From assembly GCF_000145035.1 (NCBI RefSeq), contig NC_014388.1, positions 1-62,500 of the forward strand: DNA of 62,500 nt. Direction: 5' to 3'. This DNA comes from Butyrivibrio proteoclasticus B316. Its GTDB lineage: Bacteria; Bacillota; Clostridia; Lachnospirales; Lachnospiraceae. The notes under the pieces were generated by a model. It searched no databases. It worked only from the letters and a program-made list of their open reading frames with translations, and was not told where the DNA came from. This document shows positions 1-62,500 of the stretch, piece by piece. A program made the translations under genes and the position numbers. The number at the start of each line of letters is the position of its first letter. Positions within the stretch are counted from its first letter, which is position 1.

Positions 1-1164
1 ATGCCAGATAAAAAAAGAGAACAATTAATAGTCAGTAAGAGTTATAAGAAGTCTAATGAATTGATCAATGCTATGGGCAAAGGAACAGCCCTTAGCCAGA
101 AACTATTTGCTATAGGAATGCAGCATATTACAGTAGATAATACTAATAATGTAGTTGCAACGATCTATGGACCTGAACTACGTAAGATGTTCAAATCTAC
201 ATCCGGTTCTTTATATGAGCACATTGAAGCTCTTTGTGACAGGCAGGTTAAGGGACAGACTATTTTTGATTGGAACCTTCTTATGAAGGATAAAGAGAAT
301 GGCAAGATTGAAGCACATCAAGTAGTTACAGATGCTTCTTTCAAGGATGGAACTCTAACTCTTCGTTACAACAATTCGCTGACAGATAAAATAGTTAATT
401 TACAGAAGAACTATACAGTGCTTAGTTTGGCAGATACATTAAGCCTTAAAAGTGTATATTCTCTCAGATTATATGAGATGCTCAAGGCAGCATATGATTA
501 TAAGAAATACCTGACTAAGGAACCTGGAGAACAGGCTTTTGAATATGATCTTACCGAGCTTAAGCTGGAGCTTGGTATAATTACTTCCGGTGGTGTTAAA
601 GAGATTAAGAATGAGCTTGAAAAAGAGCTTCCTGATTATGACAAAATTGAAGCGCTGGCAGATAAAAATGATCTGAACAAGTACAAAGAGTACAAGATTT
701 TTAACAGAAATGTACTTAGTAAGGCTAAAGAAGAGCTGAATAAGAAAACAAGTCTTGAAGTAGATTATGAGCCTATAAAGTGTGGCAGAAAGACAGCAGG
801 AATCAGGTTTTTCGTTAATCAAAAGGAGAATACGATACCAAAAGACAAGATTCCGGTTATTAACAAAGATGAAGTTCTGGATGAACTTATGGATCTTTTA
901 CATGAAGATTTTAAGTTCAAGGAGATCAGAGAAATTGCTGAAGCTGCAGGCTATGATGTAGAAAAAGTTAAAAAATCATATAGCTATATGCTGACCTATG
1001 ATAAGACCATAGATGTTCCGATAGCTTTTATTAAAGACTGCATCAAGAACGAGTATTATTCAAATACCGCTAAACCAATGTATCCTAAAAAGAATACATT
1101 TAATAGTTTTGAGCAAAATCAGGATAATTTTGAAGAACTTGAAAAACTATTGTTAGACAATTGA
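1..1164 (+). CDS. Rep_3-family replication initiator protein
   Basis: Likely the initiator that binds origin repeats and starts replication of this replicon. The 387-residue protein has the layout of Rep_3/RepB plasmid initiators: an N-terminal winged helix (about residues 10-130, around GTALSQKLFA and YGPELRKMF) and a second one (about 140-260, around SLKSVYSLRLYEMLKA, a strongly family-like segment). The rest is a charged C-terminal tail. The ATG is the first base of the window, which suggests the replicon was numbered from this gene. Any iterons or promoter upstream would lie at the other end of the circle and are not visible. A strong terminator follows 3 bases after the stop. The family call is confident; the claim that it drives this replicon is inference. 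Confidence 0.9.
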   Translation: MPDKKREQLIVSKSYKKSNELINAMGKGTALSQKLFAIGMQHITVDNTNNVVATIYGPELRKMFKSTSGSLYEHIEALCDRQVKGQTIFDWNLLMKDKENGKIEAHQVVTDASFKDGTLTLRYNNSLTDKIVNLQKNYTVLSLADTLSLKSVYSLRLYEMLKAAYDYKKYLTKEPGEQAFEYDLTELKLELGIITSGGVKEIKNELEKELPDYDKIEALADKNDLNKYKEYKIFNRNVLSKAKEELNKKTSLEVDYEPIKCGRKTAGIRFFVNQKENTIPKDKIPVINKDEVLDELMDLLHEDFKFKEIREIAEAAGYDVEKVKKSYSYMLTYDKTIDVPIAFIKDCIKNEYYSNTAKPMYPKKNTFNSFEQNQDNFEELEKLLLDN

Positions 1165-1167
1165 TAT

Positions 1168-1203
1168 AAAAGAGATATATGTTATATAACATATATCTCT
1201 TTT
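1168..1203 (+). terminator. Perfect 36-bp palindrome, terminator of the initiator gene
   Basis: A perfect inverted repeat centred between 1185 and 1186 begins with AAAAGAGATATATG and ends with its complement, running into a T tract. It starts 3 bases after the rep stop. The stem is almost all A/T, so it may be a weak or bidirectional terminator, and it could also be a protein-binding dyad near the origin. Confidence 0.75.
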
Positions 1204-1210
1204 TCAAATA

Positions 1211-1283
1211 ACAGGCTATTTCTGCTTATGCCTGTAAGAAATCATGACTTTTTGCGGACAAAAGAGGAAAAAGTCCGCAAAAA
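1211..1283. repeat. Two further dyads between rep and the DUF815 gene
   Basis: ACAGGC (1211-1216) pairs with GCCTGT (1230-1235). TTTTTGCGGAC (1249-1259) pairs perfectly with GTCCGCAAAAA (1273-1283) across a 13-base loop. With the 36-bp palindrome just upstream, three dyads sit within 120 bases downstream of the initiator gene. They could be origin-associated structures or transcription signals for the next gene. No tandem iterons are visible. Confidence 0.5.
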
Positions 1284-1305
1284 TCTATAGAATCATGGAG
1301 GAAAA

Positions 1306-2610
1306 ATGGAGAGAATAGTATCTAAACTATTGATGTATGGAGATATGCCGGAAGACTCAATACTAATGCAACTTGCTTACGTTTGCAGAGATCTTCATAG
1401 CGGTAGTTATAGTAAGGAAGATCTGACAACACGCGTATATAAGCAAATAAAGAGAATTCTTGTATTGGGAACAGCATGCGCATTTGATAAAAATCTATGG
1501 CACAACTATCTGACATATTTGCTGATAATGGATGAAAATCCATTTAGTTTAACCTGTGAGAAAGTGGGGAGCAAGGACGGAAGCGTAAACCATTTTGCCA
1601 AGAATGATTTTGCAGCATTTAGGGAGCTCTTTGATTATGATTTCAGTGAGCTAGAAAATGCGCTTAATGTAGACTGTTTTACTTGTATAACAAATTATAA
1701 AGCTATTGATAAGCCTGAACTTATGTATAACGGAAATGTAAGTGAAAAGGTTAGAAATCTAAGCGCAGCACTTGAAAAAACAGATTCTGAAGAGTCTTTT
1801 TTCCAGGAAATTACATCTTTTTACAAAAATATAGGAGTAGGGGCTTTTGGACTCAATAAAGCCTTTAGAATACATGAAATAGCAGATTCTAAGGTGGAAT
1901 TTAATCCAATTAACAACATGGATGCGGTTGTACTTGATGATCTTATTGGATATGAGCTTCAGAAAAAGAAGTTAATAGCTAATACAAGGGCGTTTGTAGA
2001 AGGTAAAAAAGCCAACAATGTTCTTCTGTTTGGAGACAGTGGAACGGGAAAATCTACAAGTATTAAAGCCATTGTTAATGAGTTTTATGGTGATGGCCTT
2101 AGAATGATAGAGATTTATAAGCATCAATTCAGACTGCTATCACAGCTAATTGCGCAGATCAAGAATCGAAACTATAAATTTATAATTTACATGGATGATC
2201 TGTCTTTTGAAGAAGATGAGTCAGATTATAAATTTCTCAAAGCAGTTATTGAGGGCGGAGTGGAGACAAAACCGGACAATATCCTCATATATGCAACGTC
2301 TAACAGACGACATTTGATAAAAGAAACCTGGAAAGACAGAAGAGATGTAGAACAGGATGGAGATATTCACAGATCTGACACGATGGAAGAGAAATTGTCT
2401 CTTGCCAACAGATTTGGTGTTACTATTGGCTATTACAAGCCATCAAGGCAGGAATATTATGATATTGTATTGGAATTAGCACAAAAAGAAGGCCTGACTC
2501 TGGATAAAGAGGAACTAATGAAAGAAGCTGACAGATGGGAGCTAAATCATGGTGGAATATCCGGAAGAACAGCCAGACAGTTTGTAAACCATTTGTTGGG
2601 AGAACAATAA
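1306..2610 (+). CDS. DUF815-family AAA ATPase
   Basis: Predicted cytoplasmic P-loop ATPase of 434 residues. The first ~210 residues are a poorly conserved helical region. The C-terminal half is the DUF815 ATPase: Walker A GDSGTGKS (about 243-250), Walker B IIYMDDLSF (about 291-299), a sensor-like IYATSNRRH and a family-typical LANRFG segment followed by a lid that ends GRTARQFVNHLL. The start has a GGAGGAAAA ribosome site. The family resembles DnaA/ClpX-type AAA modules, but no partner or substrate is established. Placement next to the initiator is suggestive of a link to replicon maintenance, but that is only an inference. Confidence 0.85.
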   Translation: MERIVSKLLMYGDMPEDSILMQLAYVCRDLHSGSYSKEDLTTRVYKQIKRILVLGTACAFDKNLWHNYLTYLLIMDENPFSLTCEKVGSKDGSVNHFAKNDFAAFRELFDYDFSELENALNVDCFTCITNYKAIDKPELMYNGNVSEKVRNLSAALEKTDSEESFFQEITSFYKNIGVGAFGLNKAFRIHEIADSKVEFNPINNMDAVVLDDLIGYELQKKKLIANTRAFVEGKKANNVLLFGDSGTGKSTSIKAIVNEFYGDGLRMIEIYKHQFRLLSQLIAQIKNRNYKFIIYMDDLSFEEDESDYKFLKAVIEGGVETKPDNILIYATSNRRHLIKETWKDRRDVEQDGDIHRSDTMEEKLSLANRFGVTIGYYKPSRQEYYDIVLELAQKEGLTLDKEELMKEADRWELNHGGISGRTARQFVNHLLGEQ

Positions 2611-2614
2611 TATA

Positions 2615-2830
2615 TTACGGATCCCACTTAAGATTAGGACAATCATTGGCGCAGCCCTGCAGGTTATTATTTCTTACTTCACAGGAAGCATTTCTGCAGT
2701 CGCGGCATCTGAAGGTGTAATGATATGAATAACGGAGTTTACAGGCACGACAGCAAAAAGGTGCGCCACTATTTCTGGCGATAAATGTACGACCACAGCC
2801 TATGCAGGTTTTCTCAATGTTGTGAGCCAT
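2615..2830 (-). CDS. Small Cys-rich zinc-ribbon-like protein
   Basis: A 71-residue protein with 11 cysteines, including CIGC, CCRAC and CRDC clusters, consistent with one or two structural zinc sites. A strong AAGGAG ribosome site lies 5 bases before the ATG, and a plausible promoter lies upstream, so I treat this as a real gene although it is short. It is convergent with the DUF815 gene, with 4 bases between the stops. I do not recognise a characterised family. The pattern fits small zinc-binding proteins or a zinc-finger accessory factor. Function unknown. Confidence 0.7.
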   Translation of the reverse strand: MAHNIEKTCIGCGRTFIARNSGAPFCCRACKLRYSYHYTFRCRDCRNASCEVRNNNLQGCANDCPNLKWDP

Positions 2831-2869
2831 ATTAACTCCTTTTCGGTAAAAGAAACACTCTACAATTCC

Positions 2870-2898
2870 ATTATTGTGTTATGAATGGCCGGAATCAA
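2870..2898 (-). promoter_or_regulatory. Candidate promoter of the Cys-rich protein gene
   Basis: On the minus strand TTGATT (2893-2898) is followed after 17 bases by AATAAT (2870-2875), about 40 bases before the ATG. The 165-base gap to hypA also holds A/T-rich direct repeats (AGGATAAA near 2931 and 2948) that may belong to a divergent hypA promoter. Confidence 0.45.
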
Positions 2899-2995
2899 TA
2901 AAAATAGCATAAAATCATAATAAAAAGAATAGGATAAATGAGATAAATAGGATAAAATACAATTTATAGTAATCTAAACAGGTTGGTTTTTAGTA

Positions 2996-3346
2996 ATGCA
3001 CGAAATGAGTTATATAGCAAAAATGGTCAATTTGGCTGAGGAAATAGCCAGAGAAAATGGAGCTAAAGAGGTAAAAAAACTTGTAGTTGAAGTTGGTAAA
3101 ACAAGCGGAGTAATGCCTTATTATATGTACAAGTATTTCCCGGAGGCGGCAAAGGGAAGTCTACTTGAAAATGCAGAACTTGAATGTGTTGAAACAGATG
3201 TTAAAGCTCTTTGCGAAGAATGTGGCAGGGAGTACTTTCCAAATAAAGAAAACAGATATCTTTGTCCACACTGCGGAGGACGAAAAGCCCATATAATCGA
3301 GGGTAAAGGCGTAGTATTAAGAGATTTAGTTATAGAAGATAGATAA
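2996..3346 (+). CDS. hypA: HypA-like nickel metallochaperone
   Basis: HypA delivers nickel during [NiFe]-hydrogenase or urease maturation. The 116-residue protein begins MHEMSY, the conserved start whose Met-His binds nickel. It has the zinc-binding loop with two CxxC pairs, CEEC and CPHC, in the second half. Length matches the family. The ribosome site is weak, and the start was chosen because the N-terminal MHE is functionally required. No hydrogenase or urease gene is in view. The neighbours are larC and a G3E GTPase, so the set may serve another nickel enzyme such as lactate racemase, or a hydrogenase encoded elsewhere. Confidence 0.88.
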   Translation: MHEMSYIAKMVNLAEEIARENGAKEVKKLVVEVGKTSGVMPYYMYKYFPEAAKGSLLENAELECVETDVKALCEECGREYFPNKENRYLCPHCGGRKAHIIEGKGVVLRDLVIEDR

Positions 3347-3449
3347 GTTATATAACAAATATATAGCTTTGATAGAATTAAAACATTGAATAGTTATAAG
3401 TGCGAACAGTTGGCGAGCAAATGTAATATGAGTATAACTTGGAGGTTAT

Positions 3450-4718
3450 ATGAAAACATTATATGTTGAATGTAAGATGGGTGCTGCCGGTGATATGCTG
3501 GGAGCAGCTCTTTTGAGCCTGTGTGAAGAACCTGAAGAGGTTGTTAATGAGCTTAATTCTCTTGGAATACAGAATATCGAGTATAAGCTGGAAGATTCCG
3601 AAAAGTGCGGTATAGTGGGGAAGCACCTGAGAGTAATCGTTAATGGAGTAGAGGAAATTCCGGAAGAAAAGCTTGATAATGATAAGCATGTTCACGATGA
3701 TCATAGCCATGAATATGAGCATAGCCATGAACATGAGCACAGTCACAATCATGATGATGATCACCATCATCATGATCATAGATCACTGTACGAAATCGAA
3801 GATATTATTGAGAGCATGAACATTTCCAAAGATATTAAGAGCGATATCAGAGAGGTTTATGAGTTACTTGCCGAAGCAGAGAGCAGTGTACATGGAGTTC
3901 CTGTTGATAAAATACATTTCCATGAAGTTGGTGACCTGGATGCAATAGCAGATATTACAGCAGTATGCTATCTGATACATAAGCTTTCCCCTGACAAAAT
4001 AGTAGTTTCACCTGTCAATGTCGGAGGTGGTGTCGTTAAGGCAGCCCATGGAATACTTCCGGTGCCGGCACCGGCAACAGCTCTTTTGCTCAAAGGAATT
4101 CCAAGTTATGAGAGTGAAGTGATCAAATCTGAATTGTGTACACCTACAGGTGCTGCGTTAATTAAATACTTTGCGGATGATTTCTCAACACAGCCTACTA
4201 TGGCAGTAGAAAAAATCGGATATGGAACAGGAAACAAGGATTTTCCGCAGGCTAATGTATTAAGGGTGATCCTTGGAGAGACAAATGAGGACTCAGAATA
4301 TGTACTGGAGCTAGTTTGCAATATAGATGACATGACTGCCGAGGAGCTAGGATTCGCGACAGAGATGCTGTTTGAAGCAGGCGCACTCGAGGTTTATACA
4401 ATAGCAGCCGATATGAAAAAGAACAGACCAGGTACCGTATTATGCTGCGTCTGCAAACAGGATGTGAGGGATCATCTTGTTGAACAGATATTCAAATATA
4501 CTACAACTCTGGGAATCAGAGAGAATCTGTGTAACAGGTATGTTCTGACCAGAGAAGTCAAGAAAATAGAAACACCATATGGCGAAATAAGAAAGAAATA
4601 TGCTTATGGCTACAATGTTACGAGATCCAAGCTTGAATACGAAGATCTTGCCGGAATAGCCAGAAGAACAGGAAAATCTATAATCGAACTGAAAAATGAG
4701 ATTGGTGAGATTGATTGA
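3450..4718 (+). CDS. larC: LarC nickel insertion protein for the nickel-pincer cofactor
   Basis: LarC is a CTP-dependent cyclometallase that puts nickel into the pincer cofactor of lactate racemase. The 422-residue protein starts MKTLYVECKMGAAGDM, typical of the family. At about residues 80-110 it has a His/Asp-rich stretch with more than 15 histidines, a likely nickel store. The conserved core includes IHFHEVGDLDAI and CTPTGAAL, and the second half has the DDMTAEELG segment. In Lactobacillus plantarum the protein is made through a ribosomal frameshift (LarC1/LarC2); here it is one uninterrupted frame. A TGGAGG ribosome site precedes the ATG. larA, larB and larE are absent from the window. 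Confidence 0.88.
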   Translation: MKTLYVECKMGAAGDMLGAALLSLCEEPEEVVNELNSLGIQNIEYKLEDSEKCGIVGKHLRVIVNGVEEIPEEKLDNDKHVHDDHSHEYEHSHEHEHSHNHDDDHHHHDHRSLYEIEDIIESMNISKDIKSDIREVYELLAEAESSVHGVPVDKIHFHEVGDLDAIADITAVCYLIHKLSPDKIVVSPVNVGGGVVKAAHGILPVPAPATALLLKGIPSYESEVIKSELCTPTGAALIKYFADDFSTQPTMAVEKIGYGTGNKDFPQANVLRVILGETNEDSEYVLELVCNIDDMTAEELGFATEMLFEAGALEVYTIAADMKKNRPGTVLCCVCKQDVRDHLVEQIFKYTTTLGIRENLCNRYVLTREVKKIETPYGEIRKKYAYGYNVTRSKLEYEDLAGIARRTGKSIIELKNEIGEID

Positions 4719-4746
4719 ACGTAATTGTAACTGAAACAGAGGAAAA

Positions 4747-5694
4747 ATGATCAAATTAGACCTTATAACCGGATTCCTGGGTGCAGGAAAGACTACTTTT
4801 ATCAAAATATATGCGAAATATCTTGCACAGTCAGGGGAGAAGGTTTGTGTTATTGAAAATGATTTTGGAGCCATAAATGTAGACATGGTTCTGTTAAAAG
4901 AGCTTGAGTCAGAGGGCATTAATCTTGAAATGATTGTTGGCGGAGACGGAAAGGAAGCTCACAAGAGAAGGCTTAAAACAAAACTAATATCAATGGCAAT
5001 GATGGGCTATACAAGAGTGATAATTGAGCCTTCGGGTATATTTGATGTCGATGAATATTTTGACCTTTTGTATGAAGACCCGATAGACAGATTTTATAGT
5101 GCCTCTAATGTTATCGCAGTAGTTGACTCCAAATTATGTACAGAAATGTCCAAACAGGCCAGATACATTCTGATGTCTGAAGTAGCAGATGCCGGAGCTA
5201 TTGTATTTAGCAGATCGCAATACTCTACTAAAGATAAAATGGATTCTGTAGTCAACTTTATAGAGTCGGCTATGGATGAATTTAAATGCAGAGAAGGACT
5301 GGAATCCAAATATATATCATACGGTGAATGGAGTGCGTTAGATTCATCCTGGATTGATAAAATAGAGAAAGCCGGATTTAGCCGTAATTCCTATGAGAAA
5401 ATGCATCTTGAAACTGATGATACATTTCAGACTATTTTTTATTTTAACTTTCAAATGGAAAAGGACGAGCTGCAAAGAAAGATAAGCGCAATATTTTCTG
5501 ATCCTGAATGTGGGAATGTGCATAGGATAAAAGGTATTGTTAAGGACAACGAAGGGGCCGTCTATGAGATAAATACTACTCGTAATGAGTTAGTGGCAGG
5601 AGTAGTTGACAATACTGATGCAGTTTTAATAGTGATAGGTGAAGCTCTTAACAAAGAGCAGATAGCAAAATATTTAGGGAAACCAACGATATAA
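4747..5694 (+). CDS. G3E-family (CobW/HypB/UreG-like) GTPase
   Basis: Predicted metallochaperone GTPase of 315 residues, 28 bases after larC and probably in the same operon. The N-terminal GTPase domain has Walker A GFLGAGKTT (residues 9-17) and the family signature EPSGIF (94-99). The C-terminal ~100 residues resemble a CobW C-terminal domain. Two usual features are missing. The metal-binding CxCC motif is replaced by GGDGKE at about 65-70, and the NKxD guanine-specificity motif reads SRSQ at about 150. It could work with HypA and LarC in nickel delivery, but the altered motifs mean both metal binding and nucleotide choice may differ. Confidence 0.8.
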   Translation: MIKLDLITGFLGAGKTTFIKIYAKYLAQSGEKVCVIENDFGAINVDMVLLKELESEGINLEMIVGGDGKEAHKRRLKTKLISMAMMGYTRVIIEPSGIFDVDEYFDLLYEDPIDRFYSASNVIAVVDSKLCTEMSKQARYILMSEVADAGAIVFSRSQYSTKDKMDSVVNFIESAMDEFKCREGLESKYISYGEWSALDSSWIDKIEKAGFSRNSYEKMHLETDDTFQTIFYFNFQMEKDELQRKISAIFSDPECGNVHRIKGIVKDNEGAVYEINTTRNELVAGVVDNTDAVLIVIGEALNKEQIAKYLGKPTI

Positions 5695-5704
5695 AGTTAA
5701 AAAC

Positions 5705-5733
5705 TTCATAAAATGACGCATTTGTTGTATAAT
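5705..5733 (+). promoter_or_regulatory. Candidate promoter of the first GGDEF gene
   Basis: TTCATA (5705-5710), a 17-base spacer and a perfect TATAAT (5728-5733) lie 30 bases before the GGDEF gene. This would separate it from the nickel operon. Confidence 0.45.
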
Positions 5734-5762
5734 CTAATGTAAGGGCTTTGTAAACATCTCAC

Positions 5763-7175
5763 ATGGAGAATACGACTATGGAAAGTAAGAGCAATGATGG
5801 AAAAATTGGATACGCAGCAATGACGGAGTTTACTCCCAGCGATATTTTATATATGCTCAAGGATCTGCCGGATGCTTGTTGTATATTTAAGGTACTTACG
5901 GATCCTTTTGGAACCGTTAAAGATATGCTCTTTCTTTTTGCCAACGATAAATATGGCCAGCTAGTCGGAAAAACACCCGCTGAGCTTGTGGGAAGTACAT
6001 ATTATTCTACTGTTAACAACAGAGATGAAGACTGGATCAAGTATAGCTATCAAGCAGCTATTTTGCGCCAGTCAAGCATCATGCGTACTTATAATTCATC
6101 TTTTGATAAATGGTTCGAATTCTGGGCCGTTCCTGTATTCCAAAAAGGCTTCTGCGCTTTCATAATCCATGATGTAACAGCAGCCAAGAAATCGGAAGAA
6201 AATATCACGTATAGAACTAATACAAATAGCCTTGTTATAGACTGTGCTACAGCAGTTTCTTCTGCTGAATTCGGAAAAGGATTAAAAAAGGTCCTCAAAA
6301 TATTAGGCCAGGCTATAAATGCAGACAGAGTCTACATTTTACCGGAAGGAGATGCTCCTTTCTCTGATATGCATTCTTGGCTAAACAGTACTAGAAACTA
6401 TAATCTTCCGGCAAAGAAAGCTTTTGAAAAATATGATTTTCCGGAAATATGGGAGAAACAGTTAAAGGATAAGAATCTTGTAGTTATAAATGACACAGCG
6501 GTTTTACTGGATGAATATGGTGAACTATACAATGATGTTCTAGCCGGAGCAGTTTCAAGGTATATAGTGGTAAGACTGACGGACAAAGATACCAGATTGG
6601 GGTATCTTGTGGCAGATAATTATTCAAACGATCTTGACCTCAATATTACAGATTTAATGGAAACAGTTGCTATTTTTATTTCAGCAGAAATGCGCAACAA
6701 AGCTCTTACGGATGAAATGCTCTATATGGGAAGCCATGATTCCCTTACAGGACTTGGAAACAGACATTCGCTCAATCAAACACTTATGCTGCTCACTGAA
6801 ATGTCAACGACGGTTGGCATTTGCTATTCCGATATCAATGGCCTCAAGGCTGTAAATGATGAGCAGGGACATGAAGCTGGTGATAAGCTTATACAGCATG
6901 TTGCAGAGATTTTTGGTACTGTGTTTAAAAAGAAGTTTTGCTATAGGATTGGCGGTGATGAGTTTATAGTAATAATGCCGGAAGTCGATGAGGACATATT
7001 CGAAGCGATGGTAAATAAGCTCAAAACCAAGCTTAAGCATGTTTCTGTTTCACTGGGACATGTTTGGTCGGAAGATTCCAGTAATATCAAGAACAGTATT
7101 CGTCAGGCTGATGAAGCCATGTACAGTAGTAAATCTGAGTACTATAGGAATCATGAGCGAAGACATAACACATGA
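5763..7175 (+). CDS. PAS-GAF-GGDEF diguanylate cyclase
   Basis: Predicted to make the second messenger cyclic di-GMP. Three regions are visible in the 470-residue protein: an N-terminal PAS-like sensor (about 20-130), a GAF-like domain (about 150-290) and a C-terminal GGDEF domain with an intact GGDEF motif at 397-401 in YRIGGDEFIVI. The residues before the motif do not form an RxxD inhibitory site, so product feedback may be absent. There are no membrane segments, so it senses a cytoplasmic signal. The first ATG lacks a clear ribosome site; the ATG at 5778 is an alternative. A related protein follows directly. Confidence 0.85.
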   Translation: MENTTMESKSNDGKIGYAAMTEFTPSDILYMLKDLPDACCIFKVLTDPFGTVKDMLFLFANDKYGQLVGKTPAELVGSTYYSTVNNRDEDWIKYSYQAAILRQSSIMRTYNSSFDKWFEFWAVPVFQKGFCAFIIHDVTAAKKSEENITYRTNTNSLVIDCATAVSSAEFGKGLKKVLKILGQAINADRVYILPEGDAPFSDMHSWLNSTRNYNLPAKKAFEKYDFPEIWEKQLKDKNLVVINDTAVLLDEYGELYNDVLAGAVSRYIVVRLTDKDTRLGYLVADNYSNDLDLNITDLMETVAIFISAEMRNKALTDEMLYMGSHDSLTGLGNRHSLNQTLMLLTEMSTTVGICYSDINGLKAVNDEQGHEAGDKLIQHVAEIFGTVFKKKFCYRIGGDEFIVIMPEVDEDIFEAMVNKLKTKLKHVSVSLGHVWSEDSSNIKNSIRQADEAMYSSKSEYYRNHERRHNT

Positions 7176-7212
7176 TATTTAACAGCCGGGGAATCCAGAG
7201 AAAGGCAGAGCT

Positions 7213-9018
7213 ATGATCAGGCGGATTGATAATACTATTTTTTCCGAAAATTCAGCATTTGATGATGATCATGATGAGGTTTTAAAGACTTTGTATGGCC
7301 TATACGACCATGTTAATCTTCTTGATCTGAATACATTAACTCTTAGAAGATTGTATACTGGCAAGGGTGATTATTTGTTTAGTGACTATACCAGTATGCC
7401 TGATTACGTAGAGAGAATATCCAGAGATTTTATTCATCCGGATGATATAGAAGGCTACATGGAGTTCTGTTCGGTAAAGAACATCAGAAAGCAGCTTGAA
7501 TCTGATGGAAAAAGCTTTACTATGTCTTATTTTAGGACCAAAGGAACAGATGGAACATATACCTGGAAAGCGTATATAATCTTAAAACCTTCTTTTGCAG
7601 ACCCAGGCATATATTTGTCCTGTCTTAGGGATGTTGATTCTGAAACAGAACATATTCTGATCAAAAATGATTACGTCAAGTTGTTCAATGATCTTCCACT
7701 AGCATACGCAGTTCTGCAATTTAATACGGAATTAGAGGATGATAATGAGATCATCTGTTTATATGCAAGCAACAGAATTGCCAAATTAATGGATGAAAGC
7801 TTAAATCATATTGTCGGATCTAATGTTTATCCTGAATTTGGCAAGGACCATGAAGATGTGGTTCAGATGATGCGAAATGCAGCTTTTAAAGGAATTAATA
7901 GTAAAACCATCTATCATTCCAGAAAAACGGGGAAATGGATCAATATAACTGTCGATAAAGCAGCAGTTACAGGAAGATGTGCTTTGATTTTGGAAGATGT
8001 GACCAAGGAACATATAACCAATGAGTTTATGGACAGGGAATGGAGAACGGATGACCTGATCATTGGATGTACCAAGGTATTGCATAGTGGTCTTCCTCAC
8101 GAAGTAGCAATCAATCAGGTAATACGTCTTGTGGGTGAAGCGTCAGGTGCAGATAGGATATATATTGTTGAGAAGACAGATAATAACACCTTTATTGGCA
8201 ATTACGAGTGGTGTAGTGATAATGTGACGCCTATAATACAAAAGTCAGCGCAACCGGAGGAAATATGTGCTCTTGATTGGGAAAAAGAGTATCCAGGAGC
8301 GTTTAGCCTAGTACTGGAGGATGTGGAAAGTATTAAAGTTGCACATCCGGAATTATACAGTAAGCTTCAGAAATTTGAGGTAAGATCAATTATTGAGATT
8401 CCTATATATGATGAAGGTGTTCTGATTGGCTATTTTGGTGGGGTAAACTACGGGCGGATCAAAAACCTCGATTTAAAAGAGCTTATGGAGGCAGTTTCAT
8501 ATTTCCTTGCTTCTGAATTCAGCAGATTAAGGCTGCTTCGAGAGTTGGAAAACAAGAGCATATACGACAGCCTGTGCGGAGTTAAAAACCGTAGCGCGAT
8601 GGAAATGACGATTAAAAAGCTCAAGAAGCGTAGTTTTAATATCGGAATCATATATGCTGATGCTAATGGCCTTAAACAGATGAATGATTCAAGGGGACAT
8701 GAAGCGGGAGATGAACTGCTAAAAAAAATCAGCACAATTATGAAACGTCGTGTCAATAGGGATTATATATATCGTGTAGGCGGTGATGAATTTGTAATAG
8801 CTATTCCTAAGATGGAAAAACAGGATTTTATAGATCTGTGTGCTTCTCTTCAAAAAGATTTTGAGGAAGCAGAAGGTATTTCCGTTGCGATGGGCTGGGA
8901 TTGGGGCACTTCTTCAGCCGAGATAAGCACAATAATGAAAAGTGCAGATAAACTCATGTATGAGGATAAGGCTAACTATTACAGGAAGAATAACAGACGC
9001 AGATCAGGTGACAGATAA
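7213..9018 (+). CDS. PAS-PAS-GAF-GGDEF diguanylate cyclase
   Basis: A second predicted cyclic di-GMP synthase, 601 residues and 37 bases after the first. It has two PAS-like regions (about 30-140, with a PAC-like GTYTWKAYIILK segment, and about 155-270), a GAF-like domain (about 285-440) and a GGDEF domain with the motif at 523-527 in YRVGGDEFVIA. The GAF and GGDEF halves clearly resemble those of the upstream gene, for example SDINGLKAVNDEQGHEAGD there versus ADANGLKQMNDSRGHEAGD here. That points to tandem duplication followed by gain of an extra sensor domain. No RxxD site and no membrane segments are seen. A bidirectional terminator follows. Confidence 0.85.
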   Translation: MIRRIDNTIFSENSAFDDDHDEVLKTLYGLYDHVNLLDLNTLTLRRLYTGKGDYLFSDYTSMPDYVERISRDFIHPDDIEGYMEFCSVKNIRKQLESDGKSFTMSYFRTKGTDGTYTWKAYIILKPSFADPGIYLSCLRDVDSETEHILIKNDYVKLFNDLPLAYAVLQFNTELEDDNEIICLYASNRIAKLMDESLNHIVGSNVYPEFGKDHEDVVQMMRNAAFKGINSKTIYHSRKTGKWINITVDKAAVTGRCALILEDVTKEHITNEFMDREWRTDDLIIGCTKVLHSGLPHEVAINQVIRLVGEASGADRIYIVEKTDNNTFIGNYEWCSDNVTPIIQKSAQPEEICALDWEKEYPGAFSLVLEDVESIKVAHPELYSKLQKFEVRSIIEIPIYDEGVLIGYFGGVNYGRIKNLDLKELMEAVSYFLASEFSRLRLLRELENKSIYDSLCGVKNRSAMEMTIKKLKKRSFNIGIIYADANGLKQMNDSRGHEAGDELLKKISTIMKRRVNRDYIYRVGGDEFVIAIPKMEKQDFIDLCASLQKDFEEAEGISVAMGWDWGTSSAEISTIMKSADKLMYEDKANYYRKNNRRRSGDR

Positions 9019-9022
9019 ATAA

Positions 9023-9066
9023 AAAAGAACTATCACTTTTAAATAAAGATTAGTGATAGTTCTTTT
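9023..9066. terminator. Bidirectional terminator between the GGDEF and MATE genes
   Basis: The 14-bp perfect stem AAAAGAACTATCAC / GTGATAGTTCTTTT (9023-9036 and 9053-9066) has A and T tracts on both sides. It can end both convergent transcripts. Confidence 0.9.
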
Positions 9067-9069
9067 CTT

Positions 9070-10440
9070 TTAGTTCATAGCGTGATTGCGATATGAAGCA
9101 TCTACCTTTAGTTCCCAATTACTCATTTTAAAGTAAATGAGCATAATAATGCTACATACAAGCCATCCCATTGGATAGGCAATAGAAATAGGATATATGG
9201 AGCTTGTCAGGTGTGATGCTATGAAAAGATATATCTGCCTGAACACAACAAAAGAGCTTAACATGATAAACATTGGAGCTTTGGCATCTCCGACACCCCT
9301 TAATACTCCGGCATGTGTCTGGTTACTGCAACATAATATATCAAAAAAGCAATTCATTCTGATAAAAAGAGTTCCATAGCGCACTACTTCAGGATCTGAA
9401 TTGAACATAGATACAATCTTAGGCGCTGCGAGGAATTCCGGAATAACAAGTGCAATTGTACATATTGCAGCCAAAAACAGTGCTTCACGAATGCCTTTCT
9501 TAATACGATCAACGTTTCCGGCTCCTGCATTTTGGCCTACAAATGTTGTAGCTGTTAACGCAATACTCTGCATTGGAAGCATAACAAAGGCATCTATACG
9601 TCCGTAAGCGCCCCATCCGGCAGTACTACTCTCGCCAAATCTATTAATATAGCTTTGTACAAAGAGATTAGAAAATGAAATAACGGCCGATTGTATTCCG
9701 GCAGGCATTCCAATAGTGATGATCTGAGACAGGATTGATTTATCTATTGCAAATTCTTTTAGCCTTAAGTTATAACACTCCTTACTTGTAAATAAGACAG
9801 CTATTGTCAAAATGGCTGAAATAAACTGAGATATTATCGTTGCGTAGGCGGCTCCTGCTACTCCCATATGAAGATTTATTACAAAGAACAAATCCAAAAA
9901 GATATTGAGTATCGATGTAATTATCAGGAAAATAAGCGGCCTGACAGAGTCACCAACAGCTCTCAATATAGCAGAACCTATATTGTACATCATAAGTCCT
10001 ACTATACCTAAAAAGTATATCTGCAGATACTGAGTTGCCAGCGGCATTACAGTCTCAGGAGTTGACATGAAAACAAGCAGGGGCGGAGTCAGAAAGAAAC
10101 CTACTACCATGAGAACAAGGCCTAGAATAAAAGTGCATATAATAGAAGTGTGCACTGCTCGCCTGAGACCTTCAGTGTTCTTAGCTCCGAAATAGTGGCT
10201 GATAACTACACTTGAACCGGCAGAAAAACCCATAAAAAAGCCTACAAGCGTATTAATGGCAGGAGCAACACTGGTAACTGCACCAAGCCCATCCGGACCT
10301 ACTACCTGTCCAACTATTATGCTGTCTATGGTGTTGTAAAGCTGTTGAAAGACATTTCCTGCAAGTAAAGGAATAGCAAAAAGAATCAACTCTTTTCTGA
10401 TTGAACCTTGCGTCATGTCCATTGTTGATGTTCTAGACAT
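9070..10440 (-). CDS. MATE-family multidrug/cation antiporter
   Basis: Integral membrane exporter that couples drug or metabolite efflux to Na+ or H+ entry. From the preferred start the protein has 456 residues and about 12 hydrophobic segments in two repeats. The first repeat opens with family-typical IRKELILFAIPLLAGNVFQQ and DSIIVGQVVG; the second has AIQSAVISFSNLFVQSYIN. I place the start at MSRTSTMDM (10440), since an AGAGG site precedes it; the upstream ATG at 10476 has none. Substrate unknown. It is transcribed on its own, since a terminator lies between it and pta. Confidence 0.9.
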   Translation of the reverse strand: MSRTSTMDMTQGSIRKELILFAIPLLAGNVFQQLYNTIDSIIVGQVVGPDGLGAVTSVAPAINTLVGFFMGFSAGSSVVISHYFGAKNTEGLRRAVHTSIICTFILGLVLMVVGFFLTPPLLVFMSTPETVMPLATQYLQIYFLGIVGLMMYNIGSAILRAVGDSVRPLIFLIITSILNIFLDLFFVINLHMGVAGAAYATIISQFISAILTIAVLFTSKECYNLRLKEFAIDKSILSQIITIGMPAGIQSAVISFSNLFVQSYINRFGESSTAGWGAYGRIDAFVMLPMQSIALTATTFVGQNAGAGNVDRIKKGIREALFLAAICTIALVIPEFLAAPKIVSMFNSDPEVVRYGTLFIRMNCFFDILCCSNQTHAGVLRGVGDAKAPMFIMLSSFVVFRQIYLFIASHLTSSIYPISIAYPMGWLVCSIIMLIYFKMSNWELKVDASYRNHAMN

Positions 10441-10508
10441 TAAAAAACCTCTGTATATATGATGTGTTTTGCACAATACATTCTATCACAATAGTTCTAA
10501 AGTAGTTC

Positions 10509-10540
10509 AAAAAACCACCGTATAGAGTTCTATACGGTGG
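10509..10540 (-). terminator. Rho-independent terminator of pta
   Basis: An 11-bp stem CCACCGTATAG / CTATACGGTGG (10515-10525 and 10530-10540) with loop AGTT is followed, on the minus strand, by six T residues. Confidence 0.9.
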
Positions 10541-10566
10541 CAGATAGCTAATATTGTGTTAGAAGA

Positions 10567-11550
10567 TTATGCAAGTGCTGCTGTGATGATAGCCATTGAA
10601 TAAACTTCCAGTGCATTACATCCACGGGAAAGGTCATTGATAGGAGCATTAAGACCAAGAAGAATAGGTCCATAAGCTTCAAAGTTACCCATACGCTGAG
10701 CAATCTTGTAACCAAGGTTACCTGCGTTGATGTCAGGGAAGATAAAGATATTAGCATGACCGGCAACAGGTGATCCCGGAGCTTTCTGCTTGGCAACACG
10801 TGGAGATACAGCAGCATCAAACTGAAGCTCACCATCGATAGGAATTTCAGGATATCTCTCCTGAGCCTTCTTGGTTGCGTTCTGCATCTTAGTTACTGTG
10901 TCATCTTTAGCTGATCCCTTTGTTGAGAATGAAAGGAATGCAACCTTAGGATCTACACCAAATCTTGCAGCACATCCTACAGTCTCACCACAGATTTCTA
11001 CAAGCTCATCCTCGTTAGGATTGATGTTGATTCCGCAGTCAGCCATTGCGATAACTTCGTTCTCGCCTGTAGCTGCAGGACGAACAAGAATAAAGCATGA
11101 AGAAACGATTGAATTCTCAGGCTTAGTCTTGATGATCTGAAGAGCAGGACGAACTGTGTCAGCTGTTGAATAAGTTGCTCCGCCAAGGAGACAGTCGCCA
11201 AGACCCATCTTAACGAGCATAGTACCAAAGTAGTTAGTCTGCTTGAGAATAGGAATAGCCTTCTCAGGAGTCATTCCCTTGCTCTTTCTGAGCTCGCAGA
11301 ACTGCTCAACCATCTCATCGAACTTGTCAAAGTGTTCAGGATCAATAATCTGTGCACCTCTAATATTATAACCGGCATTTTCTGCTGATTTAATGATCTC
11401 ATCCTCATTGCCTAAAAGAATAGGCTTGATAAAGTTGCCTGCAAGAAGTCTTGAAGCAGCCTCGAGAATTCTTGGATCTGAACCCTCTGGTAAAACGATA
11501 GTCTTAGGATTAGCTTTGAGTTTCTCAATCATATCACCAAATCCGTACAT
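10567..11550 (-). CDS. pta: Phosphate acetyltransferase
   Basis: Converts acetyl-CoA and phosphate to acetyl phosphate, the step before ATP formation by acetate kinase. The 327-residue protein is a full-length short-form Pta. It opens with IVLPEGSDPRILEAA and contains the TADTVRPALQIIKT, FPDINAGNLGYKIAQR and PILLGLNAPINDLSRG segments conserved in the family. An AAGGAGG site precedes the ATG. Acetate kinase usually sits beside pta, but no ackA is in the window. Either the partner lies elsewhere or this copy moved alone to this replicon. Confidence 0.95.
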   Translation of the reverse strand: MYGFGDMIEKLKANPKTIVLPEGSDPRILEAASRLLAGNFIKPILLGNEDEIIKSAENAGYNIRGAQIIDPEHFDKFDEMVEQFCELRKSKGMTPEKAIPILKQTNYFGTMLVKMGLGDCLLGGATYSTADTVRPALQIIKTKPENSIVSSCFILVRPAATGENEVIAMADCGININPNEDELVEICGETVGCAARFGVDPKVAFLSFSTKGSAKDDTVTKMQNATKKAQERYPEIPIDGELQFDAAVSPRVAKQKAPGSPVAGHANIFIFPDINAGNLGYKIAQRMGNFEAYGPILLGLNAPINDLSRGCNALEVYSMAIITAALA

Positions 11551-11593
11551 GTATTTTTCCTCCTTATATAAACAGGTGTATTGTATTATGTAA

Positions 11594-11613
11594 GCGCATA
11601 CATTTTCATGCGC
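11594..11613. promoter_or_regulatory. Small dyad in the pta upstream region
   Basis: GCGCAT (11594-11599) and ATGCGC (11608-11613) form a dyad about 45 bases upstream of the pta start. It could be an operator or a leader hairpin. The rest of the 259-base gap to the next gene is A/T-rich, with a TAGAAT (11772-11777) that may be the -10 site for the small gene downstream. Confidence 0.35.
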
Positions 11614-11809
11614 AATAGGGATTATAGACCTTGAAAAAACAAAAAAATTTGATTTCAGTCAAAATATACATAAAAATATGGTTAATTTCAATAAATTTCT
11701 TTGATAATTTATTAACTAAATTATATAGTTTGACTATTTTTTAACTATGCTACATTTCATGAGATATATGGTAGAATATCCTTATTATTTTTGAAAGGAT
11801 GTACGATAC

Positions 11810-12043
11810 ATGGATATGAATCCTATGCTGCTATTGCAGCTTCAAAAGAGAATGGGCCTTTTTCAGGAAGATCATCCCAAGGTTATGCCATTTATGCAGG
11901 CTGTAGGTAATATGGCTATTGAAGAGGGCACAGTTTTTGCGGTAAAAGTAACTACTGCTGATGGCAAGGTTCTTGAATCAAATATTAAGCTTACAGCTAA
12001 TGATATTGAGACAATCAACATGATGAAAAATGCTAACAATTAA
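11810..12043 (+). CDS. Small conserved-looking protein of unknown function
   Basis: A 77-residue protein with a GAAAGGAT ribosome site and its own intergenic region. The N-terminal half is Met/Leu/Gln-rich and helical (LLLQLQKRMGLFQ). The second half looks like a small alpha/beta unit (GTVFAVKVTTADGKVLESN) followed by LTANDIETINMM. No cysteine pairs, signal peptide or membrane segment are visible. I do not recognise it. Flanking terminators and unrelated neighbours suggest it is expressed alone. Confidence 0.65.
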   Translation: MDMNPMLLLQLQKRMGLFQEDHPKVMPFMQAVGNMAIEEGTVFAVKVTTADGKVLESNIKLTANDIETINMMKNANN

Positions 12044-12064
12044 TTTATAGTTACACGCATATGT

Positions 12065-12112
12065 AAAAAAGCAGGCCATTGATAACATGTGATATTGTTG
12101 CAATGGCCTGCT
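12065..12112 (-). terminator. Terminator of the YgjV-like gene (possibly bidirectional)
   Basis: A 12-bp perfect stem AGCAGGCCATTG / CAATGGCCTGCT (12070-12081 and 12101-12112) is followed, on the minus strand, by six T residues. It also lies 26 bases after the small plus-strand gene and may stop that transcript too, though without a T tract on that side. Confidence 0.85.
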
Positions 12113-12157
12113 GTCATATTCAATTATATCTTATATCTAATAATTATCTAATAATTC

Positions 12158-12766
12158 TCAGAAAGTCTTTTCGTAGTAACCGCCCTTATTTACGAAACCT
12201 GTTTTGTTAAGGTAAGGCTTGTTGTGTTCATCAGAACCACGATAGGTGAGGGACTTGACTCCATCTTCTGGCAACTTGGTGAACAGGAATTCTCCTATAG
12301 AAAAATCTCTATACTCAGGAATGGTATAGTCAAGTAATACCTCGATCACACCATTAAGCTCATGACCAATCAGTATTCCTACAGGTTTGCCATCGTGACA
12401 TACGATATAACTGGTATTAGCATTGGAAAAATCCATACTGATTCCGGGGAAGAGCTTTAGTATATCCTCTCTATATTTGTCTACAGTATATTTCAGGAGA
12501 GAGTCATGGCAATCAGCCTTGACAAGATCGTAGCTCTTGGTTGTATTGCTCATCTTGACAAGATAATAGATGTTAATACATACGAGGCAGGCATTCATGA
12601 TCGCTGTAGGATATGAATGGATAATGAATGCATAAATTGTGAAAATAACGCTTCCAATCGTGTTAACCACGCGAAGCTTGAAGACAGATGCCATAAGGAA
12701 AGAAACAAGCACCAGTGCTGATCCCAAATATCCAAATGCTTCTATCAGGATTTCTTTTGATATCAT
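12158..12766 (-). CDS. YgjV-like membrane domain with a C-terminal acetyltransferase-like domain
   Basis: A 202-residue protein. Residues 1-75 hold three hydrophobic helices with the pattern of YgjV (Imp-YgjV) membrane proteins: EAFGYLGSALVLVSFLMAS, then VNTIGSVIFTIYAFI and an MNACLVCINIYYLVK helix. Residues 90-202 are soluble and look like a GNAT fold: SYIVCHDGKPVGILIGHE, then an EVLLDYTIPEYRDFSIGEFL strand-helix that fits the acetyl-CoA loop region, and a YLNKTGF end. The substrate is unknown. A GTGAGGT site precedes the ATG. The membrane family is confident; the acetyltransferase reading is inference. Confidence 0.7.
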   Translation of the reverse strand: MISKEILIEAFGYLGSALVLVSFLMASVFKLRVVNTIGSVIFTIYAFIIHSYPTAIMNACLVCINIYYLVKMSNTTKSYDLVKADCHDSLLKYTVDKYREDILKLFPGISMDFSNANTSYIVCHDGKPVGILIGHELNGVIEVLLDYTIPEYRDFSIGEFLFTKLPEDGVKSLTYRGSDEHNKPYLNKTGFVNKGGYYEKTF

Positions 12767-12988
12767 ATTAACCTCACTTTTTGCGATAATATTGATAGTT
12801 CTATGGTAACAAATATAAGTACATTAAGCAAATAACGTCGTGATATTTATTTGCCAAAACCGCGAAATATGCATTTGTAAACGGTTAATCGAGATATTGC
12901 AGGTGGTTGCTGGGTTTGATAATATTTTCTCAAGATCAATGTGTATAACACATTTGCTTGGGCAGAGCCCAAAGAAAGAGAGGAAAGT

Positions 12989-14500
12989 ATGAGTTACCAG
13001 TTAATCCCAATTTTTGCGATCATTTTAATAGTTATTATGATCATTGTTGCGGGGTATGTTAAAGCGCCACCGGATAGAGCTTATATCATTTCAGGTATGA
13101 GGAAAAACCCAAGAATACTAATTGGACGCGCAGGTGTTAAGATTCCGTTTTTTGAGAGAGTCGATAAACTTTATCTTGGACAGATGACTGTAGATATCAA
13201 GACAGAACAGTCAGTTCCCACAAATGATTTCATCAATGTAAATGTTGATGCAGTTGCCAAGGTAAGGATTGGTACCAGCGCTGAAGCAATACAGCTTGCA
13301 GCCAAGAACTTCCTTAACAAGGATCCTCAGCAGATTACAGAGGATTTACAGGATTCTTTACAGGGTAACATGCGTGAGATCATCGGTACACTTGCCCTTA
13401 AGACAATCAATACCGACAGAGATAGCTTCTCAGATCAGGTTATGGAGAAAGCTTCAAGAGATATGAATAAGCTCGGTATCGAGATTCTTTCATGTAATAT
13501 TCAGAATGTTACTGATGAAAATGGCCTTATCAGTGATCTTGGTATGGATAACACAGCTAAGATCAAAAAAGATGCAGCTATTGCTAAGGCACAGGCAGAC
13601 AGAGACGTTGCAATTGCCAAAGCAGAGGCCGATAAGGCAGCTAATGATGCAAGGGTACTTGCACAGACAGAAATTGCTGAAAAGAATAATGCTCTTGCTA
13701 TTAAGCAGGCAGAACTCAAGCAGCAGGCTGATACAGCTAACGCTGTAGCCGATGCAGCTTACGCTATTCAGCAGCAGGAACAGCAGAAATCTATCGAGAC
13801 TGCTACAGTAAATGCTCAGATTGCTAAAGCTGAGCGCGAAGCAGAACTCAAGCAGAAAGAAGTTATTGTTAAACAGCAGGAACTAGCTGCTGAAATCGAG
13901 AAAAAAGCTGATGCTGATAAGTACCAGGCTGAGAAAAAGGCTGAGGCTGAGCTTATTCAGCGCCAGAAGAAGGCTGAAGCTGCCAAGTACGAGCAGGAAA
14001 GAGAAGCTGATGCAAGAAAAGCACAGGCTGAAGCTCAGAAGTTTGCTGCAGAGCAGGAAGCTGCAGGTATAAAGGCTAAATATGATGCAGAGGCAGCCGG
14101 TATAGCAGCAAAAGGTCGTGCAGAAGCTGAAGCTATCAAGGCAAAAGGTCTTGCTGAAGCTGAGGCTATGGAGAAGAAAGCAGAAGCTTATAAGAAGTAT
14201 AACGGAGCTGCTATGGCAGAGATGATGATCAAGGTAATGCCTCAGATTGCTGCTGAGATAGCTAAACCTCTTTCTCAGATTGATAAGATCAATATTTATG
14301 AGACCGGTGATGGTGCAGAAAGCGGCGCTTCCAGAATATCAGGTAATATGCCTGTAGTTATGAAGCAGGTATTTGATACTATGAGTGAAGCAACAGGTGT
14401 TGATTTTGCTGAGATCATGAAGGCTAATACATACGATGCCAAGGTAAATAAGAACGTTAATATTACAGGTGCTGAAGTAACAGTTGCTACAGAGAAATAA
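12989..14500 (+). CDS. Flotillin / SPFH-domain membrane scaffold protein
   Basis: Bacterial flotillins organise membrane microdomains and often protect against membrane stress. From ATG 12989 (AGAGGAAAG site) the protein has 503 residues. One N-terminal membrane helix (about 5-25) is followed by the SPFH domain (about 26-180, with YIISGMRKNPRILIGRAG and ISDLGMDNTAKIKKDA near its end). A long Ala/Glu/Lys/Gln-rich coiled coil follows (about 185-410), then a C-terminal segment with PQIAAEIAKPLSQIDKI. This matches YqiK/FloA-like flotillins. The usual NfeD partner is not adjacent. An upstream in-frame ATG at 12941 is less likely as it lacks a ribosome site. Confidence 0.92.
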   Translation: MSYQLIPIFAIILIVIMIIVAGYVKAPPDRAYIISGMRKNPRILIGRAGVKIPFFERVDKLYLGQMTVDIKTEQSVPTNDFINVNVDAVAKVRIGTSAEAIQLAAKNFLNKDPQQITEDLQDSLQGNMREIIGTLALKTINTDRDSFSDQVMEKASRDMNKLGIEILSCNIQNVTDENGLISDLGMDNTAKIKKDAAIAKAQADRDVAIAKAEADKAANDARVLAQTEIAEKNNALAIKQAELKQQADTANAVADAAYAIQQQEQQKSIETATVNAQIAKAEREAELKQKEVIVKQQELAAEIEKKADADKYQAEKKAEAELIQRQKKAEAAKYEQEREADARKAQAEAQKFAAEQEAAGIKAKYDAEAAGIAAKGRAEAEAIKAKGLAEAEAMEKKAEAYKKYNGAAMAEMMIKVMPQIAAEIAKPLSQIDKINIYETGDGAESGASRISGNMPVVMKQVFDTMSEATGVDFAEIMKANTYDAKVNKNVNITGAEVTVATEK

Positions 14501-14525
14501 TTATATAAGTTATATAGCATAAATA

Positions 14526-14563
14526 AAACCCGCTATCGAGAGATTTTTCGGTAGCGGGTTTTT
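14526..14563 (+). terminator. Rho-independent terminator of the flotillin gene
   Basis: The stem AAACCCGCTA / TAGCGGGTTT is extended by TCGA/TTCGG pairing and followed by a T tract, 25 bases after the stop. Confidence 0.92.
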
Positions 14564-14603
14564 CTTCTATTGTCCGCAAAAAGTCATATATTCTCGCCCA
14601 AGA

Positions 14604-14620
14604 TGCGCAAAATTTGCGTA
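14604..14620. promoter_or_regulatory. 17-bp near-palindrome upstream of the fucosidase gene (candidate operator)
   Basis: TGCGCAAAATTTGCGTA reads the same on both strands except for one mismatched pair. It lies about 20 bases before a TATAAT box (14642-14647) and 100 bases before the GH29 start. It is a candidate regulator site, possibly for a sugar-responsive repressor. No good -35 box is apparent. Confidence 0.4.
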
Positions 14621-14717
14621 CTAATGGGAGGTTGAGCATTGTATAATAAAGAGTATATTGCAGAATAATAGCTAATTCTGCGGGGGAAAGGATAGCAATT
14701 TAGTAAAGGGTGGAAAA

Positions 14718-16196
14718 ATGACAAGAGAAGAGTATTTAAAGGAAATTGCCAAGGTTAATGAAGATGGTTTTTACAAAGAAGATTGGGGATCGTTATCCAG
14801 ACACGAGACGCCAAAGTGGTTTAAAGAGGCCAAATTTGGAATATTCATTCATTATGGAGTTTACAGTGTTCCTGCCTTTGGAAATGAGTGGTATTCCAGA
14901 AATATGTATAACCGGGCAGAAAGAGAGTACAAGCATCATATAGAGACCTATGGACCTCAGAATAAGTTTGGATACAAGGATTTTATTCCTATGTTCAAAG
15001 CTGAGAATTTTGATGCCCACAGATGGATTGAAACATTTAAAAAAGCAGGCGCAAAGTATGTTGTTCCGGTAATGGAGCATCATGACGGCTTTGCGATGTA
15101 TGATACGGAGTTTAATAAGTGGAATGCAGCCAATATGGGGCCTAAGAGAAATATCGTAGGAGAGCTTAAAGAAGAGTGTGGCAGACAGGGACTGACTTTC
15201 TGCGGATCTTCTCACAGAGCTGAGCACTATTTCTTTATGAACCTTGGAAGAGAATTTGACAGTGATGTAAATGATGATGATTATCGCGACTTTTATGGCC
15301 CTGCGGTACTGTGTCCGGAGTGGCAGAACGAACAGTTTACTGAGAGCACGGAAAATCCGGATTCAAAGGGACCTGATCAGGACTGGCTTGAGGACTGGAT
15401 CGTTCGTACGGCAGAGATAATCGACAAATATAGACCTGCAATGCTTTATTTTGACTGGTGGATACAGAATAAAGCTTTTAAACCATATCTCAAGAAACTC
15501 TGTGCATATTACTACAATCGTGCCAGGGAATGGGGAAAAGAAGTAACTATATGCTATAAGCATAACGCGTTTCCACCCGATGTAGCTACTTTTGACATGG
15601 AAAGAGGGGCTCTTTCGGAGATTTCACCGAGATATTGGCAGACAGATACTGCTATTGGAAACAGATCCTGGTGCTATGTACAGGATAATGAGTATAAGGG
15701 TGGATACAAGCTTGTATGCGATCTTATTGATGCAGTCAGCAAAAATGGTAATTTTCTCCTAAATCTTGGACCAAAAGCAGATGGAACCTTTACTGCAGAG
15801 GATGAAAAGGCTCTTTCTGATATCGGAGCATGGCTCTTAGAAAATGGGGAAGGCATTTATGGATCAAGCTATTGGAAACAGTATAAGGAAGGCGATACAG
15901 TTGTAGCAAGCGGAACCTTCAATGATGGGGCGGAAGTTTTGTATACTCCTTCCGATTTTAGATTTACTTATAAAGAAGGCTGCATATATGCGTTCTGGAT
16001 GCGCCCTGCGATGCAGGATGTCAGAATTAAAGCTCTTAAAATGGAAACAATAAGAGGACTTTTAATAGACAGAGTATCTCTTTTGTCTACAGGACAAGAG
16101 CTTAGCTATGAGAGAAATTCTGATGAAATGATCATTAAAGCAAATGAAGCTTTTAAATCAGATATGCCGCTTTGCTTTAAGATCCAGCTTTCGTGA
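14718..16196 (+). CDS. GH29 alpha-L-fucosidase
   Basis: Removes alpha-linked L-fucose from glycans by a retaining mechanism. The 492-residue protein has the GH29 hallmarks: FGIFIHYGVYSVPAFGNEWY near residue 40, EHHDGFAMYD near 118 and the nucleophile-bearing segment MLYFDWW near 245, with Asp as nucleophile. The C-terminal ~120 residues form the usual beta-sandwich. No signal peptide is present, so it acts inside the cell on imported oligosaccharides. An AAAGGGTGG site precedes the ATG. It heads a set with a protein of unknown function and a GH38 mannosidase, so the substrate may contain both fucose and mannose. Confidence 0.93.
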   Translation: MTREEYLKEIAKVNEDGFYKEDWGSLSRHETPKWFKEAKFGIFIHYGVYSVPAFGNEWYSRNMYNRAEREYKHHIETYGPQNKFGYKDFIPMFKAENFDAHRWIETFKKAGAKYVVPVMEHHDGFAMYDTEFNKWNAANMGPKRNIVGELKEECGRQGLTFCGSSHRAEHYFFMNLGREFDSDVNDDDYRDFYGPAVLCPEWQNEQFTESTENPDSKGPDQDWLEDWIVRTAEIIDKYRPAMLYFDWWIQNKAFKPYLKKLCAYYYNRAREWGKEVTICYKHNAFPPDVATFDMERGALSEISPRYWQTDTAIGNRSWCYVQDNEYKGGYKLVCDLIDAVSKNGNFLLNLGPKADGTFTAEDEKALSDIGAWLLENGEGIYGSSYWKQYKEGDTVVASGTFNDGAEVLYTPSDFRFTYKEGCIYAFWMRPAMQDVRIKALKMETIRGLLIDRVSLLSTGQELSYERNSDEMIIKANEAFKSDMPLCFKIQLS

Positions 16197-16227
16197 TCAT
16201 TATTCTGAAAGTTTTTGAGGTGATCAG

Positions 16228-16947
16228 ATGGAGCAGGATATTGTTAAATACGAACCGATCATATATATGGATAAAAAAGAGCCATTCAGGCTTAAAAAGA
16301 TCGGATTTACCGAGTACAGTGAGGATGGGGCTCGCAGCAGTTCTTTTAACAGAGCATTTGATTTTGGCAATTATCCAAAGGCAGCTAGAGTACTGGAATA
16401 CGTCTACTACCTCGATTATGATATTCAGCATTTATATGATCTTGAGCACATTTGGATCTATGTAGATAAAAATGGAGCAGTAGTCGGTGCTGAAGGAAGC
16501 TATCATGGCAGATTTCTATGCGCTTACAGGAAAGACAACAGCTCTTTTGATAGCAAAAGAGCTGTTGCACGCGCAGAAATTGAGAATAAGTCTCATGTTG
16601 TGATGTATTCACAGCCGGGAAAGCATGCAATGCTTGCTTCTCCCGAATTGATGTGGATATATCCTGAACTATTTACTGCCTGCGACAGACTCTCAGGAAT
16701 AAACGGCCTTGATGCCCCTGAGAGATATCTTGAGGGAATAAAGATTTCTGACGAGGATAACCGTAGGATTGCGGAATACATCAAAGCAAATTACAGTTTT
16801 GTCCCGTCCATGGAATTTGTCAGATATGACATTTCTGATGGAGATTATGTCAGGTTACAGGATCTACAAGAAATGATTCCCGGATTCATAAAGGCAGAGC
16901 TCGATAAATTGGGGGTTGATTATGGAGGACAGGTTTACAAGGATTGA
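16228..16947 (+). CDS. Protein of unknown function between the fucosidase and mannosidase genes
   Basis: A 239-residue soluble protein with a GAGGTGATCAG ribosome site. It overlaps the start of the GH38 gene by 26 bases, implying coupled translation. It has no signal peptide. Recognisable features are a LEHIWIYVDKNGAVVGAEGSYHG segment (about residues 71-93, written here in part), rich in aromatic and His residues, and an SYHGRF turn. The beta-rich middle with paired His residues recalls small metal- or sugar-binding folds, but I cannot assign a family. The overlap with a glycosidase gene makes a role in the same glycan pathway likely. Confidence 0.7.
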   Translation: MEQDIVKYEPIIYMDKKEPFRLKKIGFTEYSEDGARSSSFNRAFDFGNYPKAARVLEYVYYLDYDIQHLYDLEHIWIYVDKNGAVVGAEGSYHGRFLCAYRKDNSSFDSKRAVARAEIENKSHVVMYSQPGKHAMLASPELMWIYPELFTACDRLSGINGLDAPERYLEGIKISDEDNRRIAEYIKANYSFVPSMEFVRYDISDGDYVRLQDLQEMIPGFIKAELDKLGVDYGGQVYKD

Positions 16948-19900
16948 TGATTGCATAGAAAGAATCAAGGATCAGATTTTCTCAGGTAAGGTGGACATTA
17001 CGGAAGTGATGACATCTGATGGTATTAAATGCAAAAAAGTTCCATATGGCCATAGGAATGAGCTTTTAAAGGATTGCACAGACTGGGATGATTTTGAGGC
17101 AGGCTCTGTATGGGGAGAACCTGATGGACATGAACTTTTTAGAGTAACTGTTATAGTTCCGGAAAAGTTTAGTGGAAAAGAGGTCTTCTTTTTTCTGTCA
17201 ACCGGAGCGGAGGATATTTGGAATACTGATAATCCGCAGATGCTGGTGTATATAAACGGTTCCAGGCGAAGCGGAATGGATATGAATCACAACAGCATCA
17301 GTATTTACAAGGCAGAGGATTGGAAAAAAAGGACAGACAGGACTGTAGATATCGCAATCTATGCATATTCCAATCTCTCCGTAAATGGCAATTATCTGAG
17401 AATGGAGCTGGGAGCCTGCGACGAAGCAGCCAAGGCGGCTTATTTTGACATGATTGTTCCTTTTGATGGCGTCAAAGCCATGCTGGGGCTTGATTCCAGA
17501 AAAACGGTAATTGATCTTTTAAGCAACAAGACAGCACTAAGTTCGGCAGAACCTGTAGATAGTGATAATGCGGAATATATCCTGACTATTCTTGATAAAG
17601 CCTGTGATATATTGCAGCAAGAAGGCGAATCGGATACAAGAGGTAACTTTTCAAAAGAGCTTCTGGAGGAGACATCTGCTTTTTTGGCTGATAATCTCTA
17701 TGGCATTAGAACTGCTGATGCAACAGTTGCGAGTGTCGGTCACACGCATATTGATGTGGCATGGAAATGGCCGGTTCGACAGACAAGAGAAAAGGCAATC
17801 CGAAGCTATTCCACAGTTATGGAGCTTATGAAGCGGTATCCGGAATATCTTTTTATGGCCAGTTCTCCTCAGACATACGAGTTTGTAAGGGAAGACGAAC
17901 CGGAGCTTTTTGAAGAGATCCTTGCAAGGGTAAAAGAGGGAAGATTTGAGCCTGAGGGCGCAATGTGGCTGGAAGCTGACTGTAATCTTACAAGTGGAGA
18001 GAGCCTTGTCAGACAAATACTCTATGGAAAAAGATATTTCAAAGAGATGTTTGGCGTAGACAGCGATATTCTCTGGCTTCCCGATGTTTTTGGATATAGC
18101 AAGGCAATGCCACAAATACTTCAAAAAAGTGGGGTAAGAGCCTTTGTGACAACCAAGCTTGCCTGGAATGATACTAACAGATTGCCACATGATCTTTTTA
18201 TGTGGAAAGGGATAGATGGAAGCTTTATTCCAGTATATATTGTTACTACATGTGATCTTCCATTGGCAGATAAGGCCATGAAAGACGGAGGAATCCTGAA
18301 TTACACCTATAATGGAAGGCAGGACGCGAGCCAGGTAATGGGTACATGGAGGGCCTTCAGGGAAAAGAGTATTACCAATGAGACCCTTACCTGCTATGGA
18401 TTTGGAGATGGAGGCGGCGGACCTACCTGGGAGATGCTGGAAACTGACAGAAGGCTTCGTAGGGGAATCCCGGGGTGCCCTAAAACTGTTCAGAAGTCAG
18501 TCTCTGCGTTTATGGATGGACTTCTTGATAAAGTCAGAAGATCAAATGATGTTCCTGTGTGGGATGATGAGCTGTATCTGGAATTTCACAGAGGTACATA
18601 TACTTCTATTGGTAAAAACAAGAAATATAACAGAAGGCTTGAGATATTACTTCAGGAAGCTGAGACTTTAAGTGTTCTGGCACATATCTATACAGGCCTT
18701 TCTTATCCCCAAAAAGAACTGTATGAGGCGTGGAAGATCCTCATGCTAAATCAGTTCCATGATATTCTTCCGGGATCGTCTATTGAGGAAGTGTATATTA
18801 CTTCTGAAGAGAATTATAAAAAAGCGATTGATATTGTTACAGAATTGATAAATTCGGCGTCTGATAAACTTAGCGAAGCATCTATGCGGAAAAAGACAGG
18901 CCTTTTGCCAAGCAGATCAGTTAAAGAACAAGCGCCAGATCCACAGATGATTCTCGTGACCAAAAAGCAGGATATAGCTGTGATAGAGACAGTATTTTAT
19001 ACTATTTCCTTTGATAAGAACGGAGAAATAGTAAGTCTTGTGGATAAGGAGGCAGGAAGAGAAGTTCGTGATATGGGGCAGAGTCCGCTCAACAGGCTGA
19101 TAGCATTTAAGGATGAACCTAAGGAGTATGATGCCTGGAATATTGATGCTGACTTCGAGAAGATAAGCTGGGATATCACTGATATTGAGGAAATGAAGAT
19201 TTGCGGTTATCTGACTGATGGAACCACATCCGAGATTGATATTGCAAATTGGAGTGAAGACACTAGTGCTGAATTCGTAGAGGTTCATGTAGATATAAAG
19301 AGGACCTTTAGAGATTCACAGATATGTCAGAGCATTGTGATCAAAAATGATTCAAGGCGAATAGATTTTCGCACCACAGCCGACTGGCATGAGCACCAGA
19401 TACTGTTAAAGGCAGCTTTTCCGGTAGATGTAATCTCCAAGGAGATTACATGTGAGATCCAGTTTGGCAATATCAGAAGGAATCTGACCAGGGATACCAG
19501 TTGGGATAAGGCCAAATTTGAATGTTGTACTCACAGATGGATGGATATTTCAGATGAAAGATCCGGATATGGAGTTGCTGTTTTAAATGATTGCAAATAC
19601 GGATATGACGCCAAAGAAAAGCTGATGCGTCTGACGCTTATTAAATCCGGTATTTATCCAAATCCTAATGCTGATCAGGGAATACATGAGTTTACATATT
19701 CTCTTTTGCCTCATAAAGGGGATTACAGAGAAGGATATGTTATTGAAGAGGCTACAAGGCTTAATCTTGATTCGCACATGTTATTATCTCATGATATTTC
19801 TGCAGGAAGTGCAGGCAGAGCTTATGAGAGCATGATGAATTCTGTGATCGATCTAAAGGGTGAAAAGGGCGTGTACATAAGCTCGGTTAAACAGGCGGAA

Positions 19901-20125
19901 GACTCAGAGGATATTGTCATTAGACTGTATGAGGGCTTTGGACAGGAACATAAGGTATCAGCTGGACTATTAAAAGGTCTTGATAAGCCTGTTAAGGATG
20001 TTTATGAATGTGACCTTATGGAAAATAAGATTAGCGCAGAGATGATAAGCTATGATTTGACAAAAAGACTTATTTCCATGGAATTTAAGCCCTTTGAGAT
20101 TAAGACTATACGCATATCTTTGTAA
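16922..20125 (+). CDS. GH38 alpha-mannosidase
   Basis: Zinc-dependent retaining enzyme that cleaves alpha-mannosides. From ATG 16922 (GGGGG site 6 bases upstream) it has 1067 residues, typical of bacterial GH38. The catalytic domain begins near 270 with HTHIDVAWKWP (zinc His and Asp), followed by EGAMWLEADCNL, whose Asp is the nucleophile. The middle helical bundle includes LNQFHDILPGSS near 615, another zinc-ligand region. C-terminal beta domains follow from about 690. The first ~250 residues are a carbohydrate-binding-like N-terminal domain. A TTG at 16916 is an alternative start. No signal peptide, so intracellular. A terminator follows 90 bases downstream. Confidence 0.94.
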   Translation: MEDRFTRIDDCIERIKDQIFSGKVDITEVMTSDGIKCKKVPYGHRNELLKDCTDWDDFEAGSVWGEPDGHELFRVTVIVPEKFSGKEVFFFLSTGAEDIWNTDNPQMLVYINGSRRSGMDMNHNSISIYKAEDWKKRTDRTVDIAIYAYSNLSVNGNYLRMELGACDEAAKAAYFDMIVPFDGVKAMLGLDSRKTVIDLLSNKTALSSAEPVDSDNAEYILTILDKACDILQQEGESDTRGNFSKELLEETSAFLADNLYGIRTADATVASVGHTHIDVAWKWPVRQTREKAIRSYSTVMELMKRYPEYLFMASSPQTYEFVREDEPELFEEILARVKEGRFEPEGAMWLEADCNLTSGESLVRQILYGKRYFKEMFGVDSDILWLPDVFGYSKAMPQILQKSGVRAFVTTKLAWNDTNRLPHDLFMWKGIDGSFIPVYIVTTCDLPLADKAMKDGGILNYTYNGRQDASQVMGTWRAFREKSITNETLTCYGFGDGGGGPTWEMLETDRRLRRGIPGCPKTVQKSVSAFMDGLLDKVRRSNDVPVWDDELYLEFHRGTYTSIGKNKKYNRRLEILLQEAETLSVLAHIYTGLSYPQKELYEAWKILMLNQFHDILPGSSIEEVYITSEENYKKAIDIVTELINSASDKLSEASMRKKTGLLPSRSVKEQAPDPQMILVTKKQDIAVIETVFYTISFDKNGEIVSLVDKEAGREVRDMGQSPLNRLIAFKDEPKEYDAWNIDADFEKISWDITDIEEMKICGYLTDGTTSEIDIANWSEDTSAEFVEVHVDIKRTFRDSQICQSIVIKNDSRRIDFRTTADWHEHQILLKAAFPVDVISKEITCEIQFGNIRRNLTRDTSWDKAKFECCTHRWMDISDERSGYGVAVLNDCKYGYDAKEKLMRLTLIKSGIYPNPNADQGIHEFTYSLLPHKGDYREGYVIEEATRLNLDSHMLLSHDISAGSAGRAYESMMNSVIDLKGEKGVYISSVKQAEDSEDIVIRLYEGFGQEHKVSAGLLKGLDKPVKDVYECDLMENKISAEMISYDLTKRLISMEFKPFEIKTIRISL

Positions 20126-20148
20126 AAAGGCGTGTAAAAGCTTTATCG

Positions 20149-20161
20149 CAAAAAATGCAAT
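20149..20161. repeat. 13-bp motif shared by two carbohydrate-gene leaders (copy 1)
   Basis: CAAAAAATGCAAT lies 24 bases after the GH38 stop, upstream of the PHP hydrolase gene. The identical 13 bases recur at 26719-26731 upstream of the sugar-binding lipoprotein gene. It may be a regulator site common to the locus, such as one for the AraC protein encoded between the two copies. Confidence 0.35.
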
Positions 20162-20214
20162 CTTTTTGAAAATTTGACATAAAAACCGCGTAGATAATGC
20201 ACGAATAAAAAAAT

Positions 20215-20261
20215 AGAATGTATGATATAGGGAATTAACTATGTCATGCATTCTTTTTTTT
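20215..20261 (+). terminator. Rho-independent terminator after the GH38 gene
   Basis: A 16-bp stem (20215-20230 with 20239-20254) containing two wobble pairs and loop GGAATTAA is followed by a run of eight or more T residues. A-rich flanks on the other side could allow bidirectional use. Confidence 0.9.
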
Positions 20262-20314
20262 ATTGAAGAATCGCCGGTATAAAATATGTCAGCGATTTCT
20301 TATAGGAGCAGATT

Positions 20315-22042
20315 ATGAGTAAAGAAACTAAATTTTTGAGTATTGCGATAGGTCTTTTGCAGGGAATATATAGGGAAGAAGGCATTACAAATAAGACTGC
20401 CGATTCGATGGATGCTGACAGGCTCTATAAATATGTCAGGCTGGTAAATGATAAATACGTGGACAAGGCAGCAAAGAGGACTAATGAAGTTGATTATCCT
20501 GCGGGAAATGACAGGAACAGATTTCATCATAATGGAATAATTAGTCCTGATGTTCCACTTGGAAATGTTTTTGTAGAAACCAGGACTAGCGGCGTGGGGA
20601 CGCCTGCTCAGGTTAAGTTTTTTAAACTACTTCAGGAAGAAGAACCAGCCACCTTTGACAGAGTAAATGGAAAGATTACGATGATCCGCGATATGACAGG
20701 GTTTGATGGGTGTTTATCCAGAAAACTTCCGGTTGGAAGATATGTAATTGAAGTGTCAAAGGGAAGTGAATACGAAATAATAACAGATGATATTGAAATA
20801 ACAGAAGGGGTATTTTCCAGAAAAACCTATGATCTGAACCGCTTTGTTAATCTCGAAAGCGAGGGGTGGATTTCAGGTGAACTTCATCATCACTGTGTTT
20901 ATTCAAGTCCTGTATTTGGCGGAGATGATGACGTTGTTGAAACTCCCGAACAGGTAGCCAATTCTATGATGGCTTCGGGACTTAGCTATGGAGCTCTTTC
21001 AGATCACCATATTATTCTGAGCCATTCTGCATGGAAGGCAAATAAAAGAGATAACTTTATTCCAATCATTTCCAAAGAGATATCTACATCTAATGGGCAT
21101 GTTATGGCGATGGGAGTGCCTGTAGATGTAATTTATGCCATTCCGGATGACAGAAATAGAACTGATAAGTATCTGAGAAATGAATTTGTCAGGATTACTG
21201 ATGAAATAAAAGAAAATGGCGGCCTTGCGCAAATTAATCATCCTAGAGATCTGCAAAGATCAATATCATGGAATCCTGATTTTGAGGATATGCTTGATAT
21301 TTTTGAGACTATGGAAATCTGGAACGGATCAAACCCGATGATGGCAGGCTCTACCAATGATGCTGCAATGAATCTGTGGAATCGCTGCATGCAAAGGGGG
21401 CTTTTTCTTCCTGCAACTACCGGAAGCGATACCCATAATATTTGCGCGGATGATTACCATGTTCTGTTCGATGAAGTCATGGATACGATGGATGCCATCA
21501 GGGCAAATGAACAGGAGCTTTCCAGAGAGTATTCAGATGAAACAGGGGTAATGCTCGAGATAGGAGAAAAACTTCTTCCAATTCTGGAAAAGTGGGCGGA
21601 GACATGCCTTTCAAGCGGCTGTGTCAGAACCTATATTAACTTTGATGTTACAGAGCCAAGGGAGAATACTCATAATCCTGAATATATCATGAACAGACTG
21701 CGCCTGGGCAGGAGTTTTTTGACTAATGGACCAATTCTTTTGACTAAGGTTAACGGAAAGATTCCGGGCCATAATGTAAGACTTACTGAGGGTAAAAAGA
21801 GAATTGATAAACTGACGGTCGAAATTAAACTTCTGGCTAACCGTCCCCTTAAGACGCTTGAACTTAGCACGGAAAATGGTGTTTATAAGGAAATAGAACT
21901 TTGTGCAGAAAAAAAGGATGGCTTCTACGACTATAGCATGGAACTGGAAGAAGCCATTCCTGATGGAAAATACTTATATTTTATTGCCAGGGATGATTGC
22001 ACAAACCTTGCAATTACAAATCCTGTGATCATCAACCGATAA
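20315..22042 (+). CDS. CehA/McbA-family PHP-type metallohydrolase
   Basis: Predicted metal-dependent hydrolase of 575 residues with a PHP phosphoesterase-type core. Metal-binding motifs appear in order: GELHHHCVYSS (about residue 190), LSDHH (about 227), AQINHPRD (about 305) and TGSDTHN (about 370). The first ~180 residues are beta-rich, with an FVETRTSGVGTPAQVKFF segment, and resemble a sugar-binding module. The end is another beta domain. Named members of the family cleave carbamates, but sugar-cluster members are uncharacterised. No signal peptide. The GGAGCAG site is good. The 3' end overlaps the convergent AraC gene by 11 bases. In this locus it probably acts on a glycan or its substituent. 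Confidence 0.8.
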   Translation: MSKETKFLSIAIGLLQGIYREEGITNKTADSMDADRLYKYVRLVNDKYVDKAAKRTNEVDYPAGNDRNRFHHNGIISPDVPLGNVFVETRTSGVGTPAQVKFFKLLQEEEPATFDRVNGKITMIRDMTGFDGCLSRKLPVGRYVIEVSKGSEYEIITDDIEITEGVFSRKTYDLNRFVNLESEGWISGELHHHCVYSSPVFGGDDDVVETPEQVANSMMASGLSYGALSDHHIILSHSAWKANKRDNFIPIISKEISTSNGHVMAMGVPVDVIYAIPDDRNRTDKYLRNEFVRITDEIKENGGLAQINHPRDLQRSISWNPDFEDMLDIFETMEIWNGSNPMMAGSTNDAAMNLWNRCMQRGLFLPATTGSDTHNICADDYHVLFDEVMDTMDAIRANEQELSREYSDETGVMLEIGEKLLPILEKWAETCLSSGCVRTYINFDVTEPRENTHNPEYIMNRLRLGRSFLTNGPILLTKVNGKIPGHNVRLTEGKKRIDKLTVEIKLLANRPLKTLELSTENGVYKEIELCAEKKDGFYDYSMELEEAIPDGKYLYFIARDDCTNLAITNPVIINR

Positions 22043-22931
22043 CGGCATTCTGGCGATATTCTCTTGGTGATGTTCCGGAGATCTTGTTAAAGATCCTGTT
22101 GAACTGGGAAAAAGAGGAAAAACCGCATTCCTGAGCTATTACAGAAATCTTCTTGTTACTGGATACAAGCTGATACTGAGCGTTTTTGATCCTGGTCAGC
22201 TGTATGTAATTGGACAGATTAAAACCTGTAACCTGCTTAAACTCTCTTGATAAATAGCTGGTACTGATGAAGAACTGCTCAGAGAGAGAGTCAAGGGAGA
22301 TATCCTCTTCATAGTGAGTGTGAATATATGAAGAAACCTCATATATCTTCTGTTCGATTGAATTATAGCTCTGGGTATTGGTATATGTATTCTTGTCCCT
22401 TAGTTCATACAGGCAATACAGGAATTCTTGAAATTTGTTGTGAATATAGAATTCATCAGCGGGATTGCCGTAGTATTTATGCTCTTTGGAAAAAATAAAC
22501 AGGTTGTTCAGGATATCGATAAGCTTCTGCTGATCCTGAAAACCAAATCTGTATACGGGGTTATCGGCATGAAAGGGAGACAGAATCTCTTTGTAGGCAT
22601 CACAGCTTTCAGGCTTATCTAAGGGATACATGAAATCGATAATGAGACGTCTGCTGGGATCGCCCTTGTAATAAACGGATTTGTGCATAACAGAAGGCGC
22701 CAGCAACACGAAATCACCCATGTGAATATTGTAGGGAACACCCTCAATAAGGTGAGTTGCGTTGGGCGCAAGTAAAAACATGATCTCGTAATATGGATGC
22801 AGATGCTGGAATTCCATATTAACCGATGCATCCCTCTTGTCATAATCGAAATAGTAATAGATGTTATTTGGGATGTTATTGATGATTATGTAGTGATTGT
22901 CTTCGTAATAAATATTATCGTTTATAAGCAT
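22032..22931 (-). CDS. AraC-family transcriptional regulator with cupin sensor
   Basis: Probable activator of the neighbouring sugar genes. Residues 30-110 form a cupin-like ligand-binding domain (HLHPYYEIMFLLAPNATHL, then HMGDFVLLAPSVMH). Residues 200-298 hold two helix-turn-helix motifs: SLDSLSEQFFISTSYLSREF, then ISVIAQECGFSSFSQFNRIF ending with GTSPREYR. It is divergent from the GH105 operon, with only 35 bases between the starts, so it likely controls that operon and itself. No clear ribosome site precedes the ATG, so the exact start is uncertain. Confidence 0.9.
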   Translation of the reverse strand: MLINDNIYYEDNHYIIINNIPNNIYYYFDYDKRDASVNMEFQHLHPYYEIMFLLAPNATHLIEGVPYNIHMGDFVLLAPSVMHKSVYYKGDPSRRLIIDFMYPLDKPESCDAYKEILSPFHADNPVYRFGFQDQQKLIDILNNLFIFSKEHKYYGNPADEFYIHNKFQEFLYCLYELRDKNTYTNTQSYNSIEQKIYEVSSYIHTHYEEDISLDSLSEQFFISTSYLSREFKQVTGFNLSNYIQLTRIKNAQYQLVSSNKKISVIAQECGFSSFSQFNRIFNKISGTSPREYRQNAVIG

Positions 22932-22966
22932 ATGATTAGTATAAATGAAATAGAAAGAGGTAGCAA

Positions 22967-24058
22967 ATGGTAGCGGATAATAAAGAAATCATGGCAAAGC
23001 TCGAGATTTTGGCTCAAAGCTTTCAGAAGTTTTTGTTTGAAGATGATGAGCAGTTTCTGGAAAATATGAAGACCAAAAACCTTGCAGGTGATGATGTCTC
23101 CAGATATCAGCATTGGGAGTGGACGCAGGGTGTTGGCTTATATGGTCTTTATCAGATGGCACATGAGCTTGGAAGAAATGATTACGTTGACTTTCTGCAT
23201 AGTTTTTATGATAAAGAAATATCTTTGGGGCTTCCTGCCAAGAACGTTAATACCTGTGCTCCTCTTTTGACACTGGCTTTTCTCCTAAAGGACACAGGGA
23301 AAACAGAATATAAAAAAGTTTGCCATGAGTGGGCAGAGGCTATTATGCATGATTTTGCCAGAACTGAAGAAGATGGCATTCAGCACAGGACTTCTGATAG
23401 TGAGAATACCGGAGAGTTGTGGGATGATACTCTTTTCATGACTGTGATGTTTCTGGCGCTTATGGGAGAAATAGAGGATAACGATGAATATAGAGAGGAA
23501 GCCAGGTATCAGTTCCTTCTCCACATCAAATATCTTGTGGATCATGAGACAGGCCTTTTATATCATGGTTGGACATTTGAAGGACATCATAATTTCGCGA
23601 GGGCACTTTGGGGAAGAGGAAACTGTTGGTTTACCATTGCAATTCCTGAATATCTGGATATAGCAAATGTAACCGGGGCTGATAGAAAGTTCCTTGTGGA
23701 AGCTTTTCTGCAGCAGGTGAAGGCCTTGGAGAAATATCAGGATGAAGGCGGAATGTGGCATACACTTGTAGATGACGAAACATCCTATCTTGAAGCAAGT
23801 GCAACCTGCGGATTTGCCTATGGAATTCTAAAGGCTGTCCGGATGGGAATAATTGATGAGAAGTTCAGGGAAGTTGGAATTAAAGCTCTTAAGCCCATGC
23901 TGGGGCTTATTGATCCGGATGGAACAGTGAATCAGGTTTCCTATGGAACACCAATGGGAAGAGTGTCCAAAGACTTTTATAAGGAAATAGAAATTAAGCC
24001 TATGCCTTACGGACAGGCGCTGGCGATGCTGTTTTTGTTAGAAATTCATAAGATTTGA
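22967..24058 (+). CDS. GH105 (GH88/105-type) unsaturated uronyl hydrolase
   Basis: Hydrolyses the unsaturated uronic acid left at the end of oligosaccharides by polysaccharide lyases. The 363-residue protein has the (alpha/alpha)-barrel pattern of YteR-like enzymes: HWEWTQGVGLYGLYQMA near 50, a GELWDDTLFMTVMF segment near 148 with the likely catalytic Asp, WGRGNCWFTIAIPEYL near 213, and ATCGFAYGILKAVRMG near 284. No signal peptide, so it works on imported oligosaccharides. AGAGGTAG precedes the ATG. It is the first gene of an operon that continues 8 bases later with a ROK kinase, and its presence implies a lyase acts upstream in the pathway. Confidence 0.9.
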   Translation: MVADNKEIMAKLEILAQSFQKFLFEDDEQFLENMKTKNLAGDDVSRYQHWEWTQGVGLYGLYQMAHELGRNDYVDFLHSFYDKEISLGLPAKNVNTCAPLLTLAFLLKDTGKTEYKKVCHEWAEAIMHDFARTEEDGIQHRTSDSENTGELWDDTLFMTVMFLALMGEIEDNDEYREEARYQFLLHIKYLVDHETGLLYHGWTFEGHHNFARALWGRGNCWFTIAIPEYLDIANVTGADRKFLVEAFLQQVKALEKYQDEGGMWHTLVDDETSYLEASATCGFAYGILKAVRMGIIDEKFREVGIKALKPMLGLIDPDGTVNQVSYGTPMGRVSKDFYKEIEIKPMPYGQALAMLFLLEIHKI

Positions 24059-24066
24059 GGTAGAAA

Positions 24067-25035
24067 ATGTTCAGAATAGGCATTGATATAGGCGGAACAA
24101 ATATAGCAGCGGGGATTGTAGATGAATCCTACAAAATAGTCAAAAAGAAAACAATTAAGACCAGAAATGTCAGTACGCCATCAGAGATGATACAGGCTAT
24201 TGCAGGACTGGTCAAAGATCTTATGAAGTCAGCCATGGTCAAGGCAGATATGGTCACTGCCATAGGCGTCGGAGTTCCGGGAACTCTTGATCCGGAGTCT
24301 GGGAAAGTGCTATATGCCAACAATTTGGGCTTTGAGGATGTGCCTTTTTTGACAGAGCTTAAAAAGGCGCTTGGAGAAGAACTTGCAGATAAAGTTTATT
24401 TTGATAATGATGCCAACGCTGCAGCTATCGGAGAATACATAACAGGTGATTACAATGCCAAGAACTTTGTCATGATGACGATTGGCACAGGGATTGGCGG
24501 CGGAGTTATCATAAACGGCCGTGTCCTTAGGGGCTGTAATTATGCAGCTGCTGAGTTTGGCCATATGACAATTAACTTTGACGGTGTTGACTGTAACTGC
24601 GGGAGAAAGGGATGCTTTGAGGATTATGCTTCTGTTGAGGGACTTATGAATCTTGCCTGGGAAGCTTCCAGATCATCCTCAGGTAAAAAGAGCCTGCTTG
24701 GCAAAGTGTCCAAAAGAGAAGAACTTGACGGAGAAATATTCTTTGATGCTGTAAGAAAAGGAGATAAGGTCGCAAAAAAAGTTTTGGATGAGTACTTGTT
24801 CTACCTGTCGGAGGGCATTATCAATATCATCAACATATTCCAACCGGATGTGCTGACACTTAGCGGAGGGATCACCAAGGCGGCGGATTTGTACCTTGAT
24901 AAGCTAAAAGACCTGGTTTCTAAGGGTATATATTCGCGAAATAGCAGCAAGAATACAGAGATAATGTTGTCTAAGGGAATTTCAGACAGTGGCGATATCG
25001 GTATAATCGGAGCTGCACTTATATACAAGATGTGA
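24067..25035 (+). CDS. ROK-family sugar kinase
   Basis: Probably phosphorylates a hexose or N-acetylhexosamine. The 322-residue protein has the ATP site DIGGTNIAAGIVD at the N-terminus, a sugar-binding EFGH segment (AAAEFGHMTINF) and a ROK zinc site CNCGRKGCFEDYAS near 180. There is no N-terminal helix-turn-helix, so it is an enzyme rather than an Nag/Xyl repressor. With nagB in the same locus, GlcNAc or glucosamine is an attractive substrate, although glucose or mannose kinases share the motifs. The start is 9 bases after the GH105 stop. Confidence 0.9.
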   Translation: MFRIGIDIGGTNIAAGIVDESYKIVKKKTIKTRNVSTPSEMIQAIAGLVKDLMKSAMVKADMVTAIGVGVPGTLDPESGKVLYANNLGFEDVPFLTELKKALGEELADKVYFDNDANAAAIGEYITGDYNAKNFVMMTIGTGIGGGVIINGRVLRGCNYAAAEFGHMTINFDGVDCNCGRKGCFEDYASVEGLMNLAWEASRSSSGKKSLLGKVSKREELDGEIFFDAVRKGDKVAKKVLDEYLFYLSEGIINIINIFQPDVLTLSGGITKAADLYLDKLKDLVSKGIYSRNSSKNTEIMLSKGISDSGDIGIIGAALIYKM

Positions 25036-25047
25036 GGAAGGATTGTT

Positions 25048-26718
25048 ATGGAAAAGCACTATGAATTTATTCTAAAGGATACAGAAGAACTGGTTTATGA
25101 ATCCATGTGCAGACAGATCATGGATGTGGAAAGCGAGAATTATGGAGCATTTCTGGATGATAATCATATCCTTGATGCCAAGTTCACCATTTACAGAACA
25201 GCTTCCATGATAGCTCTTTTCTGCAACAGAGACAGTGAGCTTTATGGAGATGAGAGACTCTTTGAGAGAATACTTGCGGGACTGCATTTTACAGAGAAAA
25301 TGCAGCTTGAAAGCGGGCTTTTTGATTATGTAACCTGCAATTTCAGTTCAGCGCCTGACACAGCATTTTGTATCAAGAAGCTGATGCCATTTTTCTTTTA
25401 CATGAGGGATATCAGAGGAGAAAAGAGAAATCCGGGAGAGGAAGAAATCTTTAGGATTATTGATGGAATCATAGGGAAAGCTGCCAAGGGAATAATAACA
25501 GGTGGTTTTCATACACCTAATCACAGATGGGCGATTGCATCAACACTTATGGAATGTTACAAGATCTACGGCGATGAAGAAATGAAGAAATGCGCTGAGA
25601 AATACCTTGCCGAGGGAATAGATTGCAATGAAGACGGTGAGTATGCTGAGAAATCTGCGGGTAATTATAACAGGGTAAACAACGATGCAATGATAACTCT
25701 GGCAGAAGCAACAGGTGATGCATCCTACGAAGAATATGTGATCAGAAATCTTCGTATGATGCTTCATTATTGGGAGCCAGATGATTCAGTATTTACAGCT
25801 AATTCTACCCGCTTTGATAAAGACAGGCTCATGTATCCAACGGATTACTATACCGAGTACATGCTAATGGCACAGAGGCACGGCATCACTGAGTTTTATG
25901 AGATGGCTAATTCAATAATTGACATCTGTAAGCGCCATAACCTTCATGGACCTGATTGTCTGATTTACTTTATGTGGTATCCGGAGTGGAGGAACATTGA
26001 GCATTTTGGATTATATAAGAATCCGGATTACAGCGTATTCTACAAAAATTCCGGCATATCAAGGAATAAAACCGGTCGATACACATACACTGTCATGAAT
26101 GGAAAGTCCAATTTCCTGTATTTCCACAATGGTACTATCAAATTGGAAATGAAGGTGGCTGGAAGCTTTTGTGAGCATAGGGCTTTTAAGTCCGAGACTA
26201 TGGAAGAAACAGCTGATGGCCTTCACCTTCATCAGACTATGCATGGATGGTATTATCTGCCATGGAGCGAGGATAAGATTCCTGAGACAAATGACTGGTG
26301 GCAGATGGACAACGCTTCCAGGGACAAGAAAATGGGCCCTGACATGGACATCGATGTTTGGGTAAAAGAAAGCTCTGATAAAGACGGAATTGATGTGAGA
26401 GTAAAGACAAGTGGTGTGAATGGGGCACCATGGCGAATAGAAATGTCTTTGACCGGGGCAAGTTTTATGGAAAATGGACATCTGGCAACAACTCTTAAAG
26501 GGAACGAAACCATAATTGCCAAGGATGATCATGTTGAACTGTCTAATGGCAAAGATATGCTGATTGTAGGCCCTGCCTTTGGAACACACAGATTTATGGA
26601 GGGAAAAGAGGATTCTGAGCTGACTAATTCGGGATCATCAACAGTGTATTTTACTGATTATACAGGTTTTGATCATACCATCACCATAAGAAACATGAGA
26701 AGCCAGTTTTCTAAATGA
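25048..26718 (+). CDS. Polysaccharide-lyase-like (heparinase II/III-like fold) protein, function uncertain
   Basis: A 556-residue soluble protein with no signal peptide. The first ~340 residues are helical repeats like an (alpha/alpha) toroid, with the motif GGFHTPNHRWAIASTLMECY near 152 and EYAEKSAGNYNRVNNDAM near 198, which recall the N-H-W active-site region of heparinase/alginate-lyase families. The remainder is beta-rich, with a GLHLHQTMHGWYYLPW segment near 391. The toroid-plus-beta-sandwich layout fits a lyase. A lyase that leaves unsaturated uronic ends would feed the adjacent GH105. This is inference: I see no decisive catalytic signature. The gene is 12 bases after the ROK gene. Confidence 0.5.
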   Translation: MEKHYEFILKDTEELVYESMCRQIMDVESENYGAFLDDNHILDAKFTIYRTASMIALFCNRDSELYGDERLFERILAGLHFTEKMQLESGLFDYVTCNFSSAPDTAFCIKKLMPFFFYMRDIRGEKRNPGEEEIFRIIDGIIGKAAKGIITGGFHTPNHRWAIASTLMECYKIYGDEEMKKCAEKYLAEGIDCNEDGEYAEKSAGNYNRVNNDAMITLAEATGDASYEEYVIRNLRMMLHYWEPDDSVFTANSTRFDKDRLMYPTDYYTEYMLMAQRHGITEFYEMANSIIDICKRHNLHGPDCLIYFMWYPEWRNIEHFGLYKNPDYSVFYKNSGISRNKTGRYTYTVMNGKSNFLYFHNGTIKLEMKVAGSFCEHRAFKSETMEETADGLHLHQTMHGWYYLPWSEDKIPETNDWWQMDNASRDKKMGPDMDIDVWVKESSDKDGIDVRVKTSGVNGAPWRIEMSLTGASFMENGHLATTLKGNETIIAKDDHVELSNGKDMLIVGPAFGTHRFMEGKEDSELTNSGSSTVYFTDYTGFDHTITIRNMRSQFSK

Positions 26719-26754
26719 CAAAAAATGCAATGTTTTTTGCAAATAAGCAAAAAA
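26719..26754. promoter_or_regulatory. Second copy of the 13-bp motif plus an inverted repeat
   Basis: CAAAAAATGCAAT (26719-26731) is identical to 20149-20161. It is followed at once by TTTTTTGC / GCAAAAAA (26733-26740 and 26747-26754), an 8-bp dyad with a 6-base gap. The dyad lacks a plus-strand T tract, so an operator is likelier than a terminator. It lies about 80 bases before the binding-protein gene. Confidence 0.4.
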
Positions 26755-26832
26755 ATCAGCTATTTCATGGAATGGTGGTTTGATAAAATAAAAATATCGT
26801 AAGGTATAGCAAATGCGACAAAAGGAGGAAAT

Positions 26833-28920
26833 ATGAGAAGGAAAATTAACTCTAAGGCAGTATCACTGGTGCTTGCTGCAGCAACCTCTATGACGATGCT
26901 TGCAGGTTGCGGTGGGGCAGCTACTCCATCCGGAACATCTTCTGAACCTGCTGCTACAGAAGCTACTGAGCAGACAGCTGACACAGCTCAGACTGGCGAC
27001 ATAGCTTCAAACACAGAGGAAGTTAAGGTTGAGGGATTTGCTGAGGCACCAATGCTTGCAGATCAGGTTTCAGCAGGCAAGCTTCCTGCGGTGGAAGAAA
27101 GAATTCCGGATGCAGATAATGTTTTTGTTGAAACTGTTGATGCTACAGGAGCTTCACTTGAGATTGGTACATATGGTGGGGTTATCAATCTTGGGCCTGC
27201 AGGCGGAAGCTGGGGACTTTCAAGACCATCTCTTGAATCTATCATCAGATACAACACAGATGGTTCCTATTATCCAAATGTTATCAAATCATTTGAACAC
27301 AATGATGACTATACAGTCTGGACATTCAACCTCAGAGAAGGCATGAAGTGGTCAGATGGTGAGCCATTTACAGCAGATGATATTACTTTCTGGTATTACA
27401 TGTGCCATCTTACAAACTTCGATAGCAAGAAGAGCTGGGTAGCTCTTAAAGAGGAAGTTGACGGAGAAGAGGCATGGGCAACACTTAAGAAGGTTGACGA
27501 CTATACAGTTACATGGACATTCGTTAATCCTAAATATCCTGCAGATTTCATTGAGAATGGTGATTTCAAATGGTGCTGGGCTCCTGCTCATTACTTAAAG
27601 GATCTCATTCCTGATTCTGAGGATTATCCTTATGTAGAGAATGAGTACTGGCAGTCAACAGGACTTTCTGAGGAAGAGGTTCTTGCTAATGCTCAGAAGA
27701 AGAATATTGACGCAGCAACTGTTAAGGATCTGGGTAAATCAGTTTCCTATAACTTCTGGAATGTTGCAGGTATTCCAACACTTAACTCATTTGTACTTTC
27801 TACTGTTCCGGGCAACAGCTCCAAGGATGATACACTTTGCATCATGGACCGTAACCCATACTTCTGGAAAGTAGATGCTGAAGGAAATCAGCTTCCATAT
27901 GTAGATGCACTTCACTTTAACCAGACCTCTGAAGACGGACAGGATCTTCTTATGTTCCGTTCAGGCGAAATCGATGTTATAGCAGTAGCTATGAAGGATA
28001 TTGCAGCTACACTGTCAGATCTTGGAGATGCTGCTACTCTTCGCGAGTGGGGATCAACAAGCTGGGGAAGCTATCAGGTAACCTTCAACTATACAAATCC
28101 TGATAAGAATTATGCAGATCTTTTCGCAAATAGCGATTTCCGTGAGGCTATGTCAATCGGCGTTGACAGAGAGCAGGTTTCCGAGCTTCTTACTGACGGA
28201 TTCCTTGAACCTGGCCAGTGCTGCCCTGCTGAAGGCAACGTTGGATACGATCCTGAGTGGGAGACAAAGTGGACTGAGTATGATGTAGACAAGGCTAAGA
28301 GCCTTCTCGAAGGATGCGGACTTGTGATGGGATCAGATGGTTTCTACAAATTCGCTGATGGTTCAGACCTTATGCTCACTTTCCTTGCATATGATGGTGG
28401 CGCAGATGAGTCTTATCCGGTATTTGAACAGTATTACAAGGCAATCGGCATCAACTGTGCTCTCAAGAACCTCGAAGTTTCAGCATTTGATGAAGCGATC
28501 GACAACAATGACTGGGTTGCAGTAATGGGACCTCATACAGCTATCGGTGGCGCTTCACTTAAGGATAGAGCAGCTCCATTTGTTCCTATTGCACAGGCTG
28601 CTGAGTGGTACGGTGAGTATGGTACATACTATGCAACTAAGGGCGCGCAGGGAGTTGAGCCAACAGGCGATCTTGCTAAACTGGTAGAGCTCTATGACAA
28701 GTGGAGACTTAGTTCAGATGAAGCCGAAAGAGATGAGTATCAGGCTGAAATCTACAAGATCCACAAAGATAACCTCTGGTCAATTGCTTACCTCAAGTCA
28801 GAAGGTTACTTTGAACTTATAACATCCAAGATCCACAACTATGCTGACAATCTTGTATCAGCTGACTGCTATCAGTATGCTAACATGACACACTATGAAG
28901 TACTCTTCAAGGCAGAATAA
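26833..28920 (+). CDS. ABC transporter solute-binding lipoprotein (family 5, Opp/Dpp-like)
   Basis: Surface lipoprotein that captures a solute for the ABC transporter downstream. The first 25 residues are a lipoprotein signal with lipobox LAGC. A Ser/Thr/Ala/Glu-rich linker (about 26-65) leads to an SBP_bac_5 domain: TVWTFNLREGMKWSDGEPFT near 158, DDITFWYYM near 180 and FREAMSIGVDREQVSELL near 438. At 695 residues it is longer than OppA. In this locus the ligand is probably an oligosaccharide rather than a peptide, as for many family-5 proteins next to glycosidases. A strong AAAGGAGGAAAT site suggests high expression. A terminator-like attenuator follows. Confidence 0.92.
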   Translation: MRRKINSKAVSLVLAAATSMTMLAGCGGAATPSGTSSEPAATEATEQTADTAQTGDIASNTEEVKVEGFAEAPMLADQVSAGKLPAVEERIPDADNVFVETVDATGASLEIGTYGGVINLGPAGGSWGLSRPSLESIIRYNTDGSYYPNVIKSFEHNDDYTVWTFNLREGMKWSDGEPFTADDITFWYYMCHLTNFDSKKSWVALKEEVDGEEAWATLKKVDDYTVTWTFVNPKYPADFIENGDFKWCWAPAHYLKDLIPDSEDYPYVENEYWQSTGLSEEEVLANAQKKNIDAATVKDLGKSVSYNFWNVAGIPTLNSFVLSTVPGNSSKDDTLCIMDRNPYFWKVDAEGNQLPYVDALHFNQTSEDGQDLLMFRSGEIDVIAVAMKDIAATLSDLGDAATLREWGSTSWGSYQVTFNYTNPDKNYADLFANSDFREAMSIGVDREQVSELLTDGFLEPGQCCPAEGNVGYDPEWETKWTEYDVDKAKSLLEGCGLVMGSDGFYKFADGSDLMLTFLAYDGGADESYPVFEQYYKAIGINCALKNLEVSAFDEAIDNNDWVAVMGPHTAIGGASLKDRAAPFVPIAQAAEWYGEYGTYYATKGAQGVEPTGDLAKLVELYDKWRLSSDEAERDEYQAEIYKIHKDNLWSIAYLKSEGYFELITSKIHNYADNLVSADCYQYANMTHYEVLFKAE

Positions 28921-28958
28921 TAAATAACAAGGGTTATATAATGTATTGAATAAGAATT

Positions 28959-28995
28959 CCGGAGACGTGAGGGGGTTTCCACGTCTCCGGTTTTT
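28959..28995 (+). terminator. Intra-operon attenuator between binding protein and permease genes
   Basis: An 11-bp stem CCGGAGACGTG / CACGTCTCCGG (28959-28969 and 28980-28990) is followed by five T residues. It lies 39 bases after the binding-protein stop and before the permeases. Partial termination here would give more binding protein than permease, as is common in such operons. Confidence 0.85.
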
Positions 28996-29050
28996 ATCTC
29001 AAAGTAGAGATTTTGGGAAGGTCTTTATTTTAGAAAGGGTATTACACACT

Positions 29051-30148
29051 ATGGAGGAAAAAACAAAAAACAGTTTTGTTGAGAACATAAAAGAGTTCTT
29101 TAGAAGAGACCTTGTGCAGTACATTGTTAAGCGTGTACTCTGGTTTATTCCAACACTTCTGCTCATTTCTATTCTGGTTTTCTTTGTAATACAGCTTCCT
29201 CCGGGGGATTATGTTTCTGCGCATATTGCGGCGCTTGCAACAGAAGGAGAGCTGGTTGATGCAGATTATGCAGCATCAATGAGAGAAGACTACGGACTTG
29301 ATTTGCCGGTATGGCAGCAATATATCAAATGGGTTAAGGATATCATTTGGACACCTTCTGACACAGCCTATTACAGACTGTATCATTCACATCATAACTG
29401 GAAGTATTCTTTTGCCTATGGACGCGACGTCTGGAGCGTTGTCAACGACAGACTGGGGCTTACCATAGGTGTTACAGCTATCATCATGATTTTCCAATAT
29501 CTGGTATCAATTCCTATAGCGGTTTATGCCAGTACGCACCAATATTCCGTAGGTGACTATATATCTGCGATAATTGGTTTCCTTGGAACTGCAATACCTA
29601 ACTTTATTTTGGCAATTGTGCTGATGTATCTCTCCTATAAATGGACCGGAAATGCCAATGTAGGTCTTTTTTCTCAGGAGATGCTTAAAAACGGCGTTCA
29701 TTTATATAATTTTGGTGATTTCTTAAAGAGAATGATCATTCCTATCATTGTCATCGGAACCAGTGGAACTTGCGGTATTATTCGTTCAGTGCGTGCACAG
29801 ATGCTTGATGAGGTAGCCAGACAGTATACGCTTACAGCAAGGGCAAAAGGCGTTTCTGAGGGCAAGATCATTATGAAGTATTGTTTTAGAGCTGCTATCA
29901 ACCCTACAGTATCAGGACTTGGCGGAGTTCTTTCAAGTCTTTTCTCAGGATCTACTGTAACAGCTATGGTTCTGAATATGCAGATTCAGGGACCTGTCCT
30001 TTATAAGGCACTTCAGTCACAGGATATGTACCTTGCAGGCGCTATCGTCATGGTTCAGGCGGTGCTTGTTGTTATTGGTGTGCTGTTCTCTGACATTGCG
30101 CTGGCATTTCTTGATCCTAGAATTCGTTACTCAGGAGGTAGCAGATAA
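29051..30148 (+). CDS. ABC transporter permease, OppB-like
   Basis: First membrane subunit of the importer. From ATG 29051 (AGAAAGGG site) it has 365 residues. The open frame upstream to 28946 runs through the attenuator and is not a likely start. An N-terminal membrane helix lies in RVLWFIPTLLLISILVFF, followed by PPGDYVSAH, then five further helices. The EAA-type cytoplasmic loop reads TARAKGVSEGKIIMKYCF near 287. The stop overlaps the start of the next permease (ATG 30148) by one base. Confidence 0.92.
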   Translation: MEEKTKNSFVENIKEFFRRDLVQYIVKRVLWFIPTLLLISILVFFVIQLPPGDYVSAHIAALATEGELVDADYAASMREDYGLDLPVWQQYIKWVKDIIWTPSDTAYYRLYHSHHNWKYSFAYGRDVWSVVNDRLGLTIGVTAIIMIFQYLVSIPIAVYASTHQYSVGDYISAIIGFLGTAIPNFILAIVLMYLSYKWTGNANVGLFSQEMLKNGVHLYNFGDFLKRMIIPIIVIGTSGTCGIIRSVRAQMLDEVARQYTLTARAKGVSEGKIIMKYCFRAAINPTVSGLGGVLSSLFSGSTVTAMVLNMQIQGPVLYKALQSQDMYLAGAIVMVQAVLVVIGVLFSDIALAFLDPRIRYSGGSR

Positions 30149-31266
30149 TGGCTAAGAAACTTAAATCTAAAGAAGATTATTATCTTGCCTCCCAGTGGAC
30201 TTTGATGGCAAGAAAGCTTAGAAAGCACAAGCTTGCGCAGGTTTCTTTTATTATTTTGGCGGTTCTGTACATTTCAGCGCTATTTGCAGATTTCCTCGCA
30301 CCTTACGGGCTTGATGAGTTTGATGGTCTGTATAGAAATTCCGCACCGACCAAAATCTACACAATATATGAGGATCAGCACGTAGGTCCCCATGTATACA
30401 AGCTTGAAAAGAGTATTAACAAGAAAACTTTTGAGGTCAGCCTTGAACCTGATTTATCTGAATATTACAAGATAGAGTTTTTTGTTCATGGAACTGAATA
30501 TAAGGTCTTAGGTCTTTTCCCTTGTGATCTTCACTTGTTTGGTGTCGGAGAAGGTTCCAAGGGCGGAACGGGAGCCAAGATATTCTTATTTGGTGCAGAT
30601 TCCCTTGGAAGAGATATTTTTTCCAGAGTATTACTGGGAGCGAGGATTTCTTTATCCATCCCATTTGCCAGTGCTATCATCAGTTTCTTTTTGGGAGTAG
30701 TAATAGGATCTGTTTCGGGTTACTTCGGAGGAGTCCTTGACATGATAATCCAGAGAATTATCGAGGTAATTGGAGCTGTTCCGCAGATTCCGCTCTGGAT
30801 GGCCTTATCAGCTGCTATTCCTGCCGGAGTATCAACAATAAAAATGTATTTTTATATGACAATAATCCTGTCATTCATCAACTGGACAGGAATGGCCAGA
30901 GTTGTACGAGGAAAGTTCCTATCACTTAAGAATGAGGACTATGTTATGGCAGCAAGGATTTCCGGTGTATCTACATGGAAGATCATCTGGAAGCATCTTG
31001 TACCGGGCTTTATGAGCTACCTTATTGTTTCTCTTACACTTGGGATTCCGGGATCTATCGTAGGTGAGACTTCAATGTCATATCTTGGACTTGGTATTAA
31101 ATCGCCTGCTACAAGCTGGGGAGTTCTTCTTCAGGAAGCAAGTTCAGTTACTGACGTTGCAGCCAATCCCCACAAGCTGATACCGATCATCTTTGTTACA
31201 ATCACTGTTTTGGCATTTAACTTCCTTGGTGATGGAATGAGAGATGCCGCAGATCCTTACAAGTAA
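30148..31266 (+). CDS. ABC transporter permease, OppC-like
   Basis: Second membrane subunit, 372 residues. A helix at about 30-48 is followed by a long extracytoplasmic insert (about 55-145), longer than in OppC. The permease core follows with the LGRDIFSRVLLGARISLSI signature near 154. The EAA loop reads MAARISGVSTWKIIWKHLVP near 268, and the end has NFLGDGMRDAADP, typical of OppC. The start overlaps the previous stop by one base, so translation is probably coupled. Confidence 0.92.
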   Translation: MAKKLKSKEDYYLASQWTLMARKLRKHKLAQVSFIILAVLYISALFADFLAPYGLDEFDGLYRNSAPTKIYTIYEDQHVGPHVYKLEKSINKKTFEVSLEPDLSEYYKIEFFVHGTEYKVLGLFPCDLHLFGVGEGSKGGTGAKIFLFGADSLGRDIFSRVLLGARISLSIPFASAIISFFLGVVIGSVSGYFGGVLDMIIQRIIEVIGAVPQIPLWMALSAAIPAGVSTIKMYFYMTIILSFINWTGMARVVRGKFLSLKNEDYVMAARISGVSTWKIIWKHLVPGFMSYLIVSLTLGIPGSIVGETSMSYLGLGIKSPATSWGVLLQEASSVTDVAANPHKLIPIIFVTITVLAFNFLGDGMRDAADPYK

Positions 31267-31283
31267 TTTTTTAGGAGCTTTAT

Positions 31284-32375
31284 ATGGAAAAAGACAATAT
31301 TTTGGAAGTTAAGGACCTTCATATAGATATTAAAATGATGGAAGGAACGCTGACTCCTGTAAGAGGTGTAAACTTTGAAATAAAGCGTGGAGAGACACTG
31401 GGACTTGTTGGAGAATCAGGATGCGGTAAATCAATTACCTGTAAGTCAATTCTGGCAATCAACGAGAGAAAGTGCATTCCCCGTGGTGAGATTCTCTTTA
31501 GAAACGAGGACGATACAGAGGTAGATATCCTCAAAATGGATCCAAAGGGAAAAGAGATTCGAAATGTGCGCGGTAAGCAGATTTCTATGATCTTCCAGGA
31601 GCCAATGGTGGCTTTTTCTCCAATGTATACCATAGGAAATCAGATAACTGAAGCAACTCTTTTGCATATTACAAAGGATAAAAAGAAAGCCAAAGAGATT
31701 TCCCTGGATGTAATGAGAAAAGTTGGAATAGCTAATGTAGAGAAGAGATACAATCAGTATCCTCACGAGTTTTCGGGTGGTATGCTCCAGAGAGCGCTTA
31801 TTGCAATGGCCCTTGTTTGTAATCCCAAGCTTCTCATTGCCGATGAGCCAACAACAGCGCTTGATGTAACAATTCAGGCTCAGATTCTGGAACTAATGAA
31901 AGAACTCCAGAAAGAGTTTAATATGGCAATTCTTTTTATCACGCATGACCTTGGTGTTGTGGCCAAGATGTGCGACAGAGTTGCTGTTATGTACCTTGGA
32001 AGGATCGTAGAAACAGGTGATGCTAAGACTATCTATGCAAATCCGCAGCATCCGTACACCAGAGGCCTTATTGGCTCTGTGCACAAGATTGGCGGAAGGA
32101 AAGACGAGAGACTGTTTTCTATCGAAGGAACTGTTCCTCTTGCGATGAACCTTCCAAAACAGTGCGGATTCTATGACAGATGCGATTGCAGAATAGAGGG
32201 CTTATGTGACAAGGCAGAGCCTGAGCTTGTGGAAATCGAGCCGGGACATAAAATTGCATGTTTTAATTGTAGTAATCCTGCGTGTCAGGCCCACAGACAG
32301 GAAGTGGGAAAGAGACTTGCCATGGAGGCTGAGATGCAGCCGGAGGAAGGAGGTAAGAAGCGTGGAAAAAGATAA
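31284..32375 (+). CDS. ABC transporter ATPase, OppD-like
   Basis: First ATPase of the importer, 363 residues. Walker A GESGCGKS near 41, signature SGGMLQRALIA near 161 and Walker B LLIADEPTTALD near 182, with the Walker B Glu present, are followed by the switch His in FITHDLGV. The C-terminal ~80 residues form the oligopeptide-type domain with a cysteine cluster (CGFYDRCDCRIEGLC) that in the family can hold an iron-sulphur cluster. The gene is 17 bases after the permease and its end overlaps the next gene's start. Confidence 0.95.
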   Translation: MEKDNILEVKDLHIDIKMMEGTLTPVRGVNFEIKRGETLGLVGESGCGKSITCKSILAINERKCIPRGEILFRNEDDTEVDILKMDPKGKEIRNVRGKQISMIFQEPMVAFSPMYTIGNQITEATLLHITKDKKKAKEISLDVMRKVGIANVEKRYNQYPHEFSGGMLQRALIAMALVCNPKLLIADEPTTALDVTIQAQILELMKELQKEFNMAILFITHDLGVVAKMCDRVAVMYLGRIVETGDAKTIYANPQHPYTRGLIGSVHKIGGRKDERLFSIEGTVPLAMNLPKQCGFYDRCDCRIEGLCDKAEPELVEIEPGHKIACFNCSNPACQAHRQEVGKRLAMEAEMQPEEGGKKRGKR

Positions 32376-33363
32376 TATTCTTGAAGTAAAGCATCTTCAT
32401 AAGCGATTTACCTCCAAAAATGTCACTGTTAAGGCAGTTACCGATGTTTCTTTTACCGTCAAAGAGGGAGAGACAATCGGAATAGTCGGAGAGTCCGGAT
32501 GCGGAAAAACTACCCTGGGAAGGTGCATTGTTCGTGCGTATGATGCATCAGAAGGAGAAGTTTATTATAGGACAGAAGCCGGAGAAGAAGTTGATTTTCT
32601 AAAAGTAGATAAAAAGAAGATGAAGGGTATCCGAAAGGAAATACAGATGATATTTCAGGATCCTTATTCTTCACTTGATCCCAGAATGACCGTCCTTGAT
32701 ATTATCAAGGAACCGCTTAAAGCCAATTATCCCAAGATGCCCAAAGGTGAGATGGATAATCTTGCCAAGGAGATGGCAGAAAAGGTAGGCCTTAATCCAG
32801 CTTATCTTATGAGATATCCACATGCATTTTCAGGCGGCCAGAGACAGCGTATCGGTATAGCAAGAGCGCTGGTCCTTAAACCCAAGATCATTGTCTGTGA
32901 TGAGGCCGTATCTGCTCTTGACGTATCAATTCAGGCGCAGGTGATCAATCTTTTAAAAGACCTTCAAAAGGAGATGAAGCTGACTTATATCTTCATTTCA
33001 CATGATTTGTCAGTAGTTGAACATATCTCTGATAAGGTCGGGGTAATGTATTTGGGCAAAATGGTGGAATACGGTGAGACGGAGCAGATATTTACAAGGC
33101 CCAAGCATCCATATACTGAAGCGCTTATGTCCGCTGTTCCTGTTGCAGATCCTACTTATCAGCAGGAGAGAATTCCGCTTAGAGGAGAAATACCAAATCC
33201 TGCTAATCCGCCAAGTGGATGCTATTTCCATACAAGATGCAGATATTGCAATGAGAAGTGTAAAGAAATAACTCCGGAGTACAAGGAGCTTGAAGCAGGA
33301 CATTTTGCGTCATGTATCTACGCTGAGGAACTTAAGCTTAGAGGTTTTGAAATTACTAAATGA
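32362..33363 (+). CDS. ABC transporter ATPase, OppF-like
   Basis: Second ATPase, 333 residues from a GTG start at 32362 that has a GGAAGGAGGT site inside the upstream gene. The longer frame from 32206 has no family homology at its N-terminus. Walker A GESGCGKT, signature SGGQRQRIGIA and Walker B IIVCDEAVSALD are intact, and the switch His is in FISHDLSV. It has the C-terminal Cys-containing CYFHTRCRYC motif. It overlaps the OppD-like gene by 14 bases, so the two ATPases are made together. Confidence 0.95.
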   Translation: MEKDNILEVKHLHKRFTSKNVTVKAVTDVSFTVKEGETIGIVGESGCGKTTLGRCIVRAYDASEGEVYYRTEAGEEVDFLKVDKKKMKGIRKEIQMIFQDPYSSLDPRMTVLDIIKEPLKANYPKMPKGEMDNLAKEMAEKVGLNPAYLMRYPHAFSGGQRQRIGIARALVLKPKIIVCDEAVSALDVSIQAQVINLLKDLQKEMKLTYIFISHDLSVVEHISDKVGVMYLGKMVEYGETEQIFTRPKHPYTEALMSAVPVADPTYQQERIPLRGEIPNPANPPSGCYFHTRCRYCNEKCKEITPEYKELEAGHFASCIYAEELKLRGFEITK

Positions 33364-33368
33364 TCATG

Positions 33369-33404
33369 ATAGGCGTAGATGGCTATATGGCCGTTTACGC
33401 CTAT
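33369..33404 (+). promoter_or_regulatory. Hairpin between oppF-like and nagB genes
   Basis: ATAGGCGTA (33369-33377) and TACGCCTAT (33396-33404) form a perfect 9-bp stem with an 18-base loop, with short inner GGC/GCC pairing. No T tract follows. It may be an RNA-processing or stability element just before the nagB ribosome site. Confidence 0.5.
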
Positions 33405-33422
33405 ATTTACAGGAGATTAGAG

Positions 33423-34151
33423 ATGATGAAGATTTACAGAGCCCATGATTACAATGATATGAGTCGCAAAGCTGCAAATATCATATCGGCACAAATTATA
33501 ATCAAACCCAATTGTGTGCTGGGGCTAGCTACAGGATCGACACCCCTTGGAATCTATGCTCAGCTCGTGGAATGGTATAAAAAGGACGACCTTGATTTTT
33601 CAAGGGTTAAGACCTTTAATCTCGATGAGTATGTTGGTTTGCCAGAGGATAATCCGCAAAGTTACCACTATTTTATGAATGAAAATCTCTTTTCCAAAGT
33701 AAATATTGAGAGAAATAATGTCCATGTTCCGGAGGGAACTAATGAAGATATAGAAGGCGAATGCCTGAGCTATGAAAGAGCAATCGATGCCCTTGGAGGA
33801 ATTGATATGCAGCTTCTGGGTCTTGGCCCTAACGGACATATAGGATTTAATGAGCCGGGAAACTGTTTTACCAGGAAGACACATATTGTTGATCTATCTG
33901 AGAGTACTATAGAAGCAAACAAAAGATTTTTTGAAGACGCCTCAATGGTGCCCAGACAGGCCATTACCATGGGAATCGGAACTATCATGAAAGCCAGAAA
34001 GATCCTGATGGTTGTTGATGGGGCCAAAAAGGCGGAAGTTCTGATGAAGGCACTCACAGGAGAAGTAACTCCTGAGGTCCCTGCATCGATACTTCAGCTT
34101 CATCCTGATTTTACTCTGGTTGCGGATGACGAGGCGCTTAAATACATGTAA
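33423..34151 (+). CDS. nagB: Glucosamine-6-phosphate deaminase
   Basis: Converts glucosamine 6-phosphate to fructose 6-phosphate and ammonia, linking amino-sugar use to glycolysis. The protein is about 242 residues from ATG 33423, with AGGAG 7 bases upstream; 33426 is an alternative. Motifs are LGLATGSTPLGIY (phosphate site), FNLDEYVGL (catalytic Asp) and GLGPNGHIGFNEPG (catalytic His and Glu). This is the last gene of the sugar-uptake operon and implies the imported glycan contains GlcN or GlcNAc. NagA is not in the window. Confidence 0.94.
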   Translation: MMKIYRAHDYNDMSRKAANIISAQIIIKPNCVLGLATGSTPLGIYAQLVEWYKKDDLDFSRVKTFNLDEYVGLPEDNPQSYHYFMNENLFSKVNIERNNVHVPEGTNEDIEGECLSYERAIDALGGIDMQLLGLGPNGHIGFNEPGNCFTRKTHIVDLSESTIEANKRFFEDASMVPRQAITMGIGTIMKARKILMVVDGAKKAEVLMKALTGEVTPEVPASILQLHPDFTLVADDEALKYM

Positions 34152-34191
34152 TTATTATATTTGCAGCATCATTTGTCTGAACTGAAAACAC

Positions 34192-35910
34192 TTAGTTGTT
34201 ACCGGTATATTCATCAAGTATTTTGTGTTTGCTCAAGGCATTCAATCTGGCCGGATGGTCTTGGGGCATTGTATTTTTAACTGCTTCATCGCTGCTATTT
34301 ACAAGATTCTCAAGATACTCTGTGAGAGAATCTTGAACGTCTTCATTGTTATCAAGGCCGGTATACAGTATTTCAGGAACAAATCCGAGAGTAGCAGCGG
34401 TATACCAATTCCCGTTAAATTTATTAGGATTTTCCTCAATATCTGTAACGGGTGAGTTTATTTTATTTGTAAGGTAGGCAATCACCAGCTCTTTTTCCGG
34501 GTCTATCATGAGAAGAGTACCCGTCCAACCCTGGTGACCAAAAGTAGTTGTTGAAGATTTGGTGCCAAAGTAATTGGTTCTCTGCATATCGCCCTGACGC
34601 CACCATCCAAGGCCCCAGTTCTTGTAATCATCAGACTTGGGCGCTGTGAACTGGTTTATAACTTCAGGGGAAAAGAACTGAATATCTCCGTAGGTTCCAT
34701 CAAGCATCAGCGTACCGAGCATGGCAAGATCTGTAGCATTGGCAAAAACGCCGGCGTGTCCGGATATTCCGCCCATGCAGTAATAAGCCATTTCATCGTG
34801 TACCTGGCCCTGAACAGTATCTGTTCTGATCCCGTCAAAGGTAATATAGCCATCTCTTGTGTTGCCGTTAAGCTCAGTGGCAGCGCAGTCATCACGAGTA
34901 AAACCATTTTCAAGAGGATTGTAGGTTACATGGGTAAGCCCCATTGGCTTGCAGAAGGTATCCTGAAGATAAGTATTCAGGTCTTTTCCGGTCTTGGATT
35001 CAACTATAAGCCCCAGTAGCATATAGTCTACGTCTGAATACATGACCTTTGAACCGGGCTCAAACATAAGAGGCGTTTTACAAAAAGCTTCTATAGTAGC
35101 TTTTTTGGCACTACTATCTGCAGAAGTTGAAGAGAAGAGAGGATTAATTATCTCAGGGTCATACTCAAAAGTCTCAGGATTGATCGTTGGATTATGATAT
35201 TTAGGACTTGGCGGAAATCCTCCCTGATGACGGAGAAGATGGGCTATAGTCAGCTCACTTTTCCATTGTTTGATCGTATCCAACGGCTCGTGAGAGCCTT
35301 CTTCATAATCTATGAAAATAGTATTATCGACAAATTCCTGTCCGAGAAAATCAGTGATTTTCTCATCTATACTTATTTCACCATCTGTGACAAGCTTTTG
35401 AAGTGCATAGTTAACGCCTATCATTTTGCTGACTGAAGCAAGATCATATAATGTGTCTTTTGTGACATCAGGAGAATCTGATTTTCTGGTTCCGTCCGGG
35501 TTATATGAATTTACTTTTCCAAAAGCATTTTCGTATACAAGTTTGCCACTACGAATTATTGATAACTGGGCGCTTGTAAAGCCTTGTTCAATATCGGATG
35601 TTATTATTTTTTCTATGAGATCTATACATTCCTGATGTATTCCCGCTTCTTCCAAAGTTCCATAGGGTATGACTAATGGCTCATCAGAAGCTATATCTGC
35701 AGATGCTCCTGCTATAGATGACGAGTCGCCTGAAGATAGTGCATCCGTAGAAGATGTAGCTTCGGAAGAGAGTGCATTATCAGTTTCTTCAAAAATGGTT
35801 ACAGGAGTATCATTTTGTTCTGCGCTACTGCCACAGCCAGTGGATGTAATAAATAATAAACATGCAAGGCTTAAGGCAAGCGTCCGGTTTTTGTGTGCTG
35901 TTATTATCAT
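34192..35910 (-). CDS. Serine beta-lactamase-family hydrolase, lipoprotein
   Basis: Surface-anchored serine hydrolase of the class C beta-lactamase/EstB/penicillin-binding-protein-like family. From ATG 35910 it has 572 residues. Residues 1-25 are a lipoprotein signal ending STGC, with a Ser/Asp/Ala-rich linker to about 75. The SxxK motif lies in LASVSKMIG, the YxN-like motif in MYSDVDYMLLGL, and the third motif in FGHQGWTGTLLM. Its likely substrates are cell-wall peptides, esters or D-amino-acid peptides; true beta-lactamase activity is uncertain. A GGGGG site lies 5 bases before the ATG. It is divergent from nrdG. Confidence 0.88.
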   Translation of the reverse strand: MIITAHKNRTLALSLACLLFITSTGCGSSAEQNDTPVTIFEETDNALSSEATSSTDALSSGDSSSIAGASADIASDEPLVIPYGTLEEAGIHQECIDLIEKIITSDIEQGFTSAQLSIIRSGKLVYENAFGKVNSYNPDGTRKSDSPDVTKDTLYDLASVSKMIGVNYALQKLVTDGEISIDEKITDFLGQEFVDNTIFIDYEEGSHEPLDTIKQWKSELTIAHLLRHQGGFPPSPKYHNPTINPETFEYDPEIINPLFSSTSADSSAKKATIEAFCKTPLMFEPGSKVMYSDVDYMLLGLIVESKTGKDLNTYLQDTFCKPMGLTHVTYNPLENGFTRDDCAATELNGNTRDGYITFDGIRTDTVQGQVHDEMAYYCMGGISGHAGVFANATDLAMLGTLMLDGTYGDIQFFSPEVINQFTAPKSDDYKNWGLGWWRQGDMQRTNYFGTKSSTTTFGHQGWTGTLLMIDPEKELVIAYLTNKINSPVTDIEENPNKFNGNWYTAATLGFVPEILYTGLDNNEDVQDSLTEYLENLVNSSDEAVKNTMPQDHPARLNALSKHKILDEYTGNN

Positions 35911-36041
35911 GGAATCCCCCAAAAAGAATAGTATTAATTAACCCCAAAAAAATCAGGATATCTAACAATAATGATAGCACCAAAATTGTACCGGCGTGGT
36001 ATTATTGTACGGGGATTCTAAATATCTGTTGGGGGGCTTCT

Positions 36042-36758
36042 ATGAAAATTCACGGACTACAGAAAATGACATTGTTGGATTATCCAGGACTCGTTGCATG
36101 TACTGTTTTTTTAGGTGGATGCGATTTCAGATGCCCTTTTTGCCATAATTATGAGCTTGTTGACGGAAGCGCCGAGCCGGTAATGGATGAGGATGAATTC
36201 TTTTCTTTTCTGTCAAAGAGAGAAGGCATTTTAGATGGCGTTTGCATTACAGGAGGTGAGCCCTGCCTTAGGGCGGATCTTGCCAATTTTGCCAGGCAGA
36301 TTAAGGAAATGGGCTTTACGGTTAAGCTTGACACTAACGGCGCACATCCAGACAGGGTTAAGGAGCTGATTGACCTTGGACTGGTCGATTATGTGGCAAT
36401 GGATATCAAGAATTCGCCTGAAAAGTATGCAATGACGGCCGGACTTGGCGAAGACATTGATGGATGTAATAATCCAATGTTTGATTTTAATAAAATTAGG
36501 CAGACTGTAGCTCTTTTAATGGAAGACAGGGTGGATTATGAGTTTAGGACTACAGTAGTGGAACAATATCACAAAAAGGAAGATTTTGTGGCGATAGGAC
36601 AATTAATTAAGGGGGCAAAAAAATATTTTTTACAGCAATTTGTAGCGCGGAACACTGTTCCTGACTGCACTTTGAAGGCTCCAAACCGTGAAACTATAGA
36701 AAAATATATTGAAGTAGTGAGGCGGTATGTCCCAAATGCAGAAGTGAGGGGAATTTAG
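36042..36758 (+). CDS. nrdG: Anaerobic ribonucleotide reductase activating protein (radical SAM)
   Basis: Radical-SAM enzyme that makes the glycyl radical on NrdD. From ATG 36042 (GGGGGG site, 5-base spacer) it has 238 residues. The cluster motif Cx3Cx2C is visible in GGCDFRCPFCHN, near residues 27-38, followed by CITGGEPCL, the SAM-binding region. The longer frame from 35862 starts inside the divergent neighbour and is not used. The size fits the longer NrdG2-type activator rather than the 150-residue E. coli form. nrdD follows after 120 bases with its own control region. Confidence 0.92.
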   Translation: MKIHGLQKMTLLDYPGLVACTVFLGGCDFRCPFCHNYELVDGSAEPVMDEDEFFSFLSKREGILDGVCITGGEPCLRADLANFARQIKEMGFTVKLDTNGAHPDRVKELIDLGLVDYVAMDIKNSPEKYAMTAGLGEDIDGCNNPMFDFNKIRQTVALLMEDRVDYEFRTTVVEQYHKKEDFVAIGQLIKGAKKYFLQQFVARNTVPDCTLKAPNRETIEKYIEVVRRYVPNAEVRGI

Positions 36759-36763
36759 ACAAA

Positions 36764-36809
36764 CCACAATATGTTGTGGTCGACATTTAGTCAATATCTA
36801 TATGTTGAC
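36764..36809 (+). promoter_or_regulatory. Pair of NrdR boxes upstream of nrdD
   Basis: Two dyads share the core CWATATGTTG: CAATATGTTG at 36767-36776, inside the perfect dyad ACCACAA / TTGTGGT, and CTATATGTTG at 36798-36807. Their spacing is exactly 31 bp, about three helical turns. This matches the usual layout of paired NrdR boxes (consensus roughly ACACwATATwTwGTGT). They overlap the likely -35 region of a TATAAA -10 box (36815-36820), so binding would block nrdD transcription. Confidence 0.75.
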
Positions 36810-36878
36810 GCGATTATAAATTAATGTTATTTTTATCCTAGTAAATTTTCTTATGGTTTTCTTCTAGAGGGGGTTCTT

Positions 36879-39275
36879 ATGTATCAGGTTGTAAAACGCG
36901 ATGGCAAGATCGCAGATTTTAACATTTCCAAGATTTCATCGGCTATAACTAAGGCTTTTATAGCACTTGACAAGGATTATCATTCGAGTGTCATAGATCT
37001 TATTGCGCTCAGAGTCGCATCAGATTTTGAGGGCAAGGTTGCAGACGGCAAGATCACGGTTGAGGAGATCCAGGACAGCGTTGAGAAGGTGCTGTCTGAG
37101 GCCGGATATACTGATGTTGCCAAGGCTTATATTCTGTACCGCAAACAGCGAGAGAAGGTCCGTAACGTTAATTCTGCACTTGTTAATTACAAGGATATTG
37201 TTAACGATTACCTCAAGATAAATGACTGGAGAGTCAAAGAGAACTCTACAGTTACGTATTCAATCGGAGGCCTGATCCTGTCTAATTCCGGTGCTATTAC
37301 AGCTAATTACTGGCTTTCTGAGGTTTATGACGATGAAATAGCTTCAGCGCATAGAAGTGCGGCTATTCATATTCATGACCTTGCTATGCTCAGCGGTTAT
37401 TGCGCTGGCTGGAGCCTCAAACAACTGATACAGGAAGGGCTTGGTGGAGTTCCTGGTAAGATCACATCTTCACCTGCATGCCATCTCTCAACTCTTTGTA
37501 ATCAGATGGTTAATTTCCTTGGGATCATGCAGAATGAGTGGGCGGGAGCTCAGGCGTTTTCTTCTTTTGATACATACCTTGCGCCATTTGTTAAGGTTGA
37601 TAACTTGTCTCAGGCTGAGGTTAAACAGTGTATTCAGTCTTTTGTTTATGGAGTCAATACACCAAGCAGATGGGGAACGCAGGCGCCATTTTCTAATATA
37701 ACTCTGGACTGGACAGTACCTAATGACCTCAAGAACCTTAATGCTATCGTTGGTGGCAAAGAGCTTGATTTCACTTATGGTGAATGCCAGCACGAGATGG
37801 ATATGGTCAATAAGGCATTTATCGAAATAATGATCGAGGGAGATGCCAATGGAAGAGGATTTCAGTATCCTATTCCCACATATTCAATAACAAATGATTT
37901 TGATTGGAGTGAGACCGAGAACAACAAGCTTTTGTTTGAGATGACTGCTAAATATGGTACTCCATATTTTTCCAATTATATCAATTCTGATATGGAGCCA
38001 AGCGATGTTCGCTCTATGTGTTGCAGACTTCGTCTTGACCTTAGAGAACTCAGGAAGAAATCCGGCGGTTTCTTTGGATCAGGTGAGTCAACAGGTTCTA
38101 TAGGTGTTGTAACCATCAACATGCCTAGAATTGCTTATCTTGCCAAGGATGAAGCTGATTTTTATAAGAGACTGGATCATCTGATGGATATAGCAGCCCG
38201 CTCGCTTAAGACCAAGAGAACTGTAATTACTAAGCTTCTTGAACAGGGCCTTTATCCTTATACCAAGAGATACCTTGGAACCTTTGCTAACCATTTCTCA
38301 ACAATTGGCCTTATCGGAATGAATGAGGTTGGCCTTAATGCGAAATGGATAGGCGCAGATATGACTGATGAACGTACTCAGAACTTCACCAAGGAGGTTC
38401 TGGTGCATATGAGAGACAGGCTCTCTGATTATCAGGAAAAATATGGTGACCTCTATAACCTTGAGGCAACTCCGGCAGAGTCAACTACATATCGTTTTGC
38501 CAAACATGATAAAGAGGAGTATCCGGATATCATTACAGCTAACATGAATGGTACACCTTATTACACCAATTCATCGCATCTTCCGGTAGGTTATACTGAG
38601 GATATTTTTTCTGCACTTGATATTCAGGATGAGCTTCAGACTCTTTACACTTCCGGAACAGTTTTCCATGCTTTTCTTGGGGAGAAGCTTCCTGACTGGA
38701 AGGCCGCAGCAAGTCTCGTACGCAAGATTGCAGAGAATTATAAGCTTCCTTATTACACAATGTCTCCTACATATTCAGTATGTAAGAATCATGGTTATCT
38801 TGTTGGAGAACAGCCGATTTGCCCTCATTGTGGAGATAAGACAGAGGTTTACAGCCGAATTACCGGCTATTACCGTCCGGTAGCTAACTGGAATGATGGT
38901 AAGGCGCAGGAGTACAAGGACAGGAAGGTTTATGATATTGGCCATTCTACTTTGAAGCGAAATGGAAAAGGAACAAGCTTTGTAGAAGCCGCAGTTAAGA
39001 AGTCCAATAAAGATTCCAGCAGTAATGCGCTTAATGTTGATGATGCAATCATGCTTTTTAAGACGCAGACTTGTCCGAACTGTAAAATAGCCGGAATGAT
39101 GCTGGATAAAGCCGGAGTGAATTATCGCGTTTTGGATGCAGAAGAGAATCCTGAGCTTGTAGAGAAATATAACATTATGCAGGCTCCAACACTGATAATA
39201 CCGGGTGAAGACGGATTCAGGAAGCTTAATGGAGTATCTGACATCAAGGGATGGCTTGGAGAGAGAATTTCATGA
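36879..39275 (+). CDS. nrdD: Anaerobic ribonucleoside-triphosphate reductase fused to a C-terminal glutaredoxin-like domain
   Basis: Class III reductase that makes deoxynucleotides under anaerobic conditions. Residues 1-90 are an ATP-cone. The catalytic barrel has a Cys pair at 381-382 (SMCCRLRLD). The radical site is RITGYYRP, with Gly at about 663, just after a zinc region that includes CPHCGD. The last ~75 residues (about 725-798) form a separate glutaredoxin/NrdH-like domain with CPNC at 732-735 and APTLII. That domain suggests reduction by a thiol system instead of formate, as reported for Neisseria bacilliformis NrdD. An AGGGGG site precedes the ATG. Confidence 0.95.
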   Translation: MYQVVKRDGKIADFNISKISSAITKAFIALDKDYHSSVIDLIALRVASDFEGKVADGKITVEEIQDSVEKVLSEAGYTDVAKAYILYRKQREKVRNVNSALVNYKDIVNDYLKINDWRVKENSTVTYSIGGLILSNSGAITANYWLSEVYDDEIASAHRSAAIHIHDLAMLSGYCAGWSLKQLIQEGLGGVPGKITSSPACHLSTLCNQMVNFLGIMQNEWAGAQAFSSFDTYLAPFVKVDNLSQAEVKQCIQSFVYGVNTPSRWGTQAPFSNITLDWTVPNDLKNLNAIVGGKELDFTYGECQHEMDMVNKAFIEIMIEGDANGRGFQYPIPTYSITNDFDWSETENNKLLFEMTAKYGTPYFSNYINSDMEPSDVRSMCCRLRLDLRELRKKSGGFFGSGESTGSIGVVTINMPRIAYLAKDEADFYKRLDHLMDIAARSLKTKRTVITKLLEQGLYPYTKRYLGTFANHFSTIGLIGMNEVGLNAKWIGADMTDERTQNFTKEVLVHMRDRLSDYQEKYGDLYNLEATPAESTTYRFAKHDKEEYPDIITANMNGTPYYTNSSHLPVGYTEDIFSALDIQDELQTLYTSGTVFHAFLGEKLPDWKAAASLVRKIAENYKLPYYTMSPTYSVCKNHGYLVGEQPICPHCGDKTEVYSRITGYYRPVANWNDGKAQEYKDRKVYDIGHSTLKRNGKGTSFVEAAVKKSNKDSSSNALNVDDAIMLFKTQTCPNCKIAGMMLDKAGVNYRVLDAEENPELVEKYNIMQAPTLIIPGEDGFRKLNGVSDIKGWLGERIS

Positions 39276-39283
39276 TTTTATGC

Positions 39284-39309
39284 TGAGCCAGGCCTTACGG
39301 CCTGGCTCA
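39284..39309 (+). terminator. Hairpin between nrdD and the carbonic anhydrase gene
   Basis: The 11-bp stem TGAGCCAGGCC / GGCCTGGCTCA has a 4-base loop TTAC, 8 bases after the nrdD stop. No T tract follows on the plus strand, so it may be a processing or 3'-stability element or only a partial terminator. Confidence 0.6.
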
Positions 39310-39327
39310 TTGAAAGGATATATAGTT

Positions 39328-39837
39328 ATGAGAAAAATTGATAAAAGTGTATTTATTGCTCCGGGAGCTCAGGTAATAGGCGATGTTACTATAGGAAGTG
39401 ACAGCGGAATATGGTACAACGCTGTAGTAAGAGGAGACTCCAAGGAAATTCATATCGGAAAGCGTACTAATATCCAGGATCTTGCTGTTCTTCATGTTGA
39501 TAAGGAATATCAACTTACTGTTGGCAATAATGTTACTATCGGGCATAGTGCTATTGTTCATGGATGCAGTGTTGGTGATAACGTGCTTGTTGGAATGGGC
39601 GCGATCATAATGAATGGTGCACATATCGGAAATAACTGTATTGTTGGTGCAGGAGCACTTGTTACAGAGAATACGGTTATTCCTGACGGAATGATTGCTT
39701 ACGGCAATCCTGCCAAGGTTATAAGGCCTGTGGAAAATCAGGATAAAATGAGAATATTAGAAAATGCTGATATCTACGTACAGCATGCGACAGAGGCCAA
39801 AATGGGATTGAGGCATCGCAAAGCAATGCCTCTTTAA
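39328..39837 (+). CDS. Gamma-carbonic-anhydrase-like hexapeptide protein
   Basis: Trimeric left-handed beta-helix protein of 169 residues, similar to YrdA/PaaY-type gamma-carbonic anhydrases. Hexapeptide repeats run through most of the chain (IGDVTIGS, VGNNVTIG, HIGNNCIVGAG). Candidate zinc histidines are in AVLHVD, TIGHS and VHGC. Many relatives show weak or no anhydrase activity, so the enzymatic role is unproven. The start at 39328 was chosen over earlier in-frame ATGs because the earlier ones encode through the upstream hairpin and GAAAGGAT lies 9 bases upstream. Confidence 0.88.
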   Translation: MRKIDKSVFIAPGAQVIGDVTIGSDSGIWYNAVVRGDSKEIHIGKRTNIQDLAVLHVDKEYQLTVGNNVTIGHSAIVHGCSVGDNVLVGMGAIIMNGAHIGNNCIVGAGALVTENTVIPDGMIAYGNPAKVIRPVENQDKMRILENADIYVQHATEAKMGLRHRKAMPL

Positions 39838-39850
39838 TAAGTAACAAGTG

Positions 39851-40768
39851 TTATAATATTTTTTTGATCTTAAAGAATATCAGACTTCCAACTACTATGA
39901 ATATGCTCAGAACGATAACGACGGGATAACCTAAGCGGGATTCCAATTCAGGCATATATTTGAAGTTCATTCCGTACCAGCCTACGATGAGTGTAAGAGG
40001 CATGAAGATCGTTGTAACCACGGTAAGAACTGTCATTATACGGTTCTGCCTTACATCAAGCTGTGACTGATACAAGTCGTTTAACTGGATAGTATAGTCT
40101 CTTAAATGTGTGGCAGAATCATACAGTCTGTCTACTCTGCTGGAAAACATATGGAAGTATCTGAGGTTTTCTTCTTTGAAGAAACCATTTTCATTTTCTT
40201 CAAGTTCCTGTCCAAGATCAAGCAGCTGTTCATAGTGGATACGAAGATCCCTTATATCACCGCGGATATCATTGTTTCTTTCCATATGAGCAGTTTCTGC
40301 ATTGGACATGATCTCTTTTTCCAGACTATCCAGCTCTAATTCATACTTCTGCATAGTTCTCAGATCGTTATGAATGATCAATTCCAGAAAATCATACATA
40401 AAGCGTTCCAGACAGGGTTTTTTCCACTTTTTATAATGCTGGATTCTCCTGACAAGGCGTAAAGCTTCTTCGCCTTCGTCAATAAAGACAATACCGGTTT
40501 CATCAAGTACAAAAGAAAACTTTTGCGGTTCAGAGGTGTTTGAGGACTGAGTCGGTATATAAAATGTTCCGGTCAAGGAATCATAGTTGACCTCGGCCTT
40601 GGTGGTATATATTTCTTCACTGCTAAGATCAAAGTCTATACCCATATCAAAATTTTCATTCTGGGCGGCCCACTGCGCAGGAGTAAGTACAGCTACGTAC
40701 GGCTCTGCCGCGTCGTGACACTGTTCTGCACTACATTCCTCCAGGGCGTTTTTTATAAGAAAAAACAT
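39851..40768 (-). CDS. CorA-family divalent metal transporter
   Basis: Pentameric Mg2+/Co2+/Ni2+ channel. From ATG 40768 (AGGAGG site) it has 305 residues. The N-terminal ~240 residues are the cytoplasmic funnel with long helices. Two C-terminal membrane helices flank the conserved YGMNF selectivity motif (PLTLIVGWYGMNFKY), and the chain ends in a basic FKIKKIL tail. The ATG at 40789 is less likely. Its nearness to Ni-related genes is about 35 kb away, so magnesium is the default guess. Confidence 0.9.
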   Translation of the reverse strand: MFFLIKNALEECSAEQCHDAAEPYVAVLTPAQWAAQNENFDMGIDFDLSSEEIYTTKAEVNYDSLTGTFYIPTQSSNTSEPQKFSFVLDETGIVFIDEGEEALRLVRRIQHYKKWKKPCLERFMYDFLELIIHNDLRTMQKYELELDSLEKEIMSNAETAHMERNNDIRGDIRDLRIHYEQLLDLGQELEENENGFFKEENLRYFHMFSSRVDRLYDSATHLRDYTIQLNDLYQSQLDVRQNRIMTVLTVVTTIFMPLTLIVGWYGMNFKYMPELESRLGYPVVIVLSIFIVVGSLIFFKIKKIL

Positions 40769-40836
40769 GTGAAACCTCCTACCAATCAATACTTACAATG
40801 ACATAATAACACAGATACAAGGATATCTGCGCTTAT

Positions 40837-40865
40837 TTGCCATAAATATTTATGGTTCGTATAAT
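40837..40865 (+). promoter_or_regulatory. Promoter of the double-glycine peptide gene
   Basis: TTGCCA (40837-40842), a 17-base spacer and TATAAT (40860-40865) form a strong sigma-70-type promoter, 51 bases before the start codon. The spacer holds the dyad TAAATATTTA, possibly an operator. Confidence 0.7.
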
Positions 40866-40915
40866 TAAATAATAGTGTTTTTATGAGGAAAGTATTTAAG
40901 AAGGGAGATAAAATC

Positions 40916-41098
40916 ATGAGTTTAGAGGCTAAAAAGGTGCTCTTGGACAGCGAACTTGAGACTGTCACAGGTGGCGCTCGTAAGATTCAGTTTATGAAGG
41001 TTGCATGCACTCACTGTAAAAAGATAATTCGCATCAATGTAGATGTTTCCGAAGCAAAATGCCCTTTCTGTAAGGAAATCAATACTTTCGCTGGCTAA
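40916..41098 (+). CDS. Small double-glycine-leader peptide with a zinc-ribbon core
   Basis: A 60-residue peptide from ATG 40916, with GGGAG 7 bases upstream. The first 20 residues, ending LDSELETVTGG, match double-glycine leaders of class II bacteriocin precursors (L..EL..V.GG). The expected mature part, about 40 residues starting ARKIQF, has two CxxC pairs, CTHC and CPFC, separated by about 15 residues, as in a zinc ribbon. No C39-peptidase transporter is nearby, so processing is unproven. It may be an exported peptide, a RiPP precursor, or a small zinc protein with a coincidental GG. The promoter and ribosome site are strong. Confidence 0.7.
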   Translation: MSLEAKKVLLDSELETVTGGARKIQFMKVACTHCKKIIRINVDVSEAKCPFCKEINTFAG

Positions 41099-41153
41099 AA
41101 ATCTTTTTCTAAGCATACCATGCCACTTTATTTCTATATGAATTGTTATTTGT

Positions 41154-41186
41154 TATAATAGCAATGTTCTGCGGTTATCGGCAGAA
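41154..41186 (+). promoter_or_regulatory. pnuC promoter and leader hairpin
   Basis: TATAAT (41154-41159) is followed by TTCTGC / GCAGAA (41167-41172 and 41181-41186) with an 8-base loop, about 35 bases before pnuC. No clear -35 box is seen. The hairpin is too small for me to call a known riboswitch. Confidence 0.4.
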
Positions 41187-41219
41187 ATTATTACATGTTT
41201 TAATGGAGTGAGATTTGGT

Positions 41220-41930
41220 ATGGAAAAGGTAAAAGAGGCAATTAGAAAAGAGTTTGCTGGCTGGAAAAAGTGGGAGGTAGCCTGGATTGTTCTGGCAACG
41301 GCAGTAATTCTGGGACTATCAATCTATTGGAAGGATTCTCTTATTGGAATTCTGGCGGCTGTTACAGGTATCTGGTGCGTTATTTTGACTGGAAAAGGTA
41401 AGCTTTCAAGCTTTTGGTTTGGAACTATCAATACGATTCTTTATGCGATCGTAGCATGGAGAGCGAGATACTGGGGCGAAGTAATGCTCAATCTTTTGTA
41501 CTACGTTCCTATGAACTTTGTGGGACTCTATATGTGGTCCAAGAACATGAACAGCGAGACAGAAGAGGTTGTCAAAAAGAGAATGACTCTTAAGGGCAGT
41601 CTTATCGCTTATCTTCTTGTTGCAGTTGGAACTGTAGCTTATGGATATGTGCTTAAAATGATGAATGGCACACTTCCATTTGTTGATGCTATGAGCACAG
41701 TATTTTCAATATTTGCTCAGATCTTGTGTGTTAAGAGATACATGGAGCAGTGGGTTCTCTGGGTAGTAGTAGATGTTGTTACAGTAATCATGTGGGTTTA
41801 CGCCTTTGCTACTGGCACAGGAGACATGGCAACAGTTCTTATGTGGAGCATTTATCTCATAAATGCCATAATAATGTTGGTAAAATGGATTTTAGATACC
41901 AGAGTTAATGCGACAACAAAAGAGGCATAA
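41220..41930 (+). CDS. pnuC: PnuC nicotinamide riboside transporter
   Basis: Membrane carrier that imports nicotinamide riboside for NAD synthesis. From ATG 41220 it has 236 residues, with seven hydrophobic segments after a short charged N-terminus. Typical segments are FWFGTINTILYAIVAWRARYWGEVMLNL (near 75, shown in part) and MNFVGLYMWSKN, with a WVLWVVVDVVTVIMW helix near the end. The frame extends back to a GTG at 41208, but the ATG has the better-spaced GGAG site. It is one base from nadR, so import and phosphorylation are coupled. Confidence 0.93.
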   Translation: MEKVKEAIRKEFAGWKKWEVAWIVLATAVILGLSIYWKDSLIGILAAVTGIWCVILTGKGKLSSFWFGTINTILYAIVAWRARYWGEVMLNLLYYVPMNFVGLYMWSKNMNSETEEVVKKRMTLKGSLIAYLLVAVGTVAYGYVLKMMNGTLPFVDAMSTVFSIFAQILCVKRYMEQWVLWVVVDVVTVIMWVYAFATGTGDMATVLMWSIYLINAIIMLVKWILDTRVNATTKEA

Positions 41931-41931
41931 T

Positions 41932-42936
41932 ATGTATAAGATTGGTATGTATGGCGGAACCTTTAATCCTATGCATAATGGGCATCTGGAGTGCATTATC
42001 AAGGCTGCATGCATGTGTGAGAAGCTCTATATCGTGCTCAGCATAGGCAATAACAGGGACGAAGTGGACTACAGAGTTCGTTATAGATGGCTGTATCAGG
42101 CTACCAAACATATAGGTAACGTCGAGATTTTTACAATATCAGATGATTGCGAAACCAAGCAGGAATACACTCTGGAAGCTTCTAAGGCTGATTCTGAATA
42201 TGTCAAAAAACATATCGGAGAGCCTATCGATGTTGTGTTCTGTGGATCTGATTACGATGCAGATAGCTTTTGGAACGTAAATTACCCTGATAGCGAATTC
42301 TATGTGTTTGAGCGAAATGATATCAGCTCAACAGCTATTCGCGAGGATCTTTATGGGCACTGGGACTGGCTGCCAACCTTTGTTAGACCTTATTATGTTA
42401 AAAAGGTGCTGCTGATAGGAGTTGAGAGCTCTGGTAAGTCGATAATGACTGTGAATCTGGCCAATTACTACAACACAAATTACATCGAGGAAGCTGGCAG
42501 GGATTTATCTGAGAAATCCGGCACCGATACACTGATGCTGGATGAGGATTTCACTGAGATTTTGCTTACTCAGAAGCTCAATGAGATGAAGACAGTAGAG
42601 CAGAGTAACAGAGTTCTTTTCTGCGACACAGATTGCCTTATCACTCAGTTTTTCCTAAAATTCCTAGGTGGTAATGAGGAAAACATCAAGCTTTCTGATG
42701 CTATTGATGCCCTTAACAGTTATGATCTGGTTCTTTTCCTGGCACCTGATGTTAAATGGGTTCAGGATGGCGACAGGAGCACTGAGATCAGAGATAATCG
42801 CGACAAATATCGCAAGATGATAGCAGATATCTATGAGTCTCATGGCAAGAAGTTTGAGTATATAGAGGGCGACTATCTTACTAAGTTCAATAGGTGTGTT
42901 GAGTTGGTGGATAAGATGCTTGCGCCACAGAAATAG
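41932..42936 (+). CDS. nadR: NadR-type bifunctional NMN adenylyltransferase / ribosylnicotinamide kinase
   Basis: Phosphorylates the imported riboside and adenylylates NMN to NAD. From ATG 41932 (AGAGG site) it has 334 residues. The N-terminal nucleotidyltransferase half has GMYGGTFNPMHNGH (residues 5-18) and ISSTAIRED near 132. The C-terminal kinase half has P-loop GVESSGKS near 161 and the CDTDCLITQFF region. There is no N-terminal helix-turn-helix, so unlike E. coli NadR it is not a repressor. A longer frame from 41908 overlaps pnuC and lacks a site. Confidence 0.94.
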   Translation: MYKIGMYGGTFNPMHNGHLECIIKAACMCEKLYIVLSIGNNRDEVDYRVRYRWLYQATKHIGNVEIFTISDDCETKQEYTLEASKADSEYVKKHIGEPIDVVFCGSDYDADSFWNVNYPDSEFYVFERNDISSTAIREDLYGHWDWLPTFVRPYYVKKVLLIGVESSGKSIMTVNLANYYNTNYIEEAGRDLSEKSGTDTLMLDEDFTEILLTQKLNEMKTVEQSNRVLFCDTDCLITQFFLKFLGGNEENIKLSDAIDALNSYDLVLFLAPDVKWVQDGDRSTEIRDNRDKYRKMIADIYESHGKKFEYIEGDYLTKFNRCVELVDKMLAPQK

Positions 42937-42938
42937 CA

Positions 42939-42978
42939 CATGAAAACAGCCCCAACCCTGAGCCAGGATTGAGGCTGT
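42939..42978. repeat. 40-bp direct repeat, copy A
   Basis: These 40 bases are identical to 46707-46746. The copies lie about 3.8 kb apart, in the same orientation, either side of the AAA/HNH gene pair. Similarity continues at lower identity past 42978 (shared CGTTT and AGTTAA blocks). Each contains a terminator hairpin. Confidence 0.9.
42945..42978 (-). terminator. Minus-strand terminator, copy A, ending the HNH/AAA operon
   Basis: ACAGCC and GGCTGT enclose a nearly complete hairpin ending in loop AGC. The two C-A mismatches on the plus strand become G-U pairs in a minus-strand RNA, which then has an unbroken stem followed by TTTT. So it works for leftward transcripts. It sits between nadR and the HNH gene and may also shield the two convergent units. 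Confidence 0.8.
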
Positions 42979-42994
42979 CTTTACGTTTTAATTA

Positions 42995-43053
42995 GTTAAG
43001 TCCGATGATTCCGCCAACGATTCCAACATTAACAGGAACGCTGAATATTACTG
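42995..43053 (-). pseudogene. Degenerate 3' end of a DUF4342 gene
   Basis: On the minus strand this stretch reads VIFSVPVNVGIVGGIIGLN then stop. It matches residues VVFSVPVNVGIVGGIIGL of the complete DUF4342 protein at 46759-47148. At the DNA level about 47 bases (43003-43052) align with 46868-46917, with around five differences. The last ~34 residues of the intact protein are missing here. Upstream coding sequence is absent, replaced by the HNH gene. It is therefore a truncated copy, with the terminator still attached. Confidence 0.8.
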
Positions 43054-44093
43054 TTTATATCGTAGTGGAGTTTGCCAAGGATTGAGTCCTTGATATCAGA
43101 TTCTCGGATATCCCCATAGAGGAGCCTGTCTACCTCATCTTCAGACGAGAATAGTCCCTTGTAGGTATTCATAACTTGTTTTTTGTAGTCTTGAGAGAAA
43201 ATATGATGTTTGAGCAAGATGTCTTTGACCACGTCCGCATGGTTTTGGTAGATTTTTTCAAGCTGGAAAGTTTTGCAATTCTCCTCTAATCTATTTGCTT
43301 GCGTTTTGCTGCCGTGTTCATCCTCGGTATTGTAATTCAGAGTTACATTCAATTGATCCTTGCCAAGGCCTATACATTCTATGTAATTCTCAGGAGTATA
43401 TCCGAATGTGAGCAGAGCATTGATATCAATATGTTCATAGGGGTTTAGATTATTTTTGTAGTTAAATGGCTTCTGCCCCTTAAAGCTTGAATTACATGTG
43501 TTACAGGATGGCACCAGATTGTATATGGACATGGAAAAATATGGATATAGAGCCTTGGGCAGGAAATGATCAAGATCTGCCCTTGATCGACCTTTGGACT
43601 TCCCCATATATATCGTGTTGATAAAGGCTCTGTTGCAATATGGGCATACAGAAAGATCTAATTTCAGTAAAAAGGCATAAGCACCCCAGTTCTTTCTGGA
43701 TTCGCCGGGGCGAAAACTTTTTTTGGATTTATCGGTGGGATCTCTTTTTGCAAAATTTTCATATCCAAGAGCATCTAAAATCGCATTTGAAAAAGATCTG
43801 TTTTTTGACTGACATTCATTAAATGCTTCATTATAATCTCTTTTTATGACTTCAAGTTCTGATTTCATCTTTTCCGGAGTCATGAGAAAGATGGATTCGG
43901 TATATTTGGTATCATCGCCAAGAAGTTCAACCTGGGTGATGAGATAGTCTACCAGCGTTTTGATTTTTGGGTTTCCCTGATAGATCTTTCTTTTTCTTTT
44001 TAGCGCATTAAGCCTTGTTTTGATGTTAGACTCATTGTATATGTAGTCTCTATGATTTTGCAGTATTTCATCTGTGAGCTCTATTCTAATCAT
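43029..44093 (-). CDS. HNH endonuclease, PtuB-like component of an ATPase/HNH module
   Basis: Probable DNA nuclease and effector of the upstream ATPase gene. The 354-residue protein has a long helical N-terminal half (1-140) and an HNH zinc-finger core: C150 and C153 (SVCPYCNR), catalytic-type DLDHFLPK (His 176), then C197 and C200 followed by Asn 201 (SCNTCNSS). This matches the CxxC-DH-CxxCN order of Septu PtuB-type nucleases, but the protein is longer. GGAG precedes the ATG and the gap to the ATPase is 24 bases. Its last ~7 residues are read from the degenerate DUF4342 copy, so the original C-terminus may have been replaced. Confidence 0.85.
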   Translation of the reverse strand: MIRIELTDEILQNHRDYIYNESNIKTRLNALKRKRKIYQGNPKIKTLVDYLITQVELLGDDTKYTESIFLMTPEKMKSELEVIKRDYNEAFNECQSKNRSFSNAILDALGYENFAKRDPTDKSKKSFRPGESRKNWGAYAFLLKLDLSVCPYCNRAFINTIYMGKSKGRSRADLDHFLPKALYPYFSMSIYNLVPSCNTCNSSFKGQKPFNYKNNLNPYEHIDINALLTFGYTPENYIECIGLGKDQLNVTLNYNTEDEHGSKTQANRLEENCKTFQLEKIYQNHADVVKDILLKHHIFSQDYKKQVMNTYKGLFSSEDEVDRLLYGDIRESDIKDSILGKLHYDINSNIQRSC

Positions 44094-44117
44094 GCTTTAT
44101 TCTCCGCAATTTAGATC

Positions 44118-46610
44118 TTAATTCTTTTGATGTTCAGCTCTTTCTTCTTTCAAACGTCTGAGTCTTTCTTCGGTATACTTAATTTCTCGGTCCAGTACGC
44201 TGAGAGTACTGTTTTTTAGCTTTTCCTCGCGCATTTTCTCAAGCTTGCGGCTTACGAGACTATCACCAACAATATCTATTATTTTTTTATCAATTCCTTC
44301 TTCGTCGAGATAGTTCTCGTCATAGTTCAATCTATACAGCATTTCGTTGATCTTGGATTTGGCAAAGCTTCCTACTACTCCTTTGTCCATGAAAAACTCA
44401 TTTATTAAAAGAGTAGTGATATTGGTACCAAAGGTTTTTCCAAGAATGCTACTATCTCTTACAGTTAGGCCTTCTTCGTTTAAGCCTTCCAGACACAGAA
44501 TGTTCGTCCTTGGAAGGTCAGACAGTATAAATGGAGAATTGGTGGAGAGTATCAGCTGTATATCCTTATCTTTAAAGAAGTAGCTGCTCATTTTAAGGAA
44601 ATTTAACACAAAGTTTTTCTGTGCATCTGGGTGTAGATACAATTCACCTTCATCAACCATTATTAGAAGCTCGCTCTTTTCGCTATCTATCTGTTCTGCA
44701 AGATTTCCAAGCCTACCCACCATGTCGAAATGTCCGTTATATCCGGAGCAAATATCATCGTGGTCGATCACGATGCCAAATGTCTGAGGTTTACACTTTT
44801 CATCTGTAAAGTCATTGATAAAGGCAAAAAATTCATCGCGAACTTTTTTATATTCGATCTGAGCAAACAGTAAGGTATCATGATTACTGTCTGCTTCCTG
44901 CTTCTCAGCTACAAAATCTACAGCAGATTTCTCGCTTAGAGTCACGAAATCTGCGTAAGTGTGTGAGTACTTTTTTAAGATGTTATCTACTATTTTCAGC
45001 TTTTTGCCTTCACTTCCAGCTGCGCTCATTTTTTGTTCTGTCATATGATTGTCCTGCTTGGCATTAAAATCTTTTAACACCTTGTCGGAGTCAGCGTCAT
45101 CAGTATTACTGTCAGATACAAGATTGGAAGCAGCTTGAGAATATACCAATTCTTCTATTATCTTATCAAGAATGTCTACGATGTTGTCCTTGGTGTCCTC
45201 TAAATCTACATCTTGATAATCCAGTACTTCATTTTCTATAGAATACATTATTGCTCCGTATTCCCCTGCAAGATCATGAAAGGAATCTTCTGCAATAAGA
45301 TCTCTGCACTTTTCTATTTCATCAGCTAATTCGCATGTGAAATCCTCGTCAAAAAGATAGTCAGGGGCTTCGATGAGTCTTTCTCTATACTCCTTAAGGA
45401 TGGTTATAGCATAATCAAACTTGTCTGCAGATGGGGATTCATTTACAGGGTCATCGTTGCTTTCATTTTCGTAATAGTTTTCTTTTTCCGTACGGACATG
45501 TTTGAAAGAATCAAGCTTGATACTTTCAGCATATTTATGAAGAGAGAATCTGTCCGTTTCATTATTGAGTTTAGACCATATCTGCTGGCAGACTTCTCCA
45601 ACGCTCAGGTCAGATTCTTTTATTGAATCTATTATTGTTTCTTCCAGTAAAAGATATCCCAGCTCATTTTGAAAGGCTTCTCTAAGGACTTTTTTTGTTT
45701 TTTTGCCCTGCGCTGACTCTTTTGCCCTTTGATCATCAATACTATTTTTTAGCCGATCGAGTAAATGCTCATCATCCTTAATGTCTGAATAAAGAGCATC
45801 TTTTTCCATATAATAATCCAACAGTGATATTTTTAATTTATCAGGAAAGTCGAACATTAAGGCATTATTTGTGGACAGGTCGGGATATTTGGCCATGAGC
45901 GCTACACGTTTAAGTATTTCGTTTTCCTTAAAGTCAGCAATCCCAAATTCATCGCGGATAAGATTGTCAGGAGCCATGCTTCTGATATTTCTTACAAATT
46001 CGTTTAGCATTTTGTTGGTGCAGATATCATCCAGATTGCTGGCTGTCTGTAACGGAGATGCTTTGTCAAAGACACCGGAAAAATAGATCTGCTTTTTCTT
46101 TTTCAACATATCTTTTTCTGGAAGTACTATTACATTTTTGTCGTAACCATGTGCTTTCAAGCTTGTATTAATATTGTCCAGAGTCTTGTTTTTATAAAAA
46201 TTGTGGATGTTTGTAGTGATAAACAACTGCTTGTCATCCAAGTTTTCATGAATCATAACGTAGCTGTACTGCGAAAGAGATGCATTGGAATTTTTGTCTT
46301 CTCTTAGAACATTGCTGATCATTCTAAGAACTGAAGTTTTGCCTGCGCTGTTACGACCAACAATTGCAGATATTTCGCGAACACCGGTGTTAATAACCGG
46401 CATATCTGAACTATATTCTTCATCTTCTTTGGAGAATCTGACAGTTTTATAGAAATCATAGATATATTCAGAAGTTTTTTTGGTAACTACAAGATAGGGC
46501 CACTCATGACCACTTTTTTTCATCTCATAAAAAAACGGCCCGCCAAGATTGATATTGATAGGAACCTTTATATCATTATATTCAGTAAGGCCAATATACC
46601 GTATTACCAT
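44118..46610 (-). CDS. Large AAA/ABC-type ATPase, PtuA-like component of an ATPase/HNH module
   Basis: Predicted sensor and motor of a defence-type module. From ATG 46610 (AAAGGGGACGGGG site) it has 830 residues. Walker A GRNSAGKTS is at about 85-93 after an N-terminal strand set typical of SMC/OLD-like ATPases. The Walker B segment MVDEGELYLHPDAQ is near 652, followed by the switch region LILSTNSPFILSDLP. In between, a ~450-residue helical, acidic insert (about 190-640) separates the two ATPase halves. The chain ends in a charged coiled coil. No TOPRIM nuclease domain is visible, unlike OLD proteins. Its partner is the HNH gene 24 bases downstream. It is larger than known PtuA. Confidence 0.85.
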   Translation of the reverse strand: MVIRYIGLTEYNDIKVPININLGGPFFYEMKKSGHEWPYLVVTKKTSEYIYDFYKTVRFSKEDEEYSSDMPVINTGVREISAIVGRNSAGKTSVLRMISNVLREDKNSNASLSQYSYVMIHENLDDKQLFITTNIHNFYKNKTLDNINTSLKAHGYDKNVIVLPEKDMLKKKKQIYFSGVFDKASPLQTASNLDDICTNKMLNEFVRNIRSMAPDNLIRDEFGIADFKENEILKRVALMAKYPDLSTNNALMFDFPDKLKISLLDYYMEKDALYSDIKDDEHLLDRLKNSIDDQRAKESAQGKKTKKVLREAFQNELGYLLLEETIIDSIKESDLSVGEVCQQIWSKLNNETDRFSLHKYAESIKLDSFKHVRTEKENYYENESNDDPVNESPSADKFDYAITILKEYRERLIEAPDYLFDEDFTCELADEIEKCRDLIAEDSFHDLAGEYGAIMYSIENEVLDYQDVDLEDTKDNIVDILDKIIEELVYSQAASNLVSDSNTDDADSDKVLKDFNAKQDNHMTEQKMSAAGSEGKKLKIVDNILKKYSHTYADFVTLSEKSAVDFVAEKQEADSNHDTLLFAQIEYKKVRDEFFAFINDFTDEKCKPQTFGIVIDHDDICSGYNGHFDMVGRLGNLAEQIDSEKSELLIMVDEGELYLHPDAQKNFVLNFLKMSSYFFKDKDIQLILSTNSPFILSDLPRTNILCLEGLNEEGLTVRDSSILGKTFGTNITTLLINEFFMDKGVVGSFAKSKINEMLYRLNYDENYLDEEGIDKKIIDIVGDSLVSRKLEKMREEKLKNSTLSVLDREIKYTEERLRRLKEERAEHQKN

Positions 46611-46706
46611 TTCCCCGTCCCCTTTTAAGTAATAGTGCAAATTAAGTATATTTTAGCACTCGGGCGAGACATTTACTATGAGGTTTGAGTTGTGATTCAT
46701 GAATGC

Positions 46707-46746
46707 CATGAAAACAGCCCCAACCCTGAGCCAGGATTGAGGCTGT
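46707..46746. repeat. 40-bp direct repeat, copy B
   Basis: Identical to 42939-42978. This copy is in its native place, 13 bases after the stop of the complete DUF4342 gene. Confidence 0.9.
46713..46746 (-). terminator. Minus-strand terminator, copy B, of the DUF4342 gene
   Basis: The same hairpin as copy A. Read leftward it has full pairing through G-U pairs and ends in TTTT, before the ATPase gene's upstream region begins. Confidence 0.85.
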
Positions 46747-46758
46747 ATTTGCGTTTGA

Positions 46759-47148
46759 TCAGTTAATTCCGTCGATGGTTCCGTCTTTGTGTACAACTTC
46801 AAGTTTGCATCCAAGACCGAATGCTGCAACTGAACCGGCAATCAATGCCCACGGAGCAGCAGCCAGACCGATAATTCCTCCAACGATACCAACATTAACA
46901 GGTACGCTGAATACTACTTCATCACCTTTTTTGATCTGGATTCTGTCAACATTGCCATCTTCAACCTTCTTTTTAAGCTTGTCGATCAGTTCCTTGATAT
47001 CATCACTGATTTCTTTTGAATCCGGCTGAATAAGCTTTATAGCTGCATCTACATCTCCGTCAGTTTTAACGAGGGCTTCCTTTGCAGCCTTAAAATCCAC
47101 ACCTGTCTCTTCCATAACCTTCTCTACTGCCTGTAATGTTATTTCCAT
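46759..47148 (-). CDS. DUF4342 protein with an N-terminal UBA-like domain
   Basis: A 129-residue protein. Residues 1-40 look like a UBA/TS-N fold as in EF-Ts (EKVMEETGVDFKAAKEALVK, then DGDVDAAIKLI). A charged helix (about 47-62) leads to a DUF4342 region (about 68-120), with VPVNVGIVGGIIG and a hydrophobic AAPWALIAGSVAAFGLG that could insert in a membrane. Function unknown. The ATG has an AAGGAGAATAA site on the minus strand. The end is marked by terminator copy B. A truncated relative of its 3' end lies at 42995-43053. Confidence 0.85.
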   Translation of the reverse strand: MEITLQAVEKVMEETGVDFKAAKEALVKTDGDVDAAIKLIQPDSKEISDDIKELIDKLKKKVEDGNVDRIQIKKGDEVVFSVPVNVGIVGGIIGLAAAPWALIAGSVAAFGLGCKLEVVHKDGTIDGIN

Positions 47149-47353
47149 ACGTTTATTCTCCTTTTGATCAAAACCATTGTTATCAGTTACTTGTTTATGT
47201 AATCATTGTACGATAGTCGGGATAACGATTATATACCAATTTTGGAAAAATAAATGGAATATTTCGCACAATTTGCAAATTAGTCTGTTTATTTGCGATA
47301 AATATAGAGTATAGTAAATATGAGTGTGATCATTCATTCTATCGGGGGATTCT

Positions 47354-48286
47354 ATGGATAATACCAATCTTAAAATCACAGAACTTATAGAAAATATGCA
47401 AAAAAGGCTGTTAGGCAAGGATGAGGTGATAAAGAGTGCAGTGACTTGTCTTATTGCTGGAGGACATTTGCTTCTTGAAGATGTTCCGGGAGTTGGCAAA
47501 ACATCTCTTGCCAAGGCGCTTGCAGACTCTGTTTCAGTTTCTTTTTCCAGAATACAGTGCACGCCTGATACCACACCTTCAGACATTACAGGCCTTTCTA
47601 TATATAGTCCCGCCAGGGAAAGCTTTCAGGTGGTTCCGGGACCGGTGTTAAATAACATTGTCCTTGCGGATGAGCTCAACAGAACGTCTCCCAAGACGCA
47701 GTCTGCGCTATTGGAAGTTATGGAAGAGCACAGGGTAACAATTGATGGGCATGAGTATCCTGTACCTGAGCCGTTTATGGTCATTGGAACACAGAATCCT
47801 TCTGATATGGCAGGTACATATCCGCTTCCGGAGTCTCAGCTGGACAGGTTTATGATCAAGCTTTCGCTCGGATATCCGAATTCGGCCGCTTCAGAGGATA
47901 TAGCAAGGCGCTTTTTGAGCGGTGAATTACATGATAAGACTACTCCGGTCCTGTCAGGACAGGATATTATCAGTATGCAGAGGGAAGCCGGTAAGGTTAG
48001 CATTCATGACAACCTTAGAACCTATGCGGTCAGTATAATAGAGGCAACTAGAAATAAGGCAGAGATTTCATGTGGGGCCTCTACAAGAGCTCTTTTGGCT
48101 ATGCTGCGGTGCTCTCAGGCGCTGGCTTATATGGAGGGGCGTGATTACTGCATTCCGGAGGATATTGCAAATGCTGCCAGATTAACGATTCCGCACAGAC
48201 TTATTCTTACCGCAGAGGCGAGGCTTAGCCGCGTTACTAAGACAGATATGGTTAAAAAGATACTTGAACAAGTGAAGGTTTCATGA
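47354..48286 (+). CDS. MoxR-family AAA+ ATPase
   Basis: Chaperone-like ATPase that acts with DUF58 and other proteins in maturation of complexes or envelope stress. The 310-residue protein has Walker A VPGVGKTS (44-51), Walker B IVLADELNR and the RTSPKTQSALLEVMEE segment typical of MoxR. The sensor GTQNPSDMAGTYPLPESQLD is intact and a C-terminal lid follows. GGGGG lies 5 bases before the ATG. The stop overlaps the start of the DUF58 gene by 4 bases. The 205-base upstream gap shows only a weak promoter (TTGCGA at 47293). Confidence 0.93.
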   Translation: MDNTNLKITELIENMQKRLLGKDEVIKSAVTCLIAGGHLLLEDVPGVGKTSLAKALADSVSVSFSRIQCTPDTTPSDITGLSIYSPARESFQVVPGPVLNNIVLADELNRTSPKTQSALLEVMEEHRVTIDGHEYPVPEPFMVIGTQNPSDMAGTYPLPESQLDRFMIKLSLGYPNSAASEDIARRFLSGELHDKTTPVLSGQDIISMQREAGKVSIHDNLRTYAVSIIEATRNKAEISCGASTRALLAMLRCSQALAYMEGRDYCIPEDIANAARLTIPHRLILTAEARLSRVTKTDMVKKILEQVKVS

Positions 48287-49353
48287 AAATTAAAGTTCAG
48301 AAGTGGAAGTTCATAATTTATCTTGTGGTTGTGGCAGCATGCTTTGCATTTGCCAGTTTTTACGGCGGCCCGGTAGCTTTTGCCTGGTTGTACGGAGTTT
48401 TGTTACTCATTCCGGTTTCAATACTATATATTTTTGTAAACAATAGTTTCCTTCGAATTTATCAGGAAATTGAGGTTCATAAACTCACAAAAGGCGAAGT
48501 GCATAGTTACAGAGTGGCTATAGACAATGAGGGAATACTACCGATTCACAGGATGAAGTTATATCTCTATGAGGACAGGTGTGACCTGTATGAAATTGAA
48601 AATGGTCAGGAGATATCTCTAAGAATCCATGAGAAAAAAGAGCTCTCATCAGGTATAAACTGCAGATATTCGGGGGCATATAATGTTGGAGTTGAATGTG
48701 TTTCTTTTGCAGATCCATTCGGAATTTATACAATAACTATTGATATTCCATATTCCTTTAGAGCTATTGTCAGCCCAAGGATTACTGATATGGCAGACCG
48801 AGTTCTTGATATTGAGAATCAGTATAATAGCACTGGCCTTAAGAGCCCGAGGCTGGTAGAAAATACCCCGGGAAGCGATATTAGGCCATATCAAAGGGGA
48901 GATTCTCTTAATTCGATAAACTGGAAACTATCTGCAAGATTATCTGAGCTGGTTTCCAGAGTTCCTGACAAAATGGAAAAAAGAAGTGTTACTCTTCTTT
49001 TACAGGCAGTTAATGTGCCTGAAAGAGAGCAGGACACAGCTTTTCTTAAAAAGAGGGATTTTTTCCTGGAGTTTGCAGTATCAGCTGCCTGGCACTTTGC
49101 CAATCAGGGGGTTCCTGTCAGGATTATTTATCCATCAGGGAAAATAAGTGAAAGCTTCGTTGACTCTTATGAAAGCTTTCTGGAATTTTATGACATTATT
49201 GCAGATAGCATATTCTATAGCTCCAGTGAAGAATTCGATGAGCTTATCAAAAGGACATATGACGTGAGGAATGGCGTGTATGAAGGGGATACATGGATTA
49301 TCATCAGAGAAAACCCTGAGCCGGGAGAGGATTACTACCTTATTTGCGGATGA
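48283..49353 (+). CDS. DUF58-domain protein
   Basis: Membrane-associated partner of MoxR ATPases. The 356-residue protein has two N-terminal membrane helices (about 9-28 and 33-52), a beta-rich extracellular-like part, and the DUF58 signature near 198-215 (DIRPYQRGDSLNSINWKLSA) before a von Willebrand-like C-terminal region. Starts inside the MoxR gene with ATGA overlap, so translation is coupled. It belongs to the three-gene MoxR-DUF58-transglutaminase set. Confidence 0.9.
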   Translation: MKIKVQKWKFIIYLVVVAACFAFASFYGGPVAFAWLYGVLLLIPVSILYIFVNNSFLRIYQEIEVHKLTKGEVHSYRVAIDNEGILPIHRMKLYLYEDRCDLYEIENGQEISLRIHEKKELSSGINCRYSGAYNVGVECVSFADPFGIYTITIDIPYSFRAIVSPRITDMADRVLDIENQYNSTGLKSPRLVENTPGSDIRPYQRGDSLNSINWKLSARLSELVSRVPDKMEKRSVTLLLQAVNVPEREQDTAFLKKRDFFLEFAVSAAWHFANQGVPVRIIYPSGKISESFVDSYESFLEFYDIIADSIFYSSSEEFDELIKRTYDVRNGVYEGDTWIIIRENPEPGEDYYLICG

Positions 49354-49366
49354 AATCAGGATTCAT

Positions 49367-51559
49367 ATGTTTGTTTTTTCTCTGGTTTCCATATTTACGG
49401 AAATTTTTATAACTATGCGAGGAGACGTTGCAGACTTAAGGCGTGAAGAGTTTTCTTTGTTTGTAATTGGTTTCTTTGCTCTATTTAGCGCGATGGAATA
49501 TGTCTTTGGCGTTTTTGTCAGCAGGCTGACATCTGTTTTTACGTCGCTTATTCCTGCGCTTCTTTTATTTTTACTTCTTAGAAATAATGCATTAATCCCG
49601 CATATAGAACTAGCGATGGCGGTAGCAGTGATAATAAGGCTTCTCTTTGCACTTATGACTTATAAGGAGCAGGTTATTACCTGGGGAGCCTTTGTATTAT
49701 CTGCAGTGGCTGTTTATCTGTGCCTTATCAGAAAAACTTTTGACGGTGCTGTTTTTACTGATAAGCTATTATTTGTCTGTCTTGCAGCCCTTGTTCTATC
49801 GTCTTCCCAAAGACTTTTTTGTGAGAAAAAGAATAATGCATTTCCCTTCTACTATTTTGTCATCATTTCTTTCTTTTCGTTAATTCTTCCCATGAAAACA
49901 GAGCCCATTGACTGGACAAAGGCTATAGAAGTAGGTGAAAGAATAGTTTCAGGGTTCAAAGATGCAGCTGATAATGCGTCATATTATCTTTCTTTCGTGT
50001 TTAAAGATGATTCATATACAGCCGGATACAGTTCTTTTGACGTAACGGGAGACCGCGTGGGAAAGTCTGACAAGGTACAGCTATTACTTGAAACTAATGA
50101 GAAGCCCTTTTTTATTTTTAAGGATGAAGAAACAGGGGCTAATATGAAGATGCGCAGAAATGTATATCTGTCCGGTGGAAGGGGAGTGGAAGCTGCAAAC
50201 GTTGTAAGATACTTAAATTTTCTGCATTCGCAGGGGGCAGACAGGGAAGTAGCGGCTCTTTTTTCACAATTATCACGTGTAAATATAGAATATGTGTATC
50301 TTGATACTCAGGATGAAATTGCGCCGATCAACTCTTATGTACTGACAAATGAAGGGAGAAAAATCGAGGCAGGCGTATCCGGGACACAGCATAAAAAAGG
50401 CTACAGGCTGCAGGCAAGATTTCTGGATATTGATTATGGAAGCCCTTATCTTATTAGTATGCTGGAGAATTCACCGACTGCCTTAAAGGAAGAGGATATG
50501 TCTTTTGCTGAGGCTAATAGCTATATGCAGGAAATATACAATATGCCTCTTGATAGCATTATGACAGAAGCTGAATATGAGAGGGCTGTGAAGATAGATG
50601 AAGAGTATTTGAAGGGATATACAGATACAGCGGGTTCCTCTGAGAGGATGAAGGATCTGGTAAAAGAGCTGACGAATGGAAGTGTCAGTGAATATGAGAA
50701 GTGCAAAAATATTGAAACCTATCTGCGTCAATATCCATACAGCACTGATACTGCCGGTGGACATGAGCCTGGCTCAAATATGAGTACTGCTGAGGGAATG
50801 GCTGATATTGCTGACAGATTTTTGTTTGAAACGCAAAAGGGTTATTGTGTTCATTATGCTTCTTCTATGGTGATGCTCCTAAGACTTGCGGGAATATCGG
50901 CCCGTGTGTCAGTGGGATACAGGTATGCTTACCCATTTGAACAAATGGAAACTTATTCTGTTGGGAGTAACTGTGCGCATGCATGGCCTGAAGCTTATCT
51001 TCAGGGCTTTGGCTGGATGCCTTTTGAGCCTACAAGTGCCTATATGACAGCGGCAGATTTTTCTTGGCATAGAGTCGCGGCGCCTGATAAAAAGGAAATA
51101 GGGAAAAATACGGTATATGAGCAGCCAAGTATCCCGGATATCCCGGAAGTTATCAAGCCTGAACCCGTGGAGCAGGAGAATAATACGGCTACGACGCAGA
51201 TTCTTATGATTGCTGCAATTGTGGCCCTTAGTATTATTTTGTTAATAGTTCTTTTAATAGCCGGGACGATTGTGATCAGAAATATCGTTTATAGGCGTGG
51301 AAATAATGAAAAAAGGCTTTCCATGGATGTGGAGATGATAAAAAGGGTACTGAGAAAGCTATATAAAGGTGATTTTACAGATAGAGGCCTTTTGTCAGAT
51401 TATGTAGAGATAGCGCCGTTTGATCATCAGGCAGAAATAAAGAAAGTATTTGATATTTATTACAGAAGCATTTATGCAAGCACAGAGAGCAGGCATGTTT
51501 CCGTGGATGAGGCGGAAATGGCCAGATTACTGAGATTAAAGCTGTCTAATTTGCAATAA
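49367..51559 (+). CDS. Transglutaminase-like membrane protein (TgpA type)
   Basis: Third member of the MoxR/DUF58 operon. From ATG 49367 it is about 730 residues. The N-terminal ~190 residues hold six or so membrane helices. An extracytoplasmic region then carries the transglutaminase fold with the catalytic Cys in GYCVHYASSMVMLL and His in CAHAWPEAYLQGFGW, followed by the Asp-equivalent in FEPT. One C-terminal membrane helix (QILMIAAIVALSIILL) leads to a cytoplasmic tail. Activity is unknown for the family (possibly peptide cross-linking or cleavage). The longer frame from 49271 overlaps DUF58; the exact start is uncertain. Confidence 0.87.
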   Translation: MFVFSLVSIFTEIFITMRGDVADLRREEFSLFVIGFFALFSAMEYVFGVFVSRLTSVFTSLIPALLLFLLLRNNALIPHIELAMAVAVIIRLLFALMTYKEQVITWGAFVLSAVAVYLCLIRKTFDGAVFTDKLLFVCLAALVLSSSQRLFCEKKNNAFPFYYFVIISFFSLILPMKTEPIDWTKAIEVGERIVSGFKDAADNASYYLSFVFKDDSYTAGYSSFDVTGDRVGKSDKVQLLLETNEKPFFIFKDEETGANMKMRRNVYLSGGRGVEAANVVRYLNFLHSQGADREVAALFSQLSRVNIEYVYLDTQDEIAPINSYVLTNEGRKIEAGVSGTQHKKGYRLQARFLDIDYGSPYLISMLENSPTALKEEDMSFAEANSYMQEIYNMPLDSIMTEAEYERAVKIDEEYLKGYTDTAGSSERMKDLVKELTNGSVSEYEKCKNIETYLRQYPYSTDTAGGHEPGSNMSTAEGMADIADRFLFETQKGYCVHYASSMVMLLRLAGISARVSVGYRYAYPFEQMETYSVGSNCAHAWPEAYLQGFGWMPFEPTSAYMTAADFSWHRVAAPDKKEIGKNTVYEQPSIPDIPEVIKPEPVEQENNTATTQILMIAAIVALSIILLIVLLIAGTIVIRNIVYRRGNNEKRLSMDVEMIKRVLRKLYKGDFTDRGLLSDYVEIAPFDHQAEIKKVFDIYYRSIYASTESRHVSVDEAEMARLLRLKLSNLQ

Positions 51560-51634
51560 ATGATGTTTATTAAAAACAGGCAAAAAAATAATATAATGAT
51601 ATAGATAAAATTTTTTTTCAGAAAGGCAATTACT

Positions 51635-52339
51635 ATGTTTGGATTAAGTGAAAGAAAACAAGAACGACTTTATAAACAGGTTATGGAGAATGAACTAATT
51701 TCTGACAGGTCGTATAACATGTGGCTTGGAGGAGTAATTGTTTACGGACTATTGGTAAATATCTTTATTTGTGCCAGATTTACAGAAGTAGCACTTAGTA
51801 TACATCCTCTGGCGCTTCTCATTGGTTATTTTATTTGTGTTCTTGCAGGAACATTTATTTCTGCAAAGAGTAGTGATCCTATTATCAGTTTTCTGGGATA
51901 TAACCTTGTTGTAGTGCCAATCGGCCTGGTTGTTTCAACTTCTGTCTATTACTATGGAGGACTCAGATCAAATGTTGTACTGCTGGCTATGGTCTATACT
52001 GCAGGGATAACAGTTGTTATGATATGCTGCAGTATACTTAAGCCTGATTTCTTTTCCAAACTTGGAGGAGTGCTTCTGGGAGGGCTTATTGGTCTTATTC
52101 TCGTAGAGCTCATCCTTTTATTATTTGGTGTCGCTCAGTCCATTACTTCTTTAGCCGGCGCCATCCTTTTTTCTTTATATATTGGATATGATTACTGGAA
52201 AGCACAGCAATATCCTAAGACAGTAGACAATGCTGTAGATAGCGCACTTGATATTTATCTTGATATTATAAATCTGTTCCTGAGAATACTCAGTATTCTT
52301 GGAAATGGCAAGTCATCATCCAAGAAGAATTCATTCTGA
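51635..52339 (+). CDS. Bax-inhibitor-1/YccA-family membrane protein
   Basis: Seven-helix integral membrane protein of 234 residues, similar to BsYetJ-type pH-sensitive calcium-leak proteins. The seven helices run from about 28 to the C-terminus. The family mark is in the last helix region, LFSLYIGYDYWKA, then ALDIYLDIINLFLRIL. The C-terminus is a polar KSSSKKNSF. AGAAAGG precedes the ATG. It sits between two unrelated operons. Function in this organism is unknown. Confidence 0.85.
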   Translation: MFGLSERKQERLYKQVMENELISDRSYNMWLGGVIVYGLLVNIFICARFTEVALSIHPLALLIGYFICVLAGTFISAKSSDPIISFLGYNLVVVPIGLVVSTSVYYYGGLRSNVVLLAMVYTAGITVVMICCSILKPDFFSKLGGVLLGGLIGLILVELILLLFGVAQSITSLAGAILFSLYIGYDYWKAQQYPKTVDNAVDSALDIYLDIINLFLRILSILGNGKSSSKKNSF

Positions 52340-52396
52340 TAGTGTTCTTCAGGATAAAAAGTTTTATGTTTTCAAAGCTTATGGAGGGGATAGGAA

Positions 52397-53113
52397 ATGC
52401 TTGAGATCAGAAATTACAGTAAATCGTACAAAGAGGGAGTAAAAGCTGCTGACAATGTATCACTTACAGTGGAAAGCGGCGATATATTTGGATTTATCGG
52501 ACATAATGGTGCAGGTAAATCGACAACAATACGAGCTGTTGTAGGGGTTCTTGATTTTACTGATGGTGAGATATTGATAGATGGGCATTCTGTCAAAGAT
52601 GAACCGATTGAATGCAAGCGTGTGACCGCTTATATTCCTGACAACCCTGATCTATACGATAATCTTACAGGTATTCAGTATCTGAACTTTATTGCGGATG
52701 TTTTTGATATCAGTACTACTGACAGAGAAGCTCGCATTAAAAAGTATGCGGATTTGTTCGAGATCACAGCTTCTCTGGGTGATCAGATAGGTTCCTATTC
52801 CCATGGAATGAAACAAAAAGTGGCCATTATATCAGCGCTGATACATGATCCCAAGCTTCTGGTCTTGGATGAGCCTTTTGTAGGCCTCGATCCTAAAGCA
52901 ACATTTGTATTAAAAGAGATCATGCATGATATGTGCGCGCAGGGTACAGCAATCTTTTTCTCAACCCATGTTCTGGATGTTGCTGAAAAGTTGTGTAATA
53001 AGGTCGCAATTATCAAACAGGGTAAAATAATAGCATCGGGAACTATGGAGGAACTGACTGAGGGACATTCTTTGGAGGAAGCATTCCTGGAGGCAGATGG
53101 CAATGAAAAATAA
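52397..53113 (+). CDS. ABC transporter ATP-binding protein (exporter type)
   Basis: ATPase of a two-gene ABC exporter, 238 residues. Walker A GHNGAGKS near 34, signature YSHGMKQKVAI near 133 and Walker B LLVLDEPFVGLD near 153 are intact, and the switch His is in FFSTHVLD. GGAGGGGA precedes the ATG. The partner membrane protein follows with an 11-base overlap. Substrate unknown. Confidence 0.94.
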   Translation: MLEIRNYSKSYKEGVKAADNVSLTVESGDIFGFIGHNGAGKSTTIRAVVGVLDFTDGEILIDGHSVKDEPIECKRVTAYIPDNPDLYDNLTGIQYLNFIADVFDISTTDREARIKKYADLFEITASLGDQIGSYSHGMKQKVAIISALIHDPKLLVLDEPFVGLDPKATFVLKEIMHDMCAQGTAIFFSTHVLDVAEKLCNKVAIIKQGKIIASGTMEELTEGHSLEEAFLEADGNEK

Positions 53114-54701
53114 TATATTGCTTCTAAAAACTCTTTTGTTATCTACAAGTTATTCTAATATTTACAAACACTGTGATGATAAAAAGAAAAAGCGCAGGAT
53201 TGTGGGTGCATACGTAGGCATGTTTATAGTTTATGCTATGATCATGGCCTATAGCTTTATAGCAACTTTTGGCTACGGAGCTGTTGGCCTTACAGGAGCC
53301 ATTCCGGAGCTATGCGCATTGACGATCAGTTCCATTGCCTTCTTGTTTACCTTTTTTAAAACAAATGGTTATCTCTTTAACTTCAAAGAATATGATATGC
53401 TGATGTCGCTTCCTTTTGAGAGCAGAACTGTGGCAGGATGTAAGTTTTTATATATGTATGTAAAAAGCCTGCCCTGGTACTTGAGTATAAGTCTTGCGAT
53501 GATGACAGGATATGGATTATTTGCCTTTCCTCCGGTACATATTTACCTTATTTGGCTGATACTATCACTCGTTTTGCCTATAATTCCCATGCTTATTGCA
53601 GCTTTTCTGGGATTTCTGATAGCAAAAGTGAGCGCTGGATTTAAGAAGACTAACCTGATACAAACAGTGCTTACCTTTATTTTTGTCATCTTCTGCTTTT
53701 CTTTAAGATATATTATCGATGCAGTGTTCAAAGAGGACAAGGTTGAGGACATTTTGTCGTCTACATCTGAAGTGATTGATAACGCAGCAGGATACTATTT
53801 TCCTGCGAAATGGTTTGAACTTGCTATTGATTCCGGAAGCATATTCCATGCGCTATTATTGCTGGGAGTAAGTGTGATTCTGTTTTCTGGGGTCTTTTAT
53901 GTGGTTGGACAATCATACAGAAGCATCAATTCTGCACTTAGATCACGTAGTGCTGCCAAGAAGTATAAGATGACTCCACAGAAAAGACATAGCATACTAA
54001 ATTCTATCGCATATAAAGAATTTAAGAGAATGACCGGTTCTACGACATATATTACAAATGTCGGAATGGGTGAACTTCTTGCGGTTATTCTGGGAGTAGC
54101 GACCCTTATTATGGGCTTTGACAAGATAGTCGGTGTTGTGACGCAGAACGCTCCTTTTGATCCAACAATCGTTCAGCCGGCGATTCCCTTTATAGTTTAT
54201 TTCCTTATTGGCATGGTGGCTTCAACAGTGTGTTCACCTTCACTTGAAGGCAAACAGTACTGGATAATGCAAAGTCTACCCATAAAAAAAGAGCAGATTT
54301 ATCAGGGAAAGATGCTCTTTAACATGTATTTGACCGTTCCATTTATGAGTTTTGGAATAATATGCCTTTGCATATCCGCAAAAGTGCCGGTTATCAATAC
54401 TGTTTTGTACCTTATACTCGGAGTTATGCTATGCGCATTTTCTACAGCGTGGGGATGTGTATGTGGTATAAAGCATATGCGTCTCGATTGGGAAAATGAG
54501 GTGGAGGTGATTAAGCAAGGATCGGCAGTAGCTATATATATGCTTCCTAACATGTTTGTTGTTATGGGACTTGTAGTTGGGGTTATTTTTCTCGGAATGA
54601 AAATAAACCATGCAGTTCTGACACTGATATTTATTGTGGTTGTAGCGGCACTCGCAGGATTGTGTTATTTGAGAGCTTTATCATTAGCGAAAAAGGTCTG
54701 A
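53103..54701 (+). CDS. ABC exporter membrane protein
   Basis: Membrane subunit for the preceding ATPase, about 532 residues. It has around 12 hydrophobic segments in two halves separated by a soluble, basic region (about 280-310, with RSRSAAKKYKMT). I prefer ATG 53103 to 53097, because GGAGG at 53089 is then 9 rather than 3 bases away. The protein is ABC-2-like without a close match to a named exporter I know. The weak inverted repeat AAAGGT / ACCTTT after the stop may be a poor terminator. Confidence 0.82.
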   Translation: MKNNILLLKTLLLSTSYSNIYKHCDDKKKKRRIVGAYVGMFIVYAMIMAYSFIATFGYGAVGLTGAIPELCALTISSIAFLFTFFKTNGYLFNFKEYDMLMSLPFESRTVAGCKFLYMYVKSLPWYLSISLAMMTGYGLFAFPPVHIYLIWLILSLVLPIIPMLIAAFLGFLIAKVSAGFKKTNLIQTVLTFIFVIFCFSLRYIIDAVFKEDKVEDILSSTSEVIDNAAGYYFPAKWFELAIDSGSIFHALLLLGVSVILFSGVFYVVGQSYRSINSALRSRSAAKKYKMTPQKRHSILNSIAYKEFKRMTGSTTYITNVGMGELLAVILGVATLIMGFDKIVGVVTQNAPFDPTIVQPAIPFIVYFLIGMVASTVCSPSLEGKQYWIMQSLPIKKEQIYQGKMLFNMYLTVPFMSFGIICLCISAKVPVINTVLYLILGVMLCAFSTAWGCVCGIKHMRLDWENEVEVIKQGSAVAIYMLPNMFVVMGLVVGVIFLGMKINHAVLTLIFIVVVAALAGLCYLRALSLAKKV

Positions 54702-54905
54702 GTTTTAATCTCATTTTTTACCTTTGGATGTAACTTTTTTTCATAATTATTATGTGTGGAAAAAAGAAAATTACTTATTGACTAGGCATATATCAGTATG
54801 GTAAAAATATAATCCGTGTCTTGTATAAATATTCAGCAAATCATGGACAGTGAATGAAATATTCGTTCAAAAGTCTATAAGTAATTGAAATAAAAGAGGT
54901 AAGAA

Positions 54906-55346
54906 ATGGAAACAAATCAGTTAGCTGTGATAAACAGCACTAGTGATGACAATGCCCAGGCTCTTATAGTTGGTGTGCAGAATGAAACAGTTGCTATTCC
55001 GCTTTCATCTGTTTTAGCCATCGAAAATATTCAGACTTCAGATATCAGCCTTGTTGATCGTGAGGATGTGATCAATCATAGAGGAAGGGTTATTCCACTT
55101 GTATATCTTGATAAGATTTTTGAGCTTGAGGAGAGCAGTGAAGAAAAGGAATCAATTAACGTTGTAGTTTGTACTAAGGATGATGTTAATGTAGGACTTG
55201 TTGTAGATAAACTGTTTGGACAGACTGAGATTGAGAGTAAGTCACTTGGCCTTCTCAGTGACAATGAGTTTTTTACTGGCGTTTCTATACTCCCGGATGT
55301 GGATGATGTTGCACTTATCCTTAATGTTGAGTCACTTGTAGCATAA
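54906..55346 (+). CDS. CheW-like chemotaxis coupling protein 1
   Basis: Scaffold that links receptors to the histidine kinase CheA. The 146-residue protein is a single CheW domain: AVPLSSVLAIENI-type strand near 30-45, INHRGRVIPLVYLDKIFEL near 56-74 and the VGLVVDKLFGQTE segment near 97-109. AGAGGTAAG precedes the ATG. The 204-base upstream gap is A/T-rich, with a TATAAT at 54808-54813 and an over-long spacing to TTGACT at 54778. The second CheW gene follows after 11 bases. Confidence 0.9.
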   Translation: METNQLAVINSTSDDNAQALIVGVQNETVAIPLSSVLAIENIQTSDISLVDREDVINHRGRVIPLVYLDKIFELEESSEEKESINVVVCTKDDVNVGLVVDKLFGQTEIESKSLGLLSDNEFFTGVSILPDVDDVALILNVESLVA

Positions 55347-55357
55347 GGAGGTTAGAA

Positions 55358-55807
55358 ATGGCAGAACTTGCAGTTTACAAAAATGAAAACAGAGATGAGA
55401 AGAAATATATCGTATTCAATATCAGCAAAGAAAACTATGGAATCGATATTTCTTCTGTTAATTCTATTATAGAAATGCCTCAGATCACAAATGTTCCAAG
55501 GTCACCTGAGTATTACAGGGGAATCATTAACCTTAGAGGCGAGATCATACCTGTTATAAGCCTTCGTCGTAAGATGAGCCTTGAAGATGATACATTTACA
55601 AGCAGTTCAAGGATCATTATTACAGATATTGAGGATGATAAGCAGGTTGGACTTATTGTAGATGAAGTAAAAGAAGTAGTAGCAATTCCTGACGAAGAGA
55701 TCAAGGAGCCATCTCCTTTCCTCAAAGGAAGTGATTCTCTTATCAAAGGCGTTGGACAAAAAGACGACGATTTGATATCAGTATTTAATTTAGATGTATT
55801 AGTATGA
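55358..55807 (+). CDS. CheW-like chemotaxis coupling protein 2
   Basis: A second CheW domain protein of 149 residues with an AAGGAGG site. It is closer to canonical CheW than its neighbour: YIVFNISKENYGIDISSVN, then PQITNVPRSPEYYRGIINL with the conserved RG. VGLIVDEVKEVV is at about 98. A receptor gene follows 2.3 kb downstream, but no CheA, CheY or CheR is in the window, so the pair must rely on chemotaxis proteins encoded elsewhere. A terminator follows. Confidence 0.92.
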   Translation: MAELAVYKNENRDEKKYIVFNISKENYGIDISSVNSIIEMPQITNVPRSPEYYRGIINLRGEIIPVISLRRKMSLEDDTFTSSSRIIITDIEDDKQVGLIVDEVKEVVAIPDEEIKEPSPFLKGSDSLIKGVGQKDDDLISVFNLDVLV

Positions 55808-55812
55808 TTTAG

Positions 55813-55848
55813 AACCGGCAATTTTTTGAAAAAGAATTGCTGGTTTTT
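55813..55848 (+). terminator. Rho-independent terminator of the CheW pair
   Basis: AACCGGCAATT (55813-55823) pairs with AATTGCTGGTT (55835-55845), with one G-T pair, and is followed by T residues. Confidence 0.85.
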
Positions 55849-55902
55849 CTTATAATATTCATATAGTATTAGCTATGAATAAATATAAAGGAGAGAAACG
55901 GT

Positions 55903-56388
55903 ATGAAAGCTTATTTCGCAGGTGGTTGTTTTTGGTGCGTTACCCCAATTTACAAAATGTATGGAGTTGATAAAGTAGTTTGTGGTTATTCCGGTGGAGA
56001 TGAGCAGAACCCTTCATATGAGGATGTTAAAGCTCAGAAAACAGGTCATAGAGAGACTATAATGCTGGAATATGATCCTGAAAAGGTTTCATACGATAAG
56101 CTCTTGGATATTTTCCTGGCTAACGTGGATCCCTTTGACGCAGATGGACAGTTTATAGATAAAGGCTTTTCATACACTTTAGCAGTGTATTATACAACAG
56201 AGGAGGAGAAACTTAAGGCTTACACTAAGATTAGTAAGCTTGAGGCTGACTCCGGCCGGAAGGTACAGATTGCCTTGGAAAAGTTTAAGAGCTTCTACGA
56301 AGCAGAGGAATATCATCAGGATTATTATCTTAAGAATCCTGAAGCCTTTGAAAAAGAGCTGATAGAATCAGGACGTAAGAAGGGCTGA
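55903..56388 (+). CDS. msrA: Peptide-methionine (S)-S-oxide reductase MsrA
   Basis: Repairs oxidised methionine in proteins. The 161-residue protein has the catalytic Cys in AGGCFWCVTPIY near residue 10. The usual Glu after this motif (GCFWCxE) is Thr-Pro here. Other family segments are present: VVCGYSGGD, SYEDVKAQKTGHRE, EYDPEKVSYDKLLDIF and AEEYHQDYYLKNP at the end. No fused MsrB is seen. GGAGAG precedes the ATG. A terminator follows the stop. Confidence 0.92.
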   Translation: MKAYFAGGCFWCVTPIYKMYGVDKVVCGYSGGDEQNPSYEDVKAQKTGHRETIMLEYDPEKVSYDKLLDIFLANVDPFDADGQFIDKGFSYTLAVYYTTEEEKLKAYTKISKLEADSGRKVQIALEKFKSFYEAEEYHQDYYLKNPEAFEKELIESGRKKG

Positions 56389-56412
56389 ACAGAAGAATAT
56401 AAGTAATAATGC

Positions 56413-56450
56413 ATATCCAGGAGAACCAGAAGTTTTCTTGGATATTTTTT
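56413..56450 (+). terminator. Rho-independent terminator of msrA
   Basis: ATATCCA (56413-56419) pairs with TGGATAT (56439-56445), with further AGAA/TTCT pairing and a T run after it, 24 bases after the stop. Confidence 0.8.
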
Positions 56451-56497
56451 TACCTAAATTTATTGATAATTGTAATTTTATATCGTTCAAAATCGTA

Positions 56498-56525
56498 TTG
56501 CATAAAATATAAACTATGCTATAAT
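56498..56525 (+). promoter_or_regulatory. Promoter of the binding-protein/chemoreceptor pair
   Basis: TTGCAT (56498-56503), 16 bases and TATAAT (56520-56525), 78 bases before the start codon. It would transcribe the solute-binding protein and the receptor together. Confidence 0.7.
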
Positions 56526-56602
56526 GACCTCTTGTTGCTGAATAATTATGCGTTAATAAATGATTGAATTTCAAAATGTGATGATGCAATACAGGAGGAT
56601 TT

Positions 56603-58069
56603 ATGAACAGAAAGTTACGGGCAATAACCCCGATAATACTGTCGGTAGCATTACTTCTTACTGCTTGTGGTAATTCACAAGAAGCCCGTTCTATCGGTAA
56701 GAAGGGATTGACCAAAGAAAATGTTGTAGCCAGTGTTTCTAAGGAAGCTGCAAAACCGGATTCTATAACGATCATGGTTGATGGAACTTTAGTAACCCAG
56801 GAAAACGGTAGAGATGAATTTGAAAAGAGATGGGAAGATCTTACAGGAATTGATCTTGTAATAATCCAGCCGGAGCATGATGTTTACTACGAAGAAGTAT
56901 CGAAGGCTTTCGAAGAAGGAAACCTTCCGGATGTTGTGCTTCTTAGCTCTACATACTATACAACATATGCAGCGCAGGAAATGCTTGCAGACATCAGCCC
57001 ATATTATAATGGCTCAGAATTACAGTCCAGAATAGATGAGGCTGGAAAGAGCTCGCTTATAGAGGGACTTGAAATAAACGGAAAGTTGTATGGAATATCT
57101 CCAACGAGAGGAAATGGCTGCGTTACATATATCAAAAAAGCATGGCTTGATAATGTCGGCCTTGATGTACCAACTAATTACGATGAGTATATGGAAGTAT
57201 TAAAGGCCTTTACAGAGGGAGATCCTGACGGAGATGGCATAGACGGTAATACCTATGGTGTTTCAGCGGCAGGAATCATCAATAATGAAGCCCCTTACAT
57301 AAATTATCTTCCTGAATTTTATCAGGATGCGTATCCATCTTTTTATGAAAAAGAGGATGGAACCTGGGCAGATGGGTTTATGGATGACGCGATGAAGGCT
57401 GCTCTTGTAAGACTTAGAGATGCATATTCAAAAGGCTATATGGATAAGGATATCGTTGAAAACGGTACTGGTGATTGCAGAGACAAGTTCTATGCTAACG
57501 AATATGGCATTTTTACATATTGGGCAGGAACATGGGCTAAAACACTGTCAGGAAAGCTGAAAGATGCAGGAGTAGATGGAGAACTTGTGACAATGCCTCC
57601 GATTAAGGAGACAGGCACTTACCTTGAAAGAGTTGCTCCTGTATGGTGCATAACCTCAGCTTGTGATAACCCTTCCGGCGTATATAAGTACTTTTTGGAA
57701 ACTATGAATGATGGCGGAGAAATAGAGGAGCTTTGGACATATAGCCCTATTTCTGACAGTTATGCCAAGAATCATATAGATCACCTGCTTGCTACAGTAG
57801 CTCTTACAAATGATCCCGGAGCAGACAGTATCACAGAGGATCAGGCTAATGCGCTCAAAATTTTTAATGATAACAGTAAAATGGCAGATCTGCCTTATAG
57901 TACTGATGCGTATTCCCTTTATTACGAAGAACTAATGGGACTTAAAAAAGAGCTTATCAAAAAGGTTGTTGTAGACGGAGCAGATATAGAGGCTTCCTAC
58001 GCTGAGTTTGAAGCAGCAAATGGGGCTTATATGTCACAGGCTATAGTGGATTCACTTAATGCGGAGTAA
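56603..58069 (+). CDS. Extracellular solute-binding lipoprotein (family 1)
   Basis: Surface lipoprotein of 488 residues. A signal sequence ends at lipobox LTAC near residue 21. The rest is an SBP_bac_1 sugar-type fold: [16 protein letters not shown] near 75, [14 protein letters not shown] near 106, an acidic [15 protein letters not shown] segment near 212 (calcium-like), and [10 protein letters not shown] near 312. There are no ABC permease genes next to it. Instead a chemoreceptor gene begins 13 bases after its stop. A likely role is to bind a sugar and present it to that receptor, though it could also use a transporter elsewhere. AGGAGG precedes the ATG. Confidence 0.9.
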
Positions 58070-58082
58070 GGAGAAGGAACCA

Positions 58083-59807
58083 ATGGAAAAAAGAAGAGGA
58101 TTTAGATTTAGCATACGAGCTAAGATCACAATAGGAAGTATTTTGCTTAATGTTATTACCTGTGCAGTTATGGGTATATCAATATATAGATTTGTACATA
58201 ATAGTTATGTTCAGAGCGCTGCAGAGAATACACTTGCTATCAGCCAGATTGCTGCTAAGCAGCTTAATGGTAATCTGCTTAGTTTATTGGAAGCAGGTGC
58301 CGACGACAGTTACGCTAATACAGTAATGCAGGAAGATATGGCTGAAATTGTCAGCTCTGCAAACGTTAGCGCTATTTATACAGTAGGAGAAAGATATGGC
58401 TCTTTAGTCTATCTGTCACGTCCTGCATCTGACAACGTCAGTATCGGAGCTGAAGTAGAAGCTGAATACAGAGAAAATATGACAAAAGCGCTAAACTCAA
58501 GCGGATATGTATCAACTGACATTCACAAAACTTCAGCAGGTGTTAACTATATTACTGCCTATGCTCCTATTTTTAATAAAAACGGAGAGACTGTAGGAGT
58601 GCTTGGAATAGATTATATTGTAGATGAACTGGTGGATTCACTTAATGCCATAGTTGAAACCACTATTTTGATCGGAGTTATTCTTTCCGTACTTTCAGCA
58701 ATAGTTTCAATCATTCTCGCTGGCGGAATAGCAAAGGGGCTTAATAAAGTTGATAAAAAGATCAGCGATCTTGTCAGCAATGATGGCGATCTTACACAGA
58801 AGATTGATGTTAAGGGCAATGATGAGGTATCTGATATTGCAGACAGCATAAATAGTCTTCTTGAGTATATCAGAGAGGTTGTAAGTTCTATATCTTCAAG
58901 CTCTACCAGTCTTTCTGGTTCAGTAGAAACAGCTCTTTCTACTACTGTTAAGACCAATGACCAGCTTGACGGTGTGTCTGCTACTATGGAAGAGATGAGC
59001 GCAGCTATGGAAGAAACTTCTGCATCTCTTCAGCAGGTTCAGGGTTCAACAAGTAAGATCAAAGATGACGTACAGGATATGTATGTAAGTGTACGAGAGG
59101 GTACAGATTACGCTGGAAATATGGAACAGCGTGCTATGGAAATGAGAAAGAATGCTGAAGCTGAAACTGAGTCAGCTAAGGCAGCCGCTGATGACATGAC
59201 CAATAACCTTAACGAGAAGATTGAAAAATCAAAAGCGGTAGAAGGAATCAGTAATCTTACACAGACTATCCTTGAGATTGCTTCACAGACTAATCTTTTG
59301 TCTCTTAATGCAAGTATTGAAGCTGCAAGAGCAGGTGAGCATGGTAAGGGATTTGCAGTAGTAGCCGGAGAAATCAGCACACTTGCCACAAATTCAGCTA
59401 ATACGGCCAAACAGATCCAGACAATTTCTGATGAGGTTATCGGAACTGTTAGAGAACTTGCAGATGAGGCAACCAAGATGGTTGATTTTGTACGTGAGAA
59501 GACTGTTGGCGGATATGTTCAGCTCATGGATACAGGTCTTCAGTACCAGGAAGATGCTCAAAAGATATCTGAGATGCTTAGAAATGTTGAGAGAGCTTCT
59601 CATAATATAGAAAGCTCAATGAATGTTGTTTCCGAGGCAATGAATGATGTTTCGACGGCTGTTGATGAGAGCGCAAGAGGAATCAGTGATGTAGCAGGTG
59701 CTGTAGCAGAAATGTCTGATAATATGAAGCAGAATAAGGATGTAGTTAATGAAAATGCTAATATTGCTCAGCAGCTTGATGATGAAGTAAATAAGTTTAA
59801 ATTCTGA
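58083..59807 (+). CDS. Methyl-accepting chemotaxis protein
   Basis: Transmembrane chemoreceptor of 574 residues. From ATG 58083 (GGAGAAGGAACC site) the first membrane helix is at about 12-32. An extracytoplasmic sensor (about 35-190) has a single-Cache-like pattern ([16 protein letters not shown] at its end). The second helix (about 190-215) and HAMP (about 215-270) precede the signalling hairpin, whose tip reads [20 protein letters not shown] near 400. [15 protein letters not shown] and the rest are methylation-helix heptads. An in-frame ATG at 58059 overlaps the binding-protein gene and is less likely. A terminator follows. Confidence 0.93.
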
Positions 59808-59885
59808 TTTATTATGTAACTATAAAGCACTTTCGCTTATATTGAATTTGCCCGGGTTTACATTTTACAGAAAGATGTATTGTTT

Positions 59886-59938
59886 AAACGCAGCTACACA
59901 GAGGTTATTATCAATAACTTCTGTGAGGCTGCGTTTTT
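59886..59938 (+). terminator. Rho-independent terminator of the chemoreceptor gene
   Basis: AAACGCAGC (59886-59894) pairs with GCTGCGTTT (59928-59936). An inner GTTATT / AATAAC stem and a T run are also present. Confidence 0.92.
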
Positions 59939-60017
59939 GTGATACGTGGAAATATCTTTGAAATTCCTATCTAAAAAAGAGCGCTCCGCAACATATTTGG
60001 GTTGCATAAAATTATAT

Positions 60018-60047
60018 TTGACAATATACCCTATCGGGGTATATTAT
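60018..60047 (+). promoter_or_regulatory. CsoR/copA promoter
   Basis: TTGACA (60018-60023), an 18-base spacer and TATTAT (60042-60047). The spacer contains the first operator, so repressor and polymerase would compete. Confidence 0.8.
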
Positions 60048-60076
60048 ATGTATTACAAGATACCCCACAGGGGTAT
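60024..60076. promoter_or_regulatory. Two palindromic CsoR-type operators
   Basis: Operator 1 at 60024-60044 contains ATACCC and GGGGTAT around TATC. Operator 2 at 60060-60076 reads ATACCCCACAGGGGTAT, a near-perfect dyad. G/C-rich TACCC-GGGTA palindromes are the known CsoR target type. The first lies in the promoter spacer and the second between the -10 box and the start codon. Confidence 0.85.
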
Positions 60077-60094
60077 ACTGAAAGGGAGATAATT

Positions 60095-60430
60095 ATGGCA
60101 GATATTGCAAAAACCAGTGATGAAGTACAAGTGGCATGCCCTCATTGCTCTGGCAAGACCAAAGTGAGAGATGATAAAGAATACAAGGACCTTATGAACA
60201 GGCTAAAGCGAATAGAGGGACAGGTCAGAGGCGTCGAGGGAATGCTGGAAAATAATGCTTATTGCACGGACATTCTGACTCAGGTTTCTGCAATAACTTC
60301 TGCGCTTAATAGTTTTAACAAGGCACTTCTTGCCAATCACATGAGAACATGTGTCGTTGACAACATCAGGGAAGGCAACGAAGAGGTAATTGATGAACTT
60401 GTTACTACCCTTCAGAAGCTAATGAAATAG
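60095..60430 (+). CDS. csoR: CsoR-family copper-sensing repressor
   Basis: Cu(I)-sensing repressor of the copper exporter next to it. From ATG 60095 (GGGAG site) it has 111 residues. The CsoR core (about 33-111) has LKRIEGQVRGVEGML, then Cys in AYCTDILTQ and the His-Cys pair HMRTC, matching the Cu ligand set (Cys, His, Cys). An additional N-terminal CPHC motif (about 15-18) is not part of the canonical protein and might be a second metal site. A longer frame from 60002 would cover the operators and promoter and is not a gene. copA follows after 13 bases. Confidence 0.92.
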   Translation: MADIAKTSDEVQVACPHCSGKTKVRDDKEYKDLMNRLKRIEGQVRGVEGMLENNAYCTDILTQVSAITSALNSFNKALLANHMRTCVVDNIREGNEEVIDELVTTLQKLMK

Positions 60431-60443
60431 GAGACTGACGTAA

Positions 60444-62500
60444 ATGGAACAGTATAATGTTACAGGAATGAGCTGCGCTGCATGCCAGACGAGAGTTGAG
60501 AAAGCTGTAAGTGCTGTCAGCGGAGTAGAGAGTTGCGCAGTAAGTCTTTTGACAAATTCCATGGGTGTAGAAGGTACCGCACTTCCCCAAGATATAATAG
60601 CTGCAGTAGAGGCTACGGGATATGGCGCAAGCCTTAAGAATAACAGAGAATCCGGAGCTGCTGCTACATCAGAAGATTCGCTCGAGGATAAAGAGACGCC
60701 TAAGATGAAAAAGAGGCTGATTGCATCGGTAGTTCTTTTAATACCGCTTCTGTACGTTTCGATGGGACATATGTTGTGGGAGTGGCCCTTACCCGGATTT
60801 ATGGATGGAAACCATGTGTCTATGGGACTGTACCAGCTTATTCTTTCCGGTCTTATAATGGTGATCAATCAGAAATTTTTTATAAGCGGCTTTAAGGGAC
60901 TCCTTCATAGAGCACCGAATATGGATACGCTTGTAGCACTTGGCTCTGCAGCGTCATATATATATAGTGTGGTTGCTCTTTTTGCTATGACAGGTGCAGT
61001 GCTTGATAATGATACTGAACAGGTAATGTATTACATGAATCAGTTTTACTTTGAGGCTGCAGCGATGATACTGACGCTGATAACAGTAGGCAAAATGCTA
61101 GAGGCCAGATCTAAAGGCAAGACTACCAATGCACTAAAAGGATTGATGGATTTATCACCTAAAACTGCAGTTGTAGTCAGAAATGGCGTCGAAAGTACAG
61201 TACCTGTTGAGGCAGTAAGGGTTGGAGATAGATTTGTTGTAAGACCCGGGGATAGCATACCGGTGGATGGTATTGTTGTAGAAGGAGAAAGCGCGGTAAA
61301 CGAGTCGGCGCTTACCGGAGAAAGCCTTCCGGTGGAAAAAATTACAGGCGATATTGTATCAGCGGCAACTATAAACACATCAGGCTATATGGTGTGTGAA
61401 GCAACAAGAGTTGGAGAAGATACTACTCTTTCAGCTATTATTAAGATGGTGAGTGATGCGGCAGCAACTAAGGCTCCAATTGCCAAGATAGCGGACAGAG
61501 TGTCAGGTGTTTTTGTACCTGTCGTGATAGGAATTTCAGTTGTAACGTTTTTTGCATGGCTCCTTGCGGGGCAAAGCGTAGGCTATGCTGTGGCCAGAGC
61601 TGTATCGGTGCTCGTAATAAGTTGTCCATGCGCGCTTGGACTTGCTACACCTGTGGCTATTATGGTGGGAAACGGAGTAGCTGCCAAGACAGGCATTCTT
61701 TTTAAGACAGCAGCTTCTCTTGAACAGGCGGGCAAGACACAGATTGTGGCTTTGGACAAGACCGGAACCATAACTACAGGCGAAATGAAGGTGACAGATG
61801 TCATAGCTTCAGAAGAAAGCTCTGAGAAAGAGCTTCTAAGAGTTGCCTATGCACTTGAGTCTAAGAGTGAACACCCTATATCTAAGGCTGTAACGGCTTA
61901 TGCTGCTGAAAAAGATATACCGCTTGAAAACACCGCTGAATTTGAGGTTTTATCAGGAAATGGTTTGCAGGCTTTGCTAGGAAGCGACCGTATATATGGC
62001 GGAAATCTTAGTTATATAGAAAAAATAGTTGAACTTATCAGTAGTCAGAACAGAAGTTTTATAGATAAGCTGGCCAGAGAGGGGAAAACACCGGTTTTGA
62101 TTGCCAGAAATGGCAAGCTTCTAGGAATCATAGCAGTATCCGATGTCATAAAAGAGGATTCACCTCAGGCAATTTCCGAGCTTAAGAATATGGGAATTCA
62201 TGTTGTGATGTTAACCGGCGATAACGAGATTACTGCATCAGCAATTGCAGCTCAGGCCGGTGTTGATGAAGTTGTTGCATCGGTTAAGCCAGATGGTAAG
62301 GAAGCCGTTATTAAACAGCTGATGGAGCATGGCGTGGTTACTATGGTTGGAGATGGAATAAATGATGCTCCGGCTCTTACCAGTGCTGATCTTGGAATAG
62401 CGATTGGAGCAGGAACAGATGTGGCAATAGATGCGGCAGATGTGGTACTGATGAAGAGCAGTATACGTGATGTGGCTGCAGCAATCAGAATATCCAGAAA
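60444..62500 (+). CDS. copA: Copper-exporting P-type ATPase (partial, cut by the window end)
   Basis: Pumps Cu(I) out of the cell using ATP. About 685 residues are visible; the C-terminal end lies beyond the window. Order: an N-terminal heavy-metal domain with MSCAACQ; membrane helices from about 90; the copper path motif CPC in [12 protein letters not shown]; phosphorylation motif DKTGTIT; SEHPIS; and [11 protein letters not shown] near the end. These are the CopA hallmarks. AGGAG precedes the ATG. It forms one operon with csoR and is controlled by the two operators upstream. Confidence 0.95.

Follow-up and report, generated by a model that had tools for sequence, protein, structure and literature searches.

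Pairs of an ATPase, PtuA, and an HNH nuclease, PtuB, are, after the candidate system PDC-M62, the known systems most like the locus reported here. The Septu PtuA:PtuB complex has been reported as a 6:2 assembly, type I-A retrons use PtuAB, and ATP reportedly inhibits PtuAB. In the available portions of the published accounts, PtuAB of Septu EcB88 depends on its Walker and HNH residues alike and cleaves tRNA-Tyr in infected cells (PMC13096335), PtuAB of Retron-Eco7 depletes tRNA-Tyr (PMC11555353), the Septu system of E. coli ATCC25922 targets nicked DNA (as cited in PMC11555353), and the retron DNA of Ec83 keeps PtuAB silent (PMC12948488). For the Bacillus cereus group, the accessible part of one survey states that 203 calls of the candidate system PDC-M62 duplicated Septu calls and that the published name was kept (PMC11811056); the available portions of this survey and of three other papers on candidate systems contain no experimental test of PDC-M62, and our literature search found no paper on Septu together with Butyrivibrio. 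In this report, we describe a gene pair of Butyrivibrio proteoclasticus B316 for which a retron-free, PtuAB-like identity on the PDC-M62 branch is well supported by profile matches and predicted folds, and which probably constitutes an ATP-gated anti-phage system acquired by recombination at a DUF4342 3' end.

The window, that is, the whole stretch of 62,500 nucleotides that was analysed, corresponds to C2:1-62500 of the genome. The pair occupies 43029-46610 on the minus strand and, as the preliminary description had it, consists of a gene for an ATPase of 830 residues and one for an HNH nuclease of 354 residues, spaced 24 bases apart, with an intact DUF4342 gene on one side and a broken DUF4342 3' end on the other. 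The features are as follows.

41908-42936, plus strand: left neighbour of the pair, encoding a cytidylyltransferase with an AAA_28 domain, which we call nadR-like; collinear with the relatives G335 and G308
42939-42988, minus strand: terminator repeat, nadR-side copy; 50 nt, 96% identical to the other copy, terminator-like
42998-43052, minus strand: DUF4342 gene remnant, 96.4% (53/55) identical to G335 and 89% to the intact copy
43029-43052, minus strand: 3' end of the nuclease gene (final seven codons plus stop), within DUF4342-derived sequence
43029-44093, minus strand: HNH nuclease gene, 354 aa, PDC-M62B (E 3e-74), predicted PtuB-like fold (pLDDT 92.1)
44118-46610, minus strand: ATPase gene, 830 aa, PDC-M62A (E 2e-77), predicted PtuA-like fold (pLDDT 83.9)
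44991-45590, minus strand: acidic helical region of the ATPase, about residues 341-540 with approximate limits, from occupancy, composition and predicted helices
46707-46756, minus strand: terminator repeat, copy adjoining the intact DUF4342 gene, from repeat comparison; terminator-like
46759-47148, minus strand: intact DUF4342 gene, 129 aa (Pfam PF14242, E 6.2e-19)

The ATPase start was placed at the ATG at 46610, and the mechanical reading frame opens earlier, at a TTG at 46640 (840 aa). A promoter scan gave 12 promoter-like sites against a shuffle mean of 14.9, that is, no excess.

Both proteins found their best PADLOC match in PDC-M62, whose two genes are likewise adjacent on one strand, and the PADLOC Septu models were much weaker (PtuA1 1.6e-12, PtuB1 6.2e-8); the NCBIfam models for PtuA and PtuB of retron Ec78 stayed far under their cut-offs (36.1 against 500 bits for PtuA, 15.8 against 150 bits for PtuB). 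With the nuclease profile, a relative among solved structures was reached only at E 0.03. The structure-based search suggested in the preliminary description led from the ATPase to PtuA and from the nuclease to PtuB: the predicted ATPase structure matches PtuA, and the predicted nuclease structure aligns with nearly the whole of PtuB, ahead of anything else, in a comparison of 28 aligned chains in which the absence of other nucleases is not an exclusion. The best solved matches come from the type I-A retrons Ec78/Eco7 and Ec83 (Septu type II), which share the PtuA and PtuB folds. PARIS and Gabija were rejected as assignments, their structural matches to the ATPase being weaker and shorter than those of PtuA; the alignments of AriA and GajA stop near residues 713-742, whereas PtuA rows reach about residue 800 in 17 of 21 cases, and the partner in the window is an HNH nuclease rather than AriB or GajB. 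The pair resembles Septu in both predicted folds, in gene pairing and in its Walker and HNH residues, but it is only weakly similar in sequence, and its proteins are larger than PtuA (465 residues in PDB 8ee4) and the solved PtuB chain (234 residues in 8eea_G). The larger size had been taken as a possible sign of a distinct type, and this held for the ATPase, at 830 residues against a median of 646 among 56 paired relatives (about 180 more), and not for the nuclease, which at 354 residues is ordinary for a branch with a median of 334 among 56. Judged from these comparisons, the branch is the one already known as candidate PDC-M62, and the novelty would lie in the distinctive enlarged ATPase. 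A widespread candidate system is thereby tied to PtuAB through the predicted folds of both of its subunits, and because both are predicted to be PtuAB-like, the mechanism of PDC-M62 becomes directly testable.

The unit is an insertion, as follows from the empty site in two relatives, G335 and G308, where the nadR-like gene lies directly beside DUF4342 with no module, and from the nuclease gene itself, whose last seven codons derive from the DUF4342 remnant; the nearest relatives of the nuclease end differently. A nuclease profile search of the G335 and G308 genomes gave no match. The fragment at 42939-43052 is a 5'-truncated DUF4342 3' end with its terminator, and it shares two direct repeats with the intact DUF4342 side, one of 54 nt (89%) and one of 50 nt (96%), beyond chance; relative to G335, the remnant is missing about 99 nt internally. 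These results bear out the earlier proposal of an acquired module set between an intact and a degenerate copy of one gene. The repeats enclose nothing but the two genes, and an integrase-made insertion was rejected on that ground. Identity between the window and G335 is 98.0% at 40700-42000, 90.6% at 42001-42936, 59/59 in the terminator stretch and, as listed, 96.4% in the remnant, and it is lower at 38000-40600 (82.5%), in the intact DUF4342 gene (84.5%) and in the MoxR gene (77.3%). G308 has no such tract (84.3% for the aligned part, 81.3%, and 83.6% in the remnant), and the terminator alone says little, since it is also 98.2% identical in G308. G335 and G308 share 87.1% identity in DUF4342 and 77.4% in MoxR, and the right side of the window is at this ordinary level. 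Taken together, the identity pattern shows that the module borders a G335-like tract and that the DUF4342 alleles to its left and right differ. We infer that incoming DNA with a G335-like flank may have recombined at the DUF4342 3' end; alternatively, single-crossover integration of a circle carrying a DUF4342 3' end would give the identical layout.

Relatives of the nuclease were sought in a collection of species genomes, in which 80 nuclease loci were kept; 75 had an open frame of at least 200 aa, and the five without one were dropped. ATPase evidence adjoins the nuclease in 66 of the 75, made up of 56 full pairs, with an ATPase frame carrying both Walker patterns (49 upstream, 7 downstream), and 10 ATPase-profile matches directly upstream in which the motif filter failed or a contig end cuts the frame. 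This recurrent pairing agrees with the Septu-like combination proposed at the outset. Four of the 75 nuclease loci start no more than 241 bases from a contig end; five others show no ATPase although there is room for it (L069, L076, L080, L094 and L097). Gene order is reversed, with the nuclease first, in seven Streptococcus loci (L111, L112, L114, L115, L116, L123 and L125). The relatives are spread over Bacillota, Bacteroidota, Campylobacterota, Aquificota, Spirochaetota and Cloacimonadota; within the genus, the nuclease profile matches 9 of 79 genomes, the window genome included, and in a sample of the family a match to the single protein occurs in 13 of 299 genomes. Two of the genus matches are close, G361 and G365, and the one in G365 (L173:3793-4503) is a decayed copy, truncated to 237 aa and lacking an ATPase match in the adjoining sequence. 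Carriage by phages was rejected, with 1 of 50,697 phage records and three loci in viral contigs.

It had also been suggested that homologues should lie in defence islands, and our small neighbour test supports this. The test set, drawn from crude gene calls, comprised 140 proteins close to 38 loci (of 195 selected, 421 being eligible). At E <=1e-20 these gave matches to 204 PADLOC families, where one protein can match many, and the 25 families listed include type I and type II restriction-modification, Hachiman, Zorya/Dpd helicase, SIR2, QatC, AriA and PDC-M09. A control of 122 proteins from contigs of two same-genus relatives (L142-L150), which was not taxon-matched, yielded two families, mad3 (10 members) and mad8 (1), both taken as generic; because it matches 10 of the 122 control proteins, the mad3 model seems unspecific here. 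Among ten hand-picked neighbour proteins, six matched PADLOC at 1e-30, spread over four loci. The window itself is not a defence island, its flanks being collinear with relatives. The same survey bears on whether the pair could be a PtuAB-derived toxic pair kept for another purpose, such as plasmid exclusion or selfish stabilisation of its DNA. Relatives are found in 36 of 72,556 plasmid records, which would suit such a role, and the phage activity of the pair is itself a prediction; nevertheless, restriction-modification, Hachiman-like and other defence genes occur beside relatives, and the available portions of PMC13096335 and PMC11555353 describe the PtuAB fold in phage defence. We therefore regard this explanation as unlikely, and a role in defence, by analogy with PtuAB, as likely.

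Both genes have uninterrupted, full-length frames that keep every catalytic residue. In the nuclease, D175-H176, N192 and the Cys pairs 150/153 and 197/200 are intact, and both Cys pairs, D175, H176, N192, N201 and K205 are invariant across 51 aligned nucleases. In the ATPase, Walker A (G85-T92) and Walker B (LLIMVDEGELYLHP, 648-661) are intact; G623, D653, E654, H660 and P693 are invariant across 55 aligned ATPases, and the Walker A residues nearly so. The two Walker motifs are split, as first noted, although by about 565 residues (564 by pattern match) rather than about 450. The median Walker-pattern spacing among the 56 pairs is 393.5, and only the ATPases of INlla14 (577) and Viridibacillus (569) come near the value in the window. 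The window ATPase belongs to a rare clade (at least seven protein clusters; branch support 100/100 in a tree holding five clade rows) with about 170 extra residues, an altered signature motif and an H-loop Asn. The clade-specific residues fall mostly within the acidic helical region (26-28% Asp+Glu): among 49 non-clade rows, occupancy is 3-8% at residues 341-380 and 501-540, and 21-34% at residues 421-460. The signature reads SGYNG or SGFNG in 6/6 clade rows and is S-x-G-E/Q-like in other rows, and the residue preceding it, usually the signature Ser, is Cys in the window ATPase and two others. Asn replaces the H-loop His in 6/6 clade rows and 10 others (16/55 in total); two further clade proteins share these signature and H-loop motifs, and a more distant ATPase, P0135, is intermediate, with STGHN and an H-loop Asn. 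A single origin of the H-loop Asn was rejected, the tree requiring four changes and its starred branches forcing two, but we do not press a multiple origin because many end branches are long.

These changes raise the question of a decayed or inactive copy, for which the replaced C-terminal end of the nuclease, the altered ATPase signature and H-loop, and the nuclease remnant that is all G365 retains could be cited. The intact frames and catalytic residues of both proteins speak against it, the replacement in the nuclease is limited to seven residues, and the motif changes of the ATPase are common to the whole clade and hence old; decay is thus quite unlikely. Rather, the altered signature and H-loop Asn suggest a sensor with poor ATP hydrolysis, and from what holds for ABC ATPases generally, an H-loop without His may fit a sensor better than a motor. 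As the ABC motifs are altered, control by ATP may differ. Such departures from the ABC ATPase rule, with an H-loop Asn found beyond the clade and a signature change confined to it, could separate ATP binding from hydrolysis, and this separation, if real, would bear on the control of Septu-like nucleases.

The PtuAB precedents make it a likely reading that an ATP-bound ATPase assembly silences the nuclease and lets go on infection. In this reading, a Butyrivibrio-type chromosome acquired the pair via recombination at the 3' end of the DUF4342 gene, and the ATPase probably assembles into PtuA-like oligomers to which the PtuB-like HNH nuclease is bound. By analogy, ATP binding most likely holds the nuclease silent in the resting cell; infection, or a nucleotide change caused by infection, would then free the nuclease. 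Its targets would be those described for characterised PtuAB pairs, namely phage DNA, nicked DNA or a tRNA, and their cleavage would stop phage growth, with the infected cell probably lost in the process. The acidic helical insert may be an additional regulatory or docking part. A bolder proposal sees in the Butyrivibrio-type ATPase a PtuA remodelled into a slow ATP switch through its C/S-SGYNG signature and H-loop Asn, with the acidic insert acting as a built-in nucleic-acid mimic until a phage product displaces it; the insert would then replace the retron DNA that stands in this place in retron-Septu and would keep the HNH nuclease shut. We consider this proposal unlikely. It is highly improbable that the pair serves as the effector component of a retron, with the reverse transcriptase supplied by a distant locus of the same genome: although type I-A retrons employ PtuAB and the genome holds two reverse transcriptase matches (C1:1528334 and C2:136366), both lie outside the window, in agreement with the preliminary description, and one is on another contig, no Rfam match occurs at 40-50 kb of the window, the gap between the ATPase start and the terminator repeat is about 96 bases, and the pair has neither the adjoining reverse transcriptase of the type I-A retrons nor an Rfam retron RNA.

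In addition to the preferred reading of a retron-free, ATP-gated pair, several minor observations concern the surroundings of the locus. In Butyrivibrio sp. INlla14 (L052:10001-12041; L174 is the same region), a pair of the same kind directly abuts the beginning of a MoxR ATPase gene, with a DUF58-like gene next in line, and the MoxR/DUF58-type genes of the window begin at 47354, beyond DUF4342. A conserved link to a MoxR-DUF58 operon was rejected, since the 96 nuclease-matching loci, INlla14 aside, gave one weak MoxR match (in L175, 7.6 kb away), and so was a conserved link to DUF4342, whose window protein has no match in the 96 loci, which differ in length. The DUF4342 protein (46759-47148, minus strand) shows weak N-terminal UBA/NAC/EF-Ts-like matches, under curated cut-offs, and relatives often have more than one DUF4342 match per genome. 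On the G308 contig (L146-L150), DUF4342 and MoxR are separated by about 6.8 kb of DNA that neither the window nor G335 has, a sign of gene turnover on this flank of DUF4342 as well. On the left, the pnuC-like region at 40700-42000 is a recent exchange tract ending near the module, and a 71-aa open frame at 40883-41098 (plus strand) contains LDSELETVTGG followed by two CxxC pairs; the former resembles a double-glycine leader, and the product may be a small exported peptide.
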